Below are positions 1 to 64,000 of a DNA stretch of 64,000 bases, piece after piece (within the stretch, counting starts at the first letter, position 1; every line of letters starts with the position of its first letter). Source of the stretch: Streptacidiphilus sp. P02-A3a (GTDB lineage Bacteria; Actinomycetota; Actinomycetes; Streptomycetales; Streptomycetaceae). The stretch is from the NCBI RefSeq assembly GCF_014084105.1, contig NZ_CP048289.1:8255922-8319921 (forward strand). Reading direction: 5' to 3'. The notes under the pieces are model-generated. The model worked only from the letters and a program-made list of their open reading frames with translations, had not been told where the DNA came from and searched no databases. A program made the translations under genes and the position numbers.

Positions 1-423
1 GAGTGGAACCGCGTCTACGGCAGGAACGGCTTCCTCCAGTACCAGTTCGTGATCGGGCTGGACCAGGAGCGGACGCTGCGCCGGATCGTGGAGCGGATCA
101 GCCGCAGTCAGTGCCCCAGCTTCCTGGCCGTACTCAAGCGCTTCGGCCAGGGCGACCCGGGCTGGCTGTCCTTCCCGGCCGAGGGCTGGACGCTGGCGCT
201 GGACATCCCCACCGGGATGCCGGGGCTCGGCGGCCTGCTCAACGAGCTCGACGACGAGGTCGCCGGGGCGGGCGGCCGGGTCTACCTGGCGAAGGACTCC
301 CGGCTCCGGCCGGAGAGCCTGGCGGGCATGTACCCCCGACTGGACGACTTCCGCCGACTGCGCGCCGAACTCGACCCGGCCGGCCTGTTCACCTCCGACC
401 TGGCCCGGCGGCTGCGCCTGTAG
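1..423 (+). CDS. FAD-linked oxidoreductase, DprE1-like (C-terminal part)
   Basis: The 5' end lies outside the window; 140 codons are visible, read in frame from base 1 to the TAG at 421-423. The visible part starts with WNRVYGRNGFLQYQFVIG, the signature of the C-terminal substrate domain of the DprE1 / aldonolactone-oxidase (VAO-fold) family, and ends with the usual RRLRAELDPAGLFTSDLARRL block. DprE1 oxidises decaprenylphosphoryl-ribose at C2', and the DprE2-like reductase just downstream (105 bp) supports a two-step epimerase pair. Streptomyces-type organisms lack a mycolyl-arabinogalactan wall, so the real substrate is unknown. The FAD-binding half is not visible. Confidence 0.8.
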   Translation, partial: EWNRVYGRNGFLQYQFVIGLDQERTLRRIVERISRSQCPSFLAVLKRFGQGDPGWLSFPAEGWTLALDIPTGMPGLGGLLNELDDEVAGAGGRVYLAKDSRLRPESLAGMYPRLDDFRRLRAELDPAGLFTSDLARRLRL

Positions 424-490
424 CCGCCCGCCCGTGCCCGTGGCTCCCCGCGAAGTCCCCTCTGCCCGTCGTGGAAGTCCCCTGCCCGCA

Positions 491-514
491 GTAACCCGTA
501 GTAACCCGTAGTAA
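491..514. repeat. 10-bp tandem repeat before the DprE2-like gene
   Basis: GTAACCCGTA occurs twice in tandem (491-500, 501-510) followed by a partial third copy GTAA. It ends just upstream of the Shine-Dalgarno AAGGAAGG (515-522) of the gene starting at 528. The function is unknown and it may simply be replication slippage. Confidence 0.6.
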
Positions 515-527
515 AAGGAAGGCGCCG

Positions 528-1283
528 ATGAAGAACGCCCTGGGTGACCACCAGTCCCTGCTCGTGCTGGGGGGCTCCTCGGAGATCGCCAGGTCCACCG
601 CCCGGCTGATGGTGGGCCGCCGGACCCGCACGGTGCACCTGGCCGGGCGGCCCTCGCCCGAGCTGGACGCCTCGGCGGCCGAACTCCGGGCGCTCGGAGC
701 CGAGGTGACCGTCCTCGACTTCGACGCCGCCGACGTCGACAGCCATGCCGCGGTCCTGGGCAAGGCCTTCACCGAGGGCGACATCGACGTGGTGCTGCTG
801 GCCTTCGGCGTGCTCGGCGACCAGGCCGAGGACGAACGGGATCCGGTCGCGGCGGCGCGGGTCGCGCAGGTCAACTACGTGGGCGCGGTGTCCGCCTCGC
901 TCGTCTGCACCCAGCAGCTGCGCGGCCAGGGCCACGGCGCGCTGGTGGTGCTCTCCTCGGTCGCCGGGGAGCGCGCCCGCAGGTCGAACTACATCTACGG
1001 CTCCTCCAAGGCCGGTCTGGACGTCTTCGCGCAGGGCCTCGGGGACTCCCTGCGGGGCTCCGGCGTGCAGGTGCTGGTGGTCAGGCCCGGGTTCGTGCAC
1101 ACCCGGATGACCGCGGGGCTGAAGCCGGCGCCGCTGGCCACCACCCCGGACGCGGTCGCCGCGGCGGTCCTCGACGGCCTGGGCCGGAACGCCCACACCG
1201 TCTGGGCGCCGGGCGCCCTCCGCTTCGTCATGTCCGGCCTGCGGCACCTGCCCCGCCCGGTCTTCCGCCGACTGCCGATCTGA
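528..1283 (+). CDS. Short-chain dehydrogenase/reductase, DprE2-like
   Basis: 251 aa SDR. The N-terminal Rossmann motif reads GGSSEIARS (about residues 11-19) and the catalytic Tyr-Lys pair is in YIYGSSKAGLD (about residues 154-164), preceded by the Ser-containing strand VVLSSVAGER. DprE2 proteins reduce the 2'-keto intermediate made by DprE1 to the arabino product, and the partner gene lies directly upstream on the same strand. The ATG at 528 has a good Shine-Dalgarno AAGGAAGG 5 nt upstream. The SDR family is certain; the DprE2-type role rests on context and sequence resemblance. Confidence 0.82.
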   Translation: MKNALGDHQSLLVLGGSSEIARSTARLMVGRRTRTVHLAGRPSPELDASAAELRALGAEVTVLDFDAADVDSHAAVLGKAFTEGDIDVVLLAFGVLGDQAEDERDPVAAARVAQVNYVGAVSASLVCTQQLRGQGHGALVVLSSVAGERARRSNYIYGSSKAGLDVFAQGLGDSLRGSGVQVLVVRPGFVHTRMTAGLKPAPLATTPDAVAAAVLDGLGRNAHTVWAPGALRFVMSGLRHLPRPVFRRLPI

Positions 1284-1355
1284 GCACCGGGGTGCCCGGG
1301 GGGAGTGCGCGGGGCTCCGTGCTCCCGAAAGCCGGTACCCGTGAGCAGCGAAACG

Positions 1356-1390
1356 CCTGGAGTGGCTTGCATTTGGCGGGTCACTCCAGG
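1356..1390. promoter_or_regulatory. Perfect 9-bp inverted repeat, candidate operator
   Basis: CCTGGAGTG (1356-1364) and CACTCCAGG (1382-1390) form a perfect inverted repeat with a 17-bp spacer. The spacer is long for an intrinsic terminator, so a dimeric-regulator site for the ATP-binding protein gene at 1491 is more likely. A weak terminator for the reductase gene cannot be excluded. Confidence 0.45.
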
Positions 1391-1490
1391 ACCGTCTCAT
1401 GAGTGACGGACCACATACGGAGAGTCGCCGGCCCGCACGTGAGCCGCCGGACGACCGTACTCGCACGACTGCTCAAGAAGCGGATGTTCG

Positions 1491-2009
1491 ATGCACAGCC
1501 CACGCCACCGCGTCCAGTGCCCTCCGGTCGAGGGCGCCGGCGACGCCGAGGAGGGGGAGCCCGCGTCAGCGGCCCTCCTCGCCCACCTGGGCACGGCCAG
1601 GAGCACCTGGCCGATGGACCGCCAGGCCGCCGCGACCCTGCCCGGGCAACCCGCCTCGGTCGCCCGGGCCCGGCGCTTCGTCCGGATCACGGCGGCCATG
1701 TGGCGGCTGTCGGACGACACCGTGGCCGAGGTGGAGCTGTGCATGTCGGAGCTGGTGTCCAACGCGGTCACCCACACCGTCAGCCGCCGGGTGCACTGCC
1801 GGTTGTGGAGCGCCCGCGGGGTGCTGGTGCTGGAGGTGGACGACGAGGGCCGGCGCGAGCTGCCCCGCACCGAGTCGGCCGCCGAGGACGACGAGCACGG
1901 CCGCGGGATGCTGCTGGTCGAGTCGTTCACCGCCGCCTGGGGGACGGTCCCCCGGCCGGAGTACTCGGGCAAGACGGTGTGGGCGGCGCTGCTGCTGCCC
2001 TCCGGATGA
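1491..2009 (+). CDS. RsbW-like ATP-binding (GHKL) regulatory protein
   Basis: 172 aa with a single HATPase_c domain. The N box is ELVSNAVTH (about residues 86-94) and the G box GRGMLLVES (about residues 138-146), as in anti-sigma serine kinases of the RsbW/SpoIIAB group, very numerous in streptomycetes. No membrane segment or second domain is seen. Such proteins bind a sigma factor or phosphorylate an anti-anti-sigma partner, but no partner gene is adjacent. The start is uncertain: ATG 1491 is the longest frame, while ATG 1614 has an AGGAG 10 nt upstream and would give a 131-aa protein closer to family size. Confidence 0.8.
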   Translation: MHSPRHRVQCPPVEGAGDAEEGEPASAALLAHLGTARSTWPMDRQAAATLPGQPASVARARRFVRITAAMWRLSDDTVAEVELCMSELVSNAVTHTVSRRVHCRLWSARGVLVLEVDDEGRRELPRTESAAEDDEHGRGMLLVESFTAAWGTVPRPEYSGKTVWAALLLPSG

Positions 2010-2021
2010 CCGTCGGCGGCG

Positions 2022-2047
2022 CCTCAGGCCTCGCACCTCAGGCCTCG
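2022..2047. repeat. 12-bp direct repeat at the convergent gene ends
   Basis: CCTCAGGCCTCG occurs at 2022-2033 and again at 2036-2047, duplicating the sequence around the stop codon of the VWA gene. It looks like a small tandem duplication; no hairpin-type terminator is evident in this 28-bp convergent gap. Confidence 0.5.
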
Positions 2048-3240
2048 GGTATCGGTAGCGGCTGCTTCTGGATCGCGGCGGCCATGATCTCCGGGAAGAG
2101 GTCCGGGGTGCAGGCGAAGGCCGGAGCCCCGAGCGCCGCGAGCGCTGCCGCGTGGGAGCGGTCGTACGCCGGGGCGCCCTCGTCCGACAGTGCCAGCAGC
2201 GCGATGAACTGCACCCCGGCGGCCTTCATCGCGGCCACCCGCTTCAGCATGCCGTCCCGGATCCCGCCCTCGTACAGGTCGCTGATCAGCACGACCACGG
2301 TGTCGGCCGGACGGGTGATCCGGGACTGGCAGTACGCCAGCGCCTGGTTGATGTCGGTGCCGCCGCCCAGTTGGACGCCGAACAGCACGTCCACCGGGTC
2401 GGCCAGCTGCTCGGTCAGGTCGACCACGGCGGTGTCGAAGACCACCAGCCGGGTGCGCAGCGAGGACATCGAGGCCAGCACGGCGCCGAAGACCGAGGAG
2501 TGCACGACCGAGGCGGCCATCGAGCCGGACTGGTCGATGCACAGGATGACCTCCTTCTTCACCGCGTTGGCGGCCCGGGCGTAGCCGATCAGCCGCTCCG
2601 GCACGACCGTGCCGTGGGTGCGTGCGCCCTCCGGCTCGACGTAGTTCCTCAGGTTGGCCCGGATGGTGCGGTCCCAGTCGATGTCGCGGTGGCGCGGGCG
2701 GTTGACCCGGGCGCTGCGGTCCAGCGCGCCGCCGACCAGTGAGCGGGTTCGGGTCGCGATCCGGCGTTCGAGCTGCGCGACGACCTTCCGGACGACGGCG
2801 CGGGCGCTCTCCCGGGTGGTCTCCGGCAGTGCCCGGCCGAGCGACAGCAGCGTGCCGACCAGGTGCACGTCGGGCTCCACCGCCTCCAGCATCTCCGGCT
2901 CCATCAGCAGCTGGGCCAGGCCGAGCCGGTCGATGGCGTCCTGCTGCATCACCTGCACCACCCGGGTGGGGAAGTACTCGCGGATGTCGCCGAGCCAGCG
3001 GGCGACCTCGGGCGCGGAGCCGCCGAGCCCGGCGCCGCGCGGGCGGCCGCGGTCCGGCGCGTTGCCACCGGCGCCGCCCGCGCCGTTCCGGTAGAGGGCG
3101 CTCAGGGCGCGGTCCATCGCCGCCTCGCGTCCGCTGAGGCGGCAGCCGGTGCCGTCGGCGTCGCCGCCGAGGACCAGCCGCCAGCGGCGCAGCCGCTCGT
3201 CCGCGGCCTGGGCGGGGGTGGTGCTGCCGGGGCTGGTCAT
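2038..3240 (-). CDS. VWA-domain protein partnered with a MoxR-type AAA ATPase
   Basis: 400 aa. A von Willebrand A domain occupies about residues 228-385 with an intact metal-ion (MIDAS) motif DQSGSMAAS (about 236-244), a downstream Thr (GGGTDINQAL) and Asp (ISDLYEGG). The N-terminal 200 residues are helical and resemble CoxE/YehP-type VWA partners of MoxR ATPases. It is last in a three-gene operon: its ATG overlaps the stop of the DUF5682 gene in an ATGA, indicating coupled translation. By family knowledge a MoxR-VWA pair acts as an ATP-driven remodeller with the VWA protein as adaptor; the target is unknown. Confidence 0.88.
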   Translation of the reverse strand: MTSPGSTTPAQAADERLRRWRLVLGGDADGTGCRLSGREAAMDRALSALYRNGAGGAGGNAPDRGRPRGAGLGGSAPEVARWLGDIREYFPTRVVQVMQQDAIDRLGLAQLLMEPEMLEAVEPDVHLVGTLLSLGRALPETTRESARAVVRKVVAQLERRIATRTRSLVGGALDRSARVNRPRHRDIDWDRTIRANLRNYVEPEGARTHGTVVPERLIGYARAANAVKKEVILCIDQSGSMAASVVHSSVFGAVLASMSSLRTRLVVFDTAVVDLTEQLADPVDVLFGVQLGGGTDINQALAYCQSRITRPADTVVVLISDLYEGGIRDGMLKRVAAMKAAGVQFIALLALSDEGAPAYDRSHAAALAALGAPAFACTPDLFPEIMAAAIQKQPLPIPEA

Positions 3241-5579
3241 GGCTGGGCCTCCGTCAGGTCGGGATTCGGCGCGGGAGTCGGGTCAGCGGTCGGGTCAGGA
3301 GTCGGGTCGGCGGTCGGGGCGAGCAGCAGCGCGGCGGTCGCGCGGGCGGCCCCGGCGCGGGCCTGGTCGGGCTCGGCGGCGAAGCCCGGGCGGTCACCGG
3401 CCGGGGGCTGCCCGCCGGTGGCGCCGGGAGCGGCGCGGACCCGCTCACCGACGGTGCGCCGCACCGCCGCCTCGAAGCCGGAGAAGGTCCGCCGCAGCAG
3501 CGGCAGCACGTCCGGGAAGACCGCCTCGGGGACGCCGGTCAGCCAGTCGTCGACCAGGCCGAGCAGCCGGGTGTCATGGATCAGCAGCATGCCGCCGCCC
3601 GCGAGGAAGCCCTCGATCCAGCCCGCCGCGTCGGCGGGTTCGCTCGCCGCCGACAGCGCAAGGCCCAGGTGCCGGGCGGCTTCGTCGGCGTCCCACTGGT
3701 TGTCGTCCAGCAGCAGCCGGGTGGCCCGGCCGCGCAGCAGCCCGGGGACGGTGTCCCGGCGGGCCAGCGTGCGCAGCGTGGTGGGCCAGCGGGCACCCGG
3801 ACCGTCGGTCGCCGAGCCGCCGCTGGGGCCGTCGGCGAGCAGGGCGACGGCCGCGTGGGTCGTGCCCAGGTGCACCGCCATCGCGGTGGCGCCCTCGGCG
3901 TCCAGGTGGGCGCAGGCCGGTGGGAGGCCGACGCAGATCCGCACCGCCAGGCTCTCCGCCAGGTGCCGCAGCGCCGAGGCGTCGGTGCCGCGGACGTCGC
4001 CGTAGCGCAGCGAGCGGACCAGCGCGGGCAGCGCCTCGGCCAGGTGGGCGACGTCGGCGTCGAGCGCGGCGCGGTCGGCGAGGGCGCTGAGCACGGTGTC
4101 CAGCGCGCCCGGGAGGTCGGCCAGCAGGCAGCTCTCGGCGAGGCCGGTGACCTCGGCCAGACCGGCCGCGTTGACGGCCCGGTCGGCGGCCCGGGCCTGG
4201 GCCGCCGACTCGACGGTGGTGCCCCAGATCCCGGCTTCGGCGATGGAGACCGCGAGTTCGGGCTCCCAGCGCAGCCGCCAGCTCTCCCGGAAGGTGCCGG
4301 TGGAGGCGGTGCGCGGGTCGGCCGGTCGGCCCCAGTGGATGTCCAGCAGCCGCAGCCGGTGCAGCAGGCGGCTGCGGGCGGCGTCGGTCTCCTTGCGCAG
4401 GTCCAGGTCGAGCAGGCGTTCGTCCGGCTCCGGCTTGAGCCGCAGCGCGCGCTGCGACCGGGACAGGTCGCGCTGCAACGGGACGGCGGGCGCGCCCTCC
4501 GGTACCGCGCCCAGGGCCTCGCCGACCACCAGCCGGTCCGAGATCAGCGCGAGCGGGACGTCCGAGCCCTCGCACAGCACCGCCCGGGCCGCGTCCAGGG
4601 TCTCCGCCAGGCCGGGGACCGGTCGTCCGCGCATGACGGCCAGGGTCTCGGCGAGCCGGGCGGCCTCGATCACATGGGCCGAGGAGACCGAGTAGTCCTC
4701 GGCCCGGAGCAGCGCGGCCATCCGGGTGAGCCAGCGCACCGGGCCCGGATCCGGCGACTCGAACAGGTGCTGGTACCAGCCGGGCGAGGCGATTCCGGCT
4801 CCGTAGCCGGTGTGCTGGGACAGCCGGCGGTGTGTCCAGGGCACCCAGGTCAGCTCGACCTTGGCCTTGGGCAGCCCCTTGAGCAGGGCGTTGTCCTCGG
4901 TCGCGGAGACCCGGGCGGCCAGCGCGGGGACGTGCCAGGCCCCGCAGACCACGGCGATGCGCTGGTGCCCGGCTCTCCGGGCCGCCCGCAACTGCCTGCG
5001 CATATGGGCCTCGCGCACGATGTCGGTGCCCTCGGCCGGGCCGGTCCGCAGCTCGGCCATGGCCTCGGCGATGGCCCGGAAGGGGTCGAGGGCGTCCGCG
5101 CCGGGCTCGGGCAGCCGGTGCTCGACGACGTCCTCCCACCACTGCTCGGGGTCGTCGTGACCGGCGACGCGGGCGAGTTCGCCGATCGGGTCGCGCGGCG
5201 CCCCCGGTGAGGACGCCTCCTCGTCCTCGGGGCGGTCCGGACCGGCGGCGAGGCTGTGCGCGGCCGGAAGGTCGATGAAGTGGACCGGCAGGTCGCGGTC
5301 CAGCGCGTGGCGCAGCGCGACCCACTCGGGTGAGAAGGCCGCGTAGGGCCAGAACGCGGCGCGGGCCGGTTCGTCCACGATGTGGGCCAGCAGTGCCACC
5401 GGCGGGACCATCTCCTTGTCGGCGGCGAAGGCGAGCAGCGCGTCCGCCTCCGCCGGGCCCTCGATCAGGACCGCGTCCGGCTGGTACTGCCGCAGCGCCG
5501 CGGCGACCGCGCGGGCCGAGCCGGGACCGTGGTGGCGCACCCCCAGCAGGGCCACGCCTTCGGCTTGTCTGTGCGTCAT
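3237..5579 (-). CDS. DUF5682 family protein
   Basis: 780 aa, soluble. The N-terminus LLGVRHHGPGSARAV (about residues 11-25), followed by DAVLIEGPAEAD and VHFIDLP, resembles the TraB/TIKI/erythromycin-esterase superfamily, in which such His and Glu positions form a metal or catalytic site. A second conserved-looking block, IAVVCGAWHVPAL, lies near residue 225. The C-terminal 400 residues are helix-rich without a recognised domain. It is the middle gene of the AAA-DUF5682-VWA operon, 52 bp after the AAA gene. The start is ATG 5579 with GGGGTGG upstream; longer forms run into the preceding gene. The biochemical activity is unknown, and hydrolase or protease-like chemistry is inference only. Confidence 0.8.
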   Translation of the reverse strand: MTHRQAEGVALLGVRHHGPGSARAVAAALRQYQPDAVLIEGPAEADALLAFAADKEMVPPVALLAHIVDEPARAAFWPYAAFSPEWVALRHALDRDLPVHFIDLPAAHSLAAGPDRPEDEEASSPGAPRDPIGELARVAGHDDPEQWWEDVVEHRLPEPGADALDPFRAIAEAMAELRTGPAEGTDIVREAHMRRQLRAARRAGHQRIAVVCGAWHVPALAARVSATEDNALLKGLPKAKVELTWVPWTHRRLSQHTGYGAGIASPGWYQHLFESPDPGPVRWLTRMAALLRAEDYSVSSAHVIEAARLAETLAVMRGRPVPGLAETLDAARAVLCEGSDVPLALISDRLVVGEALGAVPEGAPAVPLQRDLSRSQRALRLKPEPDERLLDLDLRKETDAARSRLLHRLRLLDIHWGRPADPRTASTGTFRESWRLRWEPELAVSIAEAGIWGTTVESAAQARAADRAVNAAGLAEVTGLAESCLLADLPGALDTVLSALADRAALDADVAHLAEALPALVRSLRYGDVRGTDASALRHLAESLAVRICVGLPPACAHLDAEGATAMAVHLGTTHAAVALLADGPSGGSATDGPGARWPTTLRTLARRDTVPGLLRGRATRLLLDDNQWDADEAARHLGLALSAASEPADAAGWIEGFLAGGGMLLIHDTRLLGLVDDWLTGVPEAVFPDVLPLLRRTFSGFEAAVRRTVGERVRAAPGATGGQPPAGDRPGFAAEPDQARAGAARATAALLLAPTADPTPDPTADPTPAPNPDLTEAQP

Positions 5580-5631
5580 CTGAGCCACCCCCTGTGTCGA
5601 AGTCCGGCCTGGTGCTGTCACCGACGGACCG

Positions 5632-6726
5632 TCAGCGCTGCTCGGTGTCCCGGCAGCTGCGGTAGAAGTCCTTCCACTCCTCGCGTTCGCGGACGACGCT
5701 CTCCAGGTACTCCTGCCAGACCAGCCGGTCGGCGGCGGGGTCGCGGACCACGGCGCCGAGCAGGCCGGAGGCGACGTCGCCGGGGCGCAGCACGCCGTCA
5801 CCGAAGTGCGCGGCCAGCGCCAGACCGCTGGTGACCACGGAGATCGCCTCGGCGGTGGACAGGCTGCCCGAGGGCGACTTGACCTTGGTGCGGCCGTCGG
5901 TGGTGACCCCGTCCCGCAGTTCGCGGAACACGGTGACCACCCGGCGTATCTCGGTGGAACCGCTGGGGACCTCGGGCAGCCGCAGCGAGCGGCCCAGCTC
6001 GGCGACCCGGCGCGCGACGATGTCCACCTCGTCGTCCAGCGAGGCGGGCAGCGGCAGCACCACCGTGTTGAACCGGCGGCGCAGCGCGCTGGAGAGCTCG
6101 TTGACGCCCCGGTCGCGGTCGTTGGCGGTGGCGATCAGGTTGAACCCGCGCACCGCCTGCACCTCCTCGCCGAGCTCGGGTATCGGCAGGGTCTTCTCGG
6201 ACAGGATGGTGATCAGGCTGTCCTGGACGTCGGCCGGGATCCGGGTGAGCTCCTCCACCCGGGCGGTCAGCCCCTCGGCCATGGCGCGCATCACCGGGCT
6301 GGGTACCAGCGCGCCCCGGCTCGGGCCCTCGGCCAGCAGCCGGGCGTAGTTCCAGCCGTAGCGGACCGCCTCCTCCGGGGTGCCGGCGGTGCCCTGGACC
6401 AGCAGCGTCGAGTCGCCGCTGACGGCGGCGGCCAAGTGCTCGGACACCCACGTCTTGGCGGTACCGGGCACGCCCAGCAGCAGCAGGGCCCGGTCGGTGG
6501 CGAGGGTGGTGATCGCGACCTCGACGATCCGGCGCGGGCCGACGTACTTGGGGGTGATCACCGTGCCGTCGGGGAGGGTCCCGCCGAGCAGGTAGGTGGC
6601 CACGGCCCAGGGCGACAGCCGCCAGCGGGCCGGGCGGGGCCGGTCGTCGGCGGCGGCGAGGGCGGCCAGCTCGGCGGCGAAGGCCTGCTCCGCGTGCGGT
6701 CGCAGGGCCTCGGTGGTTGTGGGCAT
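5632..6726 (-). CDS. MoxR-type AAA+ ATPase
   Basis: 364 aa. Walker A is GVPGTAKT (about residues 85-92). The sensor 1 segment FNLIATANDRDRGVNELSSALRRRFN and arginine-finger region are typical of the MoxR/RavA branch. It is first gene of the operon with DUF5682 and VWA, and MoxR ATPases work as hexameric remodellers with VWA partners. Start ATG 6726 has GAGGAG upstream. The reading frame continues open upstream, but that stretch contains the promoter motif at 6830-6852, so the longer form is rejected. It is probably induced by DNA damage through that motif. Confidence 0.9.
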   Translation of the reverse strand: MPTTTEALRPHAEQAFAAELAALAAADDRPRPARWRLSPWAVATYLLGGTLPDGTVITPKYVGPRRIVEVAITTLATDRALLLLGVPGTAKTWVSEHLAAAVSGDSTLLVQGTAGTPEEAVRYGWNYARLLAEGPSRGALVPSPVMRAMAEGLTARVEELTRIPADVQDSLITILSEKTLPIPELGEEVQAVRGFNLIATANDRDRGVNELSSALRRRFNTVVLPLPASLDDEVDIVARRVAELGRSLRLPEVPSGSTEIRRVVTVFRELRDGVTTDGRTKVKSPSGSLSTAEAISVVTSGLALAAHFGDGVLRPGDVASGLLGAVVRDPAADRLVWQEYLESVVREREEWKDFYRSCRDTEQR

Positions 6727-6829
6727 GGCAACTCCTCGTCCGAGGGAGGCGGATGACTGAGTGGGCGTCAGAAGACAGCGAAGGGGCAGCGGCCCGGGCG
6801 CCGGAGCCCGGCGTCCGCCTGCAACCACC

Positions 6830-6852
6830 ACTCTGCACCCGGCCACTGACAA
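6830..6852 (-). promoter_or_regulatory. PafBC / RecA-NDp-type DNA-damage promoter of the AAA-DUF5682-VWA operon
   Basis: On the minus strand TTGTCAGTG (6852-6844), an 8-nt spacer and CAGAGT (6835-6830) match the actinobacterial LexA-independent DNA-damage promoter consensus TTGTCRGTG-N8-TAnnnT except for C in place of the first T of the -10. Transcription would start near 6823, leaving a leader of about 97 nt. A 22/23 identical copy precedes the ABC transporter at 63716. Confidence 0.7.
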
Positions 6853-6896
6853 TCGAGCCGGGAGGCGGCCGCCGCCCGCTCGCCGGGTCGGCCGGA

Positions 6897-6919
6897 TTGT
6901 CGGACCCCCCGGCTACGGT
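6897..6919 (+). promoter_or_regulatory. PafBC-like promoter of the SWIM-DUF5691 operon
   Basis: TTGTCGGAC (6897-6905), 8 nt, then TACGGT (6914-6919) fits the spacing of TTGTCRGTG-N8-TAnnnT with 7 of 9 upstream bases matching. The -10 ends 7 nt before the ATG at 6927, so the transcript would start at or next to that ATG and be leaderless, in agreement with the lack of a Shine-Dalgarno. Confidence 0.55.
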
Positions 6920-6926
6920 CCTTGCC

Positions 6927-8339
6927 ATGGAGGATCGCTGGACACCGGAGCACGTTCTCTCACTCGCCCCTGACGCCCCCTCACGCAAGGCGGCGTCCAA
7001 ACTCTCGGCCCCCGCGCCCTGGTCGGCCACGGGCTCGGACGACCGCGCCCTGTGGGGCCAGTGCCAGGGCAGCGGCGGCACGCCCTACCGGACGGCGGTC
7101 GAGCTGGCCGGTCCCGCCTACCAGTGCAGCTGTCCGAGCCGGAAGTTCCCCTGCAAGCACGCGCTGGGCCTGCTGCTGCTCTGGGCCGCCCGGGGCACCG
7201 GGCAGGGCCAGGCCCCCGAATGGGCCACCGGCTGGCTGGACGCCCGCCAGGAGAAGGAGCGGCAGCTCCAGGACCGCCGGGAGCAGCAGCGGCAAGGCGC
7301 CGAGCAGGACGGCGGCGCGGAGGAGCCGGCCGACACCGCCGCGCGGCTGGCCGCCGCCAAACGCGCCGCCCGCCGGTCCGAGCGGGTCGCGGCCGGGGCC
7401 GCCGAGCTCCAGGCCAGGCTCGCGGACCAGCTGCGGGCCGGTCTCGCCGACGCCCCGCAGCAGGGCCCGGCGGCCTGGGCCGGGGTGGCCGCCCGGATGG
7501 TCGACGCCCAGGCTCCCGGGCTCGCGGCGCGGGCCCGGGAGCTGGGGACGGTCCCCGCGTCCGGCCCGGGCTGGCCCTCGCGGCTGCTGGAGGAGTACGG
7601 CCTGCTGCACCTGCTCGCCGCCGGATACCAGCGGGTGGACAGCCTCCCGGCCGGGCTGGCGGCGACGGTCCGGGCCCGGGTCGGCTTCACCGTGGACACG
7701 GCCGAGGTGCTGCGCGGGCCGGTGGTCCGCGACCACTGGCTGGTCCTCGGCAGCAGCGACAGCGGCGACGAGCGGCTGACCACCCGGCGGATCTGGCTGC
7801 GCGGCAGCCGCAGCGGGCAGCCCGCGCTGCTGCTCTCCTTCGGACGCCCGGGGAGCGCGCCCGACCTCGCCCTGCCGACCGGCCTGCGGCTGGACGCCGA
7901 GGTGGCCTTCCACCCCGGCGCGCGCCCGCTGCGGGCGGCGCTCGGCACCCGCTTCTCCGCCCCCAGCGTCCCGTCCCCGGCCGAGGCCGTCCCGCCCGGG
8001 CTGCGGCTGGAGGCCGCGCTGGACGCCTACGGCCGGGCGCTGAGCGACGATCCGTGGCTGGACTCCTGGCCGGTGGTGCTGGAGCGGGTGGTCCCGCTGC
8101 CCGGCGCCCTCGGCTGGGAGCTCGCCGACCACAGCGGCCCCGCGCCGGTCGCGATACCCGTCGACCGGCGGAGCACCCCCGACTCCGGACTGTGGCGGCT
8201 GGCCGCCGTCTCCGGGGGCCGCCCGCTGACGCTGTTCGGGGAGTGCGGGCACCGGGGCTTCACCCCGATCACCGCCTGGTACCACGAGGAGACCTCCGGC
8301 GACCCGCGCCGGATCCGCACCCTGGGGGTGACCGCATGA
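6927..8339 (+). CDS. SWIM zinc-finger family protein
   Basis: 470 aa. A SWIM zinc finger CSCPSRKFPCKH (C67, C69, C76, H78) lies in the N-terminal 100 residues; it is followed by a charged Gln/Glu/Arg-rich stretch (about 105-150, probably coiled coil) and a large C-terminal region without a recognised domain. SWIM fingers bind nucleic acid or protein. The start at ATG 6927 is supported by the leaderless promoter; the frame is open upstream but reads through promoter sequence. It is divergent from the AAA gene with a 200-bp shared promoter region and is translationally coupled (ATGA) to the DUF5691 gene. Confidence 0.86.
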   Translation: MEDRWTPEHVLSLAPDAPSRKAASKLSAPAPWSATGSDDRALWGQCQGSGGTPYRTAVELAGPAYQCSCPSRKFPCKHALGLLLLWAARGTGQGQAPEWATGWLDARQEKERQLQDRREQQRQGAEQDGGAEEPADTAARLAAAKRAARRSERVAAGAAELQARLADQLRAGLADAPQQGPAAWAGVAARMVDAQAPGLAARARELGTVPASGPGWPSRLLEEYGLLHLLAAGYQRVDSLPAGLAATVRARVGFTVDTAEVLRGPVVRDHWLVLGSSDSGDERLTTRRIWLRGSRSGQPALLLSFGRPGSAPDLALPTGLRLDAEVAFHPGARPLRAALGTRFSAPSVPSPAEAVPPGLRLEAALDAYGRALSDDPWLDSWPVVLERVVPLPGALGWELADHSGPAPVAIPVDRRSTPDSGLWRLAAVSGGRPLTLFGECGHRGFTPITAWYHEETSGDPRRIRTLGVTA

Positions 8340-9865
8340 CCACCGCGGCGAAACTGCCGGAGCAGACCCGGACCGACCCCACCGCCTGGCCCGACCTGGT
8401 CACCGCCGCCCTGCTGGGCACCGACCGGCGGCCGGTGCCCGCGCTGCTGGACCAGGCGGCGCTCCAGGCCGTGGCCCGGCGGGCCGGGCTGCGCCCCGGA
8501 CCGGCCTCGCCGCCGCCGCCCGCCGCCCCGGCCGACCCCCGGCCGACGCTGCCCGAGGCCGCGCGGCAGCGGCTGGCGATGCTGCTCCCGCTCCGGGGCG
8601 GTGGATCCGGCGGCGGCACCCTGGCCAACCTGAACGAACTGCTGCCGCAGTGGCTGACCGCCGCCCAGGGCCACGGCTACCGCTGCCCGCCCGCGCTGGT
8701 GCCGCCGCTGCTGGACGCAGCCCGGGCCCGCAGCGAACTGCGCGCGGACGCGGTGGCCCTGGCCGGTCCGCTGGGCCGCTGGCTGGCGGACCGCAACCCC
8801 GACTGGCGGTACGTGCTGCGGACGCCGGTCACCGGCGGCGCGGACGCCGAGCCGGACCAGCGGATCTGGCAGGAGGGGCTGTTCGCGGAACGGGTCACCC
8901 AGCTGACCCGGCTGCGCCGCCGCGATCCGGACGCCGCCCGCGAGCTGCTGCGCGGCACCTGGTCGAGCGAGCGGGCCGAGGACCGGCTGCTGTTCCTGGA
9001 TGCCCTGCAGGAGGGCCTGACCGCCGGGGACGAGCCCTTCCTGGAGGCGGCGCTGAGCGACCGCGCCAAGAACGTCCGGGCGACCGCGGCGGAGCTGCTG
9101 GCCGCGCTGCCCGGTTCGGCGCTGGCGGAGCGGATGGCGCGGCGGGCGCTGGCCTGCGTGGCGCTCTCGGACACCGCGGACGGCGCCCGGCTGACCGTCC
9201 ACCCGCCCACGGCCTGCGACGCGGCGATGCAGCACGACGGAATCCCGGCGGCCTCGCCGACCGGGCGGGCCGACCGGGCGTTCTGGCTCGGCGAGATCGT
9301 CGCGGCCACCCCGCTGGGCACCTGGGCGGCGGCCTACGGCTCCCCGGCGGAGCTGCTGGCGCTGCCGGTGTCCGACGCCTGGCAGCAGGACCTGCGGGAC
9401 GCCTGGGCCCGGGCCGCCGTCCGGCAGGGCGACGCCGCGTGGGCGCGGGCGCTGCTGTCACTGCCCGCGCCGGATCCGATACCGGTGGGCAGCGCCGCCA
9501 AGCTGCTGGCGGTGCTGCCGTCGCCGGAGCGAGCCCGCTGGACCGCCGATTTCCTGGCCGGACACGGCCTCGCGGACGTCTTCCAGCTGCTGGTGGCCTG
9601 CCCAGCGCCCTGGCCCGAGGCGCTGGGCCGGGCGGTACTGGCCGCGCTGCGGCGGGTCGCGGCGAGCGGCGGCTACCCGTGGAGCCACAGCGGGGTGATC
9701 GGCGTGGCCGAGCGCGCGCTGCCGCCGGAGACCGCGTCGGAGCTCTCGGCACTGGCCGAGGACGCCGCCCCGGCCTGGGCCGAGACCTTCACCCGGCTCG
9801 GCGCCACGCTCCGGCTGCGCGCCACGATGCTCGCCGAGCTCGCCTCCGGTGAGGCCGTCGGCTGA
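8336..9865 (+). CDS. DUF5691 family protein
   Basis: 509 aa, soluble and helix-rich. Segments such as LFLDALQEGLTAGDEPFLEAALSDRAKNVRATAAELLAALPGS (split here only for description) look like HEAT-type helical repeats, suggesting a scaffold. The start ATG at 8336 overlaps the stop of the SWIM gene as ATGA. Genes of this family co-occur with SWIM, MoxR AAA, DUF5682 and VWA genes in actinomycetes, and all five are present here on both sides of one promoter region. No catalytic motif is visible. Confidence 0.82.
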   Translation: MTTAAKLPEQTRTDPTAWPDLVTAALLGTDRRPVPALLDQAALQAVARRAGLRPGPASPPPPAAPADPRPTLPEAARQRLAMLLPLRGGGSGGGTLANLNELLPQWLTAAQGHGYRCPPALVPPLLDAARARSELRADAVALAGPLGRWLADRNPDWRYVLRTPVTGGADAEPDQRIWQEGLFAERVTQLTRLRRRDPDAARELLRGTWSSERAEDRLLFLDALQEGLTAGDEPFLEAALSDRAKNVRATAAELLAALPGSALAERMARRALACVALSDTADGARLTVHPPTACDAAMQHDGIPAASPTGRADRAFWLGEIVAATPLGTWAAAYGSPAELLALPVSDAWQQDLRDAWARAAVRQGDAAWARALLSLPAPDPIPVGSAAKLLAVLPSPERARWTADFLAGHGLADVFQLLVACPAPWPEALGRAVLAALRRVAASGGYPWSHSGVIGVAERALPPETASELSALAEDAAPAWAETFTRLGATLRLRATMLAELASGEAVG

Positions 9866-9873
9866 CCCAGGCC

Positions 9874-9905
9874 GACACGGCGGCGCGGCGACACGGCGGC
9901 GCGGC
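9874..9905. repeat. Two tandem copies of a 16-bp unit in a convergent gap
   Basis: GACACGGCGGCGCGGC occurs at 9874-9889 and 9890-9905 and is followed by further GGCGCGGC units. It fills most of the 60-bp gap between the converging DUF5691 and B12-binding genes. No classical terminator hairpin is visible. Confidence 0.6.
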
Positions 9906-9925
9906 GGCGCGGCGGGACGGTACGG

Positions 9926-10336
9926 TCAGGCCGCCGCCGGGCGGAGGTGGCCCCGCACCCAGGCGACGATGTCCCGGGTCGAGGCGCCGGGGGTGAAGAT
10001 CTCCGCCACCCCCAGCTCCTTCAGCAGCGGGATGTCGTCGTCCGGGATGATGCCGCCGCCGAAGACCGTGATGTCCGCCGCGTCGCGCTCCCGCAGCAGT
10101 TCCATCACCTTGGCGCAGAGCGTCATGTGCGCGCCGGAGAGGACCGAGAGCCCGATGCCGTCCGCGTCCTCCTGGATCGCGGTGTCGACGATCTGCTCCG
10201 GCGTCTGGTGCAGGCCGGTGTAGATGACCTCCATACCCGCGTCGCGCAGCGCGCGGGCGATCACCTTGGCCCCCCGGTCGTGGCCGTCCAGGCCCGGCTT
10301 GGCCACCACCACGCGGATCGGTCCCGACACGCCCAT
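9926..10336 (-). CDS. Cobalamin (B12)-binding domain protein, methylmalonyl-CoA mutase C-terminal type
   Basis: 136 aa consisting of only a B12-binding Rossmann-like domain: [11 protein letters not shown] (the DxHxxG motif supplying the lower axial His), SVLSGAH and the GGG of [10 protein letters not shown]. It is the size of the stand-alone cobalamin-binding subunit of acyl-CoA mutases. Here no mutase large subunit gene is adjacent, so it must partner with a distant gene or have another role. The start ATG 10336 has GGAGG 7 nt upstream. A LexA-like box lies 172 bp upstream of this start. Confidence 0.88.
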
Positions 10337-10717
10337 CGCTGCCTCCTGCGTCGTAACGGGCCGCCCCCTGCGGGCGCCCGCGTCCACTTCAGTCATCGCC
10401 TGCTGTGCAGGCCTGACGTTAACAGGCGTTCGCACCGCCCGGGCGAACGCTATCGCCACAGCGGCCGGAGCACCGTTTCACCGGCCGGAACGAGGGGAGA
10501 ATCACTGCGAACGCACGTTCACTGCGTGTGGGGCCGGAGTCGCCGCAGCGACACCCCACCTCTTCCGGCCCGGGCCGCACGCAGCGAGGAGCCGCACCGC
10601 CACCACCGCGCCCACGCCCGCAACCGGCGTGCGATCCGGGGTGCCCTGCGGCCCCAGGACCGCGCACCCAGGGTCTGCCCACCCCACCGTGCGCCCGCGC
10701 CCGGGGAGGCCGGAGCC
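10337..10717. other. 381-bp divergent intergenic region with GAACG palindromes
   Basis: No gene is seen between the B12-binding gene (minus) and the hydrolase (plus). It holds an inverted repeat GCGTTCGC (10426-10433) / GCGAACGC (10443-10450) with a 9-bp spacer, a third GCGAACGC at 10507-10514 that is part of the LexA-like box, and a possible minus-strand -10 TAGCGT (10452-10447). Confidence 0.6.
10508..10521. promoter_or_regulatory. LexA-type SOS box
   Basis: CGAACGCACGTTCA matches the Gram-positive SOS box CGAACRNRYGTTYC at 13 of 14 positions (GAAC-N4-GTTC core). It lies about 172 bp upstream of the B12-binding gene and 197 bp upstream of the hydrolase gene, so the controlled gene is not clear. 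Confidence 0.55.
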
Positions 10718-11521
10718 GTGAGCATCCCTTTCTGCCGCACCGCGGCCACCGTCCGGGCCGCCGCCCTGGAGACCGCCGCCCTGTCCCGGCACCTGCTGCT
10801 GTACCCGACCGGCATGTCGGCCGAGCCCTGGCCGCCCGCGCCCGCCTGCGAGCACCCGGCGCTCGGCCTGCCGCACTCCCCGGTCCTGCTGCTGCACGGA
10901 CTGCTCGACAACCGCGCGGTGTTCACCCCGCTGCGCCGCCTGCTGCTCACCGACGGCTTCCAGCACCTGTACGCGGTGAACTACAGCCCGTTGACCGCCG
11001 ACATCCACGAGGCCGCCGTCTCCTTCGGCCAACAGGTGCTCCGCACCCGGCAGCGGTACGGGGGCGAGCGGGTCGCGGTGGTCGGCCACAGCCTGGGCGG
11101 CCTGATCGCCCGCTACTACGTGCAGGCACTCGGCGGCGACGAGCACGTGCACACCCTGGTCACCCTCGGCACGCCGCACGCGGGCACCCGCAGCGCGGTG
11201 CTGCTCCGCCCGCTGCCGGTGGCCCGGCAGCTGCTCCCCGGCAGCGCCGTGGTCGAGGCGCTGCGGGCCCCGGCGCCGGGGTGCGCCACCCGGTTCCTGT
11301 CCTTCTGGGGCGACCGCGACCCGCTGATCGTGCCCGGGGACAGCGCCTGCCTGGTCCACCCCGACCTGCTGGTGGAGAACGTCAAGGTGCCCGGCGCGGG
11401 CCACCTGGCGCTGACCGTGCACCCGGAGGTGCACACGCTGATCCGGCGGCGCCTGGCCGAGGCGGCGGCCCGGACCGGGCTCGCCGCCGGGCCCGGGCTG
11501 CCCAGCAGGCAGAGCGCCTGA
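10718..11521 (+). CDS. Lipase-like alpha/beta hydrolase
   Basis: 267 aa. The oxyanion-hole strand SPVLLLHGLLDN (about residues 46-57) and nucleophile elbow GHSLGG (about 125-130) define a triacylglycerol-lipase/PGAP1-like hydrolase; the acid is probably the Asp in FWGDRDPLIV and the catalytic His is in GAGHLAL. No cleavable signal peptide is convincing. The start GTG 10718 is chosen because GGGGAGG lies 8 nt upstream; the frame is open further upstream into the regulatory region. The substrate is unknown. It converges on pcrA, 35 bp apart, with only a weak hairpin (11529-11551) between. Confidence 0.85.
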   Translation: MSIPFCRTAATVRAAALETAALSRHLLLYPTGMSAEPWPPAPACEHPALGLPHSPVLLLHGLLDNRAVFTPLRRLLLTDGFQHLYAVNYSPLTADIHEAAVSFGQQVLRTRQRYGGERVAVVGHSLGGLIARYYVQALGGDEHVHTLVTLGTPHAGTRSAVLLRPLPVARQLLPGSAVVEALRAPAPGCATRFLSFWGDRDPLIVPGDSACLVHPDLLVENVKVPGAGHLALTVHPEVHTLIRRRLAEAAARTGLAAGPGLPSRQSA

Positions 11522-11556
11522 CGCCGCGACCGGGGGTCAGGCCCTCCCGGTGCCGC

Positions 11557-14181
11557 TCAGAGCTTCTCCACCGGCGCGTAGCGCAGCAGCAGCTGCTTGG
11601 TGCCCTCCGAGCCGAAGTCGATGGTGGCCTTGGCGTCGTCCGCCGGACCGGCGACGGACACGACCGTCCCCAGGCCGAAGCGGTCGTGGGTGACCCGGTC
11701 GCCGACCGCGAGCGAGACCACCGGCCGGTCCTTCATCCGGCCCCCGCTCTTGCCCCAGCCCGCGGGGGCGCCGCGCTTGCCGCCACCGCTCAGACCGCTG
11801 CCGCCGCCGAAGGAGGAGCCGCGAGCCGCGGGCGGGGCGGCGGCGGCCGAGCGCCGCTCGTCCACCAGGGCCGGCGGGATCTCCTCCAGGAAGCGCGAGG
11901 CCGGGTTGTACGAGGGCTGGCCCCAGGCGCTGCGCAGCACCGCCCGGGAGACGTACAGCCGCTCCCGGGCCCGGGTCAGCCCGACGTACGCCAGCCGCCG
12001 CTCCTCCTCCAGCTCCTTCGGCTGGCCGAGCGCCCGCAGGTGCGGGAAGACGCCGTCCTCCATGCCGGTCAGGAACACCACCGGGAACTCCAGGCCCTTG
12101 GCGGTGTGCAGGGTCATCAGCGTGATGACCCCCTTGCTCTCGCCGCCCTCGCCATCCGGTGAGTCCGGGATCTGGTCCGAGTCGGCCACCAGGGCGACCC
12201 GCTCCAGGAACCCGGCCAGGCCGGTGGCGACCGGTTCGGCGTCCGGGTCCTCGGCCGGTTCGGCCGACGCCTCCGCCTGCTCGAACTCCAGCGCGACCGC
12301 GGCGAGCTCCTGCAGGTTCTCCACCCGGGTCTCGTCCTGCGGGTCGGTCGAGGCCTGGAGCTCGGCCAGGTAGCCGGTCTCCTCCAGCACCGCCTCCAGC
12401 ACCGCCGCCGCGCCCGCGCCGGAGTCGACCACGCCGCGCAGCTTCGCCAGCAGCTCGTTGAACTTCTTCACCGCGTTCACCGAGCGCGCGGCCATGCCGT
12501 AGGCCTCGTCCACCCGCCGCAGCGCCTCGGCGAAGGAGATCCGCTCGCGCTGCGCCAGCGCGTCGACCATGGCCTCGGCCCGGTCGCCGATGCCGCGCTT
12601 GGGCACGTTCAGGATCCGCCGCAGCGGCACCGTGTCCTCGGGGTTGGCCAGCACCCGCAGGTACGCCAGGACGTCCCTGACCTCCTTGCGCTCGTAGAAG
12701 CGCACCCCGCCGACGACCTTGTACGGCAGCCCGACCCGGATGAACACCTCCTCGAACACCCGGGACTGGGCGTTGGTCCGGTAGAACACCGCCACGTCGC
12801 CCGGCCGGGCGTCGCCCGCGTCGCACAGCCGGTCCACCTCGTCGGCGACGAACTGCGCCTCGCCGTGCTCGTCGTCCGCGACATAGGCGACGATCCGGGT
12901 GCCGTCGGCGCCCGCCGTCCACAGGTTCTTCGCGCGGCGGTTGGTGTTGCGCTCGATCACCGCGTTCGCGGCGCTGAGGATGGTCTGGGTGGAGCGGTAG
13001 TTCTGCTCCAGCAGGATGGTCACCGCGTTCGGGTAGTCCTCCTCGAAGTCGAGGATGTTGCGGATGGTCGCGCCCCGGAAGGCGTAGATCGACTGGTCCG
13101 CGTCACCGACCACGCACAGCTCCGCCGGGGGCACCGAGGCCAGACCCGCCGCCGCCGGGTTCACGAACTCGCCGTCCACCGTCCGCTTCGGCGCGGACCC
13201 GCTGGCCCCGCCGCTCAGCTCGCGGACCAGCATGTACTGGGCGTGGTTGGTGTCCTGGTACTCGTCCACCAGGATGTGCCGGAACCGCCGCCGGTAGTGC
13301 TCGGCGACGTCCGGGAACGCCTGGAGCAGGTGCACCGTGGTCATGATGATGTCGTCGAAGTCCAGCGCGTTGGCCTCGCGCAGCCGCCGCTGGTAGAGCG
13401 CGTAGGCCTCGGCCAGCTTGCGCTCCATCGGGTTCTCGGCCTGACCGGCGTAGGTCTCCTCGTCGATCAGCTCGTTCTTGAGGTTCGACACCTTGGCGGT
13501 GAAGGACTTCGGCGGGAACTGCTTCGGGTCCAGGTCGAGGTCGCGGCAGCAGAGCGCCATCAGCCGCTGCGAGTCCGCCGAGTCGTAGATCGAGAAGCTG
13601 GAGGTGAAGCCGAGGTGCTTGCTCTCCCGCCGCAGGATCCGCACACAGGCGCTGTGGAAGGTGGACACCCACATCGCCTTGGCCCGCGGACCCACCAGCT
13701 CCGCGACCCGCTCGCGCATCTCGCCGGCGGCCTTGTTGGTGAAGGTGATCGCCAGGATCTCCCCCGGCTGCACCCCGCGCGCGGCCAGCAGGTACGCGAT
13801 CCGATGGGTCAGCACCCGGGTCTTGCCGGAGCCGGCCCCGGCCACGATCAGCAGCGGCGAGCCCGCGTGCTCCACGGCCTCGCGCTGCTGCGGGTTCATC
13901 CCGTCCAGCAGCTGCGCCGGGTCGGCGACGGTGCGCGCCGCACCGTTCCGGTGGTAGGCGTCCCGGTCCGGCGGGGGCGCGTCGAAGCGCCCCGCGAACA
14001 GGTCCGGGGGCAGTTCCTCCTCGTAGGGGGCGTCCTCGTCCGGACCGTGGTCGGTCGGGCCGAAGTCGGGGCCGAAGTCGAACACGGGCACGTCGAGGTA
14101 CGCGGCACCGCCGACCGGCTGCGGCGCCGCGCCGGGCGCGTCCAGACCGGGCAGGGGGATGTCGTCAAAGAGGCTGCTCAT
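11557..14181 (-). CDS. pcrA: ATP-dependent DNA helicase PcrA/UvrD
   Basis: 874 aa superfamily 1A helicase. After a 90-residue acidic N-terminal tail come the Q motif (MNPQQREAV), Walker A AGAGSGKT (about 114-121), motif Ia ITFTNKAAGEMRERV, motif II VDEYQDTN, motif III VGDADQSIYAFRGA, motif IV EQNYRSTQTI, motif V MTLHTAKGLEF and motif VI YVGLTRARERLY. The C-terminal 60 residues form the basic Tudor-like RNA-polymerase-binding domain of PcrA. It unwinds DNA in excision repair and replication-transcription conflicts. The start ATG 14181 sits 8 nt after a TAGACT -10, so the mRNA is probably leaderless and damage-inducible. Confidence 0.95.
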   Translation of the reverse strand: MSSLFDDIPLPGLDAPGAAPQPVGGAAYLDVPVFDFGPDFGPTDHGPDEDAPYEEELPPDLFAGRFDAPPPDRDAYHRNGAARTVADPAQLLDGMNPQQREAVEHAGSPLLIVAGAGSGKTRVLTHRIAYLLAARGVQPGEILAITFTNKAAGEMRERVAELVGPRAKAMWVSTFHSACVRILRRESKHLGFTSSFSIYDSADSQRLMALCCRDLDLDPKQFPPKSFTAKVSNLKNELIDEETYAGQAENPMERKLAEAYALYQRRLREANALDFDDIIMTTVHLLQAFPDVAEHYRRRFRHILVDEYQDTNHAQYMLVRELSGGASGSAPKRTVDGEFVNPAAAGLASVPPAELCVVGDADQSIYAFRGATIRNILDFEEDYPNAVTILLEQNYRSTQTILSAANAVIERNTNRRAKNLWTAGADGTRIVAYVADDEHGEAQFVADEVDRLCDAGDARPGDVAVFYRTNAQSRVFEEVFIRVGLPYKVVGGVRFYERKEVRDVLAYLRVLANPEDTVPLRRILNVPKRGIGDRAEAMVDALAQRERISFAEALRRVDEAYGMAARSVNAVKKFNELLAKLRGVVDSGAGAAAVLEAVLEETGYLAELQASTDPQDETRVENLQELAAVALEFEQAEASAEPAEDPDAEPVATGLAGFLERVALVADSDQIPDSPDGEGGESKGVITLMTLHTAKGLEFPVVFLTGMEDGVFPHLRALGQPKELEEERRLAYVGLTRARERLYVSRAVLRSAWGQPSYNPASRFLEEIPPALVDERRSAAAAPPAARGSSFGGGSGLSGGGKRGAPAGWGKSGGRMKDRPVVSLAVGDRVTHDRFGLGTVVSVAGPADDAKATIDFGSEGTKQLLLRYAPVEKL

Positions 14182-14189
14182 CGTCCCCG

Positions 14190-14212
14190 AGTCTAGGGCG
14201 CTCCACCGACAG
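14190..14212 (-). promoter_or_regulatory. PafBC / RecA-NDp DNA-damage promoter of pcrA
   Basis: On the minus strand CTGTCGGTG (14212-14204), 8 nt, TAGACT (14195-14190) fits TTGTCRGTG-N8-TAnnnT at every position but the first T. The -10 ends 8 nt before the ATG at 14181. A DNA-repair helicase is a sensible target for this regulon. Confidence 0.75.
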
Positions 14213-14265
14213 CCCCACCCGGAATCCAGGAGACAGTCGTCACCGGCCCCGCTACCGTCCCGAGC

Positions 14266-14862
14266 ATGAGTGATTCCAACCACCCGGAGCAGGAGGGGGC
14301 ACCACTGACCCCACAGACCCAGAACCCGCAGCTGGTGAAGCGCTCGCGCTTCCTCTCCCTGGTGCTGCGGCACGACCCGGCCCGGATCGGGCTGACCCTC
14401 GACCCGGCCGGCTGGACCGACGTCGGCGCGCTGCTCGACGCGCTCGCCGCCCACGGCCGCCCGCTGTCCCGGGCCCAGCTGGACCAGGTGGTCGCCGAGA
14501 ACGACAAGCAGCGCTTCGCGTTCGACCCGAGCGGCACCCGGATCCGCGCCAACCAGGGCCACAGTGTCCGGGTCGACCTCGGCCTGCCGGAGGCCGAGCC
14601 GCCGTCGCCGCTGTTCCACGGCACCCACCCGGGCGCGCTGGCGGCGATCCGGCGCGAGGGGCTGCGCCCGATGCGGCGGCACGACGTCCACCTGTCGGCG
14701 GACCGGGAGACCGCCGCCCGGGTCGGCGCCCGGCGCGGACGCGCGGTCGTGCTGACCGTGGACGCCGCCCGGATGGCCGCCGCCGGACACCGGTTCCGGG
14801 TCAGCGGCAACGGCGTCTGGCTGGCCTCCGCCGTACCGCCGGAGTACCTCGGCGGCTGGTGA
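14266..14862 (+). CDS. kptA: RNA 2'-phosphotransferase (Tpt1/KptA)
   Basis: 198 aa. The N-terminal winged-helix block KRSRFLSLVLRHDPARIGL carries the RHxP-type motif of Tpt1/KptA; the C-terminal ADP-ribosyltransferase-like half has FHGTHPGALAAIRREGL, MRRHDVHLS and the RGRAVVLTVDAARM strand. These enzymes remove a 2'-phosphate from RNA using NAD. Bacteria lack the tRNA-splicing route that makes this phosphate in yeast, so the physiological substrate is unknown. TACCGT (14253-14258) ends 7 nt before the ATG, so the mRNA is probably leaderless. It is divergent from pcrA and ends 4 bp from the converging regulator gene. Confidence 0.9.
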   Translation: MSDSNHPEQEGAPLTPQTQNPQLVKRSRFLSLVLRHDPARIGLTLDPAGWTDVGALLDALAAHGRPLSRAQLDQVVAENDKQRFAFDPSGTRIRANQGHSVRVDLGLPEAEPPSPLFHGTHPGALAAIRREGLRPMRRHDVHLSADRETAARVGARRGRAVVLTVDAARMAAAGHRFRVSGNGVWLASAVPPEYLGGW

Positions 14863-14866
14863 CCCG

Positions 14867-15613
14867 TCAGACCAGGCGGCGGGCGGCGGCCCAGCGGGTG
14901 AGTTCGTGGCGGTTGCTCAGCTGGAGCTTGCGCAGCACCGCCGAGACATGGCTCTCGACCGTCTTCACCGAGATGAACAGCTGCTTGGCGATCTCCTTGT
15001 ACGCGTATCCGCGCGCGATCAGCCGCAGCACCTCCCGCTCGCGGGTGGTCAGCCGGTCCAGGTCCTCGTCCACCGGCGGGGTGTCGGTCGCCGCGAAGGC
15101 GTCCAGCACGAACCCGGCCAGCCGCGGCGAGAAGACCGCGTCGCCGTCGGCCACCCGGAAGATCGCGTCCACCAGGTCGGTGCCGGTGATGGTCTTGGTG
15201 ACGTAGCCGCGCGCGCCGCCGCGGATCACGCCGATCACGTCCTCGGCCGCGTCGGAGACCGACAGCGCCAGGAAGCGCACCGCCCCCGCGCCCTCCGCCG
15301 AGGTCGCGGGCGCGGTGCCGCCGGGCATCAGCGGGGCGCAGCGCCGCAGCACCTCGACCCCGCCGCCACCGGGCAGGTGGACGTCCAGCAGCACCACGTC
15401 CGGGCGGGTCGCGGTGACCACCGCGACGGCCTCCTCCACGTCGGCGGCCTCGCCGACGACGTCCACACCGGTGCTGGCGGTCTGCCCGATCTCGGCGCGC
15501 ACGCCGGTCCGGAACATCCGGTGGTCGTCGACCAGGACCACCCGCGCCCGGCGGCCCGGACCGTCCGCCGCCGCCTGTCCCACGGCCTCGCTCTGCTCTT
15601 CCCCGCCCGTCAT
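14867..15613 (-). CDS. NarL/LuxR-family response regulator of the PspC kinase
   Basis: 248 aa. Receiver domain with acidic pocket DD (VVLVDDHRMFR), phospho-acceptor Asp in VVLLDVHLPG and Lys in GYVTKTITG; there is an insert rich in Pro/Gly/Ala (about residues 90-110) longer than usual. C-terminal LuxR helix-turn-helix: TTREREVLRLIARGYAYKEIA and SVKTVESHVSAVLRKL. Its start overlaps the stop of the kinase gene (ATGA), forming a two-component operon. It probably binds the TCAGGGT repeats in the divergent promoter region, though this is inference from position. Confidence 0.92.
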   Translation of the reverse strand: MTGGEEQSEAVGQAAADGPGRRARVVLVDDHRMFRTGVRAEIGQTASTGVDVVGEAADVEEAVAVVTATRPDVVLLDVHLPGGGGVEVLRRCAPLMPGGTAPATSAEGAGAVRFLALSVSDAAEDVIGVIRGGARGYVTKTITGTDLVDAIFRVADGDAVFSPRLAGFVLDAFAATDTPPVDEDLDRLTTREREVLRLIARGYAYKEIAKQLFISVKTVESHVSAVLRKLQLSNRHELTRWAAARRLV

Positions 15614-16986
15614 CCGTTCGCCCTCTCCATCTCAAGTTCGACCTCGGTGCCCCCGGCCGGAGCCGGGCGCACCCGGGCGTGCCCGCCGTGACGCTCCATC
15701 CGGCCGATGATCGACCCGCGTACGCCCATCCTGTCCTCGGGGACCGAGGCCAGGTCGAACCCGGGGCCGCGGTCGCGGACGAACACCCACACGGTATTCC
15801 CCTCGACCTCCGCGTACACCGACACCGGCTCGCCGCCACCGTACTTGGCCGCGTTGACCATCGCCTCCCGGGCCGCCTGGAGCTGCGCCGCCAGCCGCTC
15901 GTCCATCGGGCAGTCGCCCACGCAGATCACCTCCACCGGGATCCCGTGCAGGTCCTCGACCTCGGCGGCGACCTTGCGGACGCTCTCGGCCAGGGTGTCC
16001 GGCGTGTCCGACTCCTCCGCCCCGGCCGGCCGGTAGAGCCACTGCCGCAGGTCCCGCTCCTGGGCCCGGGCCAGCCGGGAGACCTCCTTCGGGTCGTCGG
16101 CGTTGCGCAGGATCAGGGTGAGCGTGTGCAGCACCGAGTCGTGGATGTGCGCGGCCACCTCCGCCCGCTCCTGGGCCCGGATCCGCTCCCGGCGCTCGGT
16201 GCTGAGGTCCTGCCACATCCGCAGCAGGTAGGGCCCGGCCAGCAGCAGCACCCCGGCCAGCACCGCCAGCACGGCCTGGGTGACCTTGGCGAAGTCCCCG
16301 ATCGACCCCGACTCGATCAGGAAGCCGACCACCCCGGCGACCACCAGCGCCACGCCCGCCGACAGCCGCAGCGTGGCCGAGCCGCGCTTGCTGTCGCCCA
16401 GCGAGAACCAGCGGGCCCAGCGCGCGTCGTCGGCCTGCCGCCAGACCACGGCGACCCCGAGACCGGCCACCAGGAACGGCCAGATGTAGGGCGAACTCGA
16501 CTGCCGGGTCAGCGTGTTGAACAGCACCAGGACCCCGGCCACCAGCGCTATCAGCGCCAGCAGCGGCCCCCGGTGGGTCTCGTCCTCGGCCGGGCGGCGG
16601 CGGCCCTCGGCGTCCGCTGCGGCCCCGGTGCGCGGCTCGCCCTGGAGCGTCTGCTGCACCGCCCGCAGCCCGCGCCGCCATCCCGTCGGCTCCTTGACCA
16701 GCGAGTACGGCCCGATGCTGCCGTGCTGCCAGGTGGTCGGCGGGGTCCCGGCGCGCATCCCCATCGGCACCGCGAACCAGAACGCCGCGTAGAGCAGTGC
16801 CCCGAGGCCGTTGCCGAGCAGCAGCACCACGAAGGCGACCCTGACCCAGAACACCGGCAGCCCGAGATGCGCGGCGAGCCCGTTGGCGACCCCGCTGATC
16901 ATCCGCCCCTCGGGGATGCGGTAGAGCTTGCGGACACGCGTCGGTGCCTCGGGGGCGTCGGTGGGGACCTCTGCTGCTGCTGACAC
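15610..16986 (-). CDS. PspC-domain sensor histidine kinase (HPK7/LiaS-like)
   Basis: 458 aa from GTG 16986. An N-terminal PspC domain (RKLYRIPEGRMISGVANGLAAHLGL, about residues 17-80) is followed by several membrane segments (about 115-250), then a HisKA_3-type dimerisation region with the phospho-acceptor His in AAHIHDSVLHTL and a compact HATPase domain (EAMVNAAKYGG, DRGPGFD, GSIIGRM). It pairs with the overlapping LuxR regulator. PspC kinases of this type monitor envelope stress. The start is uncertain: GTG 16986 has a weak AGGG close by, and ATG 17022 would add 12 residues. Confidence 0.9.
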   Translation of the reverse strand: MSAAAEVPTDAPEAPTRVRKLYRIPEGRMISGVANGLAAHLGLPVFWVRVAFVVLLLGNGLGALLYAAFWFAVPMGMRAGTPPTTWQHGSIGPYSLVKEPTGWRRGLRAVQQTLQGEPRTGAAADAEGRRRPAEDETHRGPLLALIALVAGVLVLFNTLTRQSSSPYIWPFLVAGLGVAVVWRQADDARWARWFSLGDSKRGSATLRLSAGVALVVAGVVGFLIESGSIGDFAKVTQAVLAVLAGVLLLAGPYLLRMWQDLSTERRERIRAQERAEVAAHIHDSVLHTLTLILRNADDPKEVSRLARAQERDLRQWLYRPAGAEESDTPDTLAESVRKVAAEVEDLHGIPVEVICVGDCPMDERLAAQLQAAREAMVNAAKYGGGEPVSVYAEVEGNTVWVFVRDRGPGFDLASVPEDRMGVRGSIIGRMERHGGHARVRPAPAGGTEVELEMERANG

Positions 16987-17084
16987 ACCCTGATCGTCAC
17001 ATGTCCGGGGTGTGCCGGGCATCAGGGTTGCCGGGGAACGTGCCCGGTCTTCCCCCCGAGCTGTGTCAGGGTTGGTCTCAGGGT
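16987..17084. promoter_or_regulatory. Array of four TCAGGGT repeats between the divergent PspC genes
   Basis: TCAGGGT occurs on the plus strand at 17022-17028, 17066-17072 and 17078-17084, and inverted (ACCCTGA) at 16987-16993. The last two direct copies belong to a 12-bp tandem unit (TCAGGGTTGGTC / TCAGGGTCGGAC). The array fills the divergent region between the kinase and the PspC protein and is the natural binding site for the co-encoded LuxR regulator. Confidence 0.5.
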
Positions 17085-17103
17085 CGGACCAGGGAGATGA
17101 CGG

Positions 17104-18528
17104 ATGGGCAGGGCGTCGGACGGGCCGGACGATGGTGGCATGACCGATCATGCCGCGCCACCGCCGGGCGGGGAGGACCCCGCCGACGCCGGGCCCGCTC
17201 CGGAGGAGCAGCCGCGCCCGAACCGCCCGCCGCTGAAGCGCAGCGACAGCCACCGGGTGGTGGCCGGGGTGTGCGGCGGGGTGGGGCGGCACCTCGACAT
17301 CGACCCGGTGGTGTTCCGGGTGGTGATCGCGGTGCTCTGCCTGTCGGGCGGGGTGGGCCTGTTCATCTACGGCATGGCCTGGCTGATCATCCCGGTGGAG
17401 CGGACCGGCCAGAACGAGTTGCAGCGGCTGCTGTCCGGCAAGGTGGACTGGCAGTCGCTGGGCGCGGTGCTGGTCACCGTGCTCGGCACCGGCATCTTCT
17501 TCTCCTACATGGGCAGCACCGGGCACCTCTTCCCGCTGCTGCTGATCGCGCTGCTGGCCTTCGCCGCGCTGCGGTACGACCCGGACGCGTTCGAGGCCCG
17601 GCGGCGGCAGGCCCAGCCGTCGGCCCCGCAGACCCCCGCCGCCGCGGCCGCGGTGATCCCGACGGACGCCACCACCGCGCCCGCACCGGCCTGGTGGCAG
17701 CGTCCGGACCCGCTGCTGAAGCAGTCGGCGGCCACGGCCGCCACGGCCGGGCCCGCTGAGGCCGTGACCGAGCAGCTGCCGCCGCCGGTCCGCCCGCCGT
17801 CGGCGCCGAGGGACACGGTGCCCGCGCCGCCGGTCGCGGAGCCCGGCTTCGACTGGTCCGCGCTCACCCCGCCGGAGCGGCCCGAGCCGCCGAGGCCGCG
17901 GCGCCCGCAGCAGCCCCGGCGGGAACGCTCCTACCTGGGGACGGTCTTCTTCTGCCTGGCCGTGATCACCAGCGGCTCGGTGTGGTTGGTCGGCCAGCGG
18001 CTGTACCACGGCGCCACCCTGCTGGTGGTGCTCGCCTCCGGGCTGCTGGTGCTGGGCCTGGGCCTGCTGCTGGGGGCGCGCTGGGGGCGCGCCCGCTCGC
18101 TGGTGCTGTGGGCCGCGCTGCTGACGCTGGCGGTCGCCGCGGTTGCCGCCAGCCCGGTCCAGCTGCGGACCACGTACCAGCACGTCGACTGGGCCCCGGC
18201 GAGCGCGGCGGCGGTACGGCCGTCCTACCGGCTGAGCAGCGGGGCGGCCACGCTGGACCTGACCTCGGTCGCCCCGGCGCCCGGGCGGACGGTGACCACC
18301 CGGGTACGCCTGGGCGCGGGCGCGCTGACGGTGCGGCTGCCGTCGGGACCGGAGATCAAGGTGCGCGCCCAGGCCGACGTGGGCGCGCTGGAACTGCCGG
18401 ACGGGACCGACAGCGGCGGCATCTCCACCTCGCACTCGGTGGATCTGGACCCGGGCGCGGCGGCGGCGCACGGAACCATCGTCCTCGACGTCTCGGTCGG
18501 GGCCGGACAAGTGGAGGTCATCCAGTGA
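17104..18528 (+). CDS. PspC and toastrack (LiaF-like) domain membrane protein
   Basis: 474 aa. An N-terminal PspC domain (HRVVAGVCGGVGRHLDIDPVV, about residues 58-120, with one or two membrane segments) is followed by another membrane segment, a Pro/Ala-rich linker (about 160-275), three hydrophobic segments (about 280-360), and a C-terminal beta-rich domain with repeated short strands (TLDLTS, TVRLPSG, VDLDPGA, VDVSVG type) like the toastrack/LiaF C-terminus. Such proteins act as envelope-stress sensors that restrain a LiaS-type kinase, and the PspC kinase is divergent at 16986. The start ATG 17104 has AGGGAG upstream; ATG 17140 is an alternative. Confidence 0.85.
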   Translation: MGRASDGPDDGGMTDHAAPPPGGEDPADAGPAPEEQPRPNRPPLKRSDSHRVVAGVCGGVGRHLDIDPVVFRVVIAVLCLSGGVGLFIYGMAWLIIPVERTGQNELQRLLSGKVDWQSLGAVLVTVLGTGIFFSYMGSTGHLFPLLLIALLAFAALRYDPDAFEARRRQAQPSAPQTPAAAAAVIPTDATTAPAPAWWQRPDPLLKQSAATAATAGPAEAVTEQLPPPVRPPSAPRDTVPAPPVAEPGFDWSALTPPERPEPPRPRRPQQPRRERSYLGTVFFCLAVITSGSVWLVGQRLYHGATLLVVLASGLLVLGLGLLLGARWGRARSLVLWAALLTLAVAAVAASPVQLRTTYQHVDWAPASAAAVRPSYRLSSGAATLDLTSVAPAPGRTVTTRVRLGAGALTVRLPSGPEIKVRAQADVGALELPDGTDSGGISTSHSVDLDPGAAAAHGTIVLDVSVGAGQVEVIQ

Positions 18529-18770
18529 GGCGCCATGAGCTCGACCTGTTCTCGCTGGTCACCGGGGTGGCCTTCGTCACGGTGGCGGTGCTCTACCTGC
18601 TGGACTCGGCGGGGGTGCTCAGCGTCGACGGGCGGCTGGTGATCCCGCTGATGCTGATCGCGCTGGGCGTCGGCGGGCTGGCCGCGGCGCTGTACCGGAT
18701 GACCCGGGACAGCCGCCGCGAGCGGGAGGGCGGGGCCGCCCGCCAGGAGCCCGGCGGCGAGGAGTTCTGA
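18525..18770 (+). CDS. Small two-helix membrane protein
   Basis: 81 aa from a GTG start that overlaps the stop of the PspC gene (GTGA). Two hydrophobic segments, FSLVTGVAFVTVAVLYLL and VIPLMLIALGVGGLAAALY, are separated by a short loop and followed by a basic-acidic tail. Translational coupling makes it a likely accessory subunit of the PspC/toastrack protein. There is no recognised domain. Confidence 0.78.
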   Translation: MRRHELDLFSLVTGVAFVTVAVLYLLDSAGVLSVDGRLVIPLMLIALGVGGLAAALYRMTRDSRREREGGAARQEPGGEEF

Positions 18771-18776
18771 CCTGCC

Positions 18777-19301
18777 CTAGCCCTGGGCGGGCTGCCGGGC
18801 AGGTGCCCGCCCGGCGGCGGCCGGGCGGGCCCGCCGGGCCGCCCACCAGGCGTCCAGCGACAGGTAGGGGGTTCCGGCCAGCACGAACGGCAGCCAGGCC
18901 ATCAGGTAGATCAGGTCGTTGCCCAGGTAGTAGGGCGTCACCTGCCAGCTGACGGTGAGGAAGAAGCTCAGGTTCAGCAGCGCTCCGCCGACCGCCGCGA
19001 CCCGGCCCAGCAGGCCCGCGAGGATGCCGAGGCCGGCCGCCAGCTCGCCCAGCGCGACCGCCAGCGCGAAGCCGGTCGGGGCGTGCAGCGCCAGGCCCAG
19101 CAGCGGCCCGATCGGGCTGCCCGCCTTCACGCCCTGGGTCATCGCGGCGAAGGACAGCGGATCGCCGAGGCCGCCCAGGTAGTGCGGGTCGGTGAGCTTG
19201 TCCAGCCCGGCGTAGACGAAGGTGACCCCGAGGAAGATCCGCAGCGGCAGCAGCGCGTACCTCCGGCCGAGGACCCGCAACCCGCTCCCCTGCTCCGCCA
19301 T
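18777..19301 (-). CDS. DoxX family membrane protein
   Basis: 174 aa with four hydrophobic segments. The N-terminal RIFLGVTFVYAGLDKLTDPHYLG and central LALGELAAGLGILAGLLGR match the DoxX/SURF4-like fold. DoxX proteins are linked to redox and thiol homeostasis in actinobacteria, but this copy has no gene partner that fixes its role. Start ATG 19301 follows GGGAG. It lies 104 bp downstream of the aldolase gene on the same strand and converges on the PspC operon, 6 bp apart. Confidence 0.85.
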   Translation of the reverse strand: MAEQGSGLRVLGRRYALLPLRIFLGVTFVYAGLDKLTDPHYLGGLGDPLSFAAMTQGVKAGSPIGPLLGLALHAPTGFALAVALGELAAGLGILAGLLGRVAAVGGALLNLSFFLTVSWQVTPYYLGNDLIYLMAWLPFVLAGTPYLSLDAWWAARRARPAAAGRAPARQPAQG

Positions 19302-19405
19302 CTCATCGCTCCCTGCTCGGCCGCCGAGCGCACGGGCGTGCGTCGCCCGTCCCTACGCGGCGGACCCGCGTCGGGTTCACCGGGGCCCGGCGGCCGGAGC
19401 CGGGG

Positions 19406-20197
19406 CTACTCGAACAGGTCCGCGTCGGTGCGGATGATCTGCTGGTAGAGCGGCTGGTAGTTGATCCAGGCGACCAGGTCGTTGCCCAGCTGTTCGCGGG
19501 TGAGCAGGGCGTTCTCGTGGGTGATGTGCACCGGCTTCCCGGCCGCCTTGGCGAGGAGCTGGACCTGGCAGGAGCGCTCCATGGTGATGAACCACCAGGC
19601 GGCGGCGTCGACGCTGTCGCCGACGGTCAGCAGCCCGTGGTTGCGCAGGATCACCGCCTTGTGCCCGGCCAGGGCGGCGGCTATCCGGCGGCCCTCCTCG
19701 ACGTCCAGCACCACGCCGGTGTAGTCGTCGAACAGCGAGTGGTCCTCGTAGAAGGCGCAGACGTCCTGGGTCAGCGGCTCCAGCAGCTCGCCCAGCGAGG
19801 ACAGGGTCTTGCCGTACAGGGAGTGGCTGTGGGCGGCGGCGACGACGTCCGGGCGGGCGGCGTGCACCTGCGCGTGGATCGCGAACGCGGCCTGGTTGAC
19901 GTGGTGCCGCCCGGCCACGACCTGGCCTTCGTGGTTGACCAGGATCAGGTCGCTGACCGTGATGTGCTTGAAGGACATGCCGAAGGGGTTCACCCAGAAG
20001 TGGTCGGTCCACTCCGGGTCGCGGGCGGTGATGTGCCCGGCGACGCCCTCCTCGAAGCCGAACCGGCCGAACAGCCGCAGGGCGGCCACCAGCCGTTCCT
20101 TGCGGTGCTGCCGCTCTTCCTCGACCGTCGCGAACGTCTGCGGCAGCGCGAACTGCAACTGGTCCATGGGTACCGGTGCGGGCGGTGGGTTGGTCAT
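19406..20197 (-). CDS. Class II aldolase/adducin family protein
   Basis: 263 aa. The metal-ligand motif HSHSLYGKTL (about residues 128-137), the third His in ILRNHGLLTVG and the N-terminal GHITARDP are those of class II (fuculose-phosphate-type) aldolases. The many actinomycete members of this subgroup have no proven substrate, and no sugar kinase or isomerase is adjacent. The start ATG 20197 follows GAGGAG. Confidence 0.88.
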   Translation of the reverse strand: MTNPPPAPVPMDQLQFALPQTFATVEEERQHRKERLVAALRLFGRFGFEEGVAGHITARDPEWTDHFWVNPFGMSFKHITVSDLILVNHEGQVVAGRHHVNQAAFAIHAQVHAARPDVVAAAHSHSLYGKTLSSLGELLEPLTQDVCAFYEDHSLFDDYTGVVLDVEEGRRIAAALAGHKAVILRNHGLLTVGDSVDAAAWWFITMERSCQVQLLAKAAGKPVHITHENALLTREQLGNDLVAWINYQPLYQQIIRTDADLFE

Positions 20198-20276
20198 CGC
20201 GGCTCTCCTCGGCGGGTTGCTTGTCCCTCGCCTTGGAAGCTACTCCCCGGTAGCGCGGTTGACCAGAGCCCTCCGG

Positions 20277-20882
20277 CTAGAGGTGGTCGACCTCGGTGAG
20301 GTCGATGTCGATGGTGAAGGGGGTGCTCAGTTTGAGCTGGTCATGGTGGATGCCGACCAGCCCGTATGCGCCGGTCGCCTGGTCGAGCTCGTAGACATAG
20401 ACCTCGGGGAGCAGGTCATCGCCCACTTCCACGCGCCAGAAGTAGCGGATACCGGCCTTGGCGTACAGCTGCGGCTTGCGCTCACGATCGCGCTCCTCGG
20501 AACTCGGGGAGACGACCTCGACAGCCAGCACGACGTCATCGGCCTGGTAGGACGTCTGGAGGCGGGACTCGATCGCCTCCGCACGGAGAACGAGCAGGTC
20601 CGGCTCCGGGCAGTTGCGCTTACCGACGACAACGCTCATCTCCCGGCGGACACGCAGGTGCTCCGGAACGGATCGGCGCAGCCCGGATTCCAGTACGTAC
20701 ATGGTCAGACCGTGAAAATCTCGCTGCGGACTCACGAAGACCAGGCTCCCGTCGATCAGCTCAGTGTGCGGCGGGAGGCCGTCCATCTTTAGGAACTCGG
20801 CTGCGGTGAAGCCATCGGTCGGCGGGATCAGCCAGTCCGGGACGGGCCGCTGCTCAACCTCGGAGATCGGTTCGGCGGTCAT
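20277..20882 (-). CDS. Uma2 family (DUF820) endonuclease-like protein
   Basis: 201 aa. The restriction-endonuclease-like core is visible as ELIDGSLVFVSP, PEPDLLVL and VVLAVEVVSPSSEERD, where the Asp, the Glu of AVEVVSPS and a downstream Lys (ERKPQLYAKAG) form the PD-(D/E)XK site. Uma2 genes are abundant in streptomycetes, usually single and of unknown role; nuclease activity here is inference. The start ATG 20882 has GGAGG 7 nt upstream, preferred over ATG 20897. A terminator of guaA separates it from that gene. Confidence 0.87.
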   Translation of the reverse strand: MTAEPISEVEQRPVPDWLIPPTDGFTAAEFLKMDGLPPHTELIDGSLVFVSPQRDFHGLTMYVLESGLRRSVPEHLRVRREMSVVVGKRNCPEPDLLVLRAEAIESRLQTSYQADDVVLAVEVVSPSSEERDRERKPQLYAKAGIRYFWRVEVGDDLLPEVYVYELDQATGAYGLVGIHHDQLKLSTPFTIDIDLTEVDHL

Positions 20883-20941
20883 CAGGTTTCCTCCCATGGC
20901 TGGAATCCTCGTCGTTCCCCAGCGTAGATGCCCGGAAACGG

Positions 20942-20980
20942 CAGTGCCGTCACCCGAACGAATGTCGGGTGACGGCACTG
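20942..20980. terminator. Strong 16-bp stem terminator after guaA
   Basis: CAGTGCCGTCACCCGA (20942-20957) pairs perfectly with 20965-20980 around a 7-nt loop ACGAATG. It lies 18 bp past the guaA stop codon on the minus strand. There is no U-tract, as usual in streptomycetes. Confidence 0.88.
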
Positions 20981-20998
20981 TTGACGATCAGCGGGAGG

Positions 20999-22603
20999 CT
21001 ACTCCCACTCGATGGTGCCCGGGGGCTTGCTGGTGACGTCCAGCACCACCCGGTTGACGTCGGGGACCTCGTTGGTGATCCGGGTGGAGATGTGGGCCAG
21101 CACCTCGTACGGCACCCGGGACCAGTCCGCGGTCATCGCGTCCTCGGAGGAGACCGGGCGCAGCACGATCGGGTGGCCGTAGGTGCGGCCGTCGCCCTGG
21201 ACGCCGACCGAGCGGACGTCCGCGAGCAGCACCACCGGGCACTGCCAGATGCTGCGGTCCAGGCCGGCGGCGGTGAGCTCGGCGCGGGCGATGGCGTCGG
21301 CCTCGCGGAGCAGGTCCAGCCGCTCCTTGGTGACCTCGCCGACGATCCGGATGCCCAGGCCGGGGCCGGGGAACGGCTGGCGGTGGACGATCTCGTCGGG
21401 CAGCCCGAGCTCCGCGCCGACCTGCCGGACCTCGTCCTTGAACAGCTTGCGCAGCGGCTCGACCAGCTGGAACTGGAGGTCCTCGGGCAGCCCGCCGACG
21501 TTGTGGTGCGACTTGATGTTGGCGGTGCCGGTGCCGCCGCCGGACTCGACCACGTCCGGGTAGAGCGTGCCCTGGACCAGGAACTCGACGCTCGCGCCGT
21601 CGGCCCCGGCCTCGGCCACGATCTCGCTGGCGGCCTGCTCGAAGACGCGGATGAACTCGCGGCCGATGATCTTGCGCTTCTGCTCCGGGTCGGACACCCC
21701 GGCGAGCGCGGTCAGGAACCGCTCCTCGGCGTCGACGACCTTCAGCTTGACGCCGGTGGCCGCCACGAAGTCCTTCTCGACCTGCTCGGACTCGCCCTTG
21801 CGCATCAGCCCGTGGTCGACGTAGACGCAGGTCAGCTGGTCGCCGATGGCGCTCTGGACGAGGGCGGCGGCGACCGCCGAGTCCACGCCGCCGGACAGGC
21901 CGCAGATCGCGCGCTTGTCGCCGACCTGGGCCTTGATCAGCGCGACCTGCTCCTCGACCACGTTGGTGGTGGTCCAGTCCGGGGAGATGCCCGCGCCCCG
22001 GTACAGGAAGTGCTCCAGCACCGCCTGGCCGTGGGTGGAGTGCAGCACCTCGGGGTGGTACTGGACGCCGTAGAGCTTGCGCTGGTCGTCCTCGAAGGCG
22101 GCGACCGGCACCACGCCGGTGGAGGCGGTGACGGTGAACCCGGGGGGCGCGGCCGAGCAGGCGTCGCCGTGCGACATCCACACCGACTGCTCGTCGGGGG
22201 TGCCCGCGAACAGGGTCGAGCCGGGCTGGGACACGGTCAGCGCGGTCCGGCCGTACTCGCGCGCGCCGCTGTTGTCGACGGTGCCGCCGAGCGCCTGCGC
22301 CATCAGCTGGAAGCCGTAGCACATGCCGAAGACCGGTACCCCGGCCGCGAACAGCGCGCTGTCGAGCGCGGGAGCGCCGTCCGCGTAGACGGAGGAGGGG
22401 CCACCGGAGAGGATGATCGCCTTGGGCTCCTTGGCGAGCATCTCGGCCACCGGCATGGTGGACGGGACGATCTCGCTGTAGACCCGGGCCTCACGGACCC
22501 TGCGGGCGATGAGCTGGGCGTACTGGGCACCGAAGTCGACGACGAGGACGGCGCCTTTCGACTCCGGAGTCGTCGGCTGGTGGTCGGGGGTCGCTGATGC
22601 CAC
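20999..22603 (-). CDS. guaA: GMP synthase (glutamine-hydrolysing)
   Basis: 534 aa. The class I amidotransferase domain has the nucleophile in [10 protein letters not shown] and His-Glu in [10 protein letters not shown]; the ATP-pyrophosphatase P-loop is [14 protein letters not shown]; the C-terminal dimerisation domain ends in the conserved [11 protein letters not shown]. It converts XMP to GMP with ATP and glutamine in the cytoplasm, completing the pathway whose IMP dehydrogenase gene (guaB) lies about 19 kb to the right. The start GTG 22603 follows GGAAGG by 7 nt. Confidence 0.97.
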
Positions 22604-22672
22604 AGGGCGGCCTTCCGGCGGTGCGATGGAGGTCAAGCAGGGTTCTCCCCATGGTACCGGCCGCCCGGGTGA

Positions 22673-22698
22673 CCGCCCGCCGGTGGTGCGGCGGGCGG
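22673..22698 (-). terminator. 10-bp stem terminator after the chorismate mutase gene
   Basis: CCGCCCGCCG (22673-22682) pairs with CGGCGGGCGG (22689-22698) around a 6-nt loop, 25 bp past the chorismate mutase stop and upstream of guaA. It makes the chorismate mutase transcript probably monocistronic. Confidence 0.7.
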
Positions 22699-22722
22699 CC
22701 GGACGGCCCGGGGAGGCCGCCG

Positions 22723-23016
22723 TCAGGCGCGGCCCCGGCAGAGTTCCAGCAGCTGCATGGCGACCTCGGTGCCCTGCGGGCCGAGGGCCTCCCGGTAGCG
22801 GGCCAGGATCTCCATCTCCCGGTTCAGCGCGACCCGGTTGCCGCCGCTGCCGATCCGGGCGGCCTGGACCTCGGCGGAGACCGCCATCCGCTGCCGGACC
22901 AGCTCGATGACCCGCTGGTCGAGCGCGTCGATGCGGATCCGGGCGGCGGCGATGACCTCGGCCGCCTCGGTGACCGTGGTGCGGGCGACGGGTGCCGCGG
23001 CGGATTGGGTGTTCAT
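22723..23016 (-). CDS. Chorismate mutase, AroQ type
   Basis: 97 aa, all helical, with the AroQ pattern: [22 protein letters not shown] (helix 1 with Arg) and a Lys/Arg-rich connecting segment [17 protein letters not shown], then [18 protein letters not shown]. It converts chorismate to prephenate for Phe and Tyr synthesis. The start ATG 23016 follows GGGAGG. A 170-nt upstream region with a short aromatic-residue peptide and two hairpins suggests attenuation control. Confidence 0.9.
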
Positions 23017-23066
23017 GGCTGGATTCCTCCCTGGTGGTGGGGAGCCCCGGCCCGGCGGACGACGAA

Positions 23067-23091
23067 CGCCCCGGGCCAGTGGCCCGGGGCG
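23067..23091 (-). terminator. Attenuator-type hairpin upstream of chorismate mutase
   Basis: CGCCCCGGGCC (23067-23077) pairs with GGCCCGGGGCG (23081-23091) around a 3-nt loop, an 11-bp very stable stem. It lies between the leader peptide stop (23118) and the chorismate mutase start (23016), the position expected of a transcription attenuator. Confidence 0.6.
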
Positions 23092-23117
23092 CCTGTGCGA
23101 TGCCTGTTCTTGGGTGT

Positions 23118-23189
23118 TCAGCAGGCGGCATCACCATGGCAACCGGAGCCTCCGGTGCCATAGCTAAAGACGTACGCCGCGATGAACAT
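23118..23189 (-). CDS. Putative aromatic leader peptide of chorismate mutase (23 aa)
   Basis: ATG at 23189 opens a 23-residue frame, [10 protein letters not shown] followed by [13 protein letters not shown], ending in TGA at 23118. It has Phe at 2 and 8 and Tyr at 6 and 10, and uses TTT and TAT, which are rare in so GC-rich a genome. TATGCT (23202-23197) is 7 nt upstream, fitting a leaderless start; an in-frame ATG at 23201 overlaps that hexamer. A hairpin (23137-23160) lies inside the frame and a terminator-like hairpin follows. This is the layout of an amino-acid attenuator for a Phe/Tyr gene. It could also be an unrelated conserved small peptide. Confidence 0.45.
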
Positions 23190-23196
23190 GGGCGAC

Positions 23197-23202
23197 AGCA
23201 TA
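23197..23202 (-). promoter_or_regulatory. -10 element of the chorismate mutase transcript
   Basis: TATGCT on the minus strand, 7 nt before the ATG of the putative leader peptide. No good -35 element is visible 17-18 nt upstream. Confidence 0.45.
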
Positions 23203-23982
23203 GCGCTTCACCCGTTCGGCACGGCCCCCGCGGCGTGACTCCTGGTCAGCAGAATCGTTGTGCCCGATGACCGTGCAGGGCTCGTGTCTCCGCCAGGGAC
23301 GTACGCCCGCCCCTTCCACATCCGGGGTCGCGCACGGCAGCAGGACCACGCGTGGAGTGTGCAGAACAGTCCGTGGATGCGATGAGACGCGCCGTTCCGG
23401 CGGCCGTCGTGGGACCTCGCATCGACGCTGTGACCGGTCAGCAGGGGACAGCGACCCGGTCGCGACTGAAGTGAGGGGGTGGTCCGGAGCCCGGGACGCC
23501 GGGTTCCGGACCACCCCTGATCGCCCTCGGCGACCGCTCCCCGGGCCGGAACCGGCGCGCGCCGCCGCCGCGCTACCGGCGGCGCCCCTTGCGGAGCGTG
23601 ACAGTGTCCGCCCGGCGCCACCCACCGTTCACGGTCCGGCCACTCCCCCCGGTCGGGAAAACCGACTATGCCGATCTCGGCCGAACTGCTTGCGGACAGT
23701 GGGGCGCATCCCCCACGATGCTGGTGAGGGGGTGCACCACCGGCATCGCGGAATCCAGGCGGGCCACCGATCCCACGAGGACAGTCCCCGTTCGACCGGG
23801 CGGCTTCCGCCATCACGTTGAGTGACGAAACAGCCATTCGCGGGTGCTGCCGCTGCCCAGGGGCGCACTGATTCCGCGCACGCCCCTTGTGCCCCCCGTC
23901 CCAGAAACCGACTGTCCGACGGCACCCTCCCCCTGGTGCCGTTTCCGCAGCACCGGCGCAGCCCTGGCGCCGCGTGGTGCAG
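23203..23982. other. 780-bp region without a recognised gene, rich in hairpins
   Basis: Neither strand has a frame with recognisable protein character; the longest frames (about 190-210 codons) are low-complexity Arg/Pro/Gly-type frames typical of GC-rich noncoding readout. It contains a 19-bp hairpin at 23476-23517 and an 8-bp hairpin at 23919-23942. A noncoding RNA or a decayed gene is possible; nothing more specific is supported. Confidence 0.5.
23476..23517. terminator. 19-bp stem hairpin in the gene-free region
   Basis: 23476-23494 pairs with 23499-23517 with one G-T pair, around the tetraloop GACG. It is among the strongest hairpins in the window but is not directly after any recognised gene: the TMEM175-like gene ends 466 bp to the right and the chorismate mutase leader starts 274 bp to the left. 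Confidence 0.75.
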
Positions 23983-24648
23983 TCAGAGGGCCCCGTCTTC
24001 CCCCACGGGGCCCTCTGCCATGCCCGGCGCCCGCTCCCCGGGCGTCCGCTCCCGCACCGGTACCGGGAGTTGGTTGAAGCCGTAGTAGCCGGCCAGCACC
24101 CCGTGCAGCAGCATGGCCAGCGGCGCCGAGACGAACGCGAGCCCGACCAGGACCGGGTACGCCAGCCCGCCGAGGGCGAAGCGGAGCCTGGTGGCGCGGG
24201 CCGCGTCCACGTCCACCCGGGCGTCGAAGAGGTGCCCGGTGCGGGTGAGCCACCACCAGAGCGCGCCGAAGGTCAGTGCGTGGGCCACCATGAAGCCGCT
24301 GTAGAGCGCCACCGCGAGCGGCGCCTCGCGCGGCCGGGACAGGTACTCGGCGACCACGTCGGTGGCCCACGGCAGCGCCACCACGACCAGCAGCAGCACC
24401 AGGTTGAGGAAGAGCAGCACCCGGTCCACCCGGGCCACGAAGCTGAACACCTGGTGGTGGTTGGCCCACATGATGCCGACCACCAGGAAGCTGACCACGT
24501 AGGCGGCGAAGGAGTCCACGGTGCTGCCGGTGGTGAGCAGGTGCCACAGGTTGTCGCCGGTGGGGACCTTGATCCCGAGCACCAGCAGGGTGATCGCCAC
24601 GGCGAAGACGCCGTCGCTGAACGCCTCGACCCGCCCGGACTCGTTCAC
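23983..24648 (-). CDS. TMEM175-family (DUF1211) membrane protein, possible K+ channel
   Basis: 221 aa. The family signature RVEAFSDGVFAVAITLLVL (first membrane helix with the conserved FSDG) is at residues 6-24 and six hydrophobic segments follow, including WANHHQVFSF. Bacterial TMEM175 proteins form tetrameric potassium-permeable channels. The start GTG 24648 follows GGGGGAG; longer frames read through the GGTGTTC repeats upstream. The last 10 codons are part of a terminator hairpin. Confidence 0.87.
   Translation of the reverse strand: MNESGRVEAFSDGVFAVAITLLVLGIKVPTGDNLWHLLTTGSTVDSFAAYVVSFLVVGIMWANHHQVFSFVARVDRVLLFLNLVLLLVVVALPWATDVVAEYLSRPREAPLAVALYSGFMVAHALTFGALWWWLTRTGHLFDARVDVDAARATRLRFALGGLAYPVLVGLAFVSAPLAMLLHGVLAGYYGFNQLPVPVRERTPGERAPGMAEGPVGEDGAL
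23985..24016 (-). terminator. 12-bp stem terminator overlapping the 3' end of the TMEM175 gene
   Basis: AGAGGGCCCCGT (23985-23996) pairs with ACGGGGCCCTCT (24005-24016) around an 8-nt loop. It lies inside the last codons of the gene, touching its TGA. Confidence 0.75.
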
Positions 24649-24659
24649 TGCGCTCCCCC

Positions 24660-24687
24660 GAACACCGAACACCGAACACCGAACACC
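24660..24687. repeat. Four perfect 7-bp tandem repeats before the TMEM175 gene
   Basis: GAACACC occurs four times in tandem (minus strand GGTGTTC), ending 11 bp upstream of the GTG start and abutting the Shine-Dalgarno. A slip of one unit would change leader length rather than the protein. Confidence 0.8.
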
Positions 24688-24832
24688 GACACGGCACCGG
24701 CACCGGTACCCGGAGCCGGACATGACACCGCCCGCGGCGACGGCCTTCCGTCGGCGCGGGCGGGTTCTGATCGGGAATGTACTTGTCATGGCGGGCAGGC
24801 GACGGGGTTTCGATCGAATGTGACGCGCGCCT

Positions 24833-24851
24833 CAGTGCCCGCCGGGCGCTG
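24833..24851 (-). terminator. Short hairpin after the GMC oxidoreductase gene
   Basis: CAGTGCCC (24833-24840) pairs with GGGCGCTG (24844-24851), with one G-T pair and a GCC loop, 12 bp past the stop of the oxidoreductase gene. Confidence 0.55.
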
Positions 24852-24863
24852 CCGAGCCGCCGC

Positions 24864-26678
24864 TCAGCCGGTCTTCGGCGGCACCACCGGGACCGGCAGC
24901 AGCGACAGCCGCAGTTCCGCGAACGCCCCCTCGGGCACCGCCGGGCTGCGCGGGGCGACCGGCGGCACCGGGCGATAGGGCTCGCTCTGGGAAGGACGCG
25001 GGTCCGGCTCGCCCTTGTTGGGCCACATCGACATGGCCCGCTCGGCCTGCGCGGTGATCGTCAGCGAGGGGTTGACGCCGAGGTTCGCCGAGACGCTGGA
25101 GCCGTCGGCGACGGTGATCCCGGGGTAGCCGTAGAGCCGCTGGTACGGGTCGATCACCCCGGTCTCGGGCGAGTCGCCGATCACGCAGCCGCCGAGGAAG
25201 TGCGCGGTCAGGGTGCGGCCGAAGAGGTCGCTGGCGGCGCTCCCGGGGAAGCCGTTGATCTCGGCGGCGACGGCGCGGGCGGACTCCTCCGCCGCCGGTA
25301 TCCAGGTCGGGTTGGGCGCCCCGTGCCCCTGACGGGAGGTCAGCGTGCCCTTGCCGATGCCGGACTTCTTCCGGGAGACCACGACCGAGTTGTCCAGCGA
25401 CTGCATGACCAGTCCGATGATCACCCGTTCCGACCAGCGCCGCTTGTTCAGCGAGCGCAGCAGCAGGTCCGGGCGGCGCACCGCGTTGCCGAGGAAGCGC
25501 CACAGCGGGGGAAGCCGGCCCTCGCCGCTGACCTGCATGATCGTCATCAGGCCCATCGCGTTGGAGGCCTTGCCGTAGCGCACCGGCTCGATGTGGGTGT
25601 GCGCGTCCGGGTGCACCGAGGAGGTGATGGCCACGCCCTTGGTGAAGTCCGCCCGGCTGCCGTAGCGCCGGTCCGTGGTCAGCGCGCCGACCAGCGCCTC
25701 GGAGTTGGTCCGGGTGAGCTCCCCGAGCCTGGCCGAGATCCGCGGCAGCTGCCCGGAGTCGCGCAGCCCGTGCAGCAGCTTCTGGGTGCCGTAGGTGCCC
25801 GCCGAGATCACCACCCGGCGCGCGCGGATGGTCCGCGCGCCGTTCCGGCCCGGGTTCCGGGACCTGGCGTCGGTGGCCCGGACGTCCACCGCGTAGCCCT
25901 CGCCGTCCTCGCGGACGCCGGTGACCGTGGTCATCGGCAGGATCCGGGCGCCGTTGCGCTCGGCCAGGTAGAGGTAGTTCTCGGTGAGGGTGTTCTTGGC
26001 GCCGTGGCGGCAGCCGGTCATGCACTCGCCGCACTCGGTGCAGGCCCGGCGGCGCGGTCCGGCACCGCCGAAGTACGGGTCGTCCACCTCCGTGCCGGGC
26101 GCGACCCGGGCCGCCCCGGCCTCGGGGCCGCCCGCGTCCCGGCCGTCGCCGAAGAACACCCCGACCGGGGCGAGGTGGAAGGTGTCGCCGTAGCCGAGCT
26201 TCTCGGCCGACGCCCGCAGGTGCGTGTCCGAGGGGGTGACCGTGGGGTTGGTGCGCACCCCGAGCATCCGCTTGGCCTGGTCGTAGAAGGGTGCCAGCTC
26301 CTGCGACCAGTCGGTGATGTCCTTCCACTGCGGGTCCCGGAAGAACGCCTCCGGCGGGACGTACAGGGTGTTCGCGTAGTTCAGCGAGCCGCCGCCGACA
26401 CCCGCGCCGCCCAGCACCATCACGTTCTTCAGCACGTGGAAGCGCTGGATCCCGTACATCCCGAGCGCCGGGGCCCACAGGTAGTTCCGGCTGTCCCAGG
26501 AGTTCTTCGGCAGGGTCTGCGGGGTGAACCGGCGCCCGGCCTCCAGCACCGCGACCGTGTAGCCCTTCTCGGTCAGCCGCAGCGCGGAGACCGAGCCGCC
26601 GAAGCCCGAGCCGACGACCACCACGTCGTAGTCGTAGCCGGGCTCCGCCCTGGGCGCGTCCTGACCTTCCGTCACCAT
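24864..26678 (-). CDS. GMC-family FAD oxidoreductase (cholesterol-oxidase-like)
   Basis: 604 aa. The N-terminal FAD-binding fold is DYDVVVVGSGFGGSVSALRL (about residues 16-35); the mid-region GGAGVGGGSLNYAN and the C-terminal GVIDPYQRLYGYPGITVADGS, SVSANLGVNPSLTI match GMC alcohol/sterol oxidases. An unusual CTECGECMTGC motif (C-x2-C-x2-C-x3-C) lies near residue 213, reminiscent of an iron-sulfur ligand set. No signal peptide is seen. The substrate is unknown. It is followed on the same strand by the TMEM175 gene after a terminator, and preceded by the aldehyde dehydrogenase gene 73 bp upstream, possibly co-transcribed. Confidence 0.88.
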   Translation of the reverse strand: MVTEGQDAPRAEPGYDYDVVVVGSGFGGSVSALRLTEKGYTVAVLEAGRRFTPQTLPKNSWDSRNYLWAPALGMYGIQRFHVLKNVMVLGGAGVGGGSLNYANTLYVPPEAFFRDPQWKDITDWSQELAPFYDQAKRMLGVRTNPTVTPSDTHLRASAEKLGYGDTFHLAPVGVFFGDGRDAGGPEAGAARVAPGTEVDDPYFGGAGPRRRACTECGECMTGCRHGAKNTLTENYLYLAERNGARILPMTTVTGVREDGEGYAVDVRATDARSRNPGRNGARTIRARRVVISAGTYGTQKLLHGLRDSGQLPRISARLGELTRTNSEALVGALTTDRRYGSRADFTKGVAITSSVHPDAHTHIEPVRYGKASNAMGLMTIMQVSGEGRLPPLWRFLGNAVRRPDLLLRSLNKRRWSERVIIGLVMQSLDNSVVVSRKKSGIGKGTLTSRQGHGAPNPTWIPAAEESARAVAAEINGFPGSAASDLFGRTLTAHFLGGCVIGDSPETGVIDPYQRLYGYPGITVADGSSVSANLGVNPSLTITAQAERAMSMWPNKGEPDPRPSQSEPYRPVPPVAPRSPAVPEGAFAELRLSLLPVPVVPPKTG

Positions 26679-26751
26679 CTGGCTCCCTCTCAGCTCAACC
26701 TGTGAAACCTGCGGGCAGTGCCTGGACTCGTGCGGTGGTGCCGGGGTCGCG

Positions 26752-28371
26752 CTACTTGAGCCGCAGCGCCTTCATCGCGCCCAGCGCCCGGGTCATCAGC
26801 CGCGCGTAGCCCTGGTCGTCCATGCCGAAGGCGGGGCCCATCGGCAGCAGCCGCTGCACGGCGACGGTCTGCGCCTCGGTGTACTTGAGGATGCCCTCGG
26901 AGCCGTGGCGGCGGCCGACCCCGGAGTCGCCCATGCCGCCCATCGGCGCGGCCACGCTGCCGTAGGCGGAGGCGTAGGCCTCGTTGACGTTGACCGTGCC
27001 GGCGTGCAGGCGCAGCGCGATCCGGCGGCCGTGGCCGGGGTCCCGGCTCCAGACGCTGGCGTTCAGCCCGTACGGGGTGCTGTTCGCCTGGGCGACGGCC
27101 TCCTCCTCGCCGTCGAAGCGGTAGACGGAGACCACCGGGCCGAAGGTCTCCTCGGCGCAGACCGCGCTGGCGGCGTCCACGCCCTCCAGGATCGTCGGCT
27201 CGTAGAACAGCGGGCCGACGTCGGGCCTGGCCCGGCCACCGGCCAGGACCCGGGCGCCGTTGCCGACGGCCTCCTCGACGTGCCGGAGCACGTTGTCGAG
27301 CTGCCGCTTGGAGACCAGCGAGCCCATGTCGGCGCCCCAGCCGAGGGTGTTCCCGAGCCGCAGCGCCCTGGTCCGGGCGGTGAACCGGGCCAGGAAGTCG
27401 TCGGCGACCTCCCGCGCCACGAACAGCCGCTCGATCGAGACGCAGAGCTGTCCGGCGGAGGAGAAGCAGGCGCGGACCGCGCCCTCGGCGGCCTTGTCCA
27501 GGTCGGCGTCGGCGAGCACCAGCATCGCGTTCTTCCCGCCGAGCTCCATCGACGCGCCGACCAGCCGGGCGGCGGCGCGCTGGGCCACGTCGCGGCCGGT
27601 GCGGGTGGAGCCGGTGAACGAGACGTAGTCGGCCCGGTCGACCACCTCGGGGCCGATCACCGGCCCGTCGCCGACCACGATCTGCCACAGCTCGGCCGGG
27701 AGCCCGGCCTCGACCAGCAGCTCGCGGGTGCGCAGCGCGGTCAGCGTGGTCTGCGTGTCGGGCTTGGTGACCACGCCGTTGCCGGCCATGAAGGCGGGCA
27801 GGGCGTCGCCCGCGAACAGCGCCAGCGGGTAGTTCCACGGCGAGATCTGGCCGATCACGCCCTTGGCCTGGCGAACCTCGGTGACCTGGGTGAGCGCCGG
27901 GATCACCCCGCCGCGGCGGCGCGGGCGCAGGTACCCGGCCCCGGCCCGGGCGTAGTGGCGGGCCTCCACCGCGGTGACGCTGACCTCCTCGAAGGCGTGC
28001 GTGCGGGCCTTCCCGGTCTCCGCCTGGATCAGGTCCAGCAGCTCCGCCTGGTTGGCCAGCAGCAGGTCGTGGAAGCGCAGCAGCACCCGGGCGCGGTCGC
28101 CGAGCGGACGCTGGGCCCAGGCCCGCTGGGCGGTGCGGGCGCGGATGAACGCGGTGGCGACGTCCTCGACGGTGGACTCGGGGATCTCGGCCAGCACCTC
28201 ACCGGTGAACGGGTTGCGGCTGATCCCCAAGGTGGGCTGCTCCCCGGCGGTGACGCCGCGGACCAGCCGGGCGACCAGCGCGGGCGTGACGGCGTCGGCG
28301 GCGGTGCGGGGACCGGGCTCGGCCACGGGGTTGCGCTCACCGGTCACGTCGCTCGTGCTGATGTCTGTCAT
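26752..28371 (-). CDS. gabD: Succinate-semialdehyde dehydrogenase (NADP+) type aldehyde dehydrogenase
   Basis: 539 aa. NAD(P)-binding ISPWNYPL and FTGSTRTGRDVA; catalytic Glu in MELGGKNAML; catalytic Cys in FSSAGQLCVS. The pattern matches the GabD2-type succinate-semialdehyde dehydrogenases of actinobacteria, which feed GABA carbon into the TCA cycle, but other aldehydes are possible. The start ATG 28371 is 7 nt after TACGCT (28384-28379), so the mRNA is probably leaderless and the upstream in-frame extension is not used. It lies upstream of the GMC oxidoreductase gene on the same strand. Confidence 0.88.
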   Translation of the reverse strand: MTDISTSDVTGERNPVAEPGPRTAADAVTPALVARLVRGVTAGEQPTLGISRNPFTGEVLAEIPESTVEDVATAFIRARTAQRAWAQRPLGDRARVLLRFHDLLLANQAELLDLIQAETGKARTHAFEEVSVTAVEARHYARAGAGYLRPRRRGGVIPALTQVTEVRQAKGVIGQISPWNYPLALFAGDALPAFMAGNGVVTKPDTQTTLTALRTRELLVEAGLPAELWQIVVGDGPVIGPEVVDRADYVSFTGSTRTGRDVAQRAAARLVGASMELGGKNAMLVLADADLDKAAEGAVRACFSSAGQLCVSIERLFVAREVADDFLARFTARTRALRLGNTLGWGADMGSLVSKRQLDNVLRHVEEAVGNGARVLAGGRARPDVGPLFYEPTILEGVDAASAVCAEETFGPVVSVYRFDGEEEAVAQANSTPYGLNASVWSRDPGHGRRIALRLHAGTVNVNEAYASAYGSVAAPMGGMGDSGVGRRHGSEGILKYTEAQTVAVQRLLPMGPAFGMDDQGYARLMTRALGAMKALRLK

Positions 28372-28514
28372 GGCGTGCAGCGTAAGCCGTTTTCGGGCGC
28401 TTGGGTACCCGTCGGTAACAATGAACCGCGCCGCGTCGGGCCGTTCGTTCGTGGGCCCGCACGTAGCTGCGTACCGCGAACAACTGGCCGACTCCTTCAC
28501 TATGCTCGCGGCTC

Positions 28515-29408
28515 ATGAGCGATCGGACCGGACCGCCCGACGGCGGCGCGCCCTGGGACCCCTACCGGCAGCAACCGCCGCCAGTCCAGCCCGGGCCGGA
28601 CTGGCAGGCGCCACCGACCCGGCCCGGCCCGTACGTCCCGCCCGGGCCGGACTGGCAGGCGGGTCCCGACTGGCAGGCGCTGGCCGACCGGAACGAGGCC
28701 AAGCTGCGCCGACGGCGGCGGCTGCGGCTGGCCGGTGCGGTACTGGGGGCGCTCTGCGTCGCCGGGCTCACCGCGGGCGTGGTGCTCCGGTCCGGGGGCG
28801 GCAGCCACGCCTCGCCGACGGCGTCGGGATCGGGATCGGGATCGCCGCGGCCGACCGCGGACGCCGCGCCGAAGCCGAAGCCGAGCCGCCCGGCACCGCT
28901 CCAGGTGATCTCCAGCGCCGCCACCGACACCGCGCCGCTCAGCCCGACCACCGTGTTCGACGCCGCCAAGCTGACCATCGGCGGCAAGGTGTACACCCTG
29001 GCCGCCACCGCCACCACCATCCCCTGCTGGAAGGGGACCACCGGCGGTCTCGGCAACGTGCTGGCCGCGCACGGCTGCCGGGAGCTGCTCCGCTCCACCT
29101 ACGTCACCGACGGCCACGCGGTCACCGTGGGCGTCGCCGTGTTCGACGACGCCGCGCAGGCCGCCGCCGTGCTGCCGAAGTACACCGGCGAGATGCAGCC
29201 GCTGGTCCAGGGGCACATCCCGGCGTTCTGCGTGAAGGCCGCCTGCACGCAGACCCACGCCGCCGTCGGCCGGTACGACTACTTCACCATCGCCGGCCCG
29301 ACCAACGGCCACCCCGGGACCGGCGACCCGCTGGCCCTGGCGGCCGCCAAGCACGCGGCCGCGTACGCCCAGCGCCGCCTGCTGGACCGGGGCAAGGCCC
29401 GGGGCTGA
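28515..29408 (+). CDS. Single-pass membrane protein with Pro-rich N-terminus, unknown function
   Basis: 297 aa. A cytoplasmic Pro/Gln/Trp-rich N-terminus with the repeated element GPDWQA (three times, about residues 25-55) is followed by a basic cluster (RRRRRLRLAG), one membrane segment (about 72-90) and a secreted C-terminal domain of about 190 residues with four Cys (PCWKG, HGCREL, PAFCVKAAC). I do not recognise the family. TATGCT (28501-28506) ends 8 nt before the ATG, suggesting a leaderless mRNA. It is divergent from the aldehyde dehydrogenase. Confidence 0.75.
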   Translation: MSDRTGPPDGGAPWDPYRQQPPPVQPGPDWQAPPTRPGPYVPPGPDWQAGPDWQALADRNEAKLRRRRRLRLAGAVLGALCVAGLTAGVVLRSGGGSHASPTASGSGSGSPRPTADAAPKPKPSRPAPLQVISSAATDTAPLSPTTVFDAAKLTIGGKVYTLAATATTIPCWKGTTGGLGNVLAAHGCRELLRSTYVTDGHAVTVGVAVFDDAAQAAAVLPKYTGEMQPLVQGHIPAFCVKAACTQTHAAVGRYDYFTIAGPTNGHPGTGDPLALAAAKHAAAYAQRRLLDRGKARG

Positions 29409-29420
29409 GCCCGCGCCGGG

Positions 29421-30806
29421 TCAGAGCAGCGGCTGCAGGGCGGCGCCGACCGCCCGGTGGAAGGTCGGGTAGGCCCAGATGGTGGCCGCCAGGTCGGCCA
29501 GCGGGGTCCGCGTCTGCACCGCCAGGGTCAGCAGCCCCAGCACCTCGCCGCCGGAGGGACCGGCGGCGGTCGCGCCGACCAGGTGCCCGTCGGCGGCGAC
29601 CAGCTTGACGAAGCCCTCGCTGCCCCGGCCGTGGACGAAGCCCCTGCTGCTGGCGGCCAGGTCGGTCCAGCCGGTGCGGACCGCCAGGCCGCGGTCCCGG
29701 GCCTGGGCCTCGGTCAGCCCGACCGCGCCGATCTCCGGGTCGGTGAAGGTGACCCGGGGCACCGCGTGGTACTCGGCCGCGCGACCGCCCTGGCCGAGGA
29801 TCGCCCGGACCGCGATGTCCGCCTGGTACATGGCCATGTGGGTGAACGCGCCCTTGCCGGTGGCGTCGCCGACCGCCCACACCCCGGGGGCCCCGGGCAC
29901 CCGCATCCGCTCGTCCACCGGCAGCGCCCGCGCGTCCAGCGGTACCCCGAGCACGCTCACCCCCAGCCGGTCCAGCTCCACCCGGCGTCCGGCGGCGACC
30001 AGCAGCCGCTGCGCCCCCAGCCGCTCGCCGCGGCGCCCGGTGACCGTGAACCGGTCGCCGGACCAGGCCACCGAGGCGGCCTCGGTGCCGGTGTGCACGG
30101 ACACGCCCTCGGTGGTCAGCACCCGGGTCAGCAGCTCGGCGGCCTCCGGTTCCTCCCGCGCCAGCAGCCGGGGCTGCGACTCCAGCACGGTGACCGCGCA
30201 GCCCATCCGCTGGAGCGCCTGGCCCAGCTCCAGGCCCACCGCGCCGCCGCCGAGCACCAGCAGCGACTCCGGCAGCTCCGGGGTCTCGATCAGGTCGCGG
30301 TTGGTCCAGTAGCCGGTCCCGGCCAGGCCGGGGACCGGCGGGGCGACCGGGCGCGAGCCGACCGCGAGCACGATCGCCCGGCTGGGCCGCAGCACGGTCT
30401 CGGTGTCGCCGCCGCTGTGCAGCACGGTGACCTCGTGCGGGCCGGTGAGCCGCCCGTAGCCGCGCAGGAAGCGCGCGCCCCGGCCGGTCAGCCTGTCCAC
30501 CGCGACCTTGTCGTCCCAGTTGTCGGTGGCGGCCCGGACGTGCCGGGCGACCGGCGCCCACTCGGTGTGCACGTGGCAGGTCCCGGCGCTGCCGGGGACC
30601 CGGTGGGCCTCGGCGACCAGGTTCCCGGCCCGCACCATGATCTTGGAGGGGATGCAGCCCCAGTAGGGGCACTCGCCGCCGAGGAGGCGTTCGTCGACCC
30701 CGACGACGTCCAGGCCCGCGTCCGCGAGCCGTCCGGCCACCTCCTCCCCGCCGGGGCCCAGCCCGATCACGACGACGTCAGGGGTGGCGAATGCGGGGAC
30801 AACCAT
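29421..30806 (-). CDS. Pyridine nucleotide-disulfide oxidoreductase family flavoprotein
   Basis: 461 aa. FAD-binding VVVIGLGPGGEEVAG, redox disulfide GGECPYWGCIPSK, NAD(P)-binding LLVLGGGAVGLELGQ and second FAD motif GVWAVGDATGKGAFTH are all present. The C-terminal interface, where lipoamide dehydrogenases have the His-Glu dyad (HPTxxE), reads AYPTFHRAVG, so the usual catalytic base is missing. It is therefore probably a mercuric-reductase or lipoamide-dehydrogenase homologue with another acceptor, such as a quinone. The start ATG 30806 follows AAGGGAG. Confidence 0.86.
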   Translation of the reverse strand: MVVPAFATPDVVVIGLGPGGEEVAGRLADAGLDVVGVDERLLGGECPYWGCIPSKIMVRAGNLVAEAHRVPGSAGTCHVHTEWAPVARHVRAATDNWDDKVAVDRLTGRGARFLRGYGRLTGPHEVTVLHSGGDTETVLRPSRAIVLAVGSRPVAPPVPGLAGTGYWTNRDLIETPELPESLLVLGGGAVGLELGQALQRMGCAVTVLESQPRLLAREEPEAAELLTRVLTTEGVSVHTGTEAASVAWSGDRFTVTGRRGERLGAQRLLVAAGRRVELDRLGVSVLGVPLDARALPVDERMRVPGAPGVWAVGDATGKGAFTHMAMYQADIAVRAILGQGGRAAEYHAVPRVTFTDPEIGAVGLTEAQARDRGLAVRTGWTDLAASSRGFVHGRGSEGFVKLVAADGHLVGATAAGPSGGEVLGLLTLAVQTRTPLADLAATIWAYPTFHRAVGAALQPLL

Positions 30807-30877
30807 GACCGACTCCCTTGGTGAGGGTTCTGGCCTGTCGTTCTACCGTACCCGCGACCGGGCGGGGAGTCCTGCGG

Positions 30878-32773
30878 TCAGGGAACGCTGAATCCGCCGG
30901 TGACGTCCAGGAACCGCTGGTAGCCGGTCTTCCAGTCGGTGTCCGGGTAGTCGACCAGGATGTCGTACTCGGTACCGGTGTTGTCCTTGTACAGCTGCTC
31001 GATCACGTCGTGCAGCGCGCTCGGGGCACCGGCCTGGCCCTGCTTGGTGTACGAGAAGCTCCACCGCGCGCCGACGTAGCCGTGGAACTGGTTGACGGCC
31101 ATCTGGGCGTCCGTGTAGCTGCTGTCGTTCTTGGCCAGGCTCTGCGCCATCTGCTGGGCGTGCTGTAGCGGGGTCAGCGGCTGGCCGTTGGTCACCGCGA
31201 AGCAGATCAGGTACGTCTCGGAGGGGTCGGGCGAGTAGTTGATCGCCGTGATCTTGCTGTCCGGCTGCCTGATCCAGGGCGTGCTGGTGTTGTCCGGCAG
31301 CGGGAAGCTGAATCCGGACGGGTCGTGCACCAGGGTGTAGCCGGGCGGGACCATCGGCGTGTAGCCGGCTCCGGCCGCCGGGCTGCCGGTCTGCGACGGC
31401 CTGCCGGAGGCACCGGTGCTGGGGCCGGCGCTCGGTCCGGGGCCGGTGGTGGTGTCGGCGGTGGGCTGGCGGTGCCGGAAGATCTTGTAGTCGTAGGTCA
31501 GGCCGCCACCCACCAGCGCCGCCAGCAGCCCGGCCACCAGCAGCCAGGGCCAGATCCGGCGGTGCCGCACCGGGCTCGCGGGCTGGGCCCGGCGGGGGGC
31601 GGGACGCGACTCGGTCCCGCGCTCCAGCAAGGACTCGATCCGCTGCGGCTCCAGCCGCTGGGAGTCGGACCGCTGCTCGTCGGTGCGCTGCTCGTCGGTG
31701 CGCTGCTGCTCGGCCGACCGTGGCTCGGTCGGCTGCTCGATCCGGGTCGGCGCGGTGCCGACCGCCTCGGCGCGGGCGTGCGACACCGGCGGATGCTCGT
31801 TGCGGTCGACCAGCGGCACCAGGCTGGTGGCGTTGCGCAGCGGGTTCGGCGGCACGGCGATGCTGGTGGTGTCCCCGGCGGCGACCCCCTGCAGCATCCG
31901 GATGGCGTCCGGCGCGCTCGGGCGCTCGGCCGGGTCCTTGGACATCAGCGCGCGCAGCACCGGCGTGAGCGGTCCCGCGTTGCGCGGCTCCGGCAGCGGG
32001 TCGGTCACCACGGCGGTGAGCGTGGTCAGCGGCGAGTCGCGGCGGAACGGCGACTCGCCCTCGACCGCGGCGAACAGCGTCGCGCCGAGCCCCCACAGGT
32101 CCGAGGCCGGTCCCGGGCGGGAGCCGTGCACCCGCTCCGGGGCGAGGTAGTCGGGCGAACCGATCAGGTCGCCGGTGCGGGTCAGCGCCGAGTCGCCCTC
32201 GTAGGTGGCGATGCCGAAGTCGGTGAGCACCACCCGGCCGGTGCCGTGCTCCAGCAGCACGTTGGCCGGCTTCACGTCGCGGTGGATCACCCCGACCTGG
32301 TGCCCCCGGTGCAGCGCCGCCAGCACCTGGGCGCCGATCCCGGCCGCCTCACGGGCGTTCAGGGTGCCTTCCTGCTCCACGAGCTCGGCCAGCGACCGGC
32401 CGTCGATCAGCTCCATCACGATCCACGGCTTGCCGTCCTGCTCCAGCACGTCGTGGATGGTGATCACGCCGGGGTGCTTGATCCGCGCCGCCGCCCGGGC
32501 CTCCTGCTTCATCCGGGACTGGACGATCTGCAGGTCCTCCTCGGCGAGGTGGCCGACCGAGAGCTCCTTGACCGCGACCTCGCGGTCGAGCATCTCGTCC
32601 ACCGCGTGCCAGACCGTGCCCATGCCGCCGCGCCCCAGCCGCACGCCCAGCCGGTAGCGTCCCGCCAGCATCCGGGCGGTCGGATCGGCGGTGGCCGCGC
32701 CCCCCGGCGCCGTACCGTGCGGCGGGGTGCCCCCGCGCCCCGCCTCCGCCGCCGAACCGTCTTCCGTGCCCAC
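30878..32773 (-). CDS. Transmembrane Ser/Thr protein kinase
   Basis: 631 aa. The kinase domain (about residues 38-300) is intact: Gly loop GRGGMGTV, Lys in REVAVKEL, catalytic loop HRDVKPANV, DFG in LTDFGIA, and APE-like APERV. A linker with DEQRT repeats (about 385-425) leads to one membrane segment (about 440-460) and an extracellular sensor domain starting PSGFSFPLPDN. The start GTG 32773 follows GGGGGAG. It belongs to a three-kinase-like cluster resembling the SCO4775-SCO4779 kinase region of S. coelicolor, implicated in spore-wall synthesis. Confidence 0.92.
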   Translation of the reverse strand: MGTEDGSAAEAGRGGTPPHGTAPGGAATADPTARMLAGRYRLGVRLGRGGMGTVWHAVDEMLDREVAVKELSVGHLAEEDLQIVQSRMKQEARAAARIKHPGVITIHDVLEQDGKPWIVMELIDGRSLAELVEQEGTLNAREAAGIGAQVLAALHRGHQVGVIHRDVKPANVLLEHGTGRVVLTDFGIATYEGDSALTRTGDLIGSPDYLAPERVHGSRPGPASDLWGLGATLFAAVEGESPFRRDSPLTTLTAVVTDPLPEPRNAGPLTPVLRALMSKDPAERPSAPDAIRMLQGVAAGDTTSIAVPPNPLRNATSLVPLVDRNEHPPVSHARAEAVGTAPTRIEQPTEPRSAEQQRTDEQRTDEQRSDSQRLEPQRIESLLERGTESRPAPRRAQPASPVRHRRIWPWLLVAGLLAALVGGGLTYDYKIFRHRQPTADTTTGPGPSAGPSTGASGRPSQTGSPAAGAGYTPMVPPGYTLVHDPSGFSFPLPDNTSTPWIRQPDSKITAINYSPDPSETYLICFAVTNGQPLTPLQHAQQMAQSLAKNDSSYTDAQMAVNQFHGYVGARWSFSYTKQGQAGAPSALHDVIEQLYKDNTGTEYDILVDYPDTDWKTGYQRFLDVTGGFSVP

Positions 32774-32949
32774 CCGTGCTCCCCCTTGCCTGGTCCCTGC
32801 CGAGTGCCGAATCGGCGGCAGGGTTCCAGACGCCGCGCGTAATCCCCAATGCTCGTGGTGCACAGACTAGGCAACCCGCGGCCCGACCGGAACGGCGGGG
32901 CGGCCCTGTGACCCGGATGTGACGCGCGGGCGGGCGCCCGACCCGGCGC

Positions 32950-34302
32950 TCAACCGGCGACGAGCGCGGCAACCACCAGCACCGATATGACTGTCAGGAG
33001 AACGCTACCCACCAACACCGCACCCAGCCAGCCGGGGGAACGCCGGGACGGCGGCCGGTGCGGTGCCGCGTGGTGCGCGACCGCGTGGTCCGCGCCCAAC
33101 CGGCCGGTCCGGTCCGCGAGTTCGGCCGACCGCCCAGAGGATCCCGGGAACGGCCCCGCGAACGGCCCGCCGCCGCCGAGGACCCGTCCGAGCAGGGCCG
33201 GGCGGCGCGGCCCCGGCAGCAGCACGGCCGGACCCGACGGCGCGCCCGGGCCCAACGGCTCCGGCGCCCGCGACAGCAGCTGCCGCACCTGTTCCTCCAC
33301 CTCGGCCAGGTCCGGACGGGCGCCCGGGTCGTCCGCCAGCAGCCGACCGACCAGCGGCGCCAGCGGGCCCAGCGGATCCGGCGCGGACGCGCCCTTGGTC
33401 AGCCGCACCGGCCCCGGCGCGGGCGATCCCGGTCCGTCCGACGGGTCCGACGGCAGCGGGTCACCGGTCAGCAGCCGGTGCAGCAGCGCGCCCAGCGCCC
33501 AGACGTCCGCCGCCGGTCCCACCGCGAGCCCCGGCGCCGGTGCCGCCTCGGCCGGGCGCGGCGCGGGACCGGGCCCGCGCTGCTCCGGGGCCCAGCGCTC
33601 GGGCACCTGGCCGACCACCACCGTCCGCGCGTCCCGGGCGCGCACCCGGGCCGGGGTCCAGGCCGAGGCCGGGACCCCGGCGCCGGGGATCTCGCTGCCG
33701 GGGCCGCCGCACAGCGCCTCCTGCGCCGCGCCGACCGCCAGCCCGCCGAGCAGCGCCGAACCGTCGTCGCAGACCACGACCGTCTCCAGGGTCACGTTGC
33801 CGTGCACCAGCCCCACCGCGTGCACCGCCCGCAGCGCCGCCGCCAGGTCGCCCGCGACCTCGGCGGCGCGGTACGGGGCGAGCGGGCCGCCCCGGTCCAG
33901 CAGCAGCTCCAGCGGCACGCCCCGGACCACCTCGCCCGCCACCCACAGGTAGCCGTCCTCGGCGAACGCCTCGAACGTCTGGACCAGCCGCGCGTGGTCC
34001 GGCACCGCCCCGGCCGCGAAGGCGGCCCGGGCCAGCGCCCGGGCCGCCGTGTCGTCGGCCTCGGGGACGGACCGCCGGTCCTGGTCGAACGGGGTGACCA
34101 GCTCCGGCAGCGGCACCGCGTCCAGCCGCACGGCCGTGCCGCTGCGGGTGTCCACCGCCGCGACCCCGGCGCCCAGCGGGCGGCCGGTGAGCTGGTAGCG
34201 CCCGGCCAGCGTCCGGCCGCCGAGGTCAGAGACGGGGACGGCGCCGGGGTCGGTGCGGGCGGCGCGCCCCGAGGAGCCGCCGTGGGATGCCGCCCTGCCC
34301 AT
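32950..34302 (-). CDS. Membrane-anchored Ser/Thr pseudokinase
   Basis: 450 aa. It follows a kinase fold (about residues 35-290) but has lost the catalytic residues: the VAVK lysine is replaced (SGTAVRLDAV), the HRDxKxxN loop reads HGNVTLET, and DFG is LGG. A Pro/Gly-rich linker leads to one C-terminal membrane segment (WLGAVLVGSVLLTVISVLVV) with almost nothing outside. It probably works as a scaffold or regulator of its two active kinase neighbours, between which it lies. The start ATG 34302 follows GGAGG. Confidence 0.85.
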   Translation of the reverse strand: MGRAASHGGSSGRAARTDPGAVPVSDLGGRTLAGRYQLTGRPLGAGVAAVDTRSGTAVRLDAVPLPELVTPFDQDRRSVPEADDTAARALARAAFAAGAVPDHARLVQTFEAFAEDGYLWVAGEVVRGVPLELLLDRGGPLAPYRAAEVAGDLAAALRAVHAVGLVHGNVTLETVVVCDDGSALLGGLAVGAAQEALCGGPGSEIPGAGVPASAWTPARVRARDARTVVVGQVPERWAPEQRGPGPAPRPAEAAPAPGLAVGPAADVWALGALLHRLLTGDPLPSDPSDGPGSPAPGPVRLTKGASAPDPLGPLAPLVGRLLADDPGARPDLAEVEEQVRQLLSRAPEPLGPGAPSGPAVLLPGPRRPALLGRVLGGGGPFAGPFPGSSGRSAELADRTGRLGADHAVAHHAAPHRPPSRRSPGWLGAVLVGSVLLTVISVLVVAALVAG

Positions 34303-34404
34303 GCCGCCTCCTCCCTCCGTGCCTCGGCCCGCCGTGGCCGCCGTCCGTCGTCCTTCCGCGCGTTCTGCCCTCCACCGGCCCGCCGGTGGCCGTCGCCGGG
34401 CCCG

Positions 34405-36126
34405 CTACCGGCTCCCCGGCTGGAAGGTGCTGTAGAAGCCCGCCAGCAGATCGCGGTTCTTGGAGCCGTCCCAGCCGGACGCGGACGCGGTCCAGTCGAT
34501 CGAGTAGCCGTCCTGGCCGTCCACCACGAACTCGCGTTCGACCGAGCGCAGCGCCTCGCCGCCGCTGCCGGTGTAACTCCAGGCCCAGTCCGCGGCGTTC
34601 CAGCTCCGGTAGGAGACCGACTGCGACTGGAGCTGCCGGTAGTGCGGGTAGCTCCCGGCGTCGCGCGACTCCTCGCTGGCCAACTCGGCCAGGGCGCTGC
34701 TGCCGGGGGTACCGGTCCAGGCCACCACCAGCGTCCCGGCGGCGCCTCGGTAGCGCCAGCGGTCGGTCGCGAGCCGGGTGATCGTCCAGCCCTTGGGGAT
34801 GTCGATGGTGCCGCCGCCGGGCACGGCCGCCCGCTCGAAACCAGCCGCCAGGCCCGGCTTCGTCTGCTGCGCCATGGCCACCCAGACCCCGCCGCCGGCC
34901 ACCAGCAGCAGCGCCAGCAGGGCCACCAGCACCCGGGCCAGCCGCCGCCGCGAGCGCGGGTCACCGGCCTGGGGGGCGGACAGCCGCGCGGCCAGCGGCT
35001 CGGACGGCCCGCCCGGCAGCGGCATCGCCTCGGTGCGGGGCCCGTCGCCGCCGTCGTAGGCGCCGCCGTCGAAACCGCCGCCGTCGTAGCCGACCGCCGG
35101 GGCGGGCTCGCGCAGGCGCTGGGTCGGCAGGTCGTAGCCAGGTCCGCCGGTGGCCGTCGGGCGCGCCCGGGGGCGCGGCTGGGGCTGAGGCTGCGGCTCG
35201 AACCGCGGCGGCTGGAGCGGCGGCTGGAGCGGCGGCTGCGCTCGGAGCGACGGCTGCGGCTGCGGCTGCGGCTGCTGGAGCTGCGGCTCCGTCTCGGCCT
35301 CGGCCAGCACCCGCAGCAGCAGCTGCCGGGTGGTCGGCTCGTCGAAGCGCTGCTCCGGGTCCTTGCGCAGCAGCCCGGCGATCACCGGGGCCAGCGAGCC
35401 GCCGTTGGCGGGCGGCACCAGTTCCTCGGTCATCACCGCCGTCAGCGTGGACAGCGCCGAGCCCTTGTCGTACGGCGGATGGCCCTCGACCATCGCGTAC
35501 ATGGTCGCCCCGAGCGACCACAGGTCGGCCGGGGCCCCGGGGACCCGGCCGCGGGCCCGCTCCGGGGAGATGTAGGAGGGCGCGCCGACCAGCATCCCGG
35601 TGGAGGTGACCGAGGGGTCGCCCTCGACCCGGGCGATGCCGAAGTCGGTGAGCACCACCCGCCCGTCGTGCCCGATCAGCACGTTGGACGGCTTGACGTC
35701 ACGGTGCAGGATGCCCGAGCGGTGCGCCTGGGCCAGCACCGCCAGCAGCTCCAGGCCGATCTCGGCGGCCCGCAGCGGCGGCAGCACGCCCTCGCTGCTG
35801 ATCACCTCGCTCAGCGAGCGGGACTCCACCAGCTCCATCACGATCCACGGCCGGTCGTCCTCCTCGACCACGTCGTAGACGGTGATCGCGGCGGTGTGCC
35901 GGACCCGGGCGATGGCCTTGGCCTCGGTCAGGGTGCGCGCGATCAGCCGACGGCGCTCGTCCTCGTCCACTCCGGCGGCGAAGCGCAGCTCCTTGACCGC
36001 GACCGGGCGGCCGAGGACTTCGTCCACGGCCCGCCAGACCGTGCCCATGCCGCCCCGGCCGAGCACCGACACCAGCCGGTATCGGTCCGCCAGCAACCTC
36101 CCCGACGCGTCCTGATTAGCGGTCAT
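34405..36126 (-). CDS. Transmembrane Ser/Thr protein kinase
   Basis: 573 aa. Intact kinase domain: GRGGMGTV, RPVAVKEL, HRDVKPSNV, LTDFGIA, SPERA. A Pro-Gln-rich linker with PQPQ repeats (about 285-330) and a Gly-Asp stretch precede one membrane segment (about 410-430) and an extracellular domain (TIDIPKGWTI to the end) similar in layout to that of the kinase at 30878. The start ATG 36126 is the first plausible one; GAGGGG lies somewhat far upstream (about 10 nt). It is upstream of the pseudokinase on the same strand. Confidence 0.92.
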   Translation of the reverse strand: MTANQDASGRLLADRYRLVSVLGRGGMGTVWRAVDEVLGRPVAVKELRFAAGVDEDERRRLIARTLTEAKAIARVRHTAAITVYDVVEEDDRPWIVMELVESRSLSEVISSEGVLPPLRAAEIGLELLAVLAQAHRSGILHRDVKPSNVLIGHDGRVVLTDFGIARVEGDPSVTSTGMLVGAPSYISPERARGRVPGAPADLWSLGATMYAMVEGHPPYDKGSALSTLTAVMTEELVPPANGGSLAPVIAGLLRKDPEQRFDEPTTRQLLLRVLAEAETEPQLQQPQPQPQPSLRAQPPLQPPLQPPRFEPQPQPQPRPRARPTATGGPGYDLPTQRLREPAPAVGYDGGGFDGGAYDGGDGPRTEAMPLPGGPSEPLAARLSAPQAGDPRSRRRLARVLVALLALLLVAGGGVWVAMAQQTKPGLAAGFERAAVPGGGTIDIPKGWTITRLATDRWRYRGAAGTLVVAWTGTPGSSALAELASEESRDAGSYPHYRQLQSQSVSYRSWNAADWAWSYTGSGGEALRSVEREFVVDGQDGYSIDWTASASGWDGSKNRDLLAGFYSTFQPGSR

Positions 36127-36173
36127 CTGGATGAGGTCCCCTCCGCGTGTGAATCTCCCGACCCCATCGTCCC

Positions 36174-37883
36174 CTACCCGAGCGGGACGATGTCCTCCGC
36201 CCCCAGTCTGGCGGCTTCGGCGGTGAGGTCGTCCGGCTGCCGCTGCGACTCCCGTTCGGCCGCGACCCGGATCCGGTACTGCTCCACCTCGCGGTCGATC
36301 CGGCGCTGGTCCCAACCGAGTTCACCGGCCATCAGCTCGGCGGCCTCGCGCATGCTGGCGGTGCCCCGGTCGAAGGTCTCGATGGAGATCCGGGTGCGCC
36401 TGGCCAGCACGTCGTCGAGGCGCTGGGCGCCCTCGCTGCGGACCGCGTGGACGACCTCGGCGCGCAGGTAGTCGTCCGCCCCGCCCAGCGGTTCGGCCAG
36501 TCCCGGCTCGGCGGCGATGAGTTCCAGCAGTTCGCCGACGAGTGAGCCGTAACGGTTCAGCAGGTGCTCGACCCGGGCCACGTGGAGTCCGCTGGTCCGG
36601 GCCAGCTCGGCGCGGCCGTTCCACAGCGCCTGGTAGCCCTCGGCCCCGGCCAGCGGCACCCGCTCGGTGCAGCTCGGCGGAACCCGCTGGTCCAGGCCGT
36701 GCACGGCCTCGTCCACGGCGTCCCGGGCCATCACCCGGTAGGTCGTGTACTTGCCCCCGGCGACCACCACCAGACCGGGCACGGAGTGCTGGACCACGTG
36801 CTCGCGGCTGAGCTTGGAGGTCGCCTCGGACTCCCCGGCCAGCAGCGGGCGCAGCCCGGCGTAGACGCCCTCGACGTCCTCCCTGGTCAACGGCACCGCC
36901 AGGACCGAGTTCAGATGGTCGAGCAGGTACTCGATGTCGGCGCCGCTGGCCGCCGGGTGGTCCTTGCCCAGAGTCCACTCGGTGTCCGTGGTGCCCACGA
37001 TCCAGTGCCTGCCCCAGGGGATGACGAACAGCACGCTCCGCTCGGTCCGCAGGATCAGCCCGGTGGCGGAGTGGATCCGGTCGCGCGGAACCACCAGGTG
37101 GATGCCCTTGGACGCGCGCACGTGGAACTGGCCGCGGGTGCCGACCAGGGCCTGCGTCTCGTCCGTCCACACGCCGGTCGCGTTGACGACCTGTCGGGCG
37201 CGTACCTCGAACTCACCTCCCAGTTCCAGATCATGCACCCGGGCACCGACAACCCGCTCCCCCTCGCGCAGGAAGCCGGTCACCCGGGCCTGGTTGGCGG
37301 CCCAGGCGCCGTAGCCGGCGGCGGTGCGGACGAGGGTGGCCACGTAGCGGGCGTCGTCCATCTGGGCGTCGTAGTACTGCACCGCGCCGACCAGGGCGTC
37401 CCGGCGCAGGCAGGGCGCCAGCCGCAGGGCCTGACGGCGGCCCAGGTGCCGGTGCAGCGGCAGCCCGCGGCCGTGCGATCCGGACACCGACATGGCGTCG
37501 TAGAGGGCCACCCCGGAGCCCACATAGGCGCGCTCCCAGCCCCGGTGCCGCAGCGGGTAGAGGAAGGACACCGGCTTGACCAGGTGCGGGGCCAGGGTCT
37601 CCAGCAGCAGGCCGCGTTCCCTCAGCGCCTCCTGGACCAGGGTGAAGTCCAGCATCTCCAGGTAGCGCAGACCGCCGTGGATCAGTTTGCTGGAGCGGCT
37701 GGAGGTGCCCGAGGCCCAGTCCCCGGCCTCCACGATGCCGGTGGACAGGCCGCGGGTGACCGCGTCCAGCGCGGTCCCGGCGCCGACCACGCCGCCGCCG
37801 ACGACCAGGATGTCGAGTTCCCGTTCGGCCATCCGGGCCAGCGACTCCGCCCGTTCGGCCGGACCCAGTTTCGTGCTTCGCAT
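36174..37883 (-). CDS. glpD: Aerobic glycerol-3-phosphate dehydrogenase
   Basis: 569 aa. FAD-binding DILVVGGGVVGAGTALDAVTRGL (about 27-49, quoted in part), GTSSRSSKLIHGGLRYLE, the substrate-site Arg-containing GLRPLLAGE and the C-terminal GKYTTYRVMA are GlpD signatures, and a DAO_C helical domain ends the protein. It oxidises sn-glycerol-3-phosphate to dihydroxyacetone phosphate at the membrane and passes electrons to the quinone pool. The start ATG 37883 follows GGAGG. Confidence 0.95.
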   Translation of the reverse strand: MRSTKLGPAERAESLARMAERELDILVVGGGVVGAGTALDAVTRGLSTGIVEAGDWASGTSSRSSKLIHGGLRYLEMLDFTLVQEALRERGLLLETLAPHLVKPVSFLYPLRHRGWERAYVGSGVALYDAMSVSGSHGRGLPLHRHLGRRQALRLAPCLRRDALVGAVQYYDAQMDDARYVATLVRTAAGYGAWAANQARVTGFLREGERVVGARVHDLELGGEFEVRARQVVNATGVWTDETQALVGTRGQFHVRASKGIHLVVPRDRIHSATGLILRTERSVLFVIPWGRHWIVGTTDTEWTLGKDHPAASGADIEYLLDHLNSVLAVPLTREDVEGVYAGLRPLLAGESEATSKLSREHVVQHSVPGLVVVAGGKYTTYRVMARDAVDEAVHGLDQRVPPSCTERVPLAGAEGYQALWNGRAELARTSGLHVARVEHLLNRYGSLVGELLELIAAEPGLAEPLGGADDYLRAEVVHAVRSEGAQRLDDVLARRTRISIETFDRGTASMREAAELMAGELGWDQRRIDREVEQYRIRVAAERESQRQPDDLTAEAARLGAEDIVPLG

Positions 37884-38076
37884 GGCTGCCTCCGCAGTAC
37901 GCACTCCCCGGCTCGGGCGCACCGGACGCCCGGTCAACTGGCCACCGATCACCAGCCTGCCGGGTATCTGCCCAAACCGGCGGACCGCAGTCACGTCCCA
38001 GCCGCACCAGCTGAATCGAACCCCCGAACTCACTGGGAACACCCGTTGCCACCTGCTAGCCTGCCGCCGACTCGCC

Positions 38077-38542
38077 GTGCCCCGCCCGCGCTCCGGGCCA
38101 CCCGCCCCGGCCCACGCCGCCGCGCCCGCGCCCGCGCCCGGTTTCGGGCCGCCGACCGACCAGCCGGGCCAGCCCTTCCAGCCCGGCCCGGCCGGTTTCG
38201 CCGGGGCCTACGGGATGACCCAGCCGGTCCCGGAGCACAACCGTCCGGGCCTGGGCATCGTGGCGGCGGTGGGCGCGATGATCGTCTCGGCGCTGCTGTA
38301 CGGCGCGGTGATCGACCTCACCAAGCACGAGATCGGCTATCTGGCGCTGGCCATCGGCCTGGTGATCGGCCTGGCCCTGGGCAGACACCATCTTCGGCAA
38401 CCTGAACATGATGTTCAGCACCTGGAAGGACAGCCTGGACGCGATGTCGCTGTTCTTCTTCGTGATCGGCGGCCTGGAGGCGTTCGTCTTCACCCGCCGC
38501 TTCAGCGGGGCGCAGCTGCCGAACCGGGGCCGCCGCCGCTGA
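38077..38542 (+). pseudogene. Broken membrane-protein gene (internal deletion plus frameshift)
   Basis: Frame 1 from GTG 38077 encodes a Pro-rich N-terminus, then MTQPVPEHNRPGLGIVAAVG and two membrane helices up to LALGR (38382). From 38384 the natural continuation is in the +1-shifted frame: DTIFGNLNMMFSTWKDSLDA, a further hydrophobic helix (LFFFVIGGLEAFVF), stop at 38540-38542. In intact actinomycete relatives a longer hydrophobic middle part is expected between these halves, so a deletion with frame change is likely. Reading frame 1 straight through gives Arg-rich nonsense running into guaB3. A sequencing error would explain the shift but not the missing middle. Confidence 0.65.
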
Positions 38543-38559
38543 GCGCCCCGGACAGCCGT

Positions 38560-38581
38560 GAGGCCCCCGCGCGGGGGCCTC
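38560..38581. terminator. Bidirectional 9-bp stem terminator
   Basis: GAGGCCCCC (38560-38568) pairs with GGGGGCCTC (38573-38581) around GCGC, between the broken gene and the converging guaB3 gene. Confidence 0.75.
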
Positions 38582-38594
38582 CGGCCAGCTGCCG

Positions 38595-39713
38595 CTACTT
38601 GCTGCGGGAGACGGTGACCTCGACCCGCTGGAACTCCTTGAGCTCGGAGTAGCCGGTGGTGGCCATCGCCCGGCGCAGCGCGCCGAACAGGTTCATGGTG
38701 CCGTCGGGGGTGTGCGAGGGGCCGGAGAGGATCTCCTCGGTGGTACCGACCGTGCCCAGGTCCACCCGCTTGCCGCGCGGCAGCTCCTCGTGCACGGCCT
38801 CCATGCCCCAGTGGAAGCCCCGGCCCGGCGCGTCGTTGGCGCGGGCCAGCGCGGCGCCGATCATCACCGCGTCCGCGCCGCAGGCGACGGCCTTGGCCAG
38901 GTCGCCGCTGTAGCCGACGCCGCCGTCCGCGATCACGTGGACGTACCGGCCGCCGGACTCGTCCATGTAGTCGCGCCGGGCGGCGGCCACGTCCGCGACC
39001 GCGGTCGCCATCGGCACCTGGATGCCCAGCACGGTGCGGGTGGTGTGCGCCGCGCCGCCGCCGAAGCCGACCAGGACGCCGGCCGCGCCGGTGCGCATCA
39101 GGTGCAGCGCCGCCGTGTAGGTGGCGCAGCCGCCGACGATCACCGGGACGTCGAGCTCGTAGATGAACTGCTTGAGGTTCAGCGGCTCGGCCGCGCCGGA
39201 GACGTGCTCGGCGGAGACCGTGGTGCCCCGGATCACGAAGATGTCGACGCCCGCGTCCACCACGACCTTGGAGAACTCGGCGGTGCGCTGCGGCGACAGC
39301 GCGGCGGCGGTGACCACCCCGGAGTCGCGGATCTCCTTCAGCCGTCGGCCGATCAGCTCGGCCTTGATCGGCTCCCGGTAGATCTCCTGCAGCCGCCGGG
39401 TGGCCAGCGCCTCGTCCTTGACCTCGGTGATCTCCTGGAGCAGCGGGCGCGGGTCCTCGTAGCGGGTCCACAGGCCTTCCAGGTTGAGCACGCCGAGGCC
39501 GCCCATCCGGCCGAAGGCGATGGCCTGCTCCGGCGAGACCACGCTGTCCATGGGTGCGGCCAGGAACGGCAGCTCGAAGCGGTAGGCGTCGATCTGCCAG
39601 GCGATCGAGACCTCCTTCGGGTCCCGGGTCCGGCGGCTCGGTACGACGGCGATGTCGTCGAAGGCGTACGCCTGTCGGCCCCGCTTGCCCCGCCCGATCT
39701 CGATCTCGGTCAC
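38595..39713 (-). CDS. guaB3: GuaB3 family IMP dehydrogenase-related protein
   Basis: 372 aa TIM barrel of the IMPDH/GMPR superfamily without CBS domains: FLAAPMDSVVSPEQAIAFG, VIVGGCATYTAALHL, and ADGGVGYSGDLAKAVACGADAVMIG. The loop that carries the catalytic Cys in IMPDH (ICTTR) reads GGGAAHTTR here, so that Cys is absent and a normal IMPDH or GMP reductase mechanism is doubtful. It lies 97 bp downstream of guaB on the same strand, a conserved actinobacterial arrangement. The function is unresolved. Confidence 0.9.
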   Translation of the reverse strand: MTEIEIGRGKRGRQAYAFDDIAVVPSRRTRDPKEVSIAWQIDAYRFELPFLAAPMDSVVSPEQAIAFGRMGGLGVLNLEGLWTRYEDPRPLLQEITEVKDEALATRRLQEIYREPIKAELIGRRLKEIRDSGVVTAAALSPQRTAEFSKVVVDAGVDIFVIRGTTVSAEHVSGAAEPLNLKQFIYELDVPVIVGGCATYTAALHLMRTGAAGVLVGFGGGAAHTTRTVLGIQVPMATAVADVAAARRDYMDESGGRYVHVIADGGVGYSGDLAKAVACGADAVMIGAALARANDAPGRGFHWGMEAVHEELPRGKRVDLGTVGTTEEILSGPSHTPDGTMNLFGALRRAMATTGYSELKEFQRVEVTVSRSK

Positions 39714-39810
39714 GTCCCAGCCCTTCGTTCAACCTGCTACTGCCGTGCACCAGTATCCCGCACACGGCGAAGGGGGCCGCCGCAGCGACCCCCATCGCCC
39801 CGACGGCGGA

Positions 39811-41439
<1,629 letters not shown>

Positions 41440-41510
41440 CTACCGGTAGCGGGATGCTCTCCCTCCGGGCCGCGCACCGGCCCCGGCGGGGCCGGGCCCG
41501 GACGCCGGGA

Positions 41511-42149
41511 TCAGGCGGAGAGGTCCTCGTGGGCGCCCCCGGCGAGGGCGCGGAGCCGGCTCAGCGCGCGGTGCTGGGCGACCCGGACGGCTCCGGCGGA
41601 CATGCCGAGCACCTCACCGGTCTCCTCGGCGGTCAGCCCGGCCGCGATCCGCAGCAGCACCAGCTCGCGCTGGCGGGCGGGCAGGCAGGCCAGCAGTTCC
41701 CTGGCCCAGGCCGCGTCGCTGCTGAGCAGCGCGCGCTCCTCCGGGCCGAGGGCCTCGTCGGGCTTCTCCGGCAGCTCCTCGGCGAGCGAGAGCGGCTGCC
41801 CGGGGCCGCGCATCGCGGCCCGCTGCAGGTCGGCGATCTTGTGGGCGGCGATGCTGAAGACGAACGCCTCGAACGGGCGGCCCTCGTCGCGGTAGCGCGG
41901 CAGCGCGCAGAGCACCGCCAGGCAGACCTCCTGCGCGACGTCGTCCACATGGTGCCGGGCCCCGCCCGGCAACCGGACCAGCTTGGCCCGGCAGTAGCGC
42001 AGCACCAGCGGGTGGACCTGCGCCAACAGCGCGTCCGTCGCCTCGGGGTCACCGCCGACGGCGCGGACCACCAGAGCCCCGATGGGCACGGGCAACCCAC
42101 CGGAAGGCTGTCCGCGGCCGGGGGCCGCGGTCACATCGTCGTCGCGCAC
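41511..42149 (-). CDS. shbA: ECF/SigH-type sigma factor ShbA
   Basis: 212 aa from GTG 42149. Sigma region 2 ([43 protein letters not shown], quoted in pieces) and region 4 ([41 protein letters not shown]) are clear. The position between guaB and bldM is that of ShbA, which in Streptomyces griseus drives transcription of the principal sigma gene hrdB. The start is uncertain: a GTG at 42224 gives a 25-residue longer form, while 42149 has a GGAG very close. Confidence 0.88.
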
Positions 42150-42366
42150 TGCTCCATGGTGCCTGGTCACATCGGGAAACGCGGCACCGCACCCCGACTT
42201 GTGCATCGGAACGTTATGCGCCACGGCTGCCCACCCCCGTCAGCAACTCCCGGAGAGACCTCATACCCCCATGGTGCGTCCTCGACGAGGAAGCGGGCCA
42301 TGCCCGCTTCCCCTCCACGAGGACGCTCCGCCCGTACGGCTGCGCCCGCGTCCGGAAACCGGCAGG

Positions 42367-42978
42367 TCAGCGGACGAGACCCCAGCGGAAACCGAGCGCG
42401 ACCGCGTGCGCGCGGTCGGAGGCGCCGAGCTTCTTGAAGAGACGTCGCGCGTGGGTCTTCACGGTGTCCTCGGAGAGGAACAGTTCACGCCCGATCTCGG
42501 CGTTGCTACGGCCGTGGCTCATGCCTTCGAGCACCTGGATCTCACGGGCCGTCAGCGTCGGCGCGGCGCCCATCTCGGCGCAGCGGAGCCGACGCGGGGC
42601 GAGCCGCCAGGTCGGGTCGGCCAGGGCCTGGGTGACGGTGGCCCGCAGCTCCGCCCGGGAGGCGTCCTTGTGCAGGTAGCCGCGGGCACCGGCGGCCACC
42701 GCGAGCGCCACCCCGTCCAGGTCCTCGGCGACGGTGAGCATGATGATGCGGGCGCCCGGATCGGCGGACAGCAGCCGCCGCACGGTTTCGACGCCGCCGA
42801 GGCCGGGCATCCGCACGTCCATCAGCACCAGGTCGGACCGGTCGGCCACCCAGCGGCGAAGCACCTCCTCACCGTTGGTCGCCGTGGTCACCCGGTCGAC
42901 GCCGGGAACGGTCGCCACCGCGCGGCGCAGCGCCTCGCGGGCAAGCGGTGAATCATCACAGACGAGGACGGAAGTCAT
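42367..42978 (-). CDS. bldM: Developmental response regulator BldM
   Basis: 203 aa, almost identical in kind to Streptomyces BldM: atypical receiver with D54 in LVLMDVRMPG, and LuxR helix-turn-helix LTAREIQVLEGMSHGRSNAEIG and DTVKTHARRLFKKLG. BldM controls aerial hyphae and sporulation genes alone or with WhiI. The start ATG 42978 follows GGAGGA. A sigma-BldN-type promoter lies 120-150 bp upstream. It is divergent from whiD. Confidence 0.96.
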   Translation of the reverse strand: MTSVLVCDDSPLAREALRRAVATVPGVDRVTTATNGEEVLRRWVADRSDLVLMDVRMPGLGGVETVRRLLSADPGARIIMLTVAEDLDGVALAVAAGARGYLHKDASRAELRATVTQALADPTWRLAPRRLRCAEMGAAPTLTAREIQVLEGMSHGRSNAEIGRELFLSEDTVKTHARRLFKKLGASDRAHAVALGFRWGLVR

Positions 42979-43384
42979 GACCGTCCTCCGCAGCTGATCC
43001 GCGTCACGTTGAGCCTCCTGGCTGGTACGAATCGTCACCCGCGATCACGACGGCTGAAGTCTTCCCCGACTCCAGCGCTGTTGACCGCTCTCAGCACTCC
43101 CAACGACCGTCACTCGAATGAGTTACGGGGTCGGCCGCCGCCTTCAGCACTCTACGTGGTCGTCCCGCTACAGATCAGCAGCCACGGCGTGCAGTCGGGG
43201 GTACGTGCGCGGCTCGCGCGCGTCCGGCGCGCCCCACCGCGATGGACCCGGGCGGCGCAACCCGGCGGTAACCCCGCCGACTGGAGGGATTTACGTGCCT
43301 TTTGTCCCTTTCGCTCTCTTTTTGGGGTTATATGACTTGTATCCACCGCTGACCGTCGCACCTGAACCCACGAGGGAATGAGCA
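42979..43384. other. 406-bp divergent bldM-whiD regulatory region
   Basis: No gene is seen. The bldM half carries the BldN-type promoter at 43100-43127. The whiD half holds an unusually AT-rich stretch (about 43288-43340) with T-runs and TTATATG (43326-43332), probably the whiD -10 region. Confidence 0.7.
43100..43127 (-). promoter_or_regulatory. Sigma-BldN-type promoter of bldM
   Basis: On the minus strand CGTAAC (43127-43122), a 16-nt spacer and CGTTGG (43105-43100) match the known sigma-BldN consensus CGTAAC-N16-CGTTGA at 11 of 12 bases. In streptomycetes bldM is the classical BldN target. Confidence 0.8.
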
Positions 43385-43702
43385 ATGGCAGACTTCTCCC
43401 GACTCCCCGGCCCGAACGCGGATCTCTGGGACTGGCAACTGGCCGCCGCCTGCCGCGGCGTGGACAGCTCGCTGTTCTTCCACCCCGAGGGCGAGCGCGG
43501 CGCGGCCCGCAGCTCGCGAGAGCAGTCCGCCAAGGAGGTGTGCACCCGCTGCCCGGTGCGCGCCCAGTGCGCGACGCACGCGCTGACCGTTCGCGAGCCG
43601 TACGGAGTGTGGGGCGGCCTCACCGAGGACGAGCGCGAGGAGCTGCTCGGCCGCGCCCGCCAGCGTCCACTGGACCCGTCGTCCACCCTGATCAGCAACT
43701 GA
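43385..43702 (+). CDS. whiD: WhiB-like iron-sulfur protein WhiD
   Basis: 105 aa. Cluster ligands C23, C53, C56 and C62 (C-x29-C-x2-C-x5-C) and the GVWGG turn (YGVWGGLTEDEREEL) define a Wbl protein binding a [4Fe-4S] cluster and sigma region 4. Its place next to bldM is that of whiD, needed for spore maturation. The Shine-Dalgarno GAGGGAA is upstream of ATG 43385. Confidence 0.93.
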   Translation: MADFSRLPGPNADLWDWQLAAACRGVDSSLFFHPEGERGAARSSREQSAKEVCTRCPVRAQCATHALTVREPYGVWGGLTEDEREELLGRARQRPLDPSSTLISN

Positions 43703-43704
43703 GG

Positions 43705-43758
43705 ACGCCCCGGGGTGGGGGCTGCCGCCCGGCGGAAAACTCCCCCATGCCCGGGCGT
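43705..43758 (+). terminator. Imperfect long hairpin after whiD
   Basis: 43705-43721 pairs imperfectly with 43742-43758 (ACGCCC / GGGCGT outer and GGGGG / CCCCC inner), starting 3 bp past the whiD stop. Confidence 0.5.
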
Positions 43759-43779
43759 GTCGCGCACTAGGCTCCCCTC

Positions 43780-44442
43780 ATGGGGAAGCTGCTTTCACTC
43801 AACGTCGGCCGGGACCGGGCCTCCGAGCACACCGACATCGGCCGGACGGCCATCGACAAGCGCCCGGTGGAGGGCCCGCTCGCGGTCGTCGCGCCGGGCC
43901 CGCGCGGCACCCCGGGCAGCAGCGGCAGCGCCCTCGCCGGGGACCAGGTCTGCGACGACCGCCACCACGGCGGCGACGACCAGGCGGTCTACGCCTACAG
44001 CCGGGAGGAGCTGGACCTGTGGCAGCGGGAGCTCGGCCGTGACCTGCACAACGGGTCCTTCGGCGAGAACCTGACCACGGTCGGGGTGGACACCACCGAC
44101 GCGCTGATCGGCGAGCGCTGGCGGATCGGCCCGCAGGTGGTGCTGGAGGTCTGCGCCACCCGGATCCCCTGCCGCACCTTCCAGGGCTGGCTGGAGGAGC
44201 GGCACTGGATGAAGCGGTTCACCAGGCAGGCCCTGCCCGGCGCCTACCTGCGGGTGATCACGCCCGGTGAGATCCGGGCCGGGGACGAGGTGGCCGTGCT
44301 CTCCCGGCCGACGCACCGGGTGACCAGCGGGGTGGTGTTCCGGGCACTGACGCTGGAGCCGGACCTGCTGCCGCTGCTGCTGGAGGTCCCGGAGCTGGGC
44401 GCGCACCAGCGCGACCACGCCGCCCAACGGCTGCGCGGCTAG
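43780..44442 (+). CDS. MOSC domain protein
   Basis: 220 aa MOSC-domain protein: DRHHGGDDQAVYAYSREELDLW, FGENLTT, IGERWRIG and the conserved Cys in CATRIPCRTFQGWL. MOSC proteins are sulfur carriers linked to molybdenum-cofactor enzymes and reductive detoxification, as in YiiM. No Moco enzyme is adjacent. TAGGCT (43768-43773) ends 6 nt before the ATG, so the transcript is probably leaderless. Confidence 0.9.
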   Translation: MGKLLSLNVGRDRASEHTDIGRTAIDKRPVEGPLAVVAPGPRGTPGSSGSALAGDQVCDDRHHGGDDQAVYAYSREELDLWQRELGRDLHNGSFGENLTTVGVDTTDALIGERWRIGPQVVLEVCATRIPCRTFQGWLEERHWMKRFTRQALPGAYLRVITPGEIRAGDEVAVLSRPTHRVTSGVVFRALTLEPDLLPLLLEVPELGAHQRDHAAQRLRG

Positions 44443-44451
44443 CGCGCCGGA

Positions 44452-44502
44452 ACGCGCCGAGGCCCGGCGCCCCGTCGGAACGGGGGCCGGGCCTCGGCGC
44501 GT
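44452..44502. terminator. Bidirectional 16+6-bp terminator between MOSC and groEL1 genes
   Basis: The outer arms 44452-44467 and 44487-44502 pair perfectly over 16 bp; the inner arms CCCCGT (44470-44475) and ACGGGG (44480-44485) close on the loop CGGA. It serves both converging genes. Confidence 0.88.
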
Positions 44503-44517
44503 GCGAGCGGTACCGCC

Positions 44518-46219
<1,702 letters not shown>

Positions 46220-46266
46220 CGGGTCACGACTCTGCGGTCAGCGTCGCAGCTGCGGACAGCTGGGTC

Positions 46267-46575
46267 TTACTTCTGGACGATCGCGAGGACGTCGCGGGCC
46301 GAGAGCACGAGGTACTCCTCGCCGTTGTACTTGACCTCGGTGCCGCCGTACTTGCTGTAGAGCACGATGTCGCCGACGGCCACGTCGAGCGGAAGACGCT
46401 GGCCGTCCTCGAAGCGACCCGGACCAACGGCCAGGACGACGCCCTCCTGGGGCTTCTCCTTGGCAGTGTCCGGAATGACCAGGCCAGAGGCCGTGGTCTT
46501 CTCGGCTTCGAGCGGCTGGACCACAATGCGGTCCTCAAGCGGCTTGATGGCAACCTTGGAGCTGGTGGTCGTCAC
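46267..46575 (-). CDS. groES: Co-chaperonin GroES
   Basis: 102 aa. [27 protein letters not shown] (mobile loop included, quoted in part), VVLAVGPGR and [24 protein letters not shown] are GroES signatures. The start GTG 46575 follows GGGGGAGG; an ATG at 46614 would add 13 residues without a better ribosome site. First gene of the groESL1 operon. Confidence 0.97.
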
Positions 46576-46683
46576 GTTCCGACCTCCCCCTTCGGAGATC
46601 ACGGGGTGATTCATGTCTTGGGTCGCGGAGAGATTGGTATGGCGCAGCCGTCGTCGCGGTGCCGGACGCGCCCTCTTCGCGGG

Positions 46684-46710
46684 TTAGCGCTCTCCAGTGG
46701 AGAGTGCCAA
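46684..46710. promoter_or_regulatory. CIRCE element (HrcA operator) 2
   Basis: TTAGCGCTC (46684-46692), 9-bp spacer, GAGTGCCAA (46702-46710). It spans the predicted groES transcription start. Confidence 0.85.
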
Positions 46711-46715
46711 CGACG

Positions 46716-46744
46716 ACACTAGGCCGCCGTTAGCACTCAGTCAA
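46716..46744 (-). promoter_or_regulatory. Vegetative promoter of groES-groEL1
   Basis: On the minus strand TTGACT (46744-46739), a 17-nt spacer and TAGTGT (46721-46716). The -35 lies inside the upstream CIRCE element and the start site falls in the downstream one, giving heat-shock repression by HrcA. Confidence 0.8.
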
Positions 46745-46756
46745 CCAGAGTGCCAA
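46730..46756. promoter_or_regulatory. CIRCE element (HrcA operator) 1
   Basis: TTAGCACTC (46730-46738), 9-bp spacer, GAGTGCCAA (46748-46756), only two bases from the perfect CIRCE palindrome. It overlaps the -35 of groES and lies 27 bp before the divergent methyltransferase gene, which might share the control. Confidence 0.9.
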
Positions 46757-46782
46757 CGAGTCGCTTACGCGATGATGAACGC

Positions 46783-47976
46783 GTGGAGATCGAGACCTTC
46801 CGGACCCTGCTGACCGACCGGGGCCAGACCCTGCTGGAAGAGGCGCGCGGCCACGCGCCCGGCGAGGAGCTGGCGCTGCTGACCCGGCTGCGCCGGGAGC
46901 ATCCGCCGGAGCTGGTCTCCGCCGCCGTCGGGCAGGCCCGGCTGCGGCAGCGGGCGGCGGCGAAGTTCGGCGCGGACGCGGAACGGATGTACTTCACCCC
47001 GGACGGCGTCGAGCAGGCCACCCGGACCAGCGTCGCCCAGTGGCGGGCGCGGCGGTTCGCGGATCTGGGCGTGCGGCGGCTGGCCGACCTGTGCTCCGGC
47101 GTCGGCGGCGACGCGATCGCCCTGGCCCGGGCCGGGATCTCGGTGCTCGCGGTCGACCGCGACCCGCTGACCTGCGCCGTCGCCGAGGCCAACGCGGCGG
47201 CGCTGGGCCTGGCCGAGCTGATCGAGCAGCGCTGCGCCGACGTCGCCGGGATCGCCCTGGACGGCTTCGACGCGGTCTTCGTCGACCCGGCCCGACGCGG
47301 GGGCCGGGGCGGTGGCCGGGCGACGGGCGGCCGGATCTTCGACCCGGAGGCCTACTCGCCGCCGCTGAGCTGGGCGGTCGGCGCGGCGCGGCGGGCGCCG
47401 TTCGCGGCGCTGAAGGTCGCGCCGGGGATCCCGCACGACGCGGTGCCGCCGGAGGCCGAGGCGGAGTGGGTCTCCGACGGCGGCGACGTCAAGGAGGCCG
47501 TGCTGTGGTTCGGCACCGCCGCCGGACAACCCCATCGGGCGACCCTGCTCCCCGCCGGTGCCAGCCTCACCGGCGGCCGACTGCCCGACCCCGAGCCGGG
47601 ACCGGTCCGCCGCTACCTGTACGAGCCGGACGGCGCGGTGATCCGCGCCCACCTGGTCGCCGAGGTGGCCGAGCAGCTGGACGCCACGCTGATCGACCCG
47701 ACCATCGCCTACCTCACCACCGACCGGCTGCGGCCCACCCCGTACGCGACGGCGTACGAGATCGGCGACGTGCTCCCGTTCGGCCTGAAGAAGCTCAAGG
47801 CGCTGCTGCGGGAGCGCGGCGTGGGCACGGTCGTCATCAAGAAGCGCGGCTCGGCGATCGAGCCGGAGGAGCTGCGCCGCCGACTCAAACCCGAAGGAGT
47901 GAACTCCTGCACGGTCTTCCTCACCCGGGTGGCGGGTGCCCCGACGATGCTGCTGGGGCAGCCCGTCCGGGCGTAG
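46783..47976 (+). CDS. SAM-dependent methyltransferase with THUMP-like C-terminal domain
   Basis: 397 aa from GTG 46783. A class I methyltransferase fold is visible in ADLCSGVGGDAIALARAG (SAM loop), VLAVDRDPLTC (acidic residue binding ribose) and AVFVDPARRGGRGGG (DPAR motif IV). The C-terminal part RERGVGTVVIKKRGSAIEPEELRRRLKP matches the THUMP-like domain of this widespread actinobacterial family. The substrate is not known; an RNA or protein target is suggested by the fold. It is divergent from groES. Confidence 0.87.
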   Translation: MEIETFRTLLTDRGQTLLEEARGHAPGEELALLTRLRREHPPELVSAAVGQARLRQRAAAKFGADAERMYFTPDGVEQATRTSVAQWRARRFADLGVRRLADLCSGVGGDAIALARAGISVLAVDRDPLTCAVAEANAAALGLAELIEQRCADVAGIALDGFDAVFVDPARRGGRGGGRATGGRIFDPEAYSPPLSWAVGAARRAPFAALKVAPGIPHDAVPPEAEAEWVSDGGDVKEAVLWFGTAAGQPHRATLLPAGASLTGGRLPDPEPGPVRRYLYEPDGAVIRAHLVAEVAEQLDATLIDPTIAYLTTDRLRPTPYATAYEIGDVLPFGLKKLKALLRERGVGTVVIKKRGSAIEPEELRRRLKPEGVNSCTVFLTRVAGAPTMLLGQPVRA

Positions 47977-48033
47977 CCCGGCAGAGCACGTGCTGGACAC
48001 CGCGCCGCTGCTGGAGGGCCAGGGACGCTGGGG

Positions 48034-48930
48034 CTAGGGCCGCTGGATGTAGTCGTCCAGGCGGGCGACGGCGAAGCCCTGCTCCTCGATGCGCTTGACC
48101 ATGTTGGCGAACATCTTGGTCATGGTCTCGCCCTTGAGCTCCGAGGGGCCGCGGAAGTGGGCCAGGATGATGTCGCCGTCCTGGAGCTTGCGGGTGGGGG
48201 TCTGGTACTCAAGACCGGTGATCTCCATGGTCTCGGTCCAGTAGACGATGGCGCGCGGGCCGCAGGCCTGGACGGCGGTGTTCAGCGCGGTGGAGTAGGC
48301 GCCCGCGCCGTAGGGGGGCCGGAACAGGTACGGGGCGGTGCCGTACTGGGCGGTGAGGATCTTCTGGTCGCCGCAGACCTCCTGCTGCTGCTGGTCCTCG
48401 GAGATGGTGTTCATCGCCGGGTGGTGCAGCGTGTGGTTCTGGATGCTGTTGCCCAGGGCCTGGAGCGGCTTGAAGTACCCGTAGTCGTTCTTGATGGTGT
48501 CGTTCATCAGGAACATGGTGATCGGGATCCGCAGGTCCTGTTCCATTCGGATGAAGGCCGGGTCCTTCTCCGCGCCGTCGTCCACGGTGATGAAGACGAC
48601 CTTCTGGTCGGTCGGGACCTGCTTGATCACCGGGACCTTGCCGGTACGGGTCAGCTTGATCGGGCGGTCGGCGGGCGGCGCGGGGGTCGGCAGCAGCGGG
48701 GTCAGGCCCCACTTGGCCCACACCGCGGCCCGCGCGGCGGCGGCCTGTGCCGAGGCGGCAGCGGCGGCCGAGGCGGAGGCGGCAGCCGAGGCGGTCGCCG
48801 CGTCACCGGCCGCGGGCGCCGTGGACGCCCCCGGGCCGCTCGCCGCGGGCGTGCCGCCGCAGGCACCGGCCAGCGCCATCAGGGCGAGCACGCCCGCCGT
48901 CGTGCCGAGCGTCCTGCCGTACCGCTTCAC
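48034..48930 (-). CDS. Polysaccharide deacetylase lipoprotein (NodB domain)
   Basis: 298 aa from GTG 48930. A lipobox LALMALAGAC (Cys24) marks a lipoprotein, followed by an Ala-rich linker (about 35-70). The NodB domain has FITVDDGAEKDP (Asp pair), the zinc His pair in NHTLHHP and RPPYGAGA. Such enzymes remove acetyl groups from peptidoglycan or other surface glycans on the outside of the membrane. Shine-Dalgarno GGGAG. Confidence 0.88.
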   Translation of the reverse strand: MKRYGRTLGTTAGVLALMALAGACGGTPAASGPGASTAPAAGDAATASAAASASAAAAASAQAAAARAAVWAKWGLTPLLPTPAPPADRPIKLTRTGKVPVIKQVPTDQKVVFITVDDGAEKDPAFIRMEQDLRIPITMFLMNDTIKNDYGYFKPLQALGNSIQNHTLHHPAMNTISEDQQQQEVCGDQKILTAQYGTAPYLFRPPYGAGAYSTALNTAVQACGPRAIVYWTETMEITGLEYQTPTRKLQDGDIILAHFRGPSELKGETMTKMFANMVKRIEEQGFAVARLDDYIQRP

Positions 48931-49033
48931 GCTGTGAGCTCCCGAGGTGTCGACTGCTACCGAAGGAGCAGACGCTACCGACTCACAGGCAGTTCCCAGT
49001 AATCGCCCAGCGGGCGGCCCCCACCGGGACGGC

Positions 49034-50128
49034 TCACTCGGACAGGCGGTGCAGTTCGTCGTGCGGGAGCGGCGCCGGGACGTGGGTCTCGGTCACCGGC
49101 AGCGAGGAGTCCGCCGACAGGTCCAGCGCCGAGGGGGCCCGGTTGCGCCAGACCATCTCCGCGCCGAGCGCGGCCACCATCGCGCCGTTGTCGGTGCACA
49201 GCTTCATCCGGGGCACCCGCAGGGTGATCCCGGCGCGCTCGCAGCGCTCCTGCGCCATCGCCCGCAGCCGCGAGTTGGCGGCCACCCCGCCGCCGATCAT
49301 CAGATGGTCCACCCCGTTGTCCCGGCAGGCCCGTACCGCCTTGCGGGTCAGTACGTCGGTCACGGCCTCCTGGAAGGAGGCGGCGACGTCGCGCACCGGG
49401 ACCTCCTCGCCCGCCCGGCGCTTGGCCTCGACCCAGCGGGCCACGGCGGTCTTCAGGCCGGAGAAGGAGAAGTCGTAGGCGCCAGTCGTGGAGCTCGCGG
49501 TACGCGGCCCGCTGAGGCCGCGCGGGAAGGCGATCGCCCCGGGGTCGCCCTCGGTGGCGTACCGGTCGATCACCGGGCCGCCGGGGAAGCCGAGGCCGAG
49601 CACCCGGGCGACCTTGTCGAAGGCCTCCCCGGCGGCGTCGTCGATGGTGGCCCCGAGCGAGCGGACGTCGCTGGTGATGTCGCTGGTCAGCAGCAGCGAG
49701 GAGTGCCCGCCGGAGACCAGCAGCGCCATCGTCGGCTCCGGCAGCCGCCCGTGCTCCAGCTGGTCCACGCAGATGTGCGAGGCCAGGTGGTTCACCCCGT
49801 ACAGCGGCTTGTCCAGCGCGTACGCGTACGCCTTGGCGGCGGAGACGCCGACCAGCAGCGCGCCGGCCAGGCCCGGGCCCGCGGTGACCGCGATGCCGTC
49901 CAGGTCGCTCGCCTTGATCCCGGCCTCGTCCAGCGCGCGCTGGACGGTGGGCACCATCGACTCCAGGTGCGCCCGGCTGGCGATCTCCGGGACCACCCCG
50001 CCGAAGCGCCCGTGCTCCTCGACGCTGGTGGCGACGGCGTCGGCGAGCAGGGTGGTGCCCCGGACGATGCCGACCCCGGTCTCGTCGCAGGAGGTCTCGA
50101 TGCCGAGGACCAGCGGTTCGTCAGCCAT
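49034..50128 (-). CDS. tsaD: tRNA N6-threonylcarbamoyladenosine transferase subunit TsaD
   Basis: 364 aa. ASKHA fold: [17 protein letters not shown], metal His in SRAHLES and [22 protein letters not shown], and [11 protein letters not shown]. With TsaB and TsaE it attaches the threonylcarbamoyl group to A37 of ANN-decoding tRNAs. It is last in the tsaB-rimI-tsaD operon, 6 bp after rimI. Confidence 0.96.
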
Positions 50129-50134
50129 GGCGGG

Positions 50135-50650
50135 TCATGCTCCTACGTCGTTCATCTGCTCGGACAGGGTCTCGGCGGAGAGGGTCTCGGCGGGGTGCTC
50201 CAGCCGCATCACCAGGGCATCGGTCCCGGACGGCTGGTAGTAGTTCCGGCGGACGCCGATCGGCTCGAAGCCGAAGCGCCGGTACAGCCGCTGGGCGCGC
50301 TCGTTGTCGACCCGGACCTCCAGCAGTACGCCCGCGCAGTCCGCGCGGACGGCCCGCACCAGCAGCCGGGTCAGCAGCCGGGCTCCGAGGCCGCTGCCCC
50401 AGTACCGCTCGGCCACCGCGATGGTCTGCACGTCGCCCTCTCCGGCGACGGCCATCAGCCCGGCGTAGCCCGCGATCCGGCCGTCGGGCCCCTCGGCCAC
50501 GGTGTACCAGCGGGTGGCCCGGGGGTGGCGGGAGTCGGCGAGCTCGGACCAGAACATCCCGGTGGACCAGGCGTCGTCCGGGAACAGCTCGCGTTCCAGT
50601 TCCAGCACCGGCGGGATGTCCCACCAGCGCATCTCGCGCAGAATGATCAT
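50135..50650 (-). CDS. rimI: Ribosomal protein S18-alanine N-acetyltransferase RimI (GNAT)
   Basis: 171 aa GNAT domain: WTGMFWSEL-type motif (STGMFWSEL), acetyl-CoA loop RYWGSGLGARLL, and EVRVDNERAQRLYRRFGFEPIGVRRNYY (quoted in part), the standard RimI end. Its ATG overlaps the tsaB stop (ATGA). Other N-terminal protein targets are possible. Confidence 0.92.
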   Translation of the reverse strand: MIILREMRWWDIPPVLELERELFPDDAWSTGMFWSELADSRHPRATRWYTVAEGPDGRIAGYAGLMAVAGEGDVQTIAVAERYWGSGLGARLLTRLLVRAVRADCAGVLLEVRVDNERAQRLYRRFGFEPIGVRRNYYQPSGTDALVMRLEHPAETLSAETLSEQMNDVGA

Positions 50651-51321
50651 GCTGGGAGGACCGTCTTGTAGTTCTTCGGCACCTCGGCGTCGGGTCGGCG
50701 CAGGTACAGCGGCACCGGCTCGGGCAGCTCGCGGCCCGCCGCCAGCTCGTCCGCGGCGAACGCCGCCAGGGCCGCGGCGGACTGGTACTCCGGCAGGCCG
50801 GGGGCGGGCGCGGCGAAGACCTCGGGGTAGAGCAGCGCGCCCGCGCCCACTGCCGCCAGGCCGCACACCTCCTCCGCGATGTCGGCCGGGCGGTCCACCC
50901 TGGGGCCGTCCAGCCGCTGCCCCGAGCCGTCGTAGCGGGCCCAGTAGACCTCCTTGCGGCGGGCGTCGGTCGCCGCCACGAAGGGGCCCTGGAGCCCGGC
51001 GTCGCGGGCCGCCCGGGCGATGCCGTCCAGCGTGCAGACGCCGTGCACCGGGATGCCGAGGGCGTGCCCGAGCGCGGCGGCGGTAGCCAGGCCGACCCGC
51101 AGGCCGGTGTAGGGACCCGGTCCGGCGCCGACCGCGATGGCGCCGAGCGCGTGCTTGTCCACCCCGGCGGCGCGCAGCACCTCGTCGATGGTGGGCAGCA
51201 GCAGCTCACCGTGCCGCCGGGCGTCGATCCGGTCGCTGGCGGCGAGAGTGAGCCGCCGTTCGGTGTCGTGGAGGGCGACGGTGACGGCGGGGGTGGCGGT
51301 GTCGAACGCGAGGAGCAGCAC
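50647..51321 (-). CDS. tsaB: tRNA threonylcarbamoyladenosine biosynthesis protein TsaB
   Basis: 224 aa. LLLAFDTATPAVTVAL, GAIAVGAGPGPYTGLRVGLATA and VAATDARRKEVYWARY are TsaB signatures; it is the non-catalytic ASKHA partner of TsaD. First gene of the tsaB-rimI-tsaD operon. Start GTG 51321. In most streptomycetes tsaE lies directly upstream; here about 1.05 kb with two other genes intervenes. Confidence 0.95.
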   Translation of the reverse strand: MLLLAFDTATPAVTVALHDTERRLTLAASDRIDARRHGELLLPTIDEVLRAAGVDKHALGAIAVGAGPGPYTGLRVGLATAAALGHALGIPVHGVCTLDGIARAARDAGLQGPFVAATDARRKEVYWARYDGSGQRLDGPRVDRPADIAEEVCGLAAVGAGALLYPEVFAAPAPGLPEYQSAAALAAFAADELAAGRELPEPVPLYLRRPDAEVPKNYKTVLPA

Positions 51322-51434
51322 CCATCCAGGTTAGAGCGTCCCGCCGCCGGAGCCGCCCGCGTCCTGCGGATGGGCCGGGCCTGGCAGGATGGGCATGCTG
51401 TTCATCGGAATGTCAGGCAGGCACAGGAGGACTT

Positions 51435-51998
51435 GTGGCGAAGATCGGATCCAGCATCGTCGTCACCGGGCTCACCGCGTCGGCGCTCGCCGTGGTGACC
51501 ATGCTGGCTGTCCAGGCGAAGAGCGACGCCACCGTGACCGCCCCCGGCACGGCCACCGGGACGGTGTCCAGCGGGCCCACCGCGGGCAAGGGCGGCAAGA
51601 CCGCCGCGGCCCCGGCGCTGCCAGCCGGGACCGGCACCGACAAGCGGGTGGTGTACTCGCTCAGCCAGCGGCGGGTGTGGCTGGTGGACGCGGGCGCGAA
51701 GACCGCCGAGCAGACCTTCGTCGTGCAGCCGAGCGCGGTCAGCCCGCTGGCGGGCAGCTACAGCATCACCGCGCAGGACTCGCCGAAGCACCTCGGCTCG
51801 GACGGGGTCGAGATCGAGAACGTGGTGCTGTTCGCCTCGAACCAGGGGATCGCGATCGGCTTCAGTTCGGCGGTGGACGGCAGCATGGCCTCGCCCCCGC
51901 CGAGCAAGCACACCGGCGGTATCCGGGAGACCGTCGCCGACGGCAAGGCGCTGTACGCGTTCACCACCATCGGCATGCCGGTGATCGTGGTCGGCTGA
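51435..51998 (+). CDS. Secreted L,D-transpeptidase-like protein lacking catalytic residues
   Basis: 187 aa from GTG 51435 with GGAGG upstream. An N-terminal hydrophobic segment (about residues 6-26) directs it to the membrane or outside. The rest follows the YkuD fold: RVVYSLSQRRVWLVDAG, a central strand FASNQGIAIGFSS, and GGIRETVADGKALYAF with GMPVIVVG. Where active enzymes have the His of (I)xIHG and the SHGC(I/V)R nucleophile, this one has IAIGF and SKHTGGIRE, so both catalytic residues are gone. It is probably a wall-binding or regulatory homologue. Confidence 0.72.
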   Translation: MAKIGSSIVVTGLTASALAVVTMLAVQAKSDATVTAPGTATGTVSSGPTAGKGGKTAAAPALPAGTGTDKRVVYSLSQRRVWLVDAGAKTAEQTFVVQPSAVSPLAGSYSITAQDSPKHLGSDGVEIENVVLFASNQGIAIGFSSAVDGSMASPPPSKHTGGIRETVADGKALYAFTTIGMPVIVVG

Positions 51999-52052
51999 GC
52001 GCCCGGCCGGGAGCGCGTCGTCGGCCGACCGACGTGATCCGAAAGACCGGCC

Positions 52053-52286
52053 CTAGGCGGCGGCGCGGGCCGGCGGCTCGCCGGGGCGCGCCGGGTCGGC
52101 CGGGAGCCCCCGGGCGGTCTCGGCGGCGGACGGCGGCCTGCTGACGGCCCGGGCCGCGGCGGAGGCGGCGAGCAGCGCGGCGATGCCGCCGCCGGTGCCA
52201 CTGGCGGTGCTCCGCCGCTCGGCTGCGAACGCGGTGGTGACGGCGGCCGTGGTGGTACGGGCTCGACGAGGGGTCGTGCCGGACAT
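52053..52286 (-). CDS. Small Ala/Arg/Pro-rich protein, unknown
   Basis: 77 aa, ATG 52286 preceded by GGGAGG at ideal spacing. The composition is Ala/Thr/Arg-rich, with one weakly hydrophobic stretch (GIAALLAASAAARAV). No domain is recognised. The good ribosome site argues for a real gene; the composition is close to that of noncoding GC-rich sequence. Confidence 0.4.
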   Translation of the reverse strand: MSGTTPRRARTTTAAVTTAFAAERRSTASGTGGGIAALLAASAAARAVSRPPSAAETARGLPADPARPGEPPARAAA

Positions 52287-52333
52287 GTCGCCTCCCGGTG
52301 TTGTCCTGCCGACGGCTCTTACTTACCTCCATC

Positions 52334-52354
52334 TTCCCGACAGAGCGTCGGAAA
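52334..52354 (-). terminator. Hairpin after tsaE
   Basis: TTCCCGAC (52334-52341) pairs with GTCGGAAA (52347-52354), with one G-T pair and a 5-nt loop, 20 bp past the tsaE stop. Confidence 0.6.
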
Positions 52355-52374
52355 GACAACCGTCAGCGCGCCGG

Positions 52375-52875
52375 TCACACCGCGTCGCCCGCCAACAGCC
52401 CCCAGTCGGCGTCGTTCCAGCGCTCGCCGAGGCCGGTCAGGGTGACCGTGCGCGGGTCGGCGTCGTCGGCCGCGAGGGCGTCGCCGCCGAGCGCCCGTTC
52501 GATGCGGACCTCCAGCCGGGAGTCGGACAGCTCCTCGACCCGGCCCTCGCCCCACTCCACGACGACCACCGACTCGGGCAGCGAGACGTCCAGGTCCAGG
52601 TCCTCCATCTGGTCCAGGCCGCCGCCGAGGCGGTAGGCGTCCACATGGACCAGCGCCGGTCCGGCGGCCAGCGGCGGGTGCACCCGGGCGATCACGAAGG
52701 TCGGCGAGGTGACCGCGCCGCGCACGCCCAGGCCCTCGCCCAGGCCCCGGGTCAGCGTGGTCTTGCCCGCGCCCAGCTCCCCGGACAGCAGCACCAGGTC
52801 GCCCGGGCGGAGCAGCCGGGCCAGGGCGCGGCCCAGCTCGCGCATGGCCTCGGGGTCGGCGACGGTGATCCGCAT
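52375..52875 (-). CDS. tsaE: tRNA threonylcarbamoyladenosine biosynthesis ATPase TsaE
   Basis: 166 aa. Walker A GELGAGKTTLT (about residues 32-42), SPTFVIARVH and VVVVEWGEGRVEEL (Walker B/W-G-E motif) identify TsaE, the ATPase that resets the TsaB-TsaD complex. It lies 38 bp downstream of the hydrolase gene, probably in the alr-hydrolase-tsaE operon. Confidence 0.95.
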   Translation of the reverse strand: MRITVADPEAMRELGRALARLLRPGDLVLLSGELGAGKTTLTRGLGEGLGVRGAVTSPTFVIARVHPPLAAGPALVHVDAYRLGGGLDQMEDLDLDVSLPESVVVVEWGEGRVEELSDSRLEVRIERALGGDALAADDADPRTVTLTGLGERWNDADWGLLAGDAV

Positions 52876-52913
52876 GGCGGTCCTCTCCAGCTCTCGGTGG
52901 TACGGCGGGCCGG

Positions 52914-54506
52914 TCAGGCCCGGGCTTCGGGGGTGGCCTCAGCCGCCCGGCCCGCCTCGTCGGCGGCGGCGTCGAGGGTACTCGCCCGCTCGCGGACGGA
53001 CGGCGGCAGCGGGGCGCCGCAGCGCCGCGCGGCCCGCTCCAGCAGCCGGGCCAGTCGGCCGTCGACCAGCTCGGGCCGCTCCAGCATCACCAGGTGGCCC
53101 GCGTCCTGGACGATGACCAGCTCGGCGTCCGGGAGTTCGGCGGCGATCGCCTCGCTGTGCGAGGGCGGGGTGAGCAGGTCCTTGGTGCCGACCAGGACCA
53201 GCGTCGGGACGTCCTGGAAGGCGGCCAGCGCCGCGGCCTTCTCGTGCAGGTCGAAGACCGGGAAGAACTCGGCGACCACGTCGATCGGGGTGGACTCCAG
53301 CATCCGCAGCGCGAACCGCTCCACAGCCGGGTCCACCTGCTCGGTGCCGAAGGAGTAGCGGCGGTAGAGCGCGGCGGTGAGGTCGCTGCCGAGTCGGCGG
53401 GTGCGCTCGACCAGCTCGGCCTGGCGGCCGAGGGCGCGCAGCACCCCGGGGGCGACCCTGTGCAGCATCTTCGCGCCGTAGGCGGGCAGGCCCAGGCTGT
53501 TGCCGCTCCAGCCGCCCGCCGTGGTGCCGATGAAGGCGACCCCGGCGACCCGCTCCCGGATCAGCTCCGGGTACTGGTCGGCCAGCGCCATCACGGTCAT
53601 GCCGCCCATCGAGTGGCCGACCAGGACCAGCGGTCCGGTGGGGGCGACCGCGTCGATGACGGCCTTGAGGTCGCCGCCGAGCTGGTCGATGCTGACCGGC
53701 TGCCCCTGGGCGCCGGAGCGCCCGCGCTCCGAGCGGCCGTGGCTGCGCTGGTCCCACAGCACCAGCCGCAGGCCGTCCTGGAAGGCGGCGCGCTGGAAGT
53801 GCCAGCTGTCCTGGTTCAGGCAGTAGCCGTGGCAGAACACCACGGTCAGCGGCGGTCCGGAGGTCAGGCCGAGCCAGTTGCCGACCGTACCGGACAGGAC
53901 CGGACTGGACCGGACCGTATTGGACAAGACTGTGTTGGACAGGACGCCGCTGGCCAGTGCCTCGCCGAGCTGGCCGGTGCGGGCCACGGCGGCGGCCGGG
54001 ACGGCGGGCAGCAGCCGTCCGAGCCAGCCCCGGCGCGGGGCGGCGGGCTCCGGCCCGGCGGCGTCCGGGGTCGCCCCGGCGTCCGGGCTCTCGGGGTCCG
54101 GGCTCTCGGCGTCCGGGGTCTCGGCGTCCGGGCTCTCCTGGGGGTCCGGCTCCGGGGCCGGGCGGGGCTTGGCGAACGGGGTGCCGGTCCAGCCGGTGCC
54201 GTCGAGTTCCACGTACAGCTCGGTGCCGTCGTCGGCGGTCACCGGGTGCGGCACGCCGTGCAGCGAGCCGAACGGCGCGGCGGCGTCGACCTCGGCCCGG
54301 GCCCGGCGGCGTACCTCGCGGCCGACGGTCAGCCGTTCCACGGCGACCCCGGCCGCCGCCCCGGCGGCGACCACGCCCAGCGACAGGCCGACCACACCGG
54401 CCCGGCGCCAGCGGCCCTCGGCCATGTCGCCGACCACCGCCTCCGCCGCCGCCCTGACCTGCTGGACCGCCTCGGCCGCCGGGGACCGGCCGCCGTCCGT
54501 GCTCAT
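52914..54506 (-). CDS. Alpha/beta hydrolase with membrane anchor and repeat insert
   Basis: 530 aa. One N-terminal membrane segment (about residues 36-56), then a Pro/Asp/Glu-rich insert with PDAESPD repeats (about 125-150) and an LSNTV repeat (about 190-208). The hydrolase core has VVFCHGYCLNQDSW, GHSMGG (nucleophile elbow), the acid in VGTKDLLTPP and the His in DAGHLVMLERP. Its ATG overlaps the alr stop (ATGA). In streptomycetes this gene always sits between alr and tsaE; the substrate is unknown. Confidence 0.88.
   Translation of the reverse strand: MSTDGGRSPAAEAVQQVRAAAEAVVGDMAEGRWRRAGVVGLSLGVVAAGAAAGVAVERLTVGREVRRRARAEVDAAAPFGSLHGVPHPVTADDGTELYVELDGTGWTGTPFAKPRPAPEPDPQESPDAETPDAESPDPESPDAGATPDAAGPEPAAPRRGWLGRLLPAVPAAAVARTGQLGEALASGVLSNTVLSNTVRSSPVLSGTVGNWLGLTSGPPLTVVFCHGYCLNQDSWHFQRAAFQDGLRLVLWDQRSHGRSERGRSGAQGQPVSIDQLGGDLKAVIDAVAPTGPLVLVGHSMGGMTVMALADQYPELIRERVAGVAFIGTTAGGWSGNSLGLPAYGAKMLHRVAPGVLRALGRQAELVERTRRLGSDLTAALYRRYSFGTEQVDPAVERFALRMLESTPIDVVAEFFPVFDLHEKAAALAAFQDVPTLVLVGTKDLLTPPSHSEAIAAELPDAELVIVQDAGHLVMLERPELVDGRLARLLERAARRCGAPLPPSVRERASTLDAAADEAGRAAEATPEARA
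53884..53943. repeat. Four 15-bp tandem units inside the hydrolase gene
   Basis: Four related 15-bp units beginning ACCGTACCGG, ACCGGACTGG, ACCGTATTGG and ACTGTGTTGG encode the LSNTV-type pentapeptide repeats on the minus strand. The stretch is less GC-rich than its surroundings. Confidence 0.7.
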
Positions 54507-55666
54507 CCGCCGCCACCCGCCTCGGCGACCCCGGTGTACCGCCGGGGGACGCGCGGCCCGATCCGGGTGACGATCTCGTAGGAGATGGTGCCGCTGGCCC
54601 GGGCCCAGTCCTCGGCGGTGGGCTCGCCCCGGTCGCCGGGGCCGAACAGCACCACCTCGTCGCCGACCTCGGCCGGGTCGCCGCCGAGGTCCACCACGAA
54701 CTGGTCCATGGCGACCCGCCCGGCCACGGTGCGCCACTTGCCGCCCAGCAACACCGGTCCGGCGCCGCTGGCGTGCCGGGGCACGCCGTCGGCGTAGCCC
54801 AGCGGGACCAGCGCCAGGGTGGTGCCGGTCTGGGTGACGTAGCTGTGGCCGTAACTGACGCCGTGTCCGGCCGGGACGCTCTTGACGCTCGCCAGCCGCG
54901 CCCGCAGCGTCATCACCGGGCGCAGGCCGAAGTCCGCCGGGCCGCCGACCTCGGGCACCGGCGACAGGCCGTACTGCGCCAGGCCGGGCCGGACCAGGTC
55001 GAAGTGGGCCTGCGGCAGCAGCAGCGTGGCCGGGGAGTTCGCCAGGTGCCGGACCTCCGGCCGCAGCCCGGCGGCCTCGGCCAGCGCCAGTGCCTCGCGG
55101 AAGCGCACCAGCTGCGGCTCGATCGAGGGGTGGCCCGGCTCGTCGGCGCAGGCGAAGTGCGACCAGACCCCGGAGACCGTGAGCAGCCCCTCGGCCTCGG
55201 CCGCGCGGGCGGCCCGGACCAGGTCCGGCCAGTCGTGCGGCTGCGCGCCGTTGCGGCCGAGGCCGGTGTCGGCCTTCAGGTGGATCCGAGCCGGGCGGCC
55301 GGTGGCGCGGACCGCGTCCACGACCCGGCGCAGCGCCCACTCGCCGCTGACCGAGATGTCGATGTCGGCCGCGACCGTGCGCTCCCAGGGGCCGTCCGGG
55401 GTCCACAGCCAGCACAGGACCCGGGCCTGATCAGGGGTGATCCCAGCGGCGCGGAGTGCCAGGGCCTCCTCCGGGACGGCGGTGCCGAGCCAGCCGGCGC
55501 CCGCCTCCACGGCGGCACGGGCACAGGGCACCATGCCGTGGCCGTAGGCGTCGGCCTTGACCACGGACATGACGGCGGCGGACCCGATACGGGCGCGCAG
55601 GGCACGGATGTTCCCCCGCAGCGCCGCCAGGTCCACCACGGCTTCGGCACTCATCGCAGATTCCAT
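54503..55666 (-). CDS. alr: Alanine racemase
   Basis: 387 aa. PLP lysine in VVKADAYGHG (K37), KADTGLGRNG, second catalytic Tyr in HGVSYGHSYV, and GRVAMDQFVVDLGG. It makes D-alanine for peptidoglycan. The start ATG 55666 has no clear ribosome site; ATG 55654 would drop four residues. Confidence 0.95.
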   Translation of the reverse strand: MESAMSAEAVVDLAALRGNIRALRARIGSAAVMSVVKADAYGHGMVPCARAAVEAGAGWLGTAVPEEALALRAAGITPDQARVLCWLWTPDGPWERTVAADIDISVSGEWALRRVVDAVRATGRPARIHLKADTGLGRNGAQPHDWPDLVRAARAAEAEGLLTVSGVWSHFACADEPGHPSIEPQLVRFREALALAEAAGLRPEVRHLANSPATLLLPQAHFDLVRPGLAQYGLSPVPEVGGPADFGLRPVMTLRARLASVKSVPAGHGVSYGHSYVTQTGTTLALVPLGYADGVPRHASGAGPVLLGGKWRTVAGRVAMDQFVVDLGGDPAEVGDEVVLFGPGDRGEPTAEDWARASGTISYEIVTRIGPRVPRRYTGVAEAGGGG

Positions 55667-55751
55667 TGCCGATCAGTGTCCCAGACCCCGCCGCCGGGAC
55701 GGCACCCTCCCGGTCGGCGCGACCGCGCGCGGACCGGCGGGGCGGTCCCGA

Positions 55752-56456
55752 TCAGGTGCCCGGCTTGCGTCCGAACACCTCGACCGGGTCGCCGGATCGG
55801 AGGATGCCCCAGAGCGTCCGGGCGTCCCAGGTGTTCATGTTGACGCAGCCGTGCGAGCCGGGCGGGGTGTACATGGACTCGCCGTCGAGGCCGTGGAAGG
55901 CCTCCCCGCCGGAGAAGAACTGGCTGTACGGCATGGCCACGTCGTAGAGCGTGGACCACTGGTCGCGGTTGCGCCGGTAGACGTGCCACAGGCCGGTCCG
56001 GGTGACGTATCCGGCGCGGCCGGTGCGGACCCGGACCGGGCCGAACACCACCCGGGTGCCGACCTGCACCCACATCAGCTGGCGGCTGAGGTCCACGCAG
56101 GCGATCCGGCCCAGGGTGGCCGGGCACCGGCCGGCCGCGTCCGGTCCGGCCGGACGGGCGACCGGGCGGCGGGCGGCCTGGTGGCGGGCGCGGTGGCGGC
56201 CGCCCGGGGCGCGCGCGGCGGCAGCGGACCCCGGGAGCGCCCGGGTGTCGGCCCGGGGCGGCCGGACGGCCGCCCGCGCCCCCGCCGCTGCCGGAGCCGC
56301 CGCTCGCGCCGAAGCCGGAGCGGCGGGGGCGGGGGCGGCCGAGGCCTGGGCGCAGCCGGTGCCGAGCAGCGCCAGGGCCGCCAGCAGCACCGCCGCCGGG
56401 CGCAGCCGGACCCGCGTCGGTCCGGTCGCCGCCGTACCCGGCTGCTTCAGCTCCAC
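55752..56456 (-). CDS. L,D-transpeptidase (YkuD) lipoprotein
   Basis: 234 aa from GTG 56456 with GAGGG upstream. Lipobox LALLGTGC, then a long Ala/Arg/Pro-rich linker (about 36-105). The YkuD domain has AFHGLD and the nucleophile motif SHGCVNMNTWDAR, both complete, so it should make 3-3 peptidoglycan cross-links or attach proteins to the wall. It lies between nnrD and alr on the same strand. Confidence 0.87.
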   Translation of the reverse strand: MELKQPGTAATGPTRVRLRPAAVLLAALALLGTGCAQASAAPAPAAPASARAAAPAAAGARAAVRPPRADTRALPGSAAAARAPGGRHRARHQAARRPVARPAGPDAAGRCPATLGRIACVDLSRQLMWVQVGTRVVFGPVRVRTGRAGYVTRTGLWHVYRRNRDQWSTLYDVAMPYSQFFSGGEAFHGLDGESMYTPPGSHGCVNMNTWDARTLWGILRSGDPVEVFGRKPGT

Positions 56457-56518
56457 GTCGCCCTCTACCTTCTCCACCGGCCGCGCAGCGCCCAGCCGGT
56501 GACCGGTCGTACCCGCGA

Positions 56519-58066
56519 TCAGATGACGGTCCGATGGGACAGTACGTTCTGTCGCCCCCCGGTCACGTTCCGCCACGCCGCAGGCAGGGCGGCGGCCACG
56601 TCCGAGGCGGTGACCGGCCCGTACCCGCCGTACCCGGCGTCGCCACCGGCCGCGATCCTGCCCGCCAGGCCGTGCAGGTAGGCGGCGGCCGAGGCCGCGT
56701 CCAGCGGGGCCAGGCCGCTGGCCAGCAGCGACCCGGCCAGTCCGGAGAGGACGTCGCCACTCCCGGCCGTGGCCAGCCAGGGGGTCCCGGTCGGGTTGAC
56801 CCGGACCGGCAGCGCCGGGTCGGGTCCGGCGACGACCGTGGTGGAGCCCTTGAGGAGCACCGTGCAGCCGTACCGCTCGGCGATCAGCCGGGCGTACCGC
56901 AGCCGCTCGGCCTCGACCTGCGCGGCGGTCACCGTCACCCCCGCCCCCGCCAGCAGCGCCGCCGCCTCGCCCGCGTGCGGGGTCAGCAGCAGCCGTCCGT
57001 CCGGCGCCGGGCCGCCCGGGCGGCGGGCCAGCAGCCGCAGGCCGTCGGCGTCGACCAGCGTCGGCACGCCCGCCGCCAGCGCCTCCGCCAGCGTGCGCTC
57101 GGCCGCCTCGCCGTCCGCGAGCCCGGGGCCGACCACCCACGCCTGCACCCGCCCGGCCGCCTTCGGGCCGCCGTCGCTGACCAGCGTCTCCGGGTGCGCC
57201 CGGACCACCTCCCGGGCCGCGGTACCGGCGTAGCGGACCGCGCCCGCGCCGCCGCGCAGCGCGGCCGAGACCGCGAGCACGGCCGCGCCCGGGTAGCGCT
57301 CCGAGCCCGCCGCGACGCCGACCACCCCGCGCCGGTACTTGTCGCTCTCGGCGGTCGGCCGGGGCAGCAGCGCGGCCACGTCGGCGTGCTGGAGCACCTC
57401 GGCCACCGGGGCGGGCGGCTCCAGGCCGATGTCCACCAGCCGCACCACGCCCGCGCGTCCGGCGCCGGGGTCGACGAAGAGGCCCGGCTTGTAGGTACCG
57501 AAGGTCACCGTCACCGTCGCGGTCACCGCCTCGCCGGGGACCTCGCCGGTGTCGGCGTCCACCCCGCTCGGCAGGTCCACCGCGACCACCCGGACGCCCG
57601 CCCGCTCGGCCGCGCGCAGGTACGGCAGCGCCGGTTCGCGCAGGCCGCCCCGGCCGCCGATGCCGACGATGCCGTCCAGCACCAGGTCGGCGCGGCCGAT
57701 CTCGCGCTCCCCGGCGGCCCGGTCGGCCGCCGCCGCGCCCCCGGCGGCCAGCAGCGCGGCCAGTCCGGCGGCGTGCGCGCGCTCCGGCGCGAGCAGCACG
57801 GCGTGCACCCGCACCCCGCGCGCGGCCAGCCGGGCGCCCGCGAACAGCGCGTCGCCGCCGTTGTCGCCGCTGCCCGCCAGCAGCACCACCCGCCGCCCGC
57901 GCACTCCCCCGCGCCCGGGCCCCCGCCCCTCCGGGCCCGCCAGCAGGTCCAGGCAGGTCGCCGCCAGACCGGCCGCCGCCCGCCGCATCAGCGTGCCCTC
58001 CGGCAGCCGGGCCATCAACGCCGCCTCGGCGGCCCTCACCTGTTCGACCGTGTGCGCGTACCGCAT
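56519..58066 (-). CDS. nnrD: Bifunctional NAD(P)H-hydrate epimerase / ADP-dependent dehydratase
   Basis: 515 aa. The N-terminal YjeF_N epimerase part has VVLLAGSGDNGGDALFAGARL and DLVLDGIVGIGGRG; the C-terminal ribokinase-like dehydratase has LTPHAGEAAALL and the GSGDVLSGLAGSLLASG anion-hole motif. It repairs hydrated NADH and NADPH. The start ATG 58066; acpS lies 46 bp upstream, a common actinobacterial pairing. Confidence 0.94.
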   Translation of the reverse strand: MRYAHTVEQVRAAEAALMARLPEGTLMRRAAAGLAATCLDLLAGPEGRGPGRGGVRGRRVVLLAGSGDNGGDALFAGARLAARGVRVHAVLLAPERAHAAGLAALLAAGGAAAADRAAGEREIGRADLVLDGIVGIGGRGGLREPALPYLRAAERAGVRVVAVDLPSGVDADTGEVPGEAVTATVTVTFGTYKPGLFVDPGAGRAGVVRLVDIGLEPPAPVAEVLQHADVAALLPRPTAESDKYRRGVVGVAAGSERYPGAAVLAVSAALRGGAGAVRYAGTAAREVVRAHPETLVSDGGPKAAGRVQAWVVGPGLADGEAAERTLAEALAAGVPTLVDADGLRLLARRPGGPAPDGRLLLTPHAGEAAALLAGAGVTVTAAQVEAERLRYARLIAERYGCTVLLKGSTTVVAGPDPALPVRVNPTGTPWLATAGSGDVLSGLAGSLLASGLAPLDAASAAAYLHGLAGRIAAGGDAGYGGYGPVTASDVAAALPAAWRNVTGGRQNVLSHRTVI

Positions 58067-58112
58067 CCGTGCGTCCCCTCATTCGGTTGCTGGAGCTCAG
58101 CGGTTCCGGGCG

Positions 58113-58481
58113 TCAGCCCTCGGCGATCACCACCGCTGACGCTACGCCCGCGTCATGGCTCAGCGAGAGATGCCACGTCCGCACACCCAGCTCCGCCGCC
58201 CGCGCGGCGACCGTGCCGCGGACCTCCAGCAGCGGACGCCCGGACGGCTCGGTGCGCACCTCGGCGTCCGTCCAGGACAGGTTGCCGGGCGCGCCCAGCG
58301 CCTTGGCGACGGCCTCCTTGGCGGCGAACCGTGCGGCCAGCGAGGCGCCGCCGCGCCGCTCGCCGCTGGGCAGGTACAGCTCGCCCTCGGTGAACAGCCG
58401 CTGGGCCAGGCTGGGAGTGCGCCGCAGCGACTCCTCGAAGCGGTCGATCGCCGCCACGTCGATCCCGACCCCGATGATCAT
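58113..58481 (-). CDS. acpS: Holo-[acyl-carrier-protein] synthase AcpS
   Basis: 122 aa. Metal-binding GIGVDV-type motif ([16 protein letters not shown]) and [12 protein letters not shown], then [15 protein letters not shown], as in trimeric AcpS. It transfers phosphopantetheine from CoA to apo-ACP. The start ATG 58481 follows AAGGGGA. Confidence 0.96.
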
Positions 58482-58588
58482 CAACTGTCCCCTTCGCCGC
58501 TCCGCTGCCGCCCTCATCGTCCCCCACCTGCCCCCACCGGCCCCCACCACCGGGAAAGGCTCAGCCGCCGCCGAGTCTTGGCTGGACA

Positions 58589-61500
58589 ATGGACCGCATG
58601 CGCATCCGACTGCTCGGCCCCCTCGTGGTGGGCGACCCCGACGGCGCGACCGTCAAGCTCGCCGGTACCCGGGTGCGCGTCCTGCTCACCGCGCTCGCCC
58701 TGGAGGCCGGGCAGCCGGTCTCCGCGGCCCGGCTGATCGACACGCTCTGGCCGCGGGAGCAGCCCGCCAACCCGGCCAACGCGCTACAGGCGCTGGCCTC
58801 GCGGCTGCGCGGCGCGCTCGGCCGGGAGCTGGTGGCCGCCACCGCGACCGGCTACCAGCTGGCGCTCGACCCCGACCAGGTGGACGTGCACCGGTTCGAG
58901 GCGCTGCTGCGGCAGCCGGGACCGGCGGTGGAACGGCTCAGTGCCGCGCTGGCGCTGTGGCGCGGCCCGGCGCTGGCCGACGTCCCCGGCTTCGCCGACG
59001 CCGCCGCCCGGCTGGAGGCCCGGCGCGAGACCGCCCGCGAGGACCTGCTGGAGGCCCGGCTGGACGCCGCCGAGGCGGACCCCGGGCCGCTGCTGGCCGA
59101 GCTGCACGCGTGCACCGCCGAGGCCCCGCTGCGGGACCGGCCGCGGGCGCTGCTGATCCGCGCACTGCACCGGGCGGGGCGCGGCGCCGAGGCGCTGGCC
59201 GTGTACGAGCAGGGCCGGGTGCTGCTCGCGGAGGAGCTGGGCATGGACCCCTCCCCGCTGCTGCGCCGGGCCCACCGGACCGCGCTCGGCCCCGCGCCGG
59301 AGAGCACCCCGCCGGAAAGCACCCCGCCGGAAAGCAGGGCGCCGGAAAGCAGGGCGCCGGAGAGCCCCGCGGCGGGCCGCCCGACGCCGGAGAGCCCCGC
59401 GTCCGGGGCGGCTCCGGCGGCGCCGCGCGCGCTGCCCGCGCCGCTCACCAGCTTCCTCGGCCGGGAGGACGAACTAGCGGCCGTCCAGGCCGAGTTGAAC
59501 GCCGTCCGACTGGTCACCCTGACCGGCCCCGGCGGCGCCGGAAAGACCCGGCTGGCGCTGGAGGCGGCCGGGCGCAGCGGCGCGGCCGACGTCCGGCTGG
59601 TGGAGCTGGCCCCGGTCGGCGGCCCGGCGGACGTCCCCTCGGCGGTGCTGGCCGCGCTGCACCTGCGGGCGGCGGTCAGCGCCCAGCGGCCCACCGGGAT
59701 ACCGCACCCGGTCGCGGAGATCCCGGAGCGGATCGTCGCCGCCCTGGGCAACCGGCCGCTGCTGCTGGTACTGGACAACTGCGAGCACGTGGTGGAGGCG
59801 GCGGCCGTGCTCACCGCGCGGCTGCTGGCCGACTGCCCCGGGCTGCGGGTGCTGGCCACCAGCCGCGAGCCGCTGGGCATCACCGGCGAGCAGCTGCATC
59901 CGGTACCGCCCCTGGGGTTCCCCGACGTTGCCTACGAGGAGCAGCGCCTGACGGTGGATCAGGCCTTCGGCTTCGCCGCGGTCCGGCTGTTCGCGGACCG
60001 CGCGGCGGCGGTGCGCCCCGGCTGGGCCCTGACCGAACCCGACCTCCCGCCGGTACTGCGGATCTGCCGGACACTGGACGGCCAGCCGCTGGCGATCGAG
60101 CTGGCCGCCGCCCGGATGCGCAGCCTCTCCCCCGAGCAGATCGACCAGCGGCTGGCCCGCCGGTTCCACCTGCTCACCAGCGGCAGCCGCACCGTGCTGC
60201 CCCGGCACCGGACCCTGCGCGCGGTGGTGGACTGGAGCTGGGACCTGCTGGAGAAGCCGGAACGGGATCTGCTGGCCCGGATGTCGGTGTTCGCCGGCAG
60301 CGCCTCGCTGGAGACCGTGGAACAGGTCTGCGCGACCGCGCAGTCGCCCGCCGAGGAGGTACTCGAAGTGCTGTCCTCGCTGGTCGACAAGTCGCTGGTG
60401 ACCCGGACCGGGGCCGGGCGCTACCGGCTGCTGGAGACCATCCGGGCGTACGCGCTGGAACGGCTGGAGGCCTCCGGCGCCACCGTCGCCGCCCGCGACG
60501 CGCACGCCGCGCACTTCCTCGCCTTCGCCGAGGAGGGCGAGCCGCGCCTGTACACCGGCGAGCAACTGGTCTGGTTCCCGCGCTTCCTGGTCGAGCACGA
60601 CAACCTGATCGCCGCGCTGCGCTGGGCCGTCGAGCACGGCGACGCGGTCACCGCGCAGCGGCTGATCGCCGCCGTCAGCTGGTACCTGTGGCGGCGCGGC
60701 GAGCGCGGCGAGAACCTGGAGCTGGCCAACGCGGCCCTGGCCATGCCCAGCGACGGCACCCCGCCGCTGGCCCGCGCGGTCGCCTACGGGATCACCGCCC
60801 TCTACAGCCTGGACACCACCTGGGACCTGCCGGAGTCGCTGCGGCTGATGCACATCGGGATCGACCTGCGGGACCAGCTGGGCGACCCCTTCGCCCATCC
60901 GATCCTGCCGATGCTCGACATCATGGCCGCGCTGTTCGAGTCCAGGGACGAGAACGTGGAGCAGCTGGCGGCCCGGCTGTTCGACGCCCCCGACCCCTTC
61001 GTCCGCGCCACCGCGCACCTGTTCATGGGCTTCTCCCGGCAGAACAGCGGCCGGGCGGCCGAGGCCGAGTCGTACATGCACGAGGCCGCCGCCCGGTTCC
61101 GGGCCGTGGGCGACCTGTGGGGGCAGTCGTTCTGCGCGGCCGGACTGGCCGACTACGCGCAGTGGCGCGGCGACCTGGAGGAGGCGATGCGGCTGTGGCG
61201 GCTGGCCATCTCCTTCGAGGACCAGCTCGGCATCAGCGGCGAGTCCGCCGACTACCGCTCCCGGATGATCCACACCACCGGCCTGCTCGGCGGATACGAC
61301 GAGCAGACGATCCGCACGCTGGAGGACGAGGTGGAGACCGCCCGGCGCGAGGGCTCCTGGATGACGGTGCTGGCCACCCACACCTCCCTCGCCGACGCCT
61401 ACCGGCACACCGGCGCACCGGAGCGCAGCCGCCCGCTGCTGCGGCAGGCCTGGGGCCCGGTCGAGCAGCGGATCGGCGGCGCGCCGCAGGTGCAGGCACT

Positions 61501-61921
61501 GCTGCTGTCGGCGCTCGGCTACGTCGAGGCGGCCTGCGGCGACCTGGAGGCCGCCGCCGAACAGCACCGGACCGCCCTGTCCGCGGCGGCCGCCGCCCAC
61601 GACGGGCCGATCATCGCCGACTGCCTCCAGGGCTGGGCCGACCTGGTGCTGCGCCGGGGCGACCCGGTCCGCGCCGCGGAGCTGCTGGGCGCGGCGCACC
61701 TGCGGCGTGGCATGCCCGACCTGTCCTCGCCGGACGTCCGCCGGGTCTCGGCCGGGGCCGAGGCCGCCCTGGGCCCGGCGGAGTACGCCCGGGCGTACGA
61801 ACGCGGCCGGACCACCCCGAGCGAGGAGACGCTCTCCGCACTCGGGGTGGGACCGGAGAGCCTGTCCGGGCCCTCGCCCTGGGCGGCCGCCGCCACCACG
61901 GATCAGCTGCGCCGCTGGTAG
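58589..61921 (+). CDS. AfsR/SARP-family regulator with NB-ARC and TPR domains
   Basis: 1110 aa. An OmpR-type winged helix (about 1-90; [31 protein letters not shown]) and BTAD domain (about 95-235) form a SARP module. After a repeat-rich linker (about 236-285) comes an NB-ARC ATPase with Walker [11 protein letters not shown] (about 311-320), [10 protein letters not shown] (Walker B) and [14 protein letters not shown], then a helical TPR region to the end. Such proteins activate specialised metabolism in response to nucleotide or protein signals. It converges on the ABC transporter, overlapping the permease gene by 19 bp. The start ATG 58589; ATG 58598 is possible. Confidence 0.9.
59296..59370 (+). 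repeat. Five 15-bp units in the SARP linker
   Basis: Units starting GCCGGA at 59296, 59311, 59326, 59341 and 59356 encode PESTP and PESRA-type pentapeptides between the BTAD and NB-ARC domains. Copy number can change without a frameshift. Confidence 0.75.
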
Positions 61922-62709
61922 GCGCGGAGCGCCAGCGGGAAGAAGACCAGCGCGAACACCGCCGCCCAGAGCAGGGTGTGGATCACCGGGGCCTGTATCG
62001 CGCCGCCGTCCAGCAGCGCCCGCATCGCGTTCACCAGCGAGGTCACCGGGTTGACCTTCACCCAGGCCTGCAACCAGCCCGGCATCGAGGACACGCTGAC
62101 GAAGGCGCTGGAGGAGAAGGTCAGCGGGAACATCACCACGAAGCCCAGCATCTGCACCTTCTCCGGGTTCGCCGCGACCATGCCGACCAGCACCATCAGC
62201 CAGGACATGGCCAGCGCGAAGACCACCATCAGCGCCATCGCGCCGACCACGCCGAGCGCGCTGTGCGGGTGGAAGCCCAGGACCATGCCCAGGGCCAGCA
62301 TCAGGACCAGCGACCACAGCTGCTTGGCCAGGTCGGCCAGGACCCGTCCGGCCAGCGGGGCCGAGCGGGCGATCGGCAGGCTGCGCAGCCGGTCGAAGAC
62401 GCCCTTCTGGATGTCGGTGTTCAGCCCGACCGCGGTGTTCATGGTCGCGAACAGGCCGTTCTGGACCACGATCCCGGCCAGCGCGTACTGGAGGTACGCA
62501 TGGGTGGAGCCGGACATCTGGCCGCCGAACACGTAGGTGAACAGCAGCAGGAACATGATCGGCTGGATGCTGAGGTCCATCAGCTCCATCGGGTTGTGCT
62601 TGATCTGCACCAGGTTGCGCCAGGCCAGGGTGCCGGTGTGGCGCACGCCGGTGACCAGGCCGATCCGGCCGGTGGCCGGGACGGCGGGGGATGCGGTGAG
62701 CGTAGCCAT
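61903..62709 (-). CDS. ABC-2 type transporter permease (DrrB-like)
   Basis: 268 aa with six hydrophobic segments. The pattern IQPIMFLLLFTYVFGG, GVFDRLRSLPIARSAPLAGRVLADL (quoted in part) and VNPVTSLVNAMRALLDGG is that of daunorubicin-type DrrB exporters. The C-terminal end overlaps the converging SARP gene by 19 bp. It starts 2 bp after the ATP-binding protein gene, forming a two-gene operon. Confidence 0.92.
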   Translation of the reverse strand: MATLTASPAVPATGRIGLVTGVRHTGTLAWRNLVQIKHNPMELMDLSIQPIMFLLLFTYVFGGQMSGSTHAYLQYALAGIVVQNGLFATMNTAVGLNTDIQKGVFDRLRSLPIARSAPLAGRVLADLAKQLWSLVLMLALGMVLGFHPHSALGVVGAMALMVVFALAMSWLMVLVGMVAANPEKVQMLGFVVMFPLTFSSSAFVSVSSMPGWLQAWVKVNPVTSLVNAMRALLDGGAIQAPVIHTLLWAAVFALVFFPLALRAYQRRS

Positions 62710-62711
62710 GG

Positions 62712-63716
62712 TCAGACTCCTGCCTTGACGGTCCGGTCGGTGTTCGGGGCGGCCTGCGCGGGGTCCTGCGCGGCCTGCCCCGGCTCGGCACGGTGCCCGG
62801 TCAGGGTCAGGAAGACCTCGTCCAGGCTGGAGCCGCGCAGCGCCAGCTCGCTCACCGCGAGCCCGGCCTCCTCCAGTCGGCGGACCACCGCCGGCATCAG
62901 CGCGACGTCCCGCACCGGGACGCTGACCAGGCCGTTCGCGGTCCGCTCGGCGGCCGAACCGGCCACCTCGGCGACCAGCCGGTGCACCTCGTCCAGCTCG
63001 GCCGAACGCGCCGGGCGCAGCTCCAGCACCTGCCCGCCGACCTGCGCCTTGAGGCCCTCCGGGGTGCCCTGGGCGATCACCCGGCCGTGGTCCACCACCA
63101 CGATGTCGTCCGCCAGCTGGTCCGCCTCCTCCAGGTACTGCGTGGTCAGCAGCACCGTGACCCCCTCGCTGACCAGGCCCCGGACGATGTCCCACAGCTC
63201 GTTGCGGCTGTGCGGGTCGAGGCCGGTGGTCGGCTCGTCCAGGAACAGCACCTCCGGGCGGCCGACCAGCGAGGCGGCCAGGTCCAGTCGGCGGCGCATG
63301 CCGCCGGAGAAGGTCCCGGCGGCCCGGCCGCCGGCCTCGGTCAGGTCGAACTTCCGCAGCAGCTCGGCCGCGCGGGCCCGGGCGTCCGGGCGGCTCAGGC
63401 CCAGCAGACGGCCGATCATCAGCAGGTTCTCGGTGCCGGTCAGCATCTCGTCCACCGCCGCGTACTGCCCGGTCAGCCCGATCCGGGCGCGGACCGCCCC
63501 GGCCTGCCTGACCACGTCGAGGCCGCCGACCAGGGCCCGTCCGGAGTCCGGGCGCAGCAGCGTGGCCAGGATCCGGACCACCGTGGTCTTGCCCGCGCCG
63601 TTCGGCCCGAGCACCCCCAGCACCGTCCCGGCCTCGGCCGCCAGATCCACCCCGGCCAGGGCCCTGGTCTCCTTGAAGCTCTTGACCAGGCCCTCTGCCT
63701 GGATCGCGTAGGTCAT
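62712..63716 (-). CDS. ABC transporter ATP-binding protein (DrrA-like)
   Basis: 334 aa. Walker A GPNGAGKTT (37-45), Q-loop GLTGQYAAVDE, signature FSGGMRRRLD (136-145), Walker B VLFLDEPTTGLD (156-167) and H-loop-type TTQYLEEADQ. The C-terminal 110 residues are the DrrA extension. It powers the permease encoded directly downstream; the exported substrate is unknown. The start ATG 63716 follows GGGGAGG. The promoter is a near-copy of the damage-inducible site before the AAA gene at 6726. Confidence 0.93.
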   Translation of the reverse strand: MTYAIQAEGLVKSFKETRALAGVDLAAEAGTVLGVLGPNGAGKTTVVRILATLLRPDSGRALVGGLDVVRQAGAVRARIGLTGQYAAVDEMLTGTENLLMIGRLLGLSRPDARARAAELLRKFDLTEAGGRAAGTFSGGMRRRLDLAASLVGRPEVLFLDEPTTGLDPHSRNELWDIVRGLVSEGVTVLLTTQYLEEADQLADDIVVVDHGRVIAQGTPEGLKAQVGGQVLELRPARSAELDEVHRLVAEVAGSAAERTANGLVSVPVRDVALMPAVVRRLEEAGLAVSELALRGSSLDEVFLTLTGHRAEPGQAAQDPAQAAPNTDRTVKAGV

Positions 63717-63753
63717 CGCGGCCTCCCCGTCGATACGTCGTGTTCCGAGGACG

Positions 63754-63776
63754 ACTCTGCACCCCGCCACTGACAA
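63754..63776 (-). promoter_or_regulatory. PafBC / RecA-NDp-type promoter of the ABC transporter operon
   Basis: On the minus strand TTGTCAGTG (63776-63768), 8 nt, CAGAGT (63759-63754), 22 of 23 bases identical to the site before the AAA gene. A second TGTCAGTG without a -10 lies 31 bp further upstream (63806-63799), and a third TGTCAG half-motif at 63817-63812. Confidence 0.7.
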
Positions 63777-63844
63777 CCGGTTGAGACGAATCTCTCGTCA
63801 CTGACAGGCGGCTGACACGCCCATCCGAACCGTCTGGCCGGAGA

Positions 63845-64000
63845 ATGGGTGACGTGCCGATCACGCTCGAAGCCCAACGCCGCGCTGACGCCTCCCCCTT
63901 CGTCGACCTCGACCGGGCGGAGTGGAGCGCGCTGCACCAGCGCACGCCGCTGCCACTGTCCGCCGAAGAGGTGGAGCGGCTGCGCGGCCTCGGCGACGTC
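63845..64000 (+). CDS. coaA: Pantothenate kinase CoaA (N-terminal part)
   Basis: 52 codons to the window end. SPFVDLDRAEWSALHQRTPL and LSAEEVERLRGLGDV match the N-terminus of bacterial type I pantothenate kinases, which start CoA synthesis. The P-loop lies beyond the window. The start is ATG 63845 or GTG 63854; the latter has GGAG about 11 nt upstream. It is divergent from the ABC transporter operon. Confidence 0.85.
   Translation, partial: MGDVPITLEAQRRADASPFVDLDRAEWSALHQRTPLPLSAEEVERLRGLGDV

Follow-up and report, generated by a model that had tools for sequence, protein, structure and literature searches.

What do the five genes arranged around one short intergenic region of the Streptacidiphilus sp. 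P02-A3a chromosome do, and are they switched on by DNA damage? An earlier note, made from the letters of a 64,000-nucleotide stretch of this chromosome (hereafter the window), had proposed that they constitute one damage-inducible NTPase system acting in stress or conflict. We examined the layout of the genes, the promoters that they share, the proteins that they encode and their relatives in other genomes.

Organization of the locus

The five genes were confirmed in two divergent operons, MoxR-DUF5682-VWA on the minus strand and SWIM-DUF5691 on the plus strand. The minus-strand operon encodes a MoxR AAA+ ATPase of the YehL type (5632-6726; Pfam AAA_5, E 2.3e-37), a DUF5682 protein homologous to YehM (3237-5579; Pfam, E 1.5e-277) and a VWA (VWA_CoxE) protein homologous to YehP (2038-3240; Pfam, E 1.2e-57). 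The plus-strand operon encodes a SWIM zinc-finger protein (6927-8339; Pfam SWIM, E 3.7e-6) and a DUF5691 protein (8336-9865; Pfam, E 2.4e-159). The ATGA coupling announced for each operon is found at the DUF5682/VWA (3240-3237) and SWIM/DUF5691 (8336-8339) junctions and is absent between MoxR and DUF5682, which are separated by a 52-nt gap.

We compared the window with 114 orthologous loci, the window itself not counted. They comprise 91 divergent loci, 13 co-directional loci and 10 that were dropped (3 lacking MoxR, 6 with MoxR-DUF5682-VWA and no SWIM gene, one of which, L113, lies at a contig end, and 1 with VWA-MoxR); all are mutually related and the counts given below are not independent. 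The separate divergent operons of the window, and the occurrence of MoxR-DUF5682-VWA in paralogues devoid of SWIM-DUF5691, would fit a pair of unconnected systems with nothing but a promoter region in common. This is contradicted by the 13 co-directional loci, in which the genes follow the one-way order SWIM-(DUF5691)-MoxR-DUF5682-VWA, and by co-occurrence in a phylum-wide sample of 198 genomes: DUF5691 is over the cut-off in 16 of them and DUF5682 in 17, and all 16 have both genes, linked. The DUF5691 count excludes 3 matches under the cut-off and includes 5 that cover only the first 146-210 of the 491 profile positions; in 2 of the 13 co-directional loci DUF5691 was detected by profile and not by tblastn. 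Since the genes run in the same direction in 13 loci, they almost certainly form one system, in line with the earlier proposal, and a fortuitous meeting of two systems is scarcely credible.

The locus was found in all 14 genomes of the genus, at one place in each. Its neighbours recur: a B12-binding match accompanies 83 of the 114 loci and a UvrD homologue 51 of them, most loci ending near UvrD.

Damage-type promoter elements precede both operons

Each operon had been claimed to carry a promoter of the LexA-independent DNA-damage type. Both sites are present, with a perfect copy at neither in this genome. We scored them against TTGTCRGTG-N8-TAnnnT, which we take to be the RecA-NDp/PafBC consensus, its letters coming from the earlier note and background knowledge and not from the papers cited here. 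The element of the MoxR operon, TTGTCAGTG-N8-CAGAGT (6852-6830, minus strand), has one mismatch. That of the SWIM operon, TTGTCGGAC-N8-TACGGT (6897-6919, plus strand), is degenerate here, with two mismatches, and the SWIM ATG lies 7 nt downstream of it. A further near-motif at 37230-37252 was set aside, as it appeared by eye to lie inside a glycerol-3-phosphate dehydrogenase-like gene.

In the 9.3-Mb genome we counted 33 perfect copies of the motif, against 1 of the reversed control; at up to one mismatch the counts are 112 and 5. Of the 91 divergent loci, 82 have the element upstream of MoxR with no more than one mismatch; upstream of SWIM 83 do, 74 of them with a perfect copy. Shuffled sequences reached the one-mismatch level in 2 of 1820 cases; the reversed motif and 20 permuted motifs never did, on either side, in any of the 91 loci. 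The sites carry 1.87-1.90 bits for the real motif versus 0.5-0.7 for the control motifs (up to 1.25 on one side), and the flanks of the footprint 0.34-0.81 bits. Anchoring the footprint on the best motif match favours the motif columns, a bias that the reversed and permuted motifs measure. The -10 on the MoxR side reads CA..nT, a weak hexamer, in all 82 well-matched loci. In L038, the best-scoring site before MoxR has 3 mismatches and is fortuitous; the real one has 3 as well.

Because the perfect motif so far outnumbers its reversed control in the genome and the elements are conserved at both promoters of the 91 loci, we judged the two sites of the window not to be due to chance, and they very probably work as damage promoters. 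Conservation of the motif before orthologous operons, a check asked for beforehand, thus turned out favourable in Streptomycetaceae. The link between element and operon is, from these comparisons, limited by lineage. In 3 of the 13 co-directional loci an element lies 8 nt before SWIM, while in the other 10 the best site there has 2 or more mismatches, and 8 of the 9 distant genomes with such loci lack any perfect copy of the motif. The core job of the system therefore need not be specific to damage.

The motif in the genome and in the family

In its own genome the perfect motif stands before recA, uvrB, ruvC, dnaX, holA, rarA and others. Ten first genes, picked for their repair-like look, comprise nine of replication, recombination or repair (DnaX, two UvrD-type, HolA, RuvC, RarA/MgsA, UvrB, DinG-type and RecA) and one of the Pup-ligase family. 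Among 10 further first genes scanned with Pfam, 7 with matches and 3 without, there is no core repair enzyme; the two sets of ten together cover 20 of the 33 motif first genes. Several motif-bearing genes are metabolic, and at least four perfect sites seem to fall within, or directly beside, other genes. In the window, the neighbouring UvrD/PcrA helicase gene (11557-14181, minus strand; Pfam) has a near-perfect element, CTGTCGGTG-N8-TAGACT (14212-14190, minus strand), 8 nt before its ATG. We regard this gene as a regulon candidate alongside the five-gene machine, outside the machine itself. About 6 kb downstream of the Pup-ligase-family gene, at 2.913 and 2.914 Mb, are two WYL genes in tandem; we infer from this position, and not from a tree, that they are PafB and PafC.

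RecA-NDp promoters have been published in Streptomyces for recA and for the UV-inducible SCO6735, the sole damage-promoter gene presented there as studied, whose deletion gave no clear survival defect (PMC5087735, PMC9411070). The elements described here resemble this RecA-NDp/PafBC regulon in their type, in their tight spacing to gene starts and in the company of recA, ruvC, uvrB and the Pup-ligase-family gene; they differ in the constant CA..nT -10 of the MoxR-side site. All 41 family genomes contain the motif (647 perfect matches versus 5 for the reversed control, 2 to 40 per genome), whereas a 2022 paper, on an initial search, reported no conservation of the PafBC motif in S. venezuelae (PMC9380542). 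Our counts are thus relevant to the question of a PafBC-type response in Streptomyces. We found no published link of the five genes to DNA damage or to the RecA-NDp/PafBC regulon in the open-access literature.

Predicted properties of the five proteins

The MoxR protein is 40% identical to E. coli YehL over 363 columns and matches RavA over 55 columns only (24%, E 0.029), these two being the sole comparisons made; its sequence assigns it to the YehL subfamily. The Walker A motif GVPGTAKT, the EE pair, the sensor Asn N202 and the RRRF motif are near-invariant in 110 sequences, and the profile matches midasin and NorQ among solved structures. The VWA protein is 36% identical to E. coli YehP over 378 columns and keeps the MIDAS residues D, S, S, T and D in 105-107 of 107 sequences; its profile had no match among solved structures. 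In the SWIM protein the zinc-finger motif CxC-x6-CxH, here CSC...CKH, is kept in 88 of 93 sequences.

The two DUF proteins had been described as a TraB/EreA-type fold and a repeat scaffold. Neither profile matched a solved structure, and with Foldseek no match to either model reached E 0.001. The DUF5682 protein, 27% identical to YehM, was modelled with a pLDDT of 85 as a putative EreA/TraB-type N-terminal domain followed by a C-terminal helical solenoid, which dominated the whole-model fold search and left the N-terminal domain barely sampled. The N-terminal region aligns weakly with EreC (Z 7.2-7.3, rmsd 5.7-6.8, 177 residues, 14% identity), and its best fold matches, chains of Tetrahymena complex IV, score above EreC (Z 9.2-9.4). 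Similarly weak matches to TraB (E 0.065) and ChaN (E 0.12) each appeared in one protein, near a GxxH motif. The EreA/TraB resemblance is near noise. H16 and H17 (RHH), E40, E85, R189, E190 and H216, a candidate catalytic set, are kept from E. coli to the window; that DUF5682 is an active hydrolase seems to us slightly doubtful. The DUF5691 model is nearly all-helical (pLDDT 87). Most of its best fold matches are ARM/HEAT proteins, none of them better than E 4.8e-3 (Z 7.5-10), and we predict a HEAT/ARM-like solenoid. The two descriptions are upheld to a weak to moderate degree.

Sister operons and known systems

Seven sample genomes of the same family also contain paralogous DUF5682 operons (L029, L030, L161-L164, L159/L028 and L160/L031). 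All 8 have the element upstream, on the operon strand, with 7 copies perfect and 1 bearing one mismatch. They resemble the main locus in pairing MoxR with VWA, in having a DUF5682 homologue, detected by profile, in the same place and in the element ahead. They differ in that SWIM and DUF5691 were not found by tblastn and in their first genes, which code for DUF4132, WGR-DUF4132 or VWA proteins. These identities, by Pfam, cover L029, L030, L161 and L163. The element lies 55 nt before the WGR-DUF4132 gene of L030, which is followed by MoxR-DUF5682-VWA, 17 and 46 nt before the DUF4132 gene in L161 and L163, respectively, and 5 nt before the VWA gene of L029, which is followed by MoxR. Extra sites occur outside the operons, in L028 at 14470 and 14683 and in L164 at 7116. 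We rejected the notion that the paralogues lack the element: the 400 nt before MoxR are empty within 3 mismatches, but MoxR is not the first gene. The long first ORFs of L161 and L163 were also discarded, since they overlap the DUF4132 gene in a different frame. The homologous stretch is the next gene, of about 1,690 codons, for which Pfam gives no match. In Streptomycetaceae, predicted damage-type promoters accompany the whole YehL-type kind of system, which offers a concrete condition for studying such systems in soil bacteria that are easy to handle.

E. coli K-12 yehLMPQ has the same order, MoxR-DUF5682-VWA and then a SWIM protein (YehL, YehM, YehP, YehQ). YehQ and the SWIM protein of the locus both have the finger and do not match significantly (E 0.18). 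The E. coli cluster differs in the WGR and DUF4132 genes upstream. The control genomes, which include E. coli, gave no match to the DUF5691 profile, and the element is absent within 3 mismatches from the 400 nt before yehL and within 1 from a 20-kb stretch. RavA-ViaA of E. coli follows a similar logic of a MoxR protein with a VWA partner (PMC3893208). It differs in that, beside the short MoxR match, the similarity to the VWA core is limited to E 2e-5, and no yehM-, yehP- or yehQ-like gene is annotated in its 12-kb stretch. In the open-access literature searched, we found no described role for a yehLMPQ-type cluster and no paper naming DUF5682 or DUF5691.

Proposed function and alternatives

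On balance, and by a modest degree, we favour a five-protein YehL/MoxR-type AAA+ remodelling machine that is switched on with the DNA-repair regulon. Upon DNA damage, PafBC would direct RNA polymerase to both promoters, so that the two halves are made together. MoxR would form a ring, while the VWA protein would hold the client via its metal site and couple ATP hydrolysis to client restructuring. The SWIM protein, through its zinc finger, and the DUF5691 solenoid would recognize the client and keep it in place; this client is probably a protein, or an assembly of protein and nucleic acid, that has stalled or been damaged. DUF5682, with its EreA/TraB-like N-terminal domain and conserved His/Glu/Arg residues, would provide a hydrolytic or ligand-binding step. 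The AAA+/VWA remodelling activity is a likely part of this scheme; we see an even chance that the client is tied to DNA damage or repair.

The same components could instead serve a damage-induced anti-invader system, with MoxR-VWA as gate, SWIM/DUF5691 as sensor and DUF5682 as effector. Such logic recalls the ternary conflict systems of Kaur et al. 2020, in which a MoxR/vWA core with additional conserved partners is described as enriched in multicellular bacteria, including actinobacteria (PMC7159879). The conserved putative active site of DUF5682 and the several paralogous versions per genome agree with this. However, no VMAP, iSTAND, FtsH or beta-propeller, the third components described there, was found over the Pfam cut-off in the five proteins, bpMoxR and nSTAND3 matches on MoxR fell below it, and PADLOC yielded only two marginal AAA matches (E 0.02 and 0.058). 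The constancy of the locus across the genus and its recurring neighbours also argue against a conflict role, which we consider unlikely; from these and the PADLOC result, a mobile defence island was judged unlikely as well.

A little less probable still is a housekeeping chaperone that matures some enzyme, the element being one promoter form of many genes. This would agree with published accounts of MoxR proteins as maturation factors (PMC3893208), with the presence of the operon in genomes that lack the motif, and with the metabolic genes of the motif set; yet perfect copies of the motif are few and precede recA, uvrB, ruvC, dnaX and genes of that sort, and the element is found on both halves where the operon is split and in every paralogous operon. 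Finally, DUF5682 might act like an EreA-type esterase and hydrolyse a small molecule that damages DNA or is otherwise toxic, after maturation by the AAA, VWA and SWIM proteins. The EreC-like match and the conserved His/Glu/Arg set point that way, but this match is weak, the partners go far beyond what an esterase would presumably need, and E. coli has a DUF5682 homologue with similar partners; we hold this to be improbable.

The element in all eight paralogous operons raises the odds of the damage link in the favoured remodelling scheme, and also those of a broader, speculative extension of it that we would not at present bet on: YehL-type MoxR-DUF5682-VWA systems might be an unrecognised genome-maintenance family, in which an AAA+/VWA motor and an EreA/TraB-fold hydrolase work with exchangeable recognition units to strip off or process proteins that have become stuck to damaged DNA or RNA. 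If so, these units would be SWIM-DUF5691 in one branch and WGR-DUF4132 in another, Streptomycetaceae would have put all branches seen here under the damage regulon, and E. coli yehLMPQ, with WGR and DUF4132 genes beside it, would be related but controlled by a different switch. In the L030 paralogue, the WGR-DUF4132 gene comes first, matching the arrangement at E. coli yehLMPQ.

Gene content and conservation of the locus

The window spans 8.256-8.320 Mb of the 9.33-Mb genome; the named loci nearest to it come from Streptomyces, Kitasatospora and Streptantibioticus, which places it in Streptomycetaceae. Its minus-strand operon encodes MoxR (5632-6726; AAA_5, 2.3e-37), a DUF5682 protein (3237-5579; DUF5682, 1.5e-277) and a VWA protein (2038-3240; VWA_CoxE, 1.2e-57), while the divergent plus-strand operon encodes a SWIM protein (6927-8339; SWIM, 3.7e-6) and a DUF5691 protein (8336-9865; DUF5691, 2.4e-159; all Pfam). 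The ATGA coupling that the earlier note saw inside each operon holds for DUF5682-VWA and SWIM-DUF5691, and not for MoxR-DUF5682, where a gap of 52 nt was found. MoxR shares 40% identity with YehL across 363 columns and matches RavA over 55 columns only (E 0.029). The 110 MoxR sequences compared hardly vary in Walker A, EE pair, sensor Asn and RRRF; the VWA MIDAS residues are kept in 105-107 of 107 sequences and the SWIM CxC-CxH in 88 of 93.

SWIM and MoxR stand back to back in 91 of 114 loci examined. Another 13 show the co-directional order SWIM-(DUF5691)-MoxR-DUF5682-VWA, including Embleya, Phytohabitans, Actinomadura, Sphaerisporangium and Catenulispora, in which all five genes are co-directional; E. 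coli K-12 yehLMPQ has the order MoxR-DUF5682-VWA-SWIM. Of 198 phylum genomes sampled, 16 have DUF5691 above cut-off, five of them through its N-terminal part alone, and 17 have DUF5682. Each of the 16 DUF5691-bearing genomes also carries DUF5682, within one stretch, and DUF5691 was found in 14/14 genus genomes. The co-directional loci and this co-occurrence support the earlier proposal that the five genes form one system.

The promoter element

We took the RecA-NDp/PafBC-type motif to be TTGTCRGTG-N8-TAnnnT, as proposed in the earlier note. The perfect motif matches 33 times in the own genome, versus once for the reversed control, and 112 versus 5 times at up to one mismatch; 41 family genomes gave 647 perfect matches versus 5, with 2 to 40 per genome. 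At many of the 33 perfect sites a start codon lies 5-10 nt past the site end, and at least four (L051, L052, L053, L067) are apparently inside or against other genes. Domain scans covered the first genes of 20 of the 33 perfect sites. Ten, picked by eye as repair-like, proved to be DnaX, two UvrD-type helicases, HolA, a Pup-ligase-family protein, RuvC, RarA/MgsA, UvrB, a DinG-type protein and RecA. The ten others comprised HAD, ADP-ribosylglycohydrolase, MFS, AraC-type, alpha/beta hydrolase, enoyl-CoA hydratase and YdjM proteins and three without match. Since both kinds are present, the element stands for a DNA-repair regulon together with genes of other kinds. Downstream of site L077, rpsF-ssb was identified by eye. 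The set L057, L050, L063, L046 and L070 includes the perfect sites before the ADP-ribosylglycohydrolase, HAD hydrolase, MFS exporter and YdjM genes, as well as one before an 830-codon open frame without Pfam match.

At this locus the element occurs at 6830-6852 (-), before MoxR, with one mismatch, and at 6897-6919 (+), before SWIM, with two. Among the 91 divergent loci, which share kinship so that the counts are not independent, the best MoxR-side site deviates from the motif by at most one mismatch in 82, by two in two, by three in six and by four in one, and the best SWIM-side site is perfect in 74, with one mismatch in nine and two in eight. The conservation before orthologous operons that the earlier note had asked about is thus found in 82/91 and 83/91 loci, respectively, at up to one mismatch, versus 2/1820 shuffled regions on either strand. 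Information content is 1.91 and 1.87 bits in the motif columns and 0.34-0.81 bits in the flanks. Because the alignment was anchored on the motif, it was repeated with the reversed and 20 permuted motifs: these reached one mismatch or fewer in 0/91 loci, and their columns averaged 0.5-0.7 bits (maximum 1.25). In three of the 13 co-directional loci (Embleya, Sphaerisporangium, Catenulispora) a 1-mismatch site lies 8 nt before SWIM and no site was found before MoxR; the best sites in the remaining ten have 2 to 4 mismatches. The perfect motif is absent genome-wide in 8/9 distant genomes tested.

The -10 of the MoxR-side site is a constant, unusual form, CA..nT and never TA in all 82 loci, preceded by GGTG in nearly all. 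In the window (6830-6919) and 13 same-genus loci (L032-L044), exactly one of the two sites reads TGTCRGAC instead of TGTCRGTG, on the SWIM side in seven and the MoxR side in seven, which may reflect two clades.

Sister operons

Six of seven same-family genomes hold eight further DUF5682 places. Scanned from the head of each operon, all eight carry the element on the operon strand, seven perfect and one with one mismatch; the reading that these operons lack it, based on the 400 nt before MoxR, is thereby ruled out. At L030 (1939-5640) a perfect element is followed 55 nt on by a WGR-DUF4132 gene (1207 aa), which at its end overlaps the frame of MoxR; DUF5682 and VWA come next. At L161 (2388-3363) and L163 (2426-3340) a perfect element precedes a DUF4132 gene by 17 and 46 nt, followed by a ~1,690-codon gene, MoxR, DUF5682 and VWA; L159/L028 and L160/L031 share this layout, judged by position. 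The ~1,690-codon gene is homologous in four loci and has no Pfam match. The L162 site is 6.0 kb before MoxR; at L029 the element precedes by 5 nt a VWA gene, to which MoxR is next, and L164 is of the same type. A DUF4132 gene also precedes MoxR at L027, and in E. coli both WGR and DUF4132 genes are found ahead of yehL. The WGR domain is otherwise familiar from PARP enzymes that sense DNA breaks.

Predicted folds

The DUF5682 model (mean pLDDT 85) has a predicted helical solenoid as its C-terminal half. In fold searches its N-terminal part weakly resembles the erythromycin esterase EreC (Z 7.2-7.3), below Tetrahymena complex IV chains (Z 9.2-9.4). TraB (E 0.065) and ChaN/Tiki (E 0.12) were each matched by a single DUF5682 protein, near the GxxH motif. 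R15 H16 H17, E40, E85, R189 E190 and H216 are kept as far as E. coli YehM. The DUF5691 model (pLDDT 87) is almost entirely helical; its top structural matches are mainly ARM/HEAT proteins, all weaker than E 0.001.

Proposed regulation and function

Two WYL genes stand in tandem, at 2.9131 and 2.9141 Mb. The Pup-ligase-family gene, which has its own element at 2.9054 Mb, is ~6 kb upstream of them. One would expect pafB and pafC in such a position, next to the Pup-proteasome genes. Published papers describe RecA-NDp in Streptomyces for recA and for SCO6735, which is UV-inducible and whose deletion did not clearly change survival (PMC5087735, PMC9411070), and name PafBC as the mycobacterial regulator (PMC8223512, PMC6789036); for S. 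venezuelae, one paper states that the mycobacterial PafBC motif did not come out as conserved in an initial search (PMC9380542).

We favour as most likely that the five genes encode a damage-induced AAA+/VWA remodeller, in which SWIM and DUF5691 would be the recognition unit and DUF5682 a processing or ligand-binding unit. Sequence conservation points to the damage-linked regulation and protein family to the remodelling step; its client and enzyme step are what we infer. A defence role is less likely, because Pfam revealed in the five proteins, above cut-off, no third component such as MoxR-vWA ternary conflict systems have, PADLOC gave marginal matches only and the locus is stable. The core of the proposed remodeller is of the already known yehLMPQ type; new are DUF5691, the doubled putative damage-type promoters and the element common to the sister operons. 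No paper in the mainly open-access literature searched names DUF5682 or DUF5691 or joins MoxR, SWIM, DNA damage and Streptomyces.

Two further candidate elements lie in the window. At 14190-14212 (-), CTGTCGGTG-N8-TAGACT is followed after 8 nt by the ATG of a UvrD/PcrA helicase gene, a recurring neighbour of the five genes. At 63754-63776 (-), TTGTCAGTGGCGGGGTGCAGAGT is almost identical to the MoxR-side site and precedes by 37 nt an ATG (63716). The gene that starts there was identified by eye as a DrrA-like ABC exporter ATPase and the one after it as an ABC-2-type permease; together they are possibly a damage-linked drug exporter.
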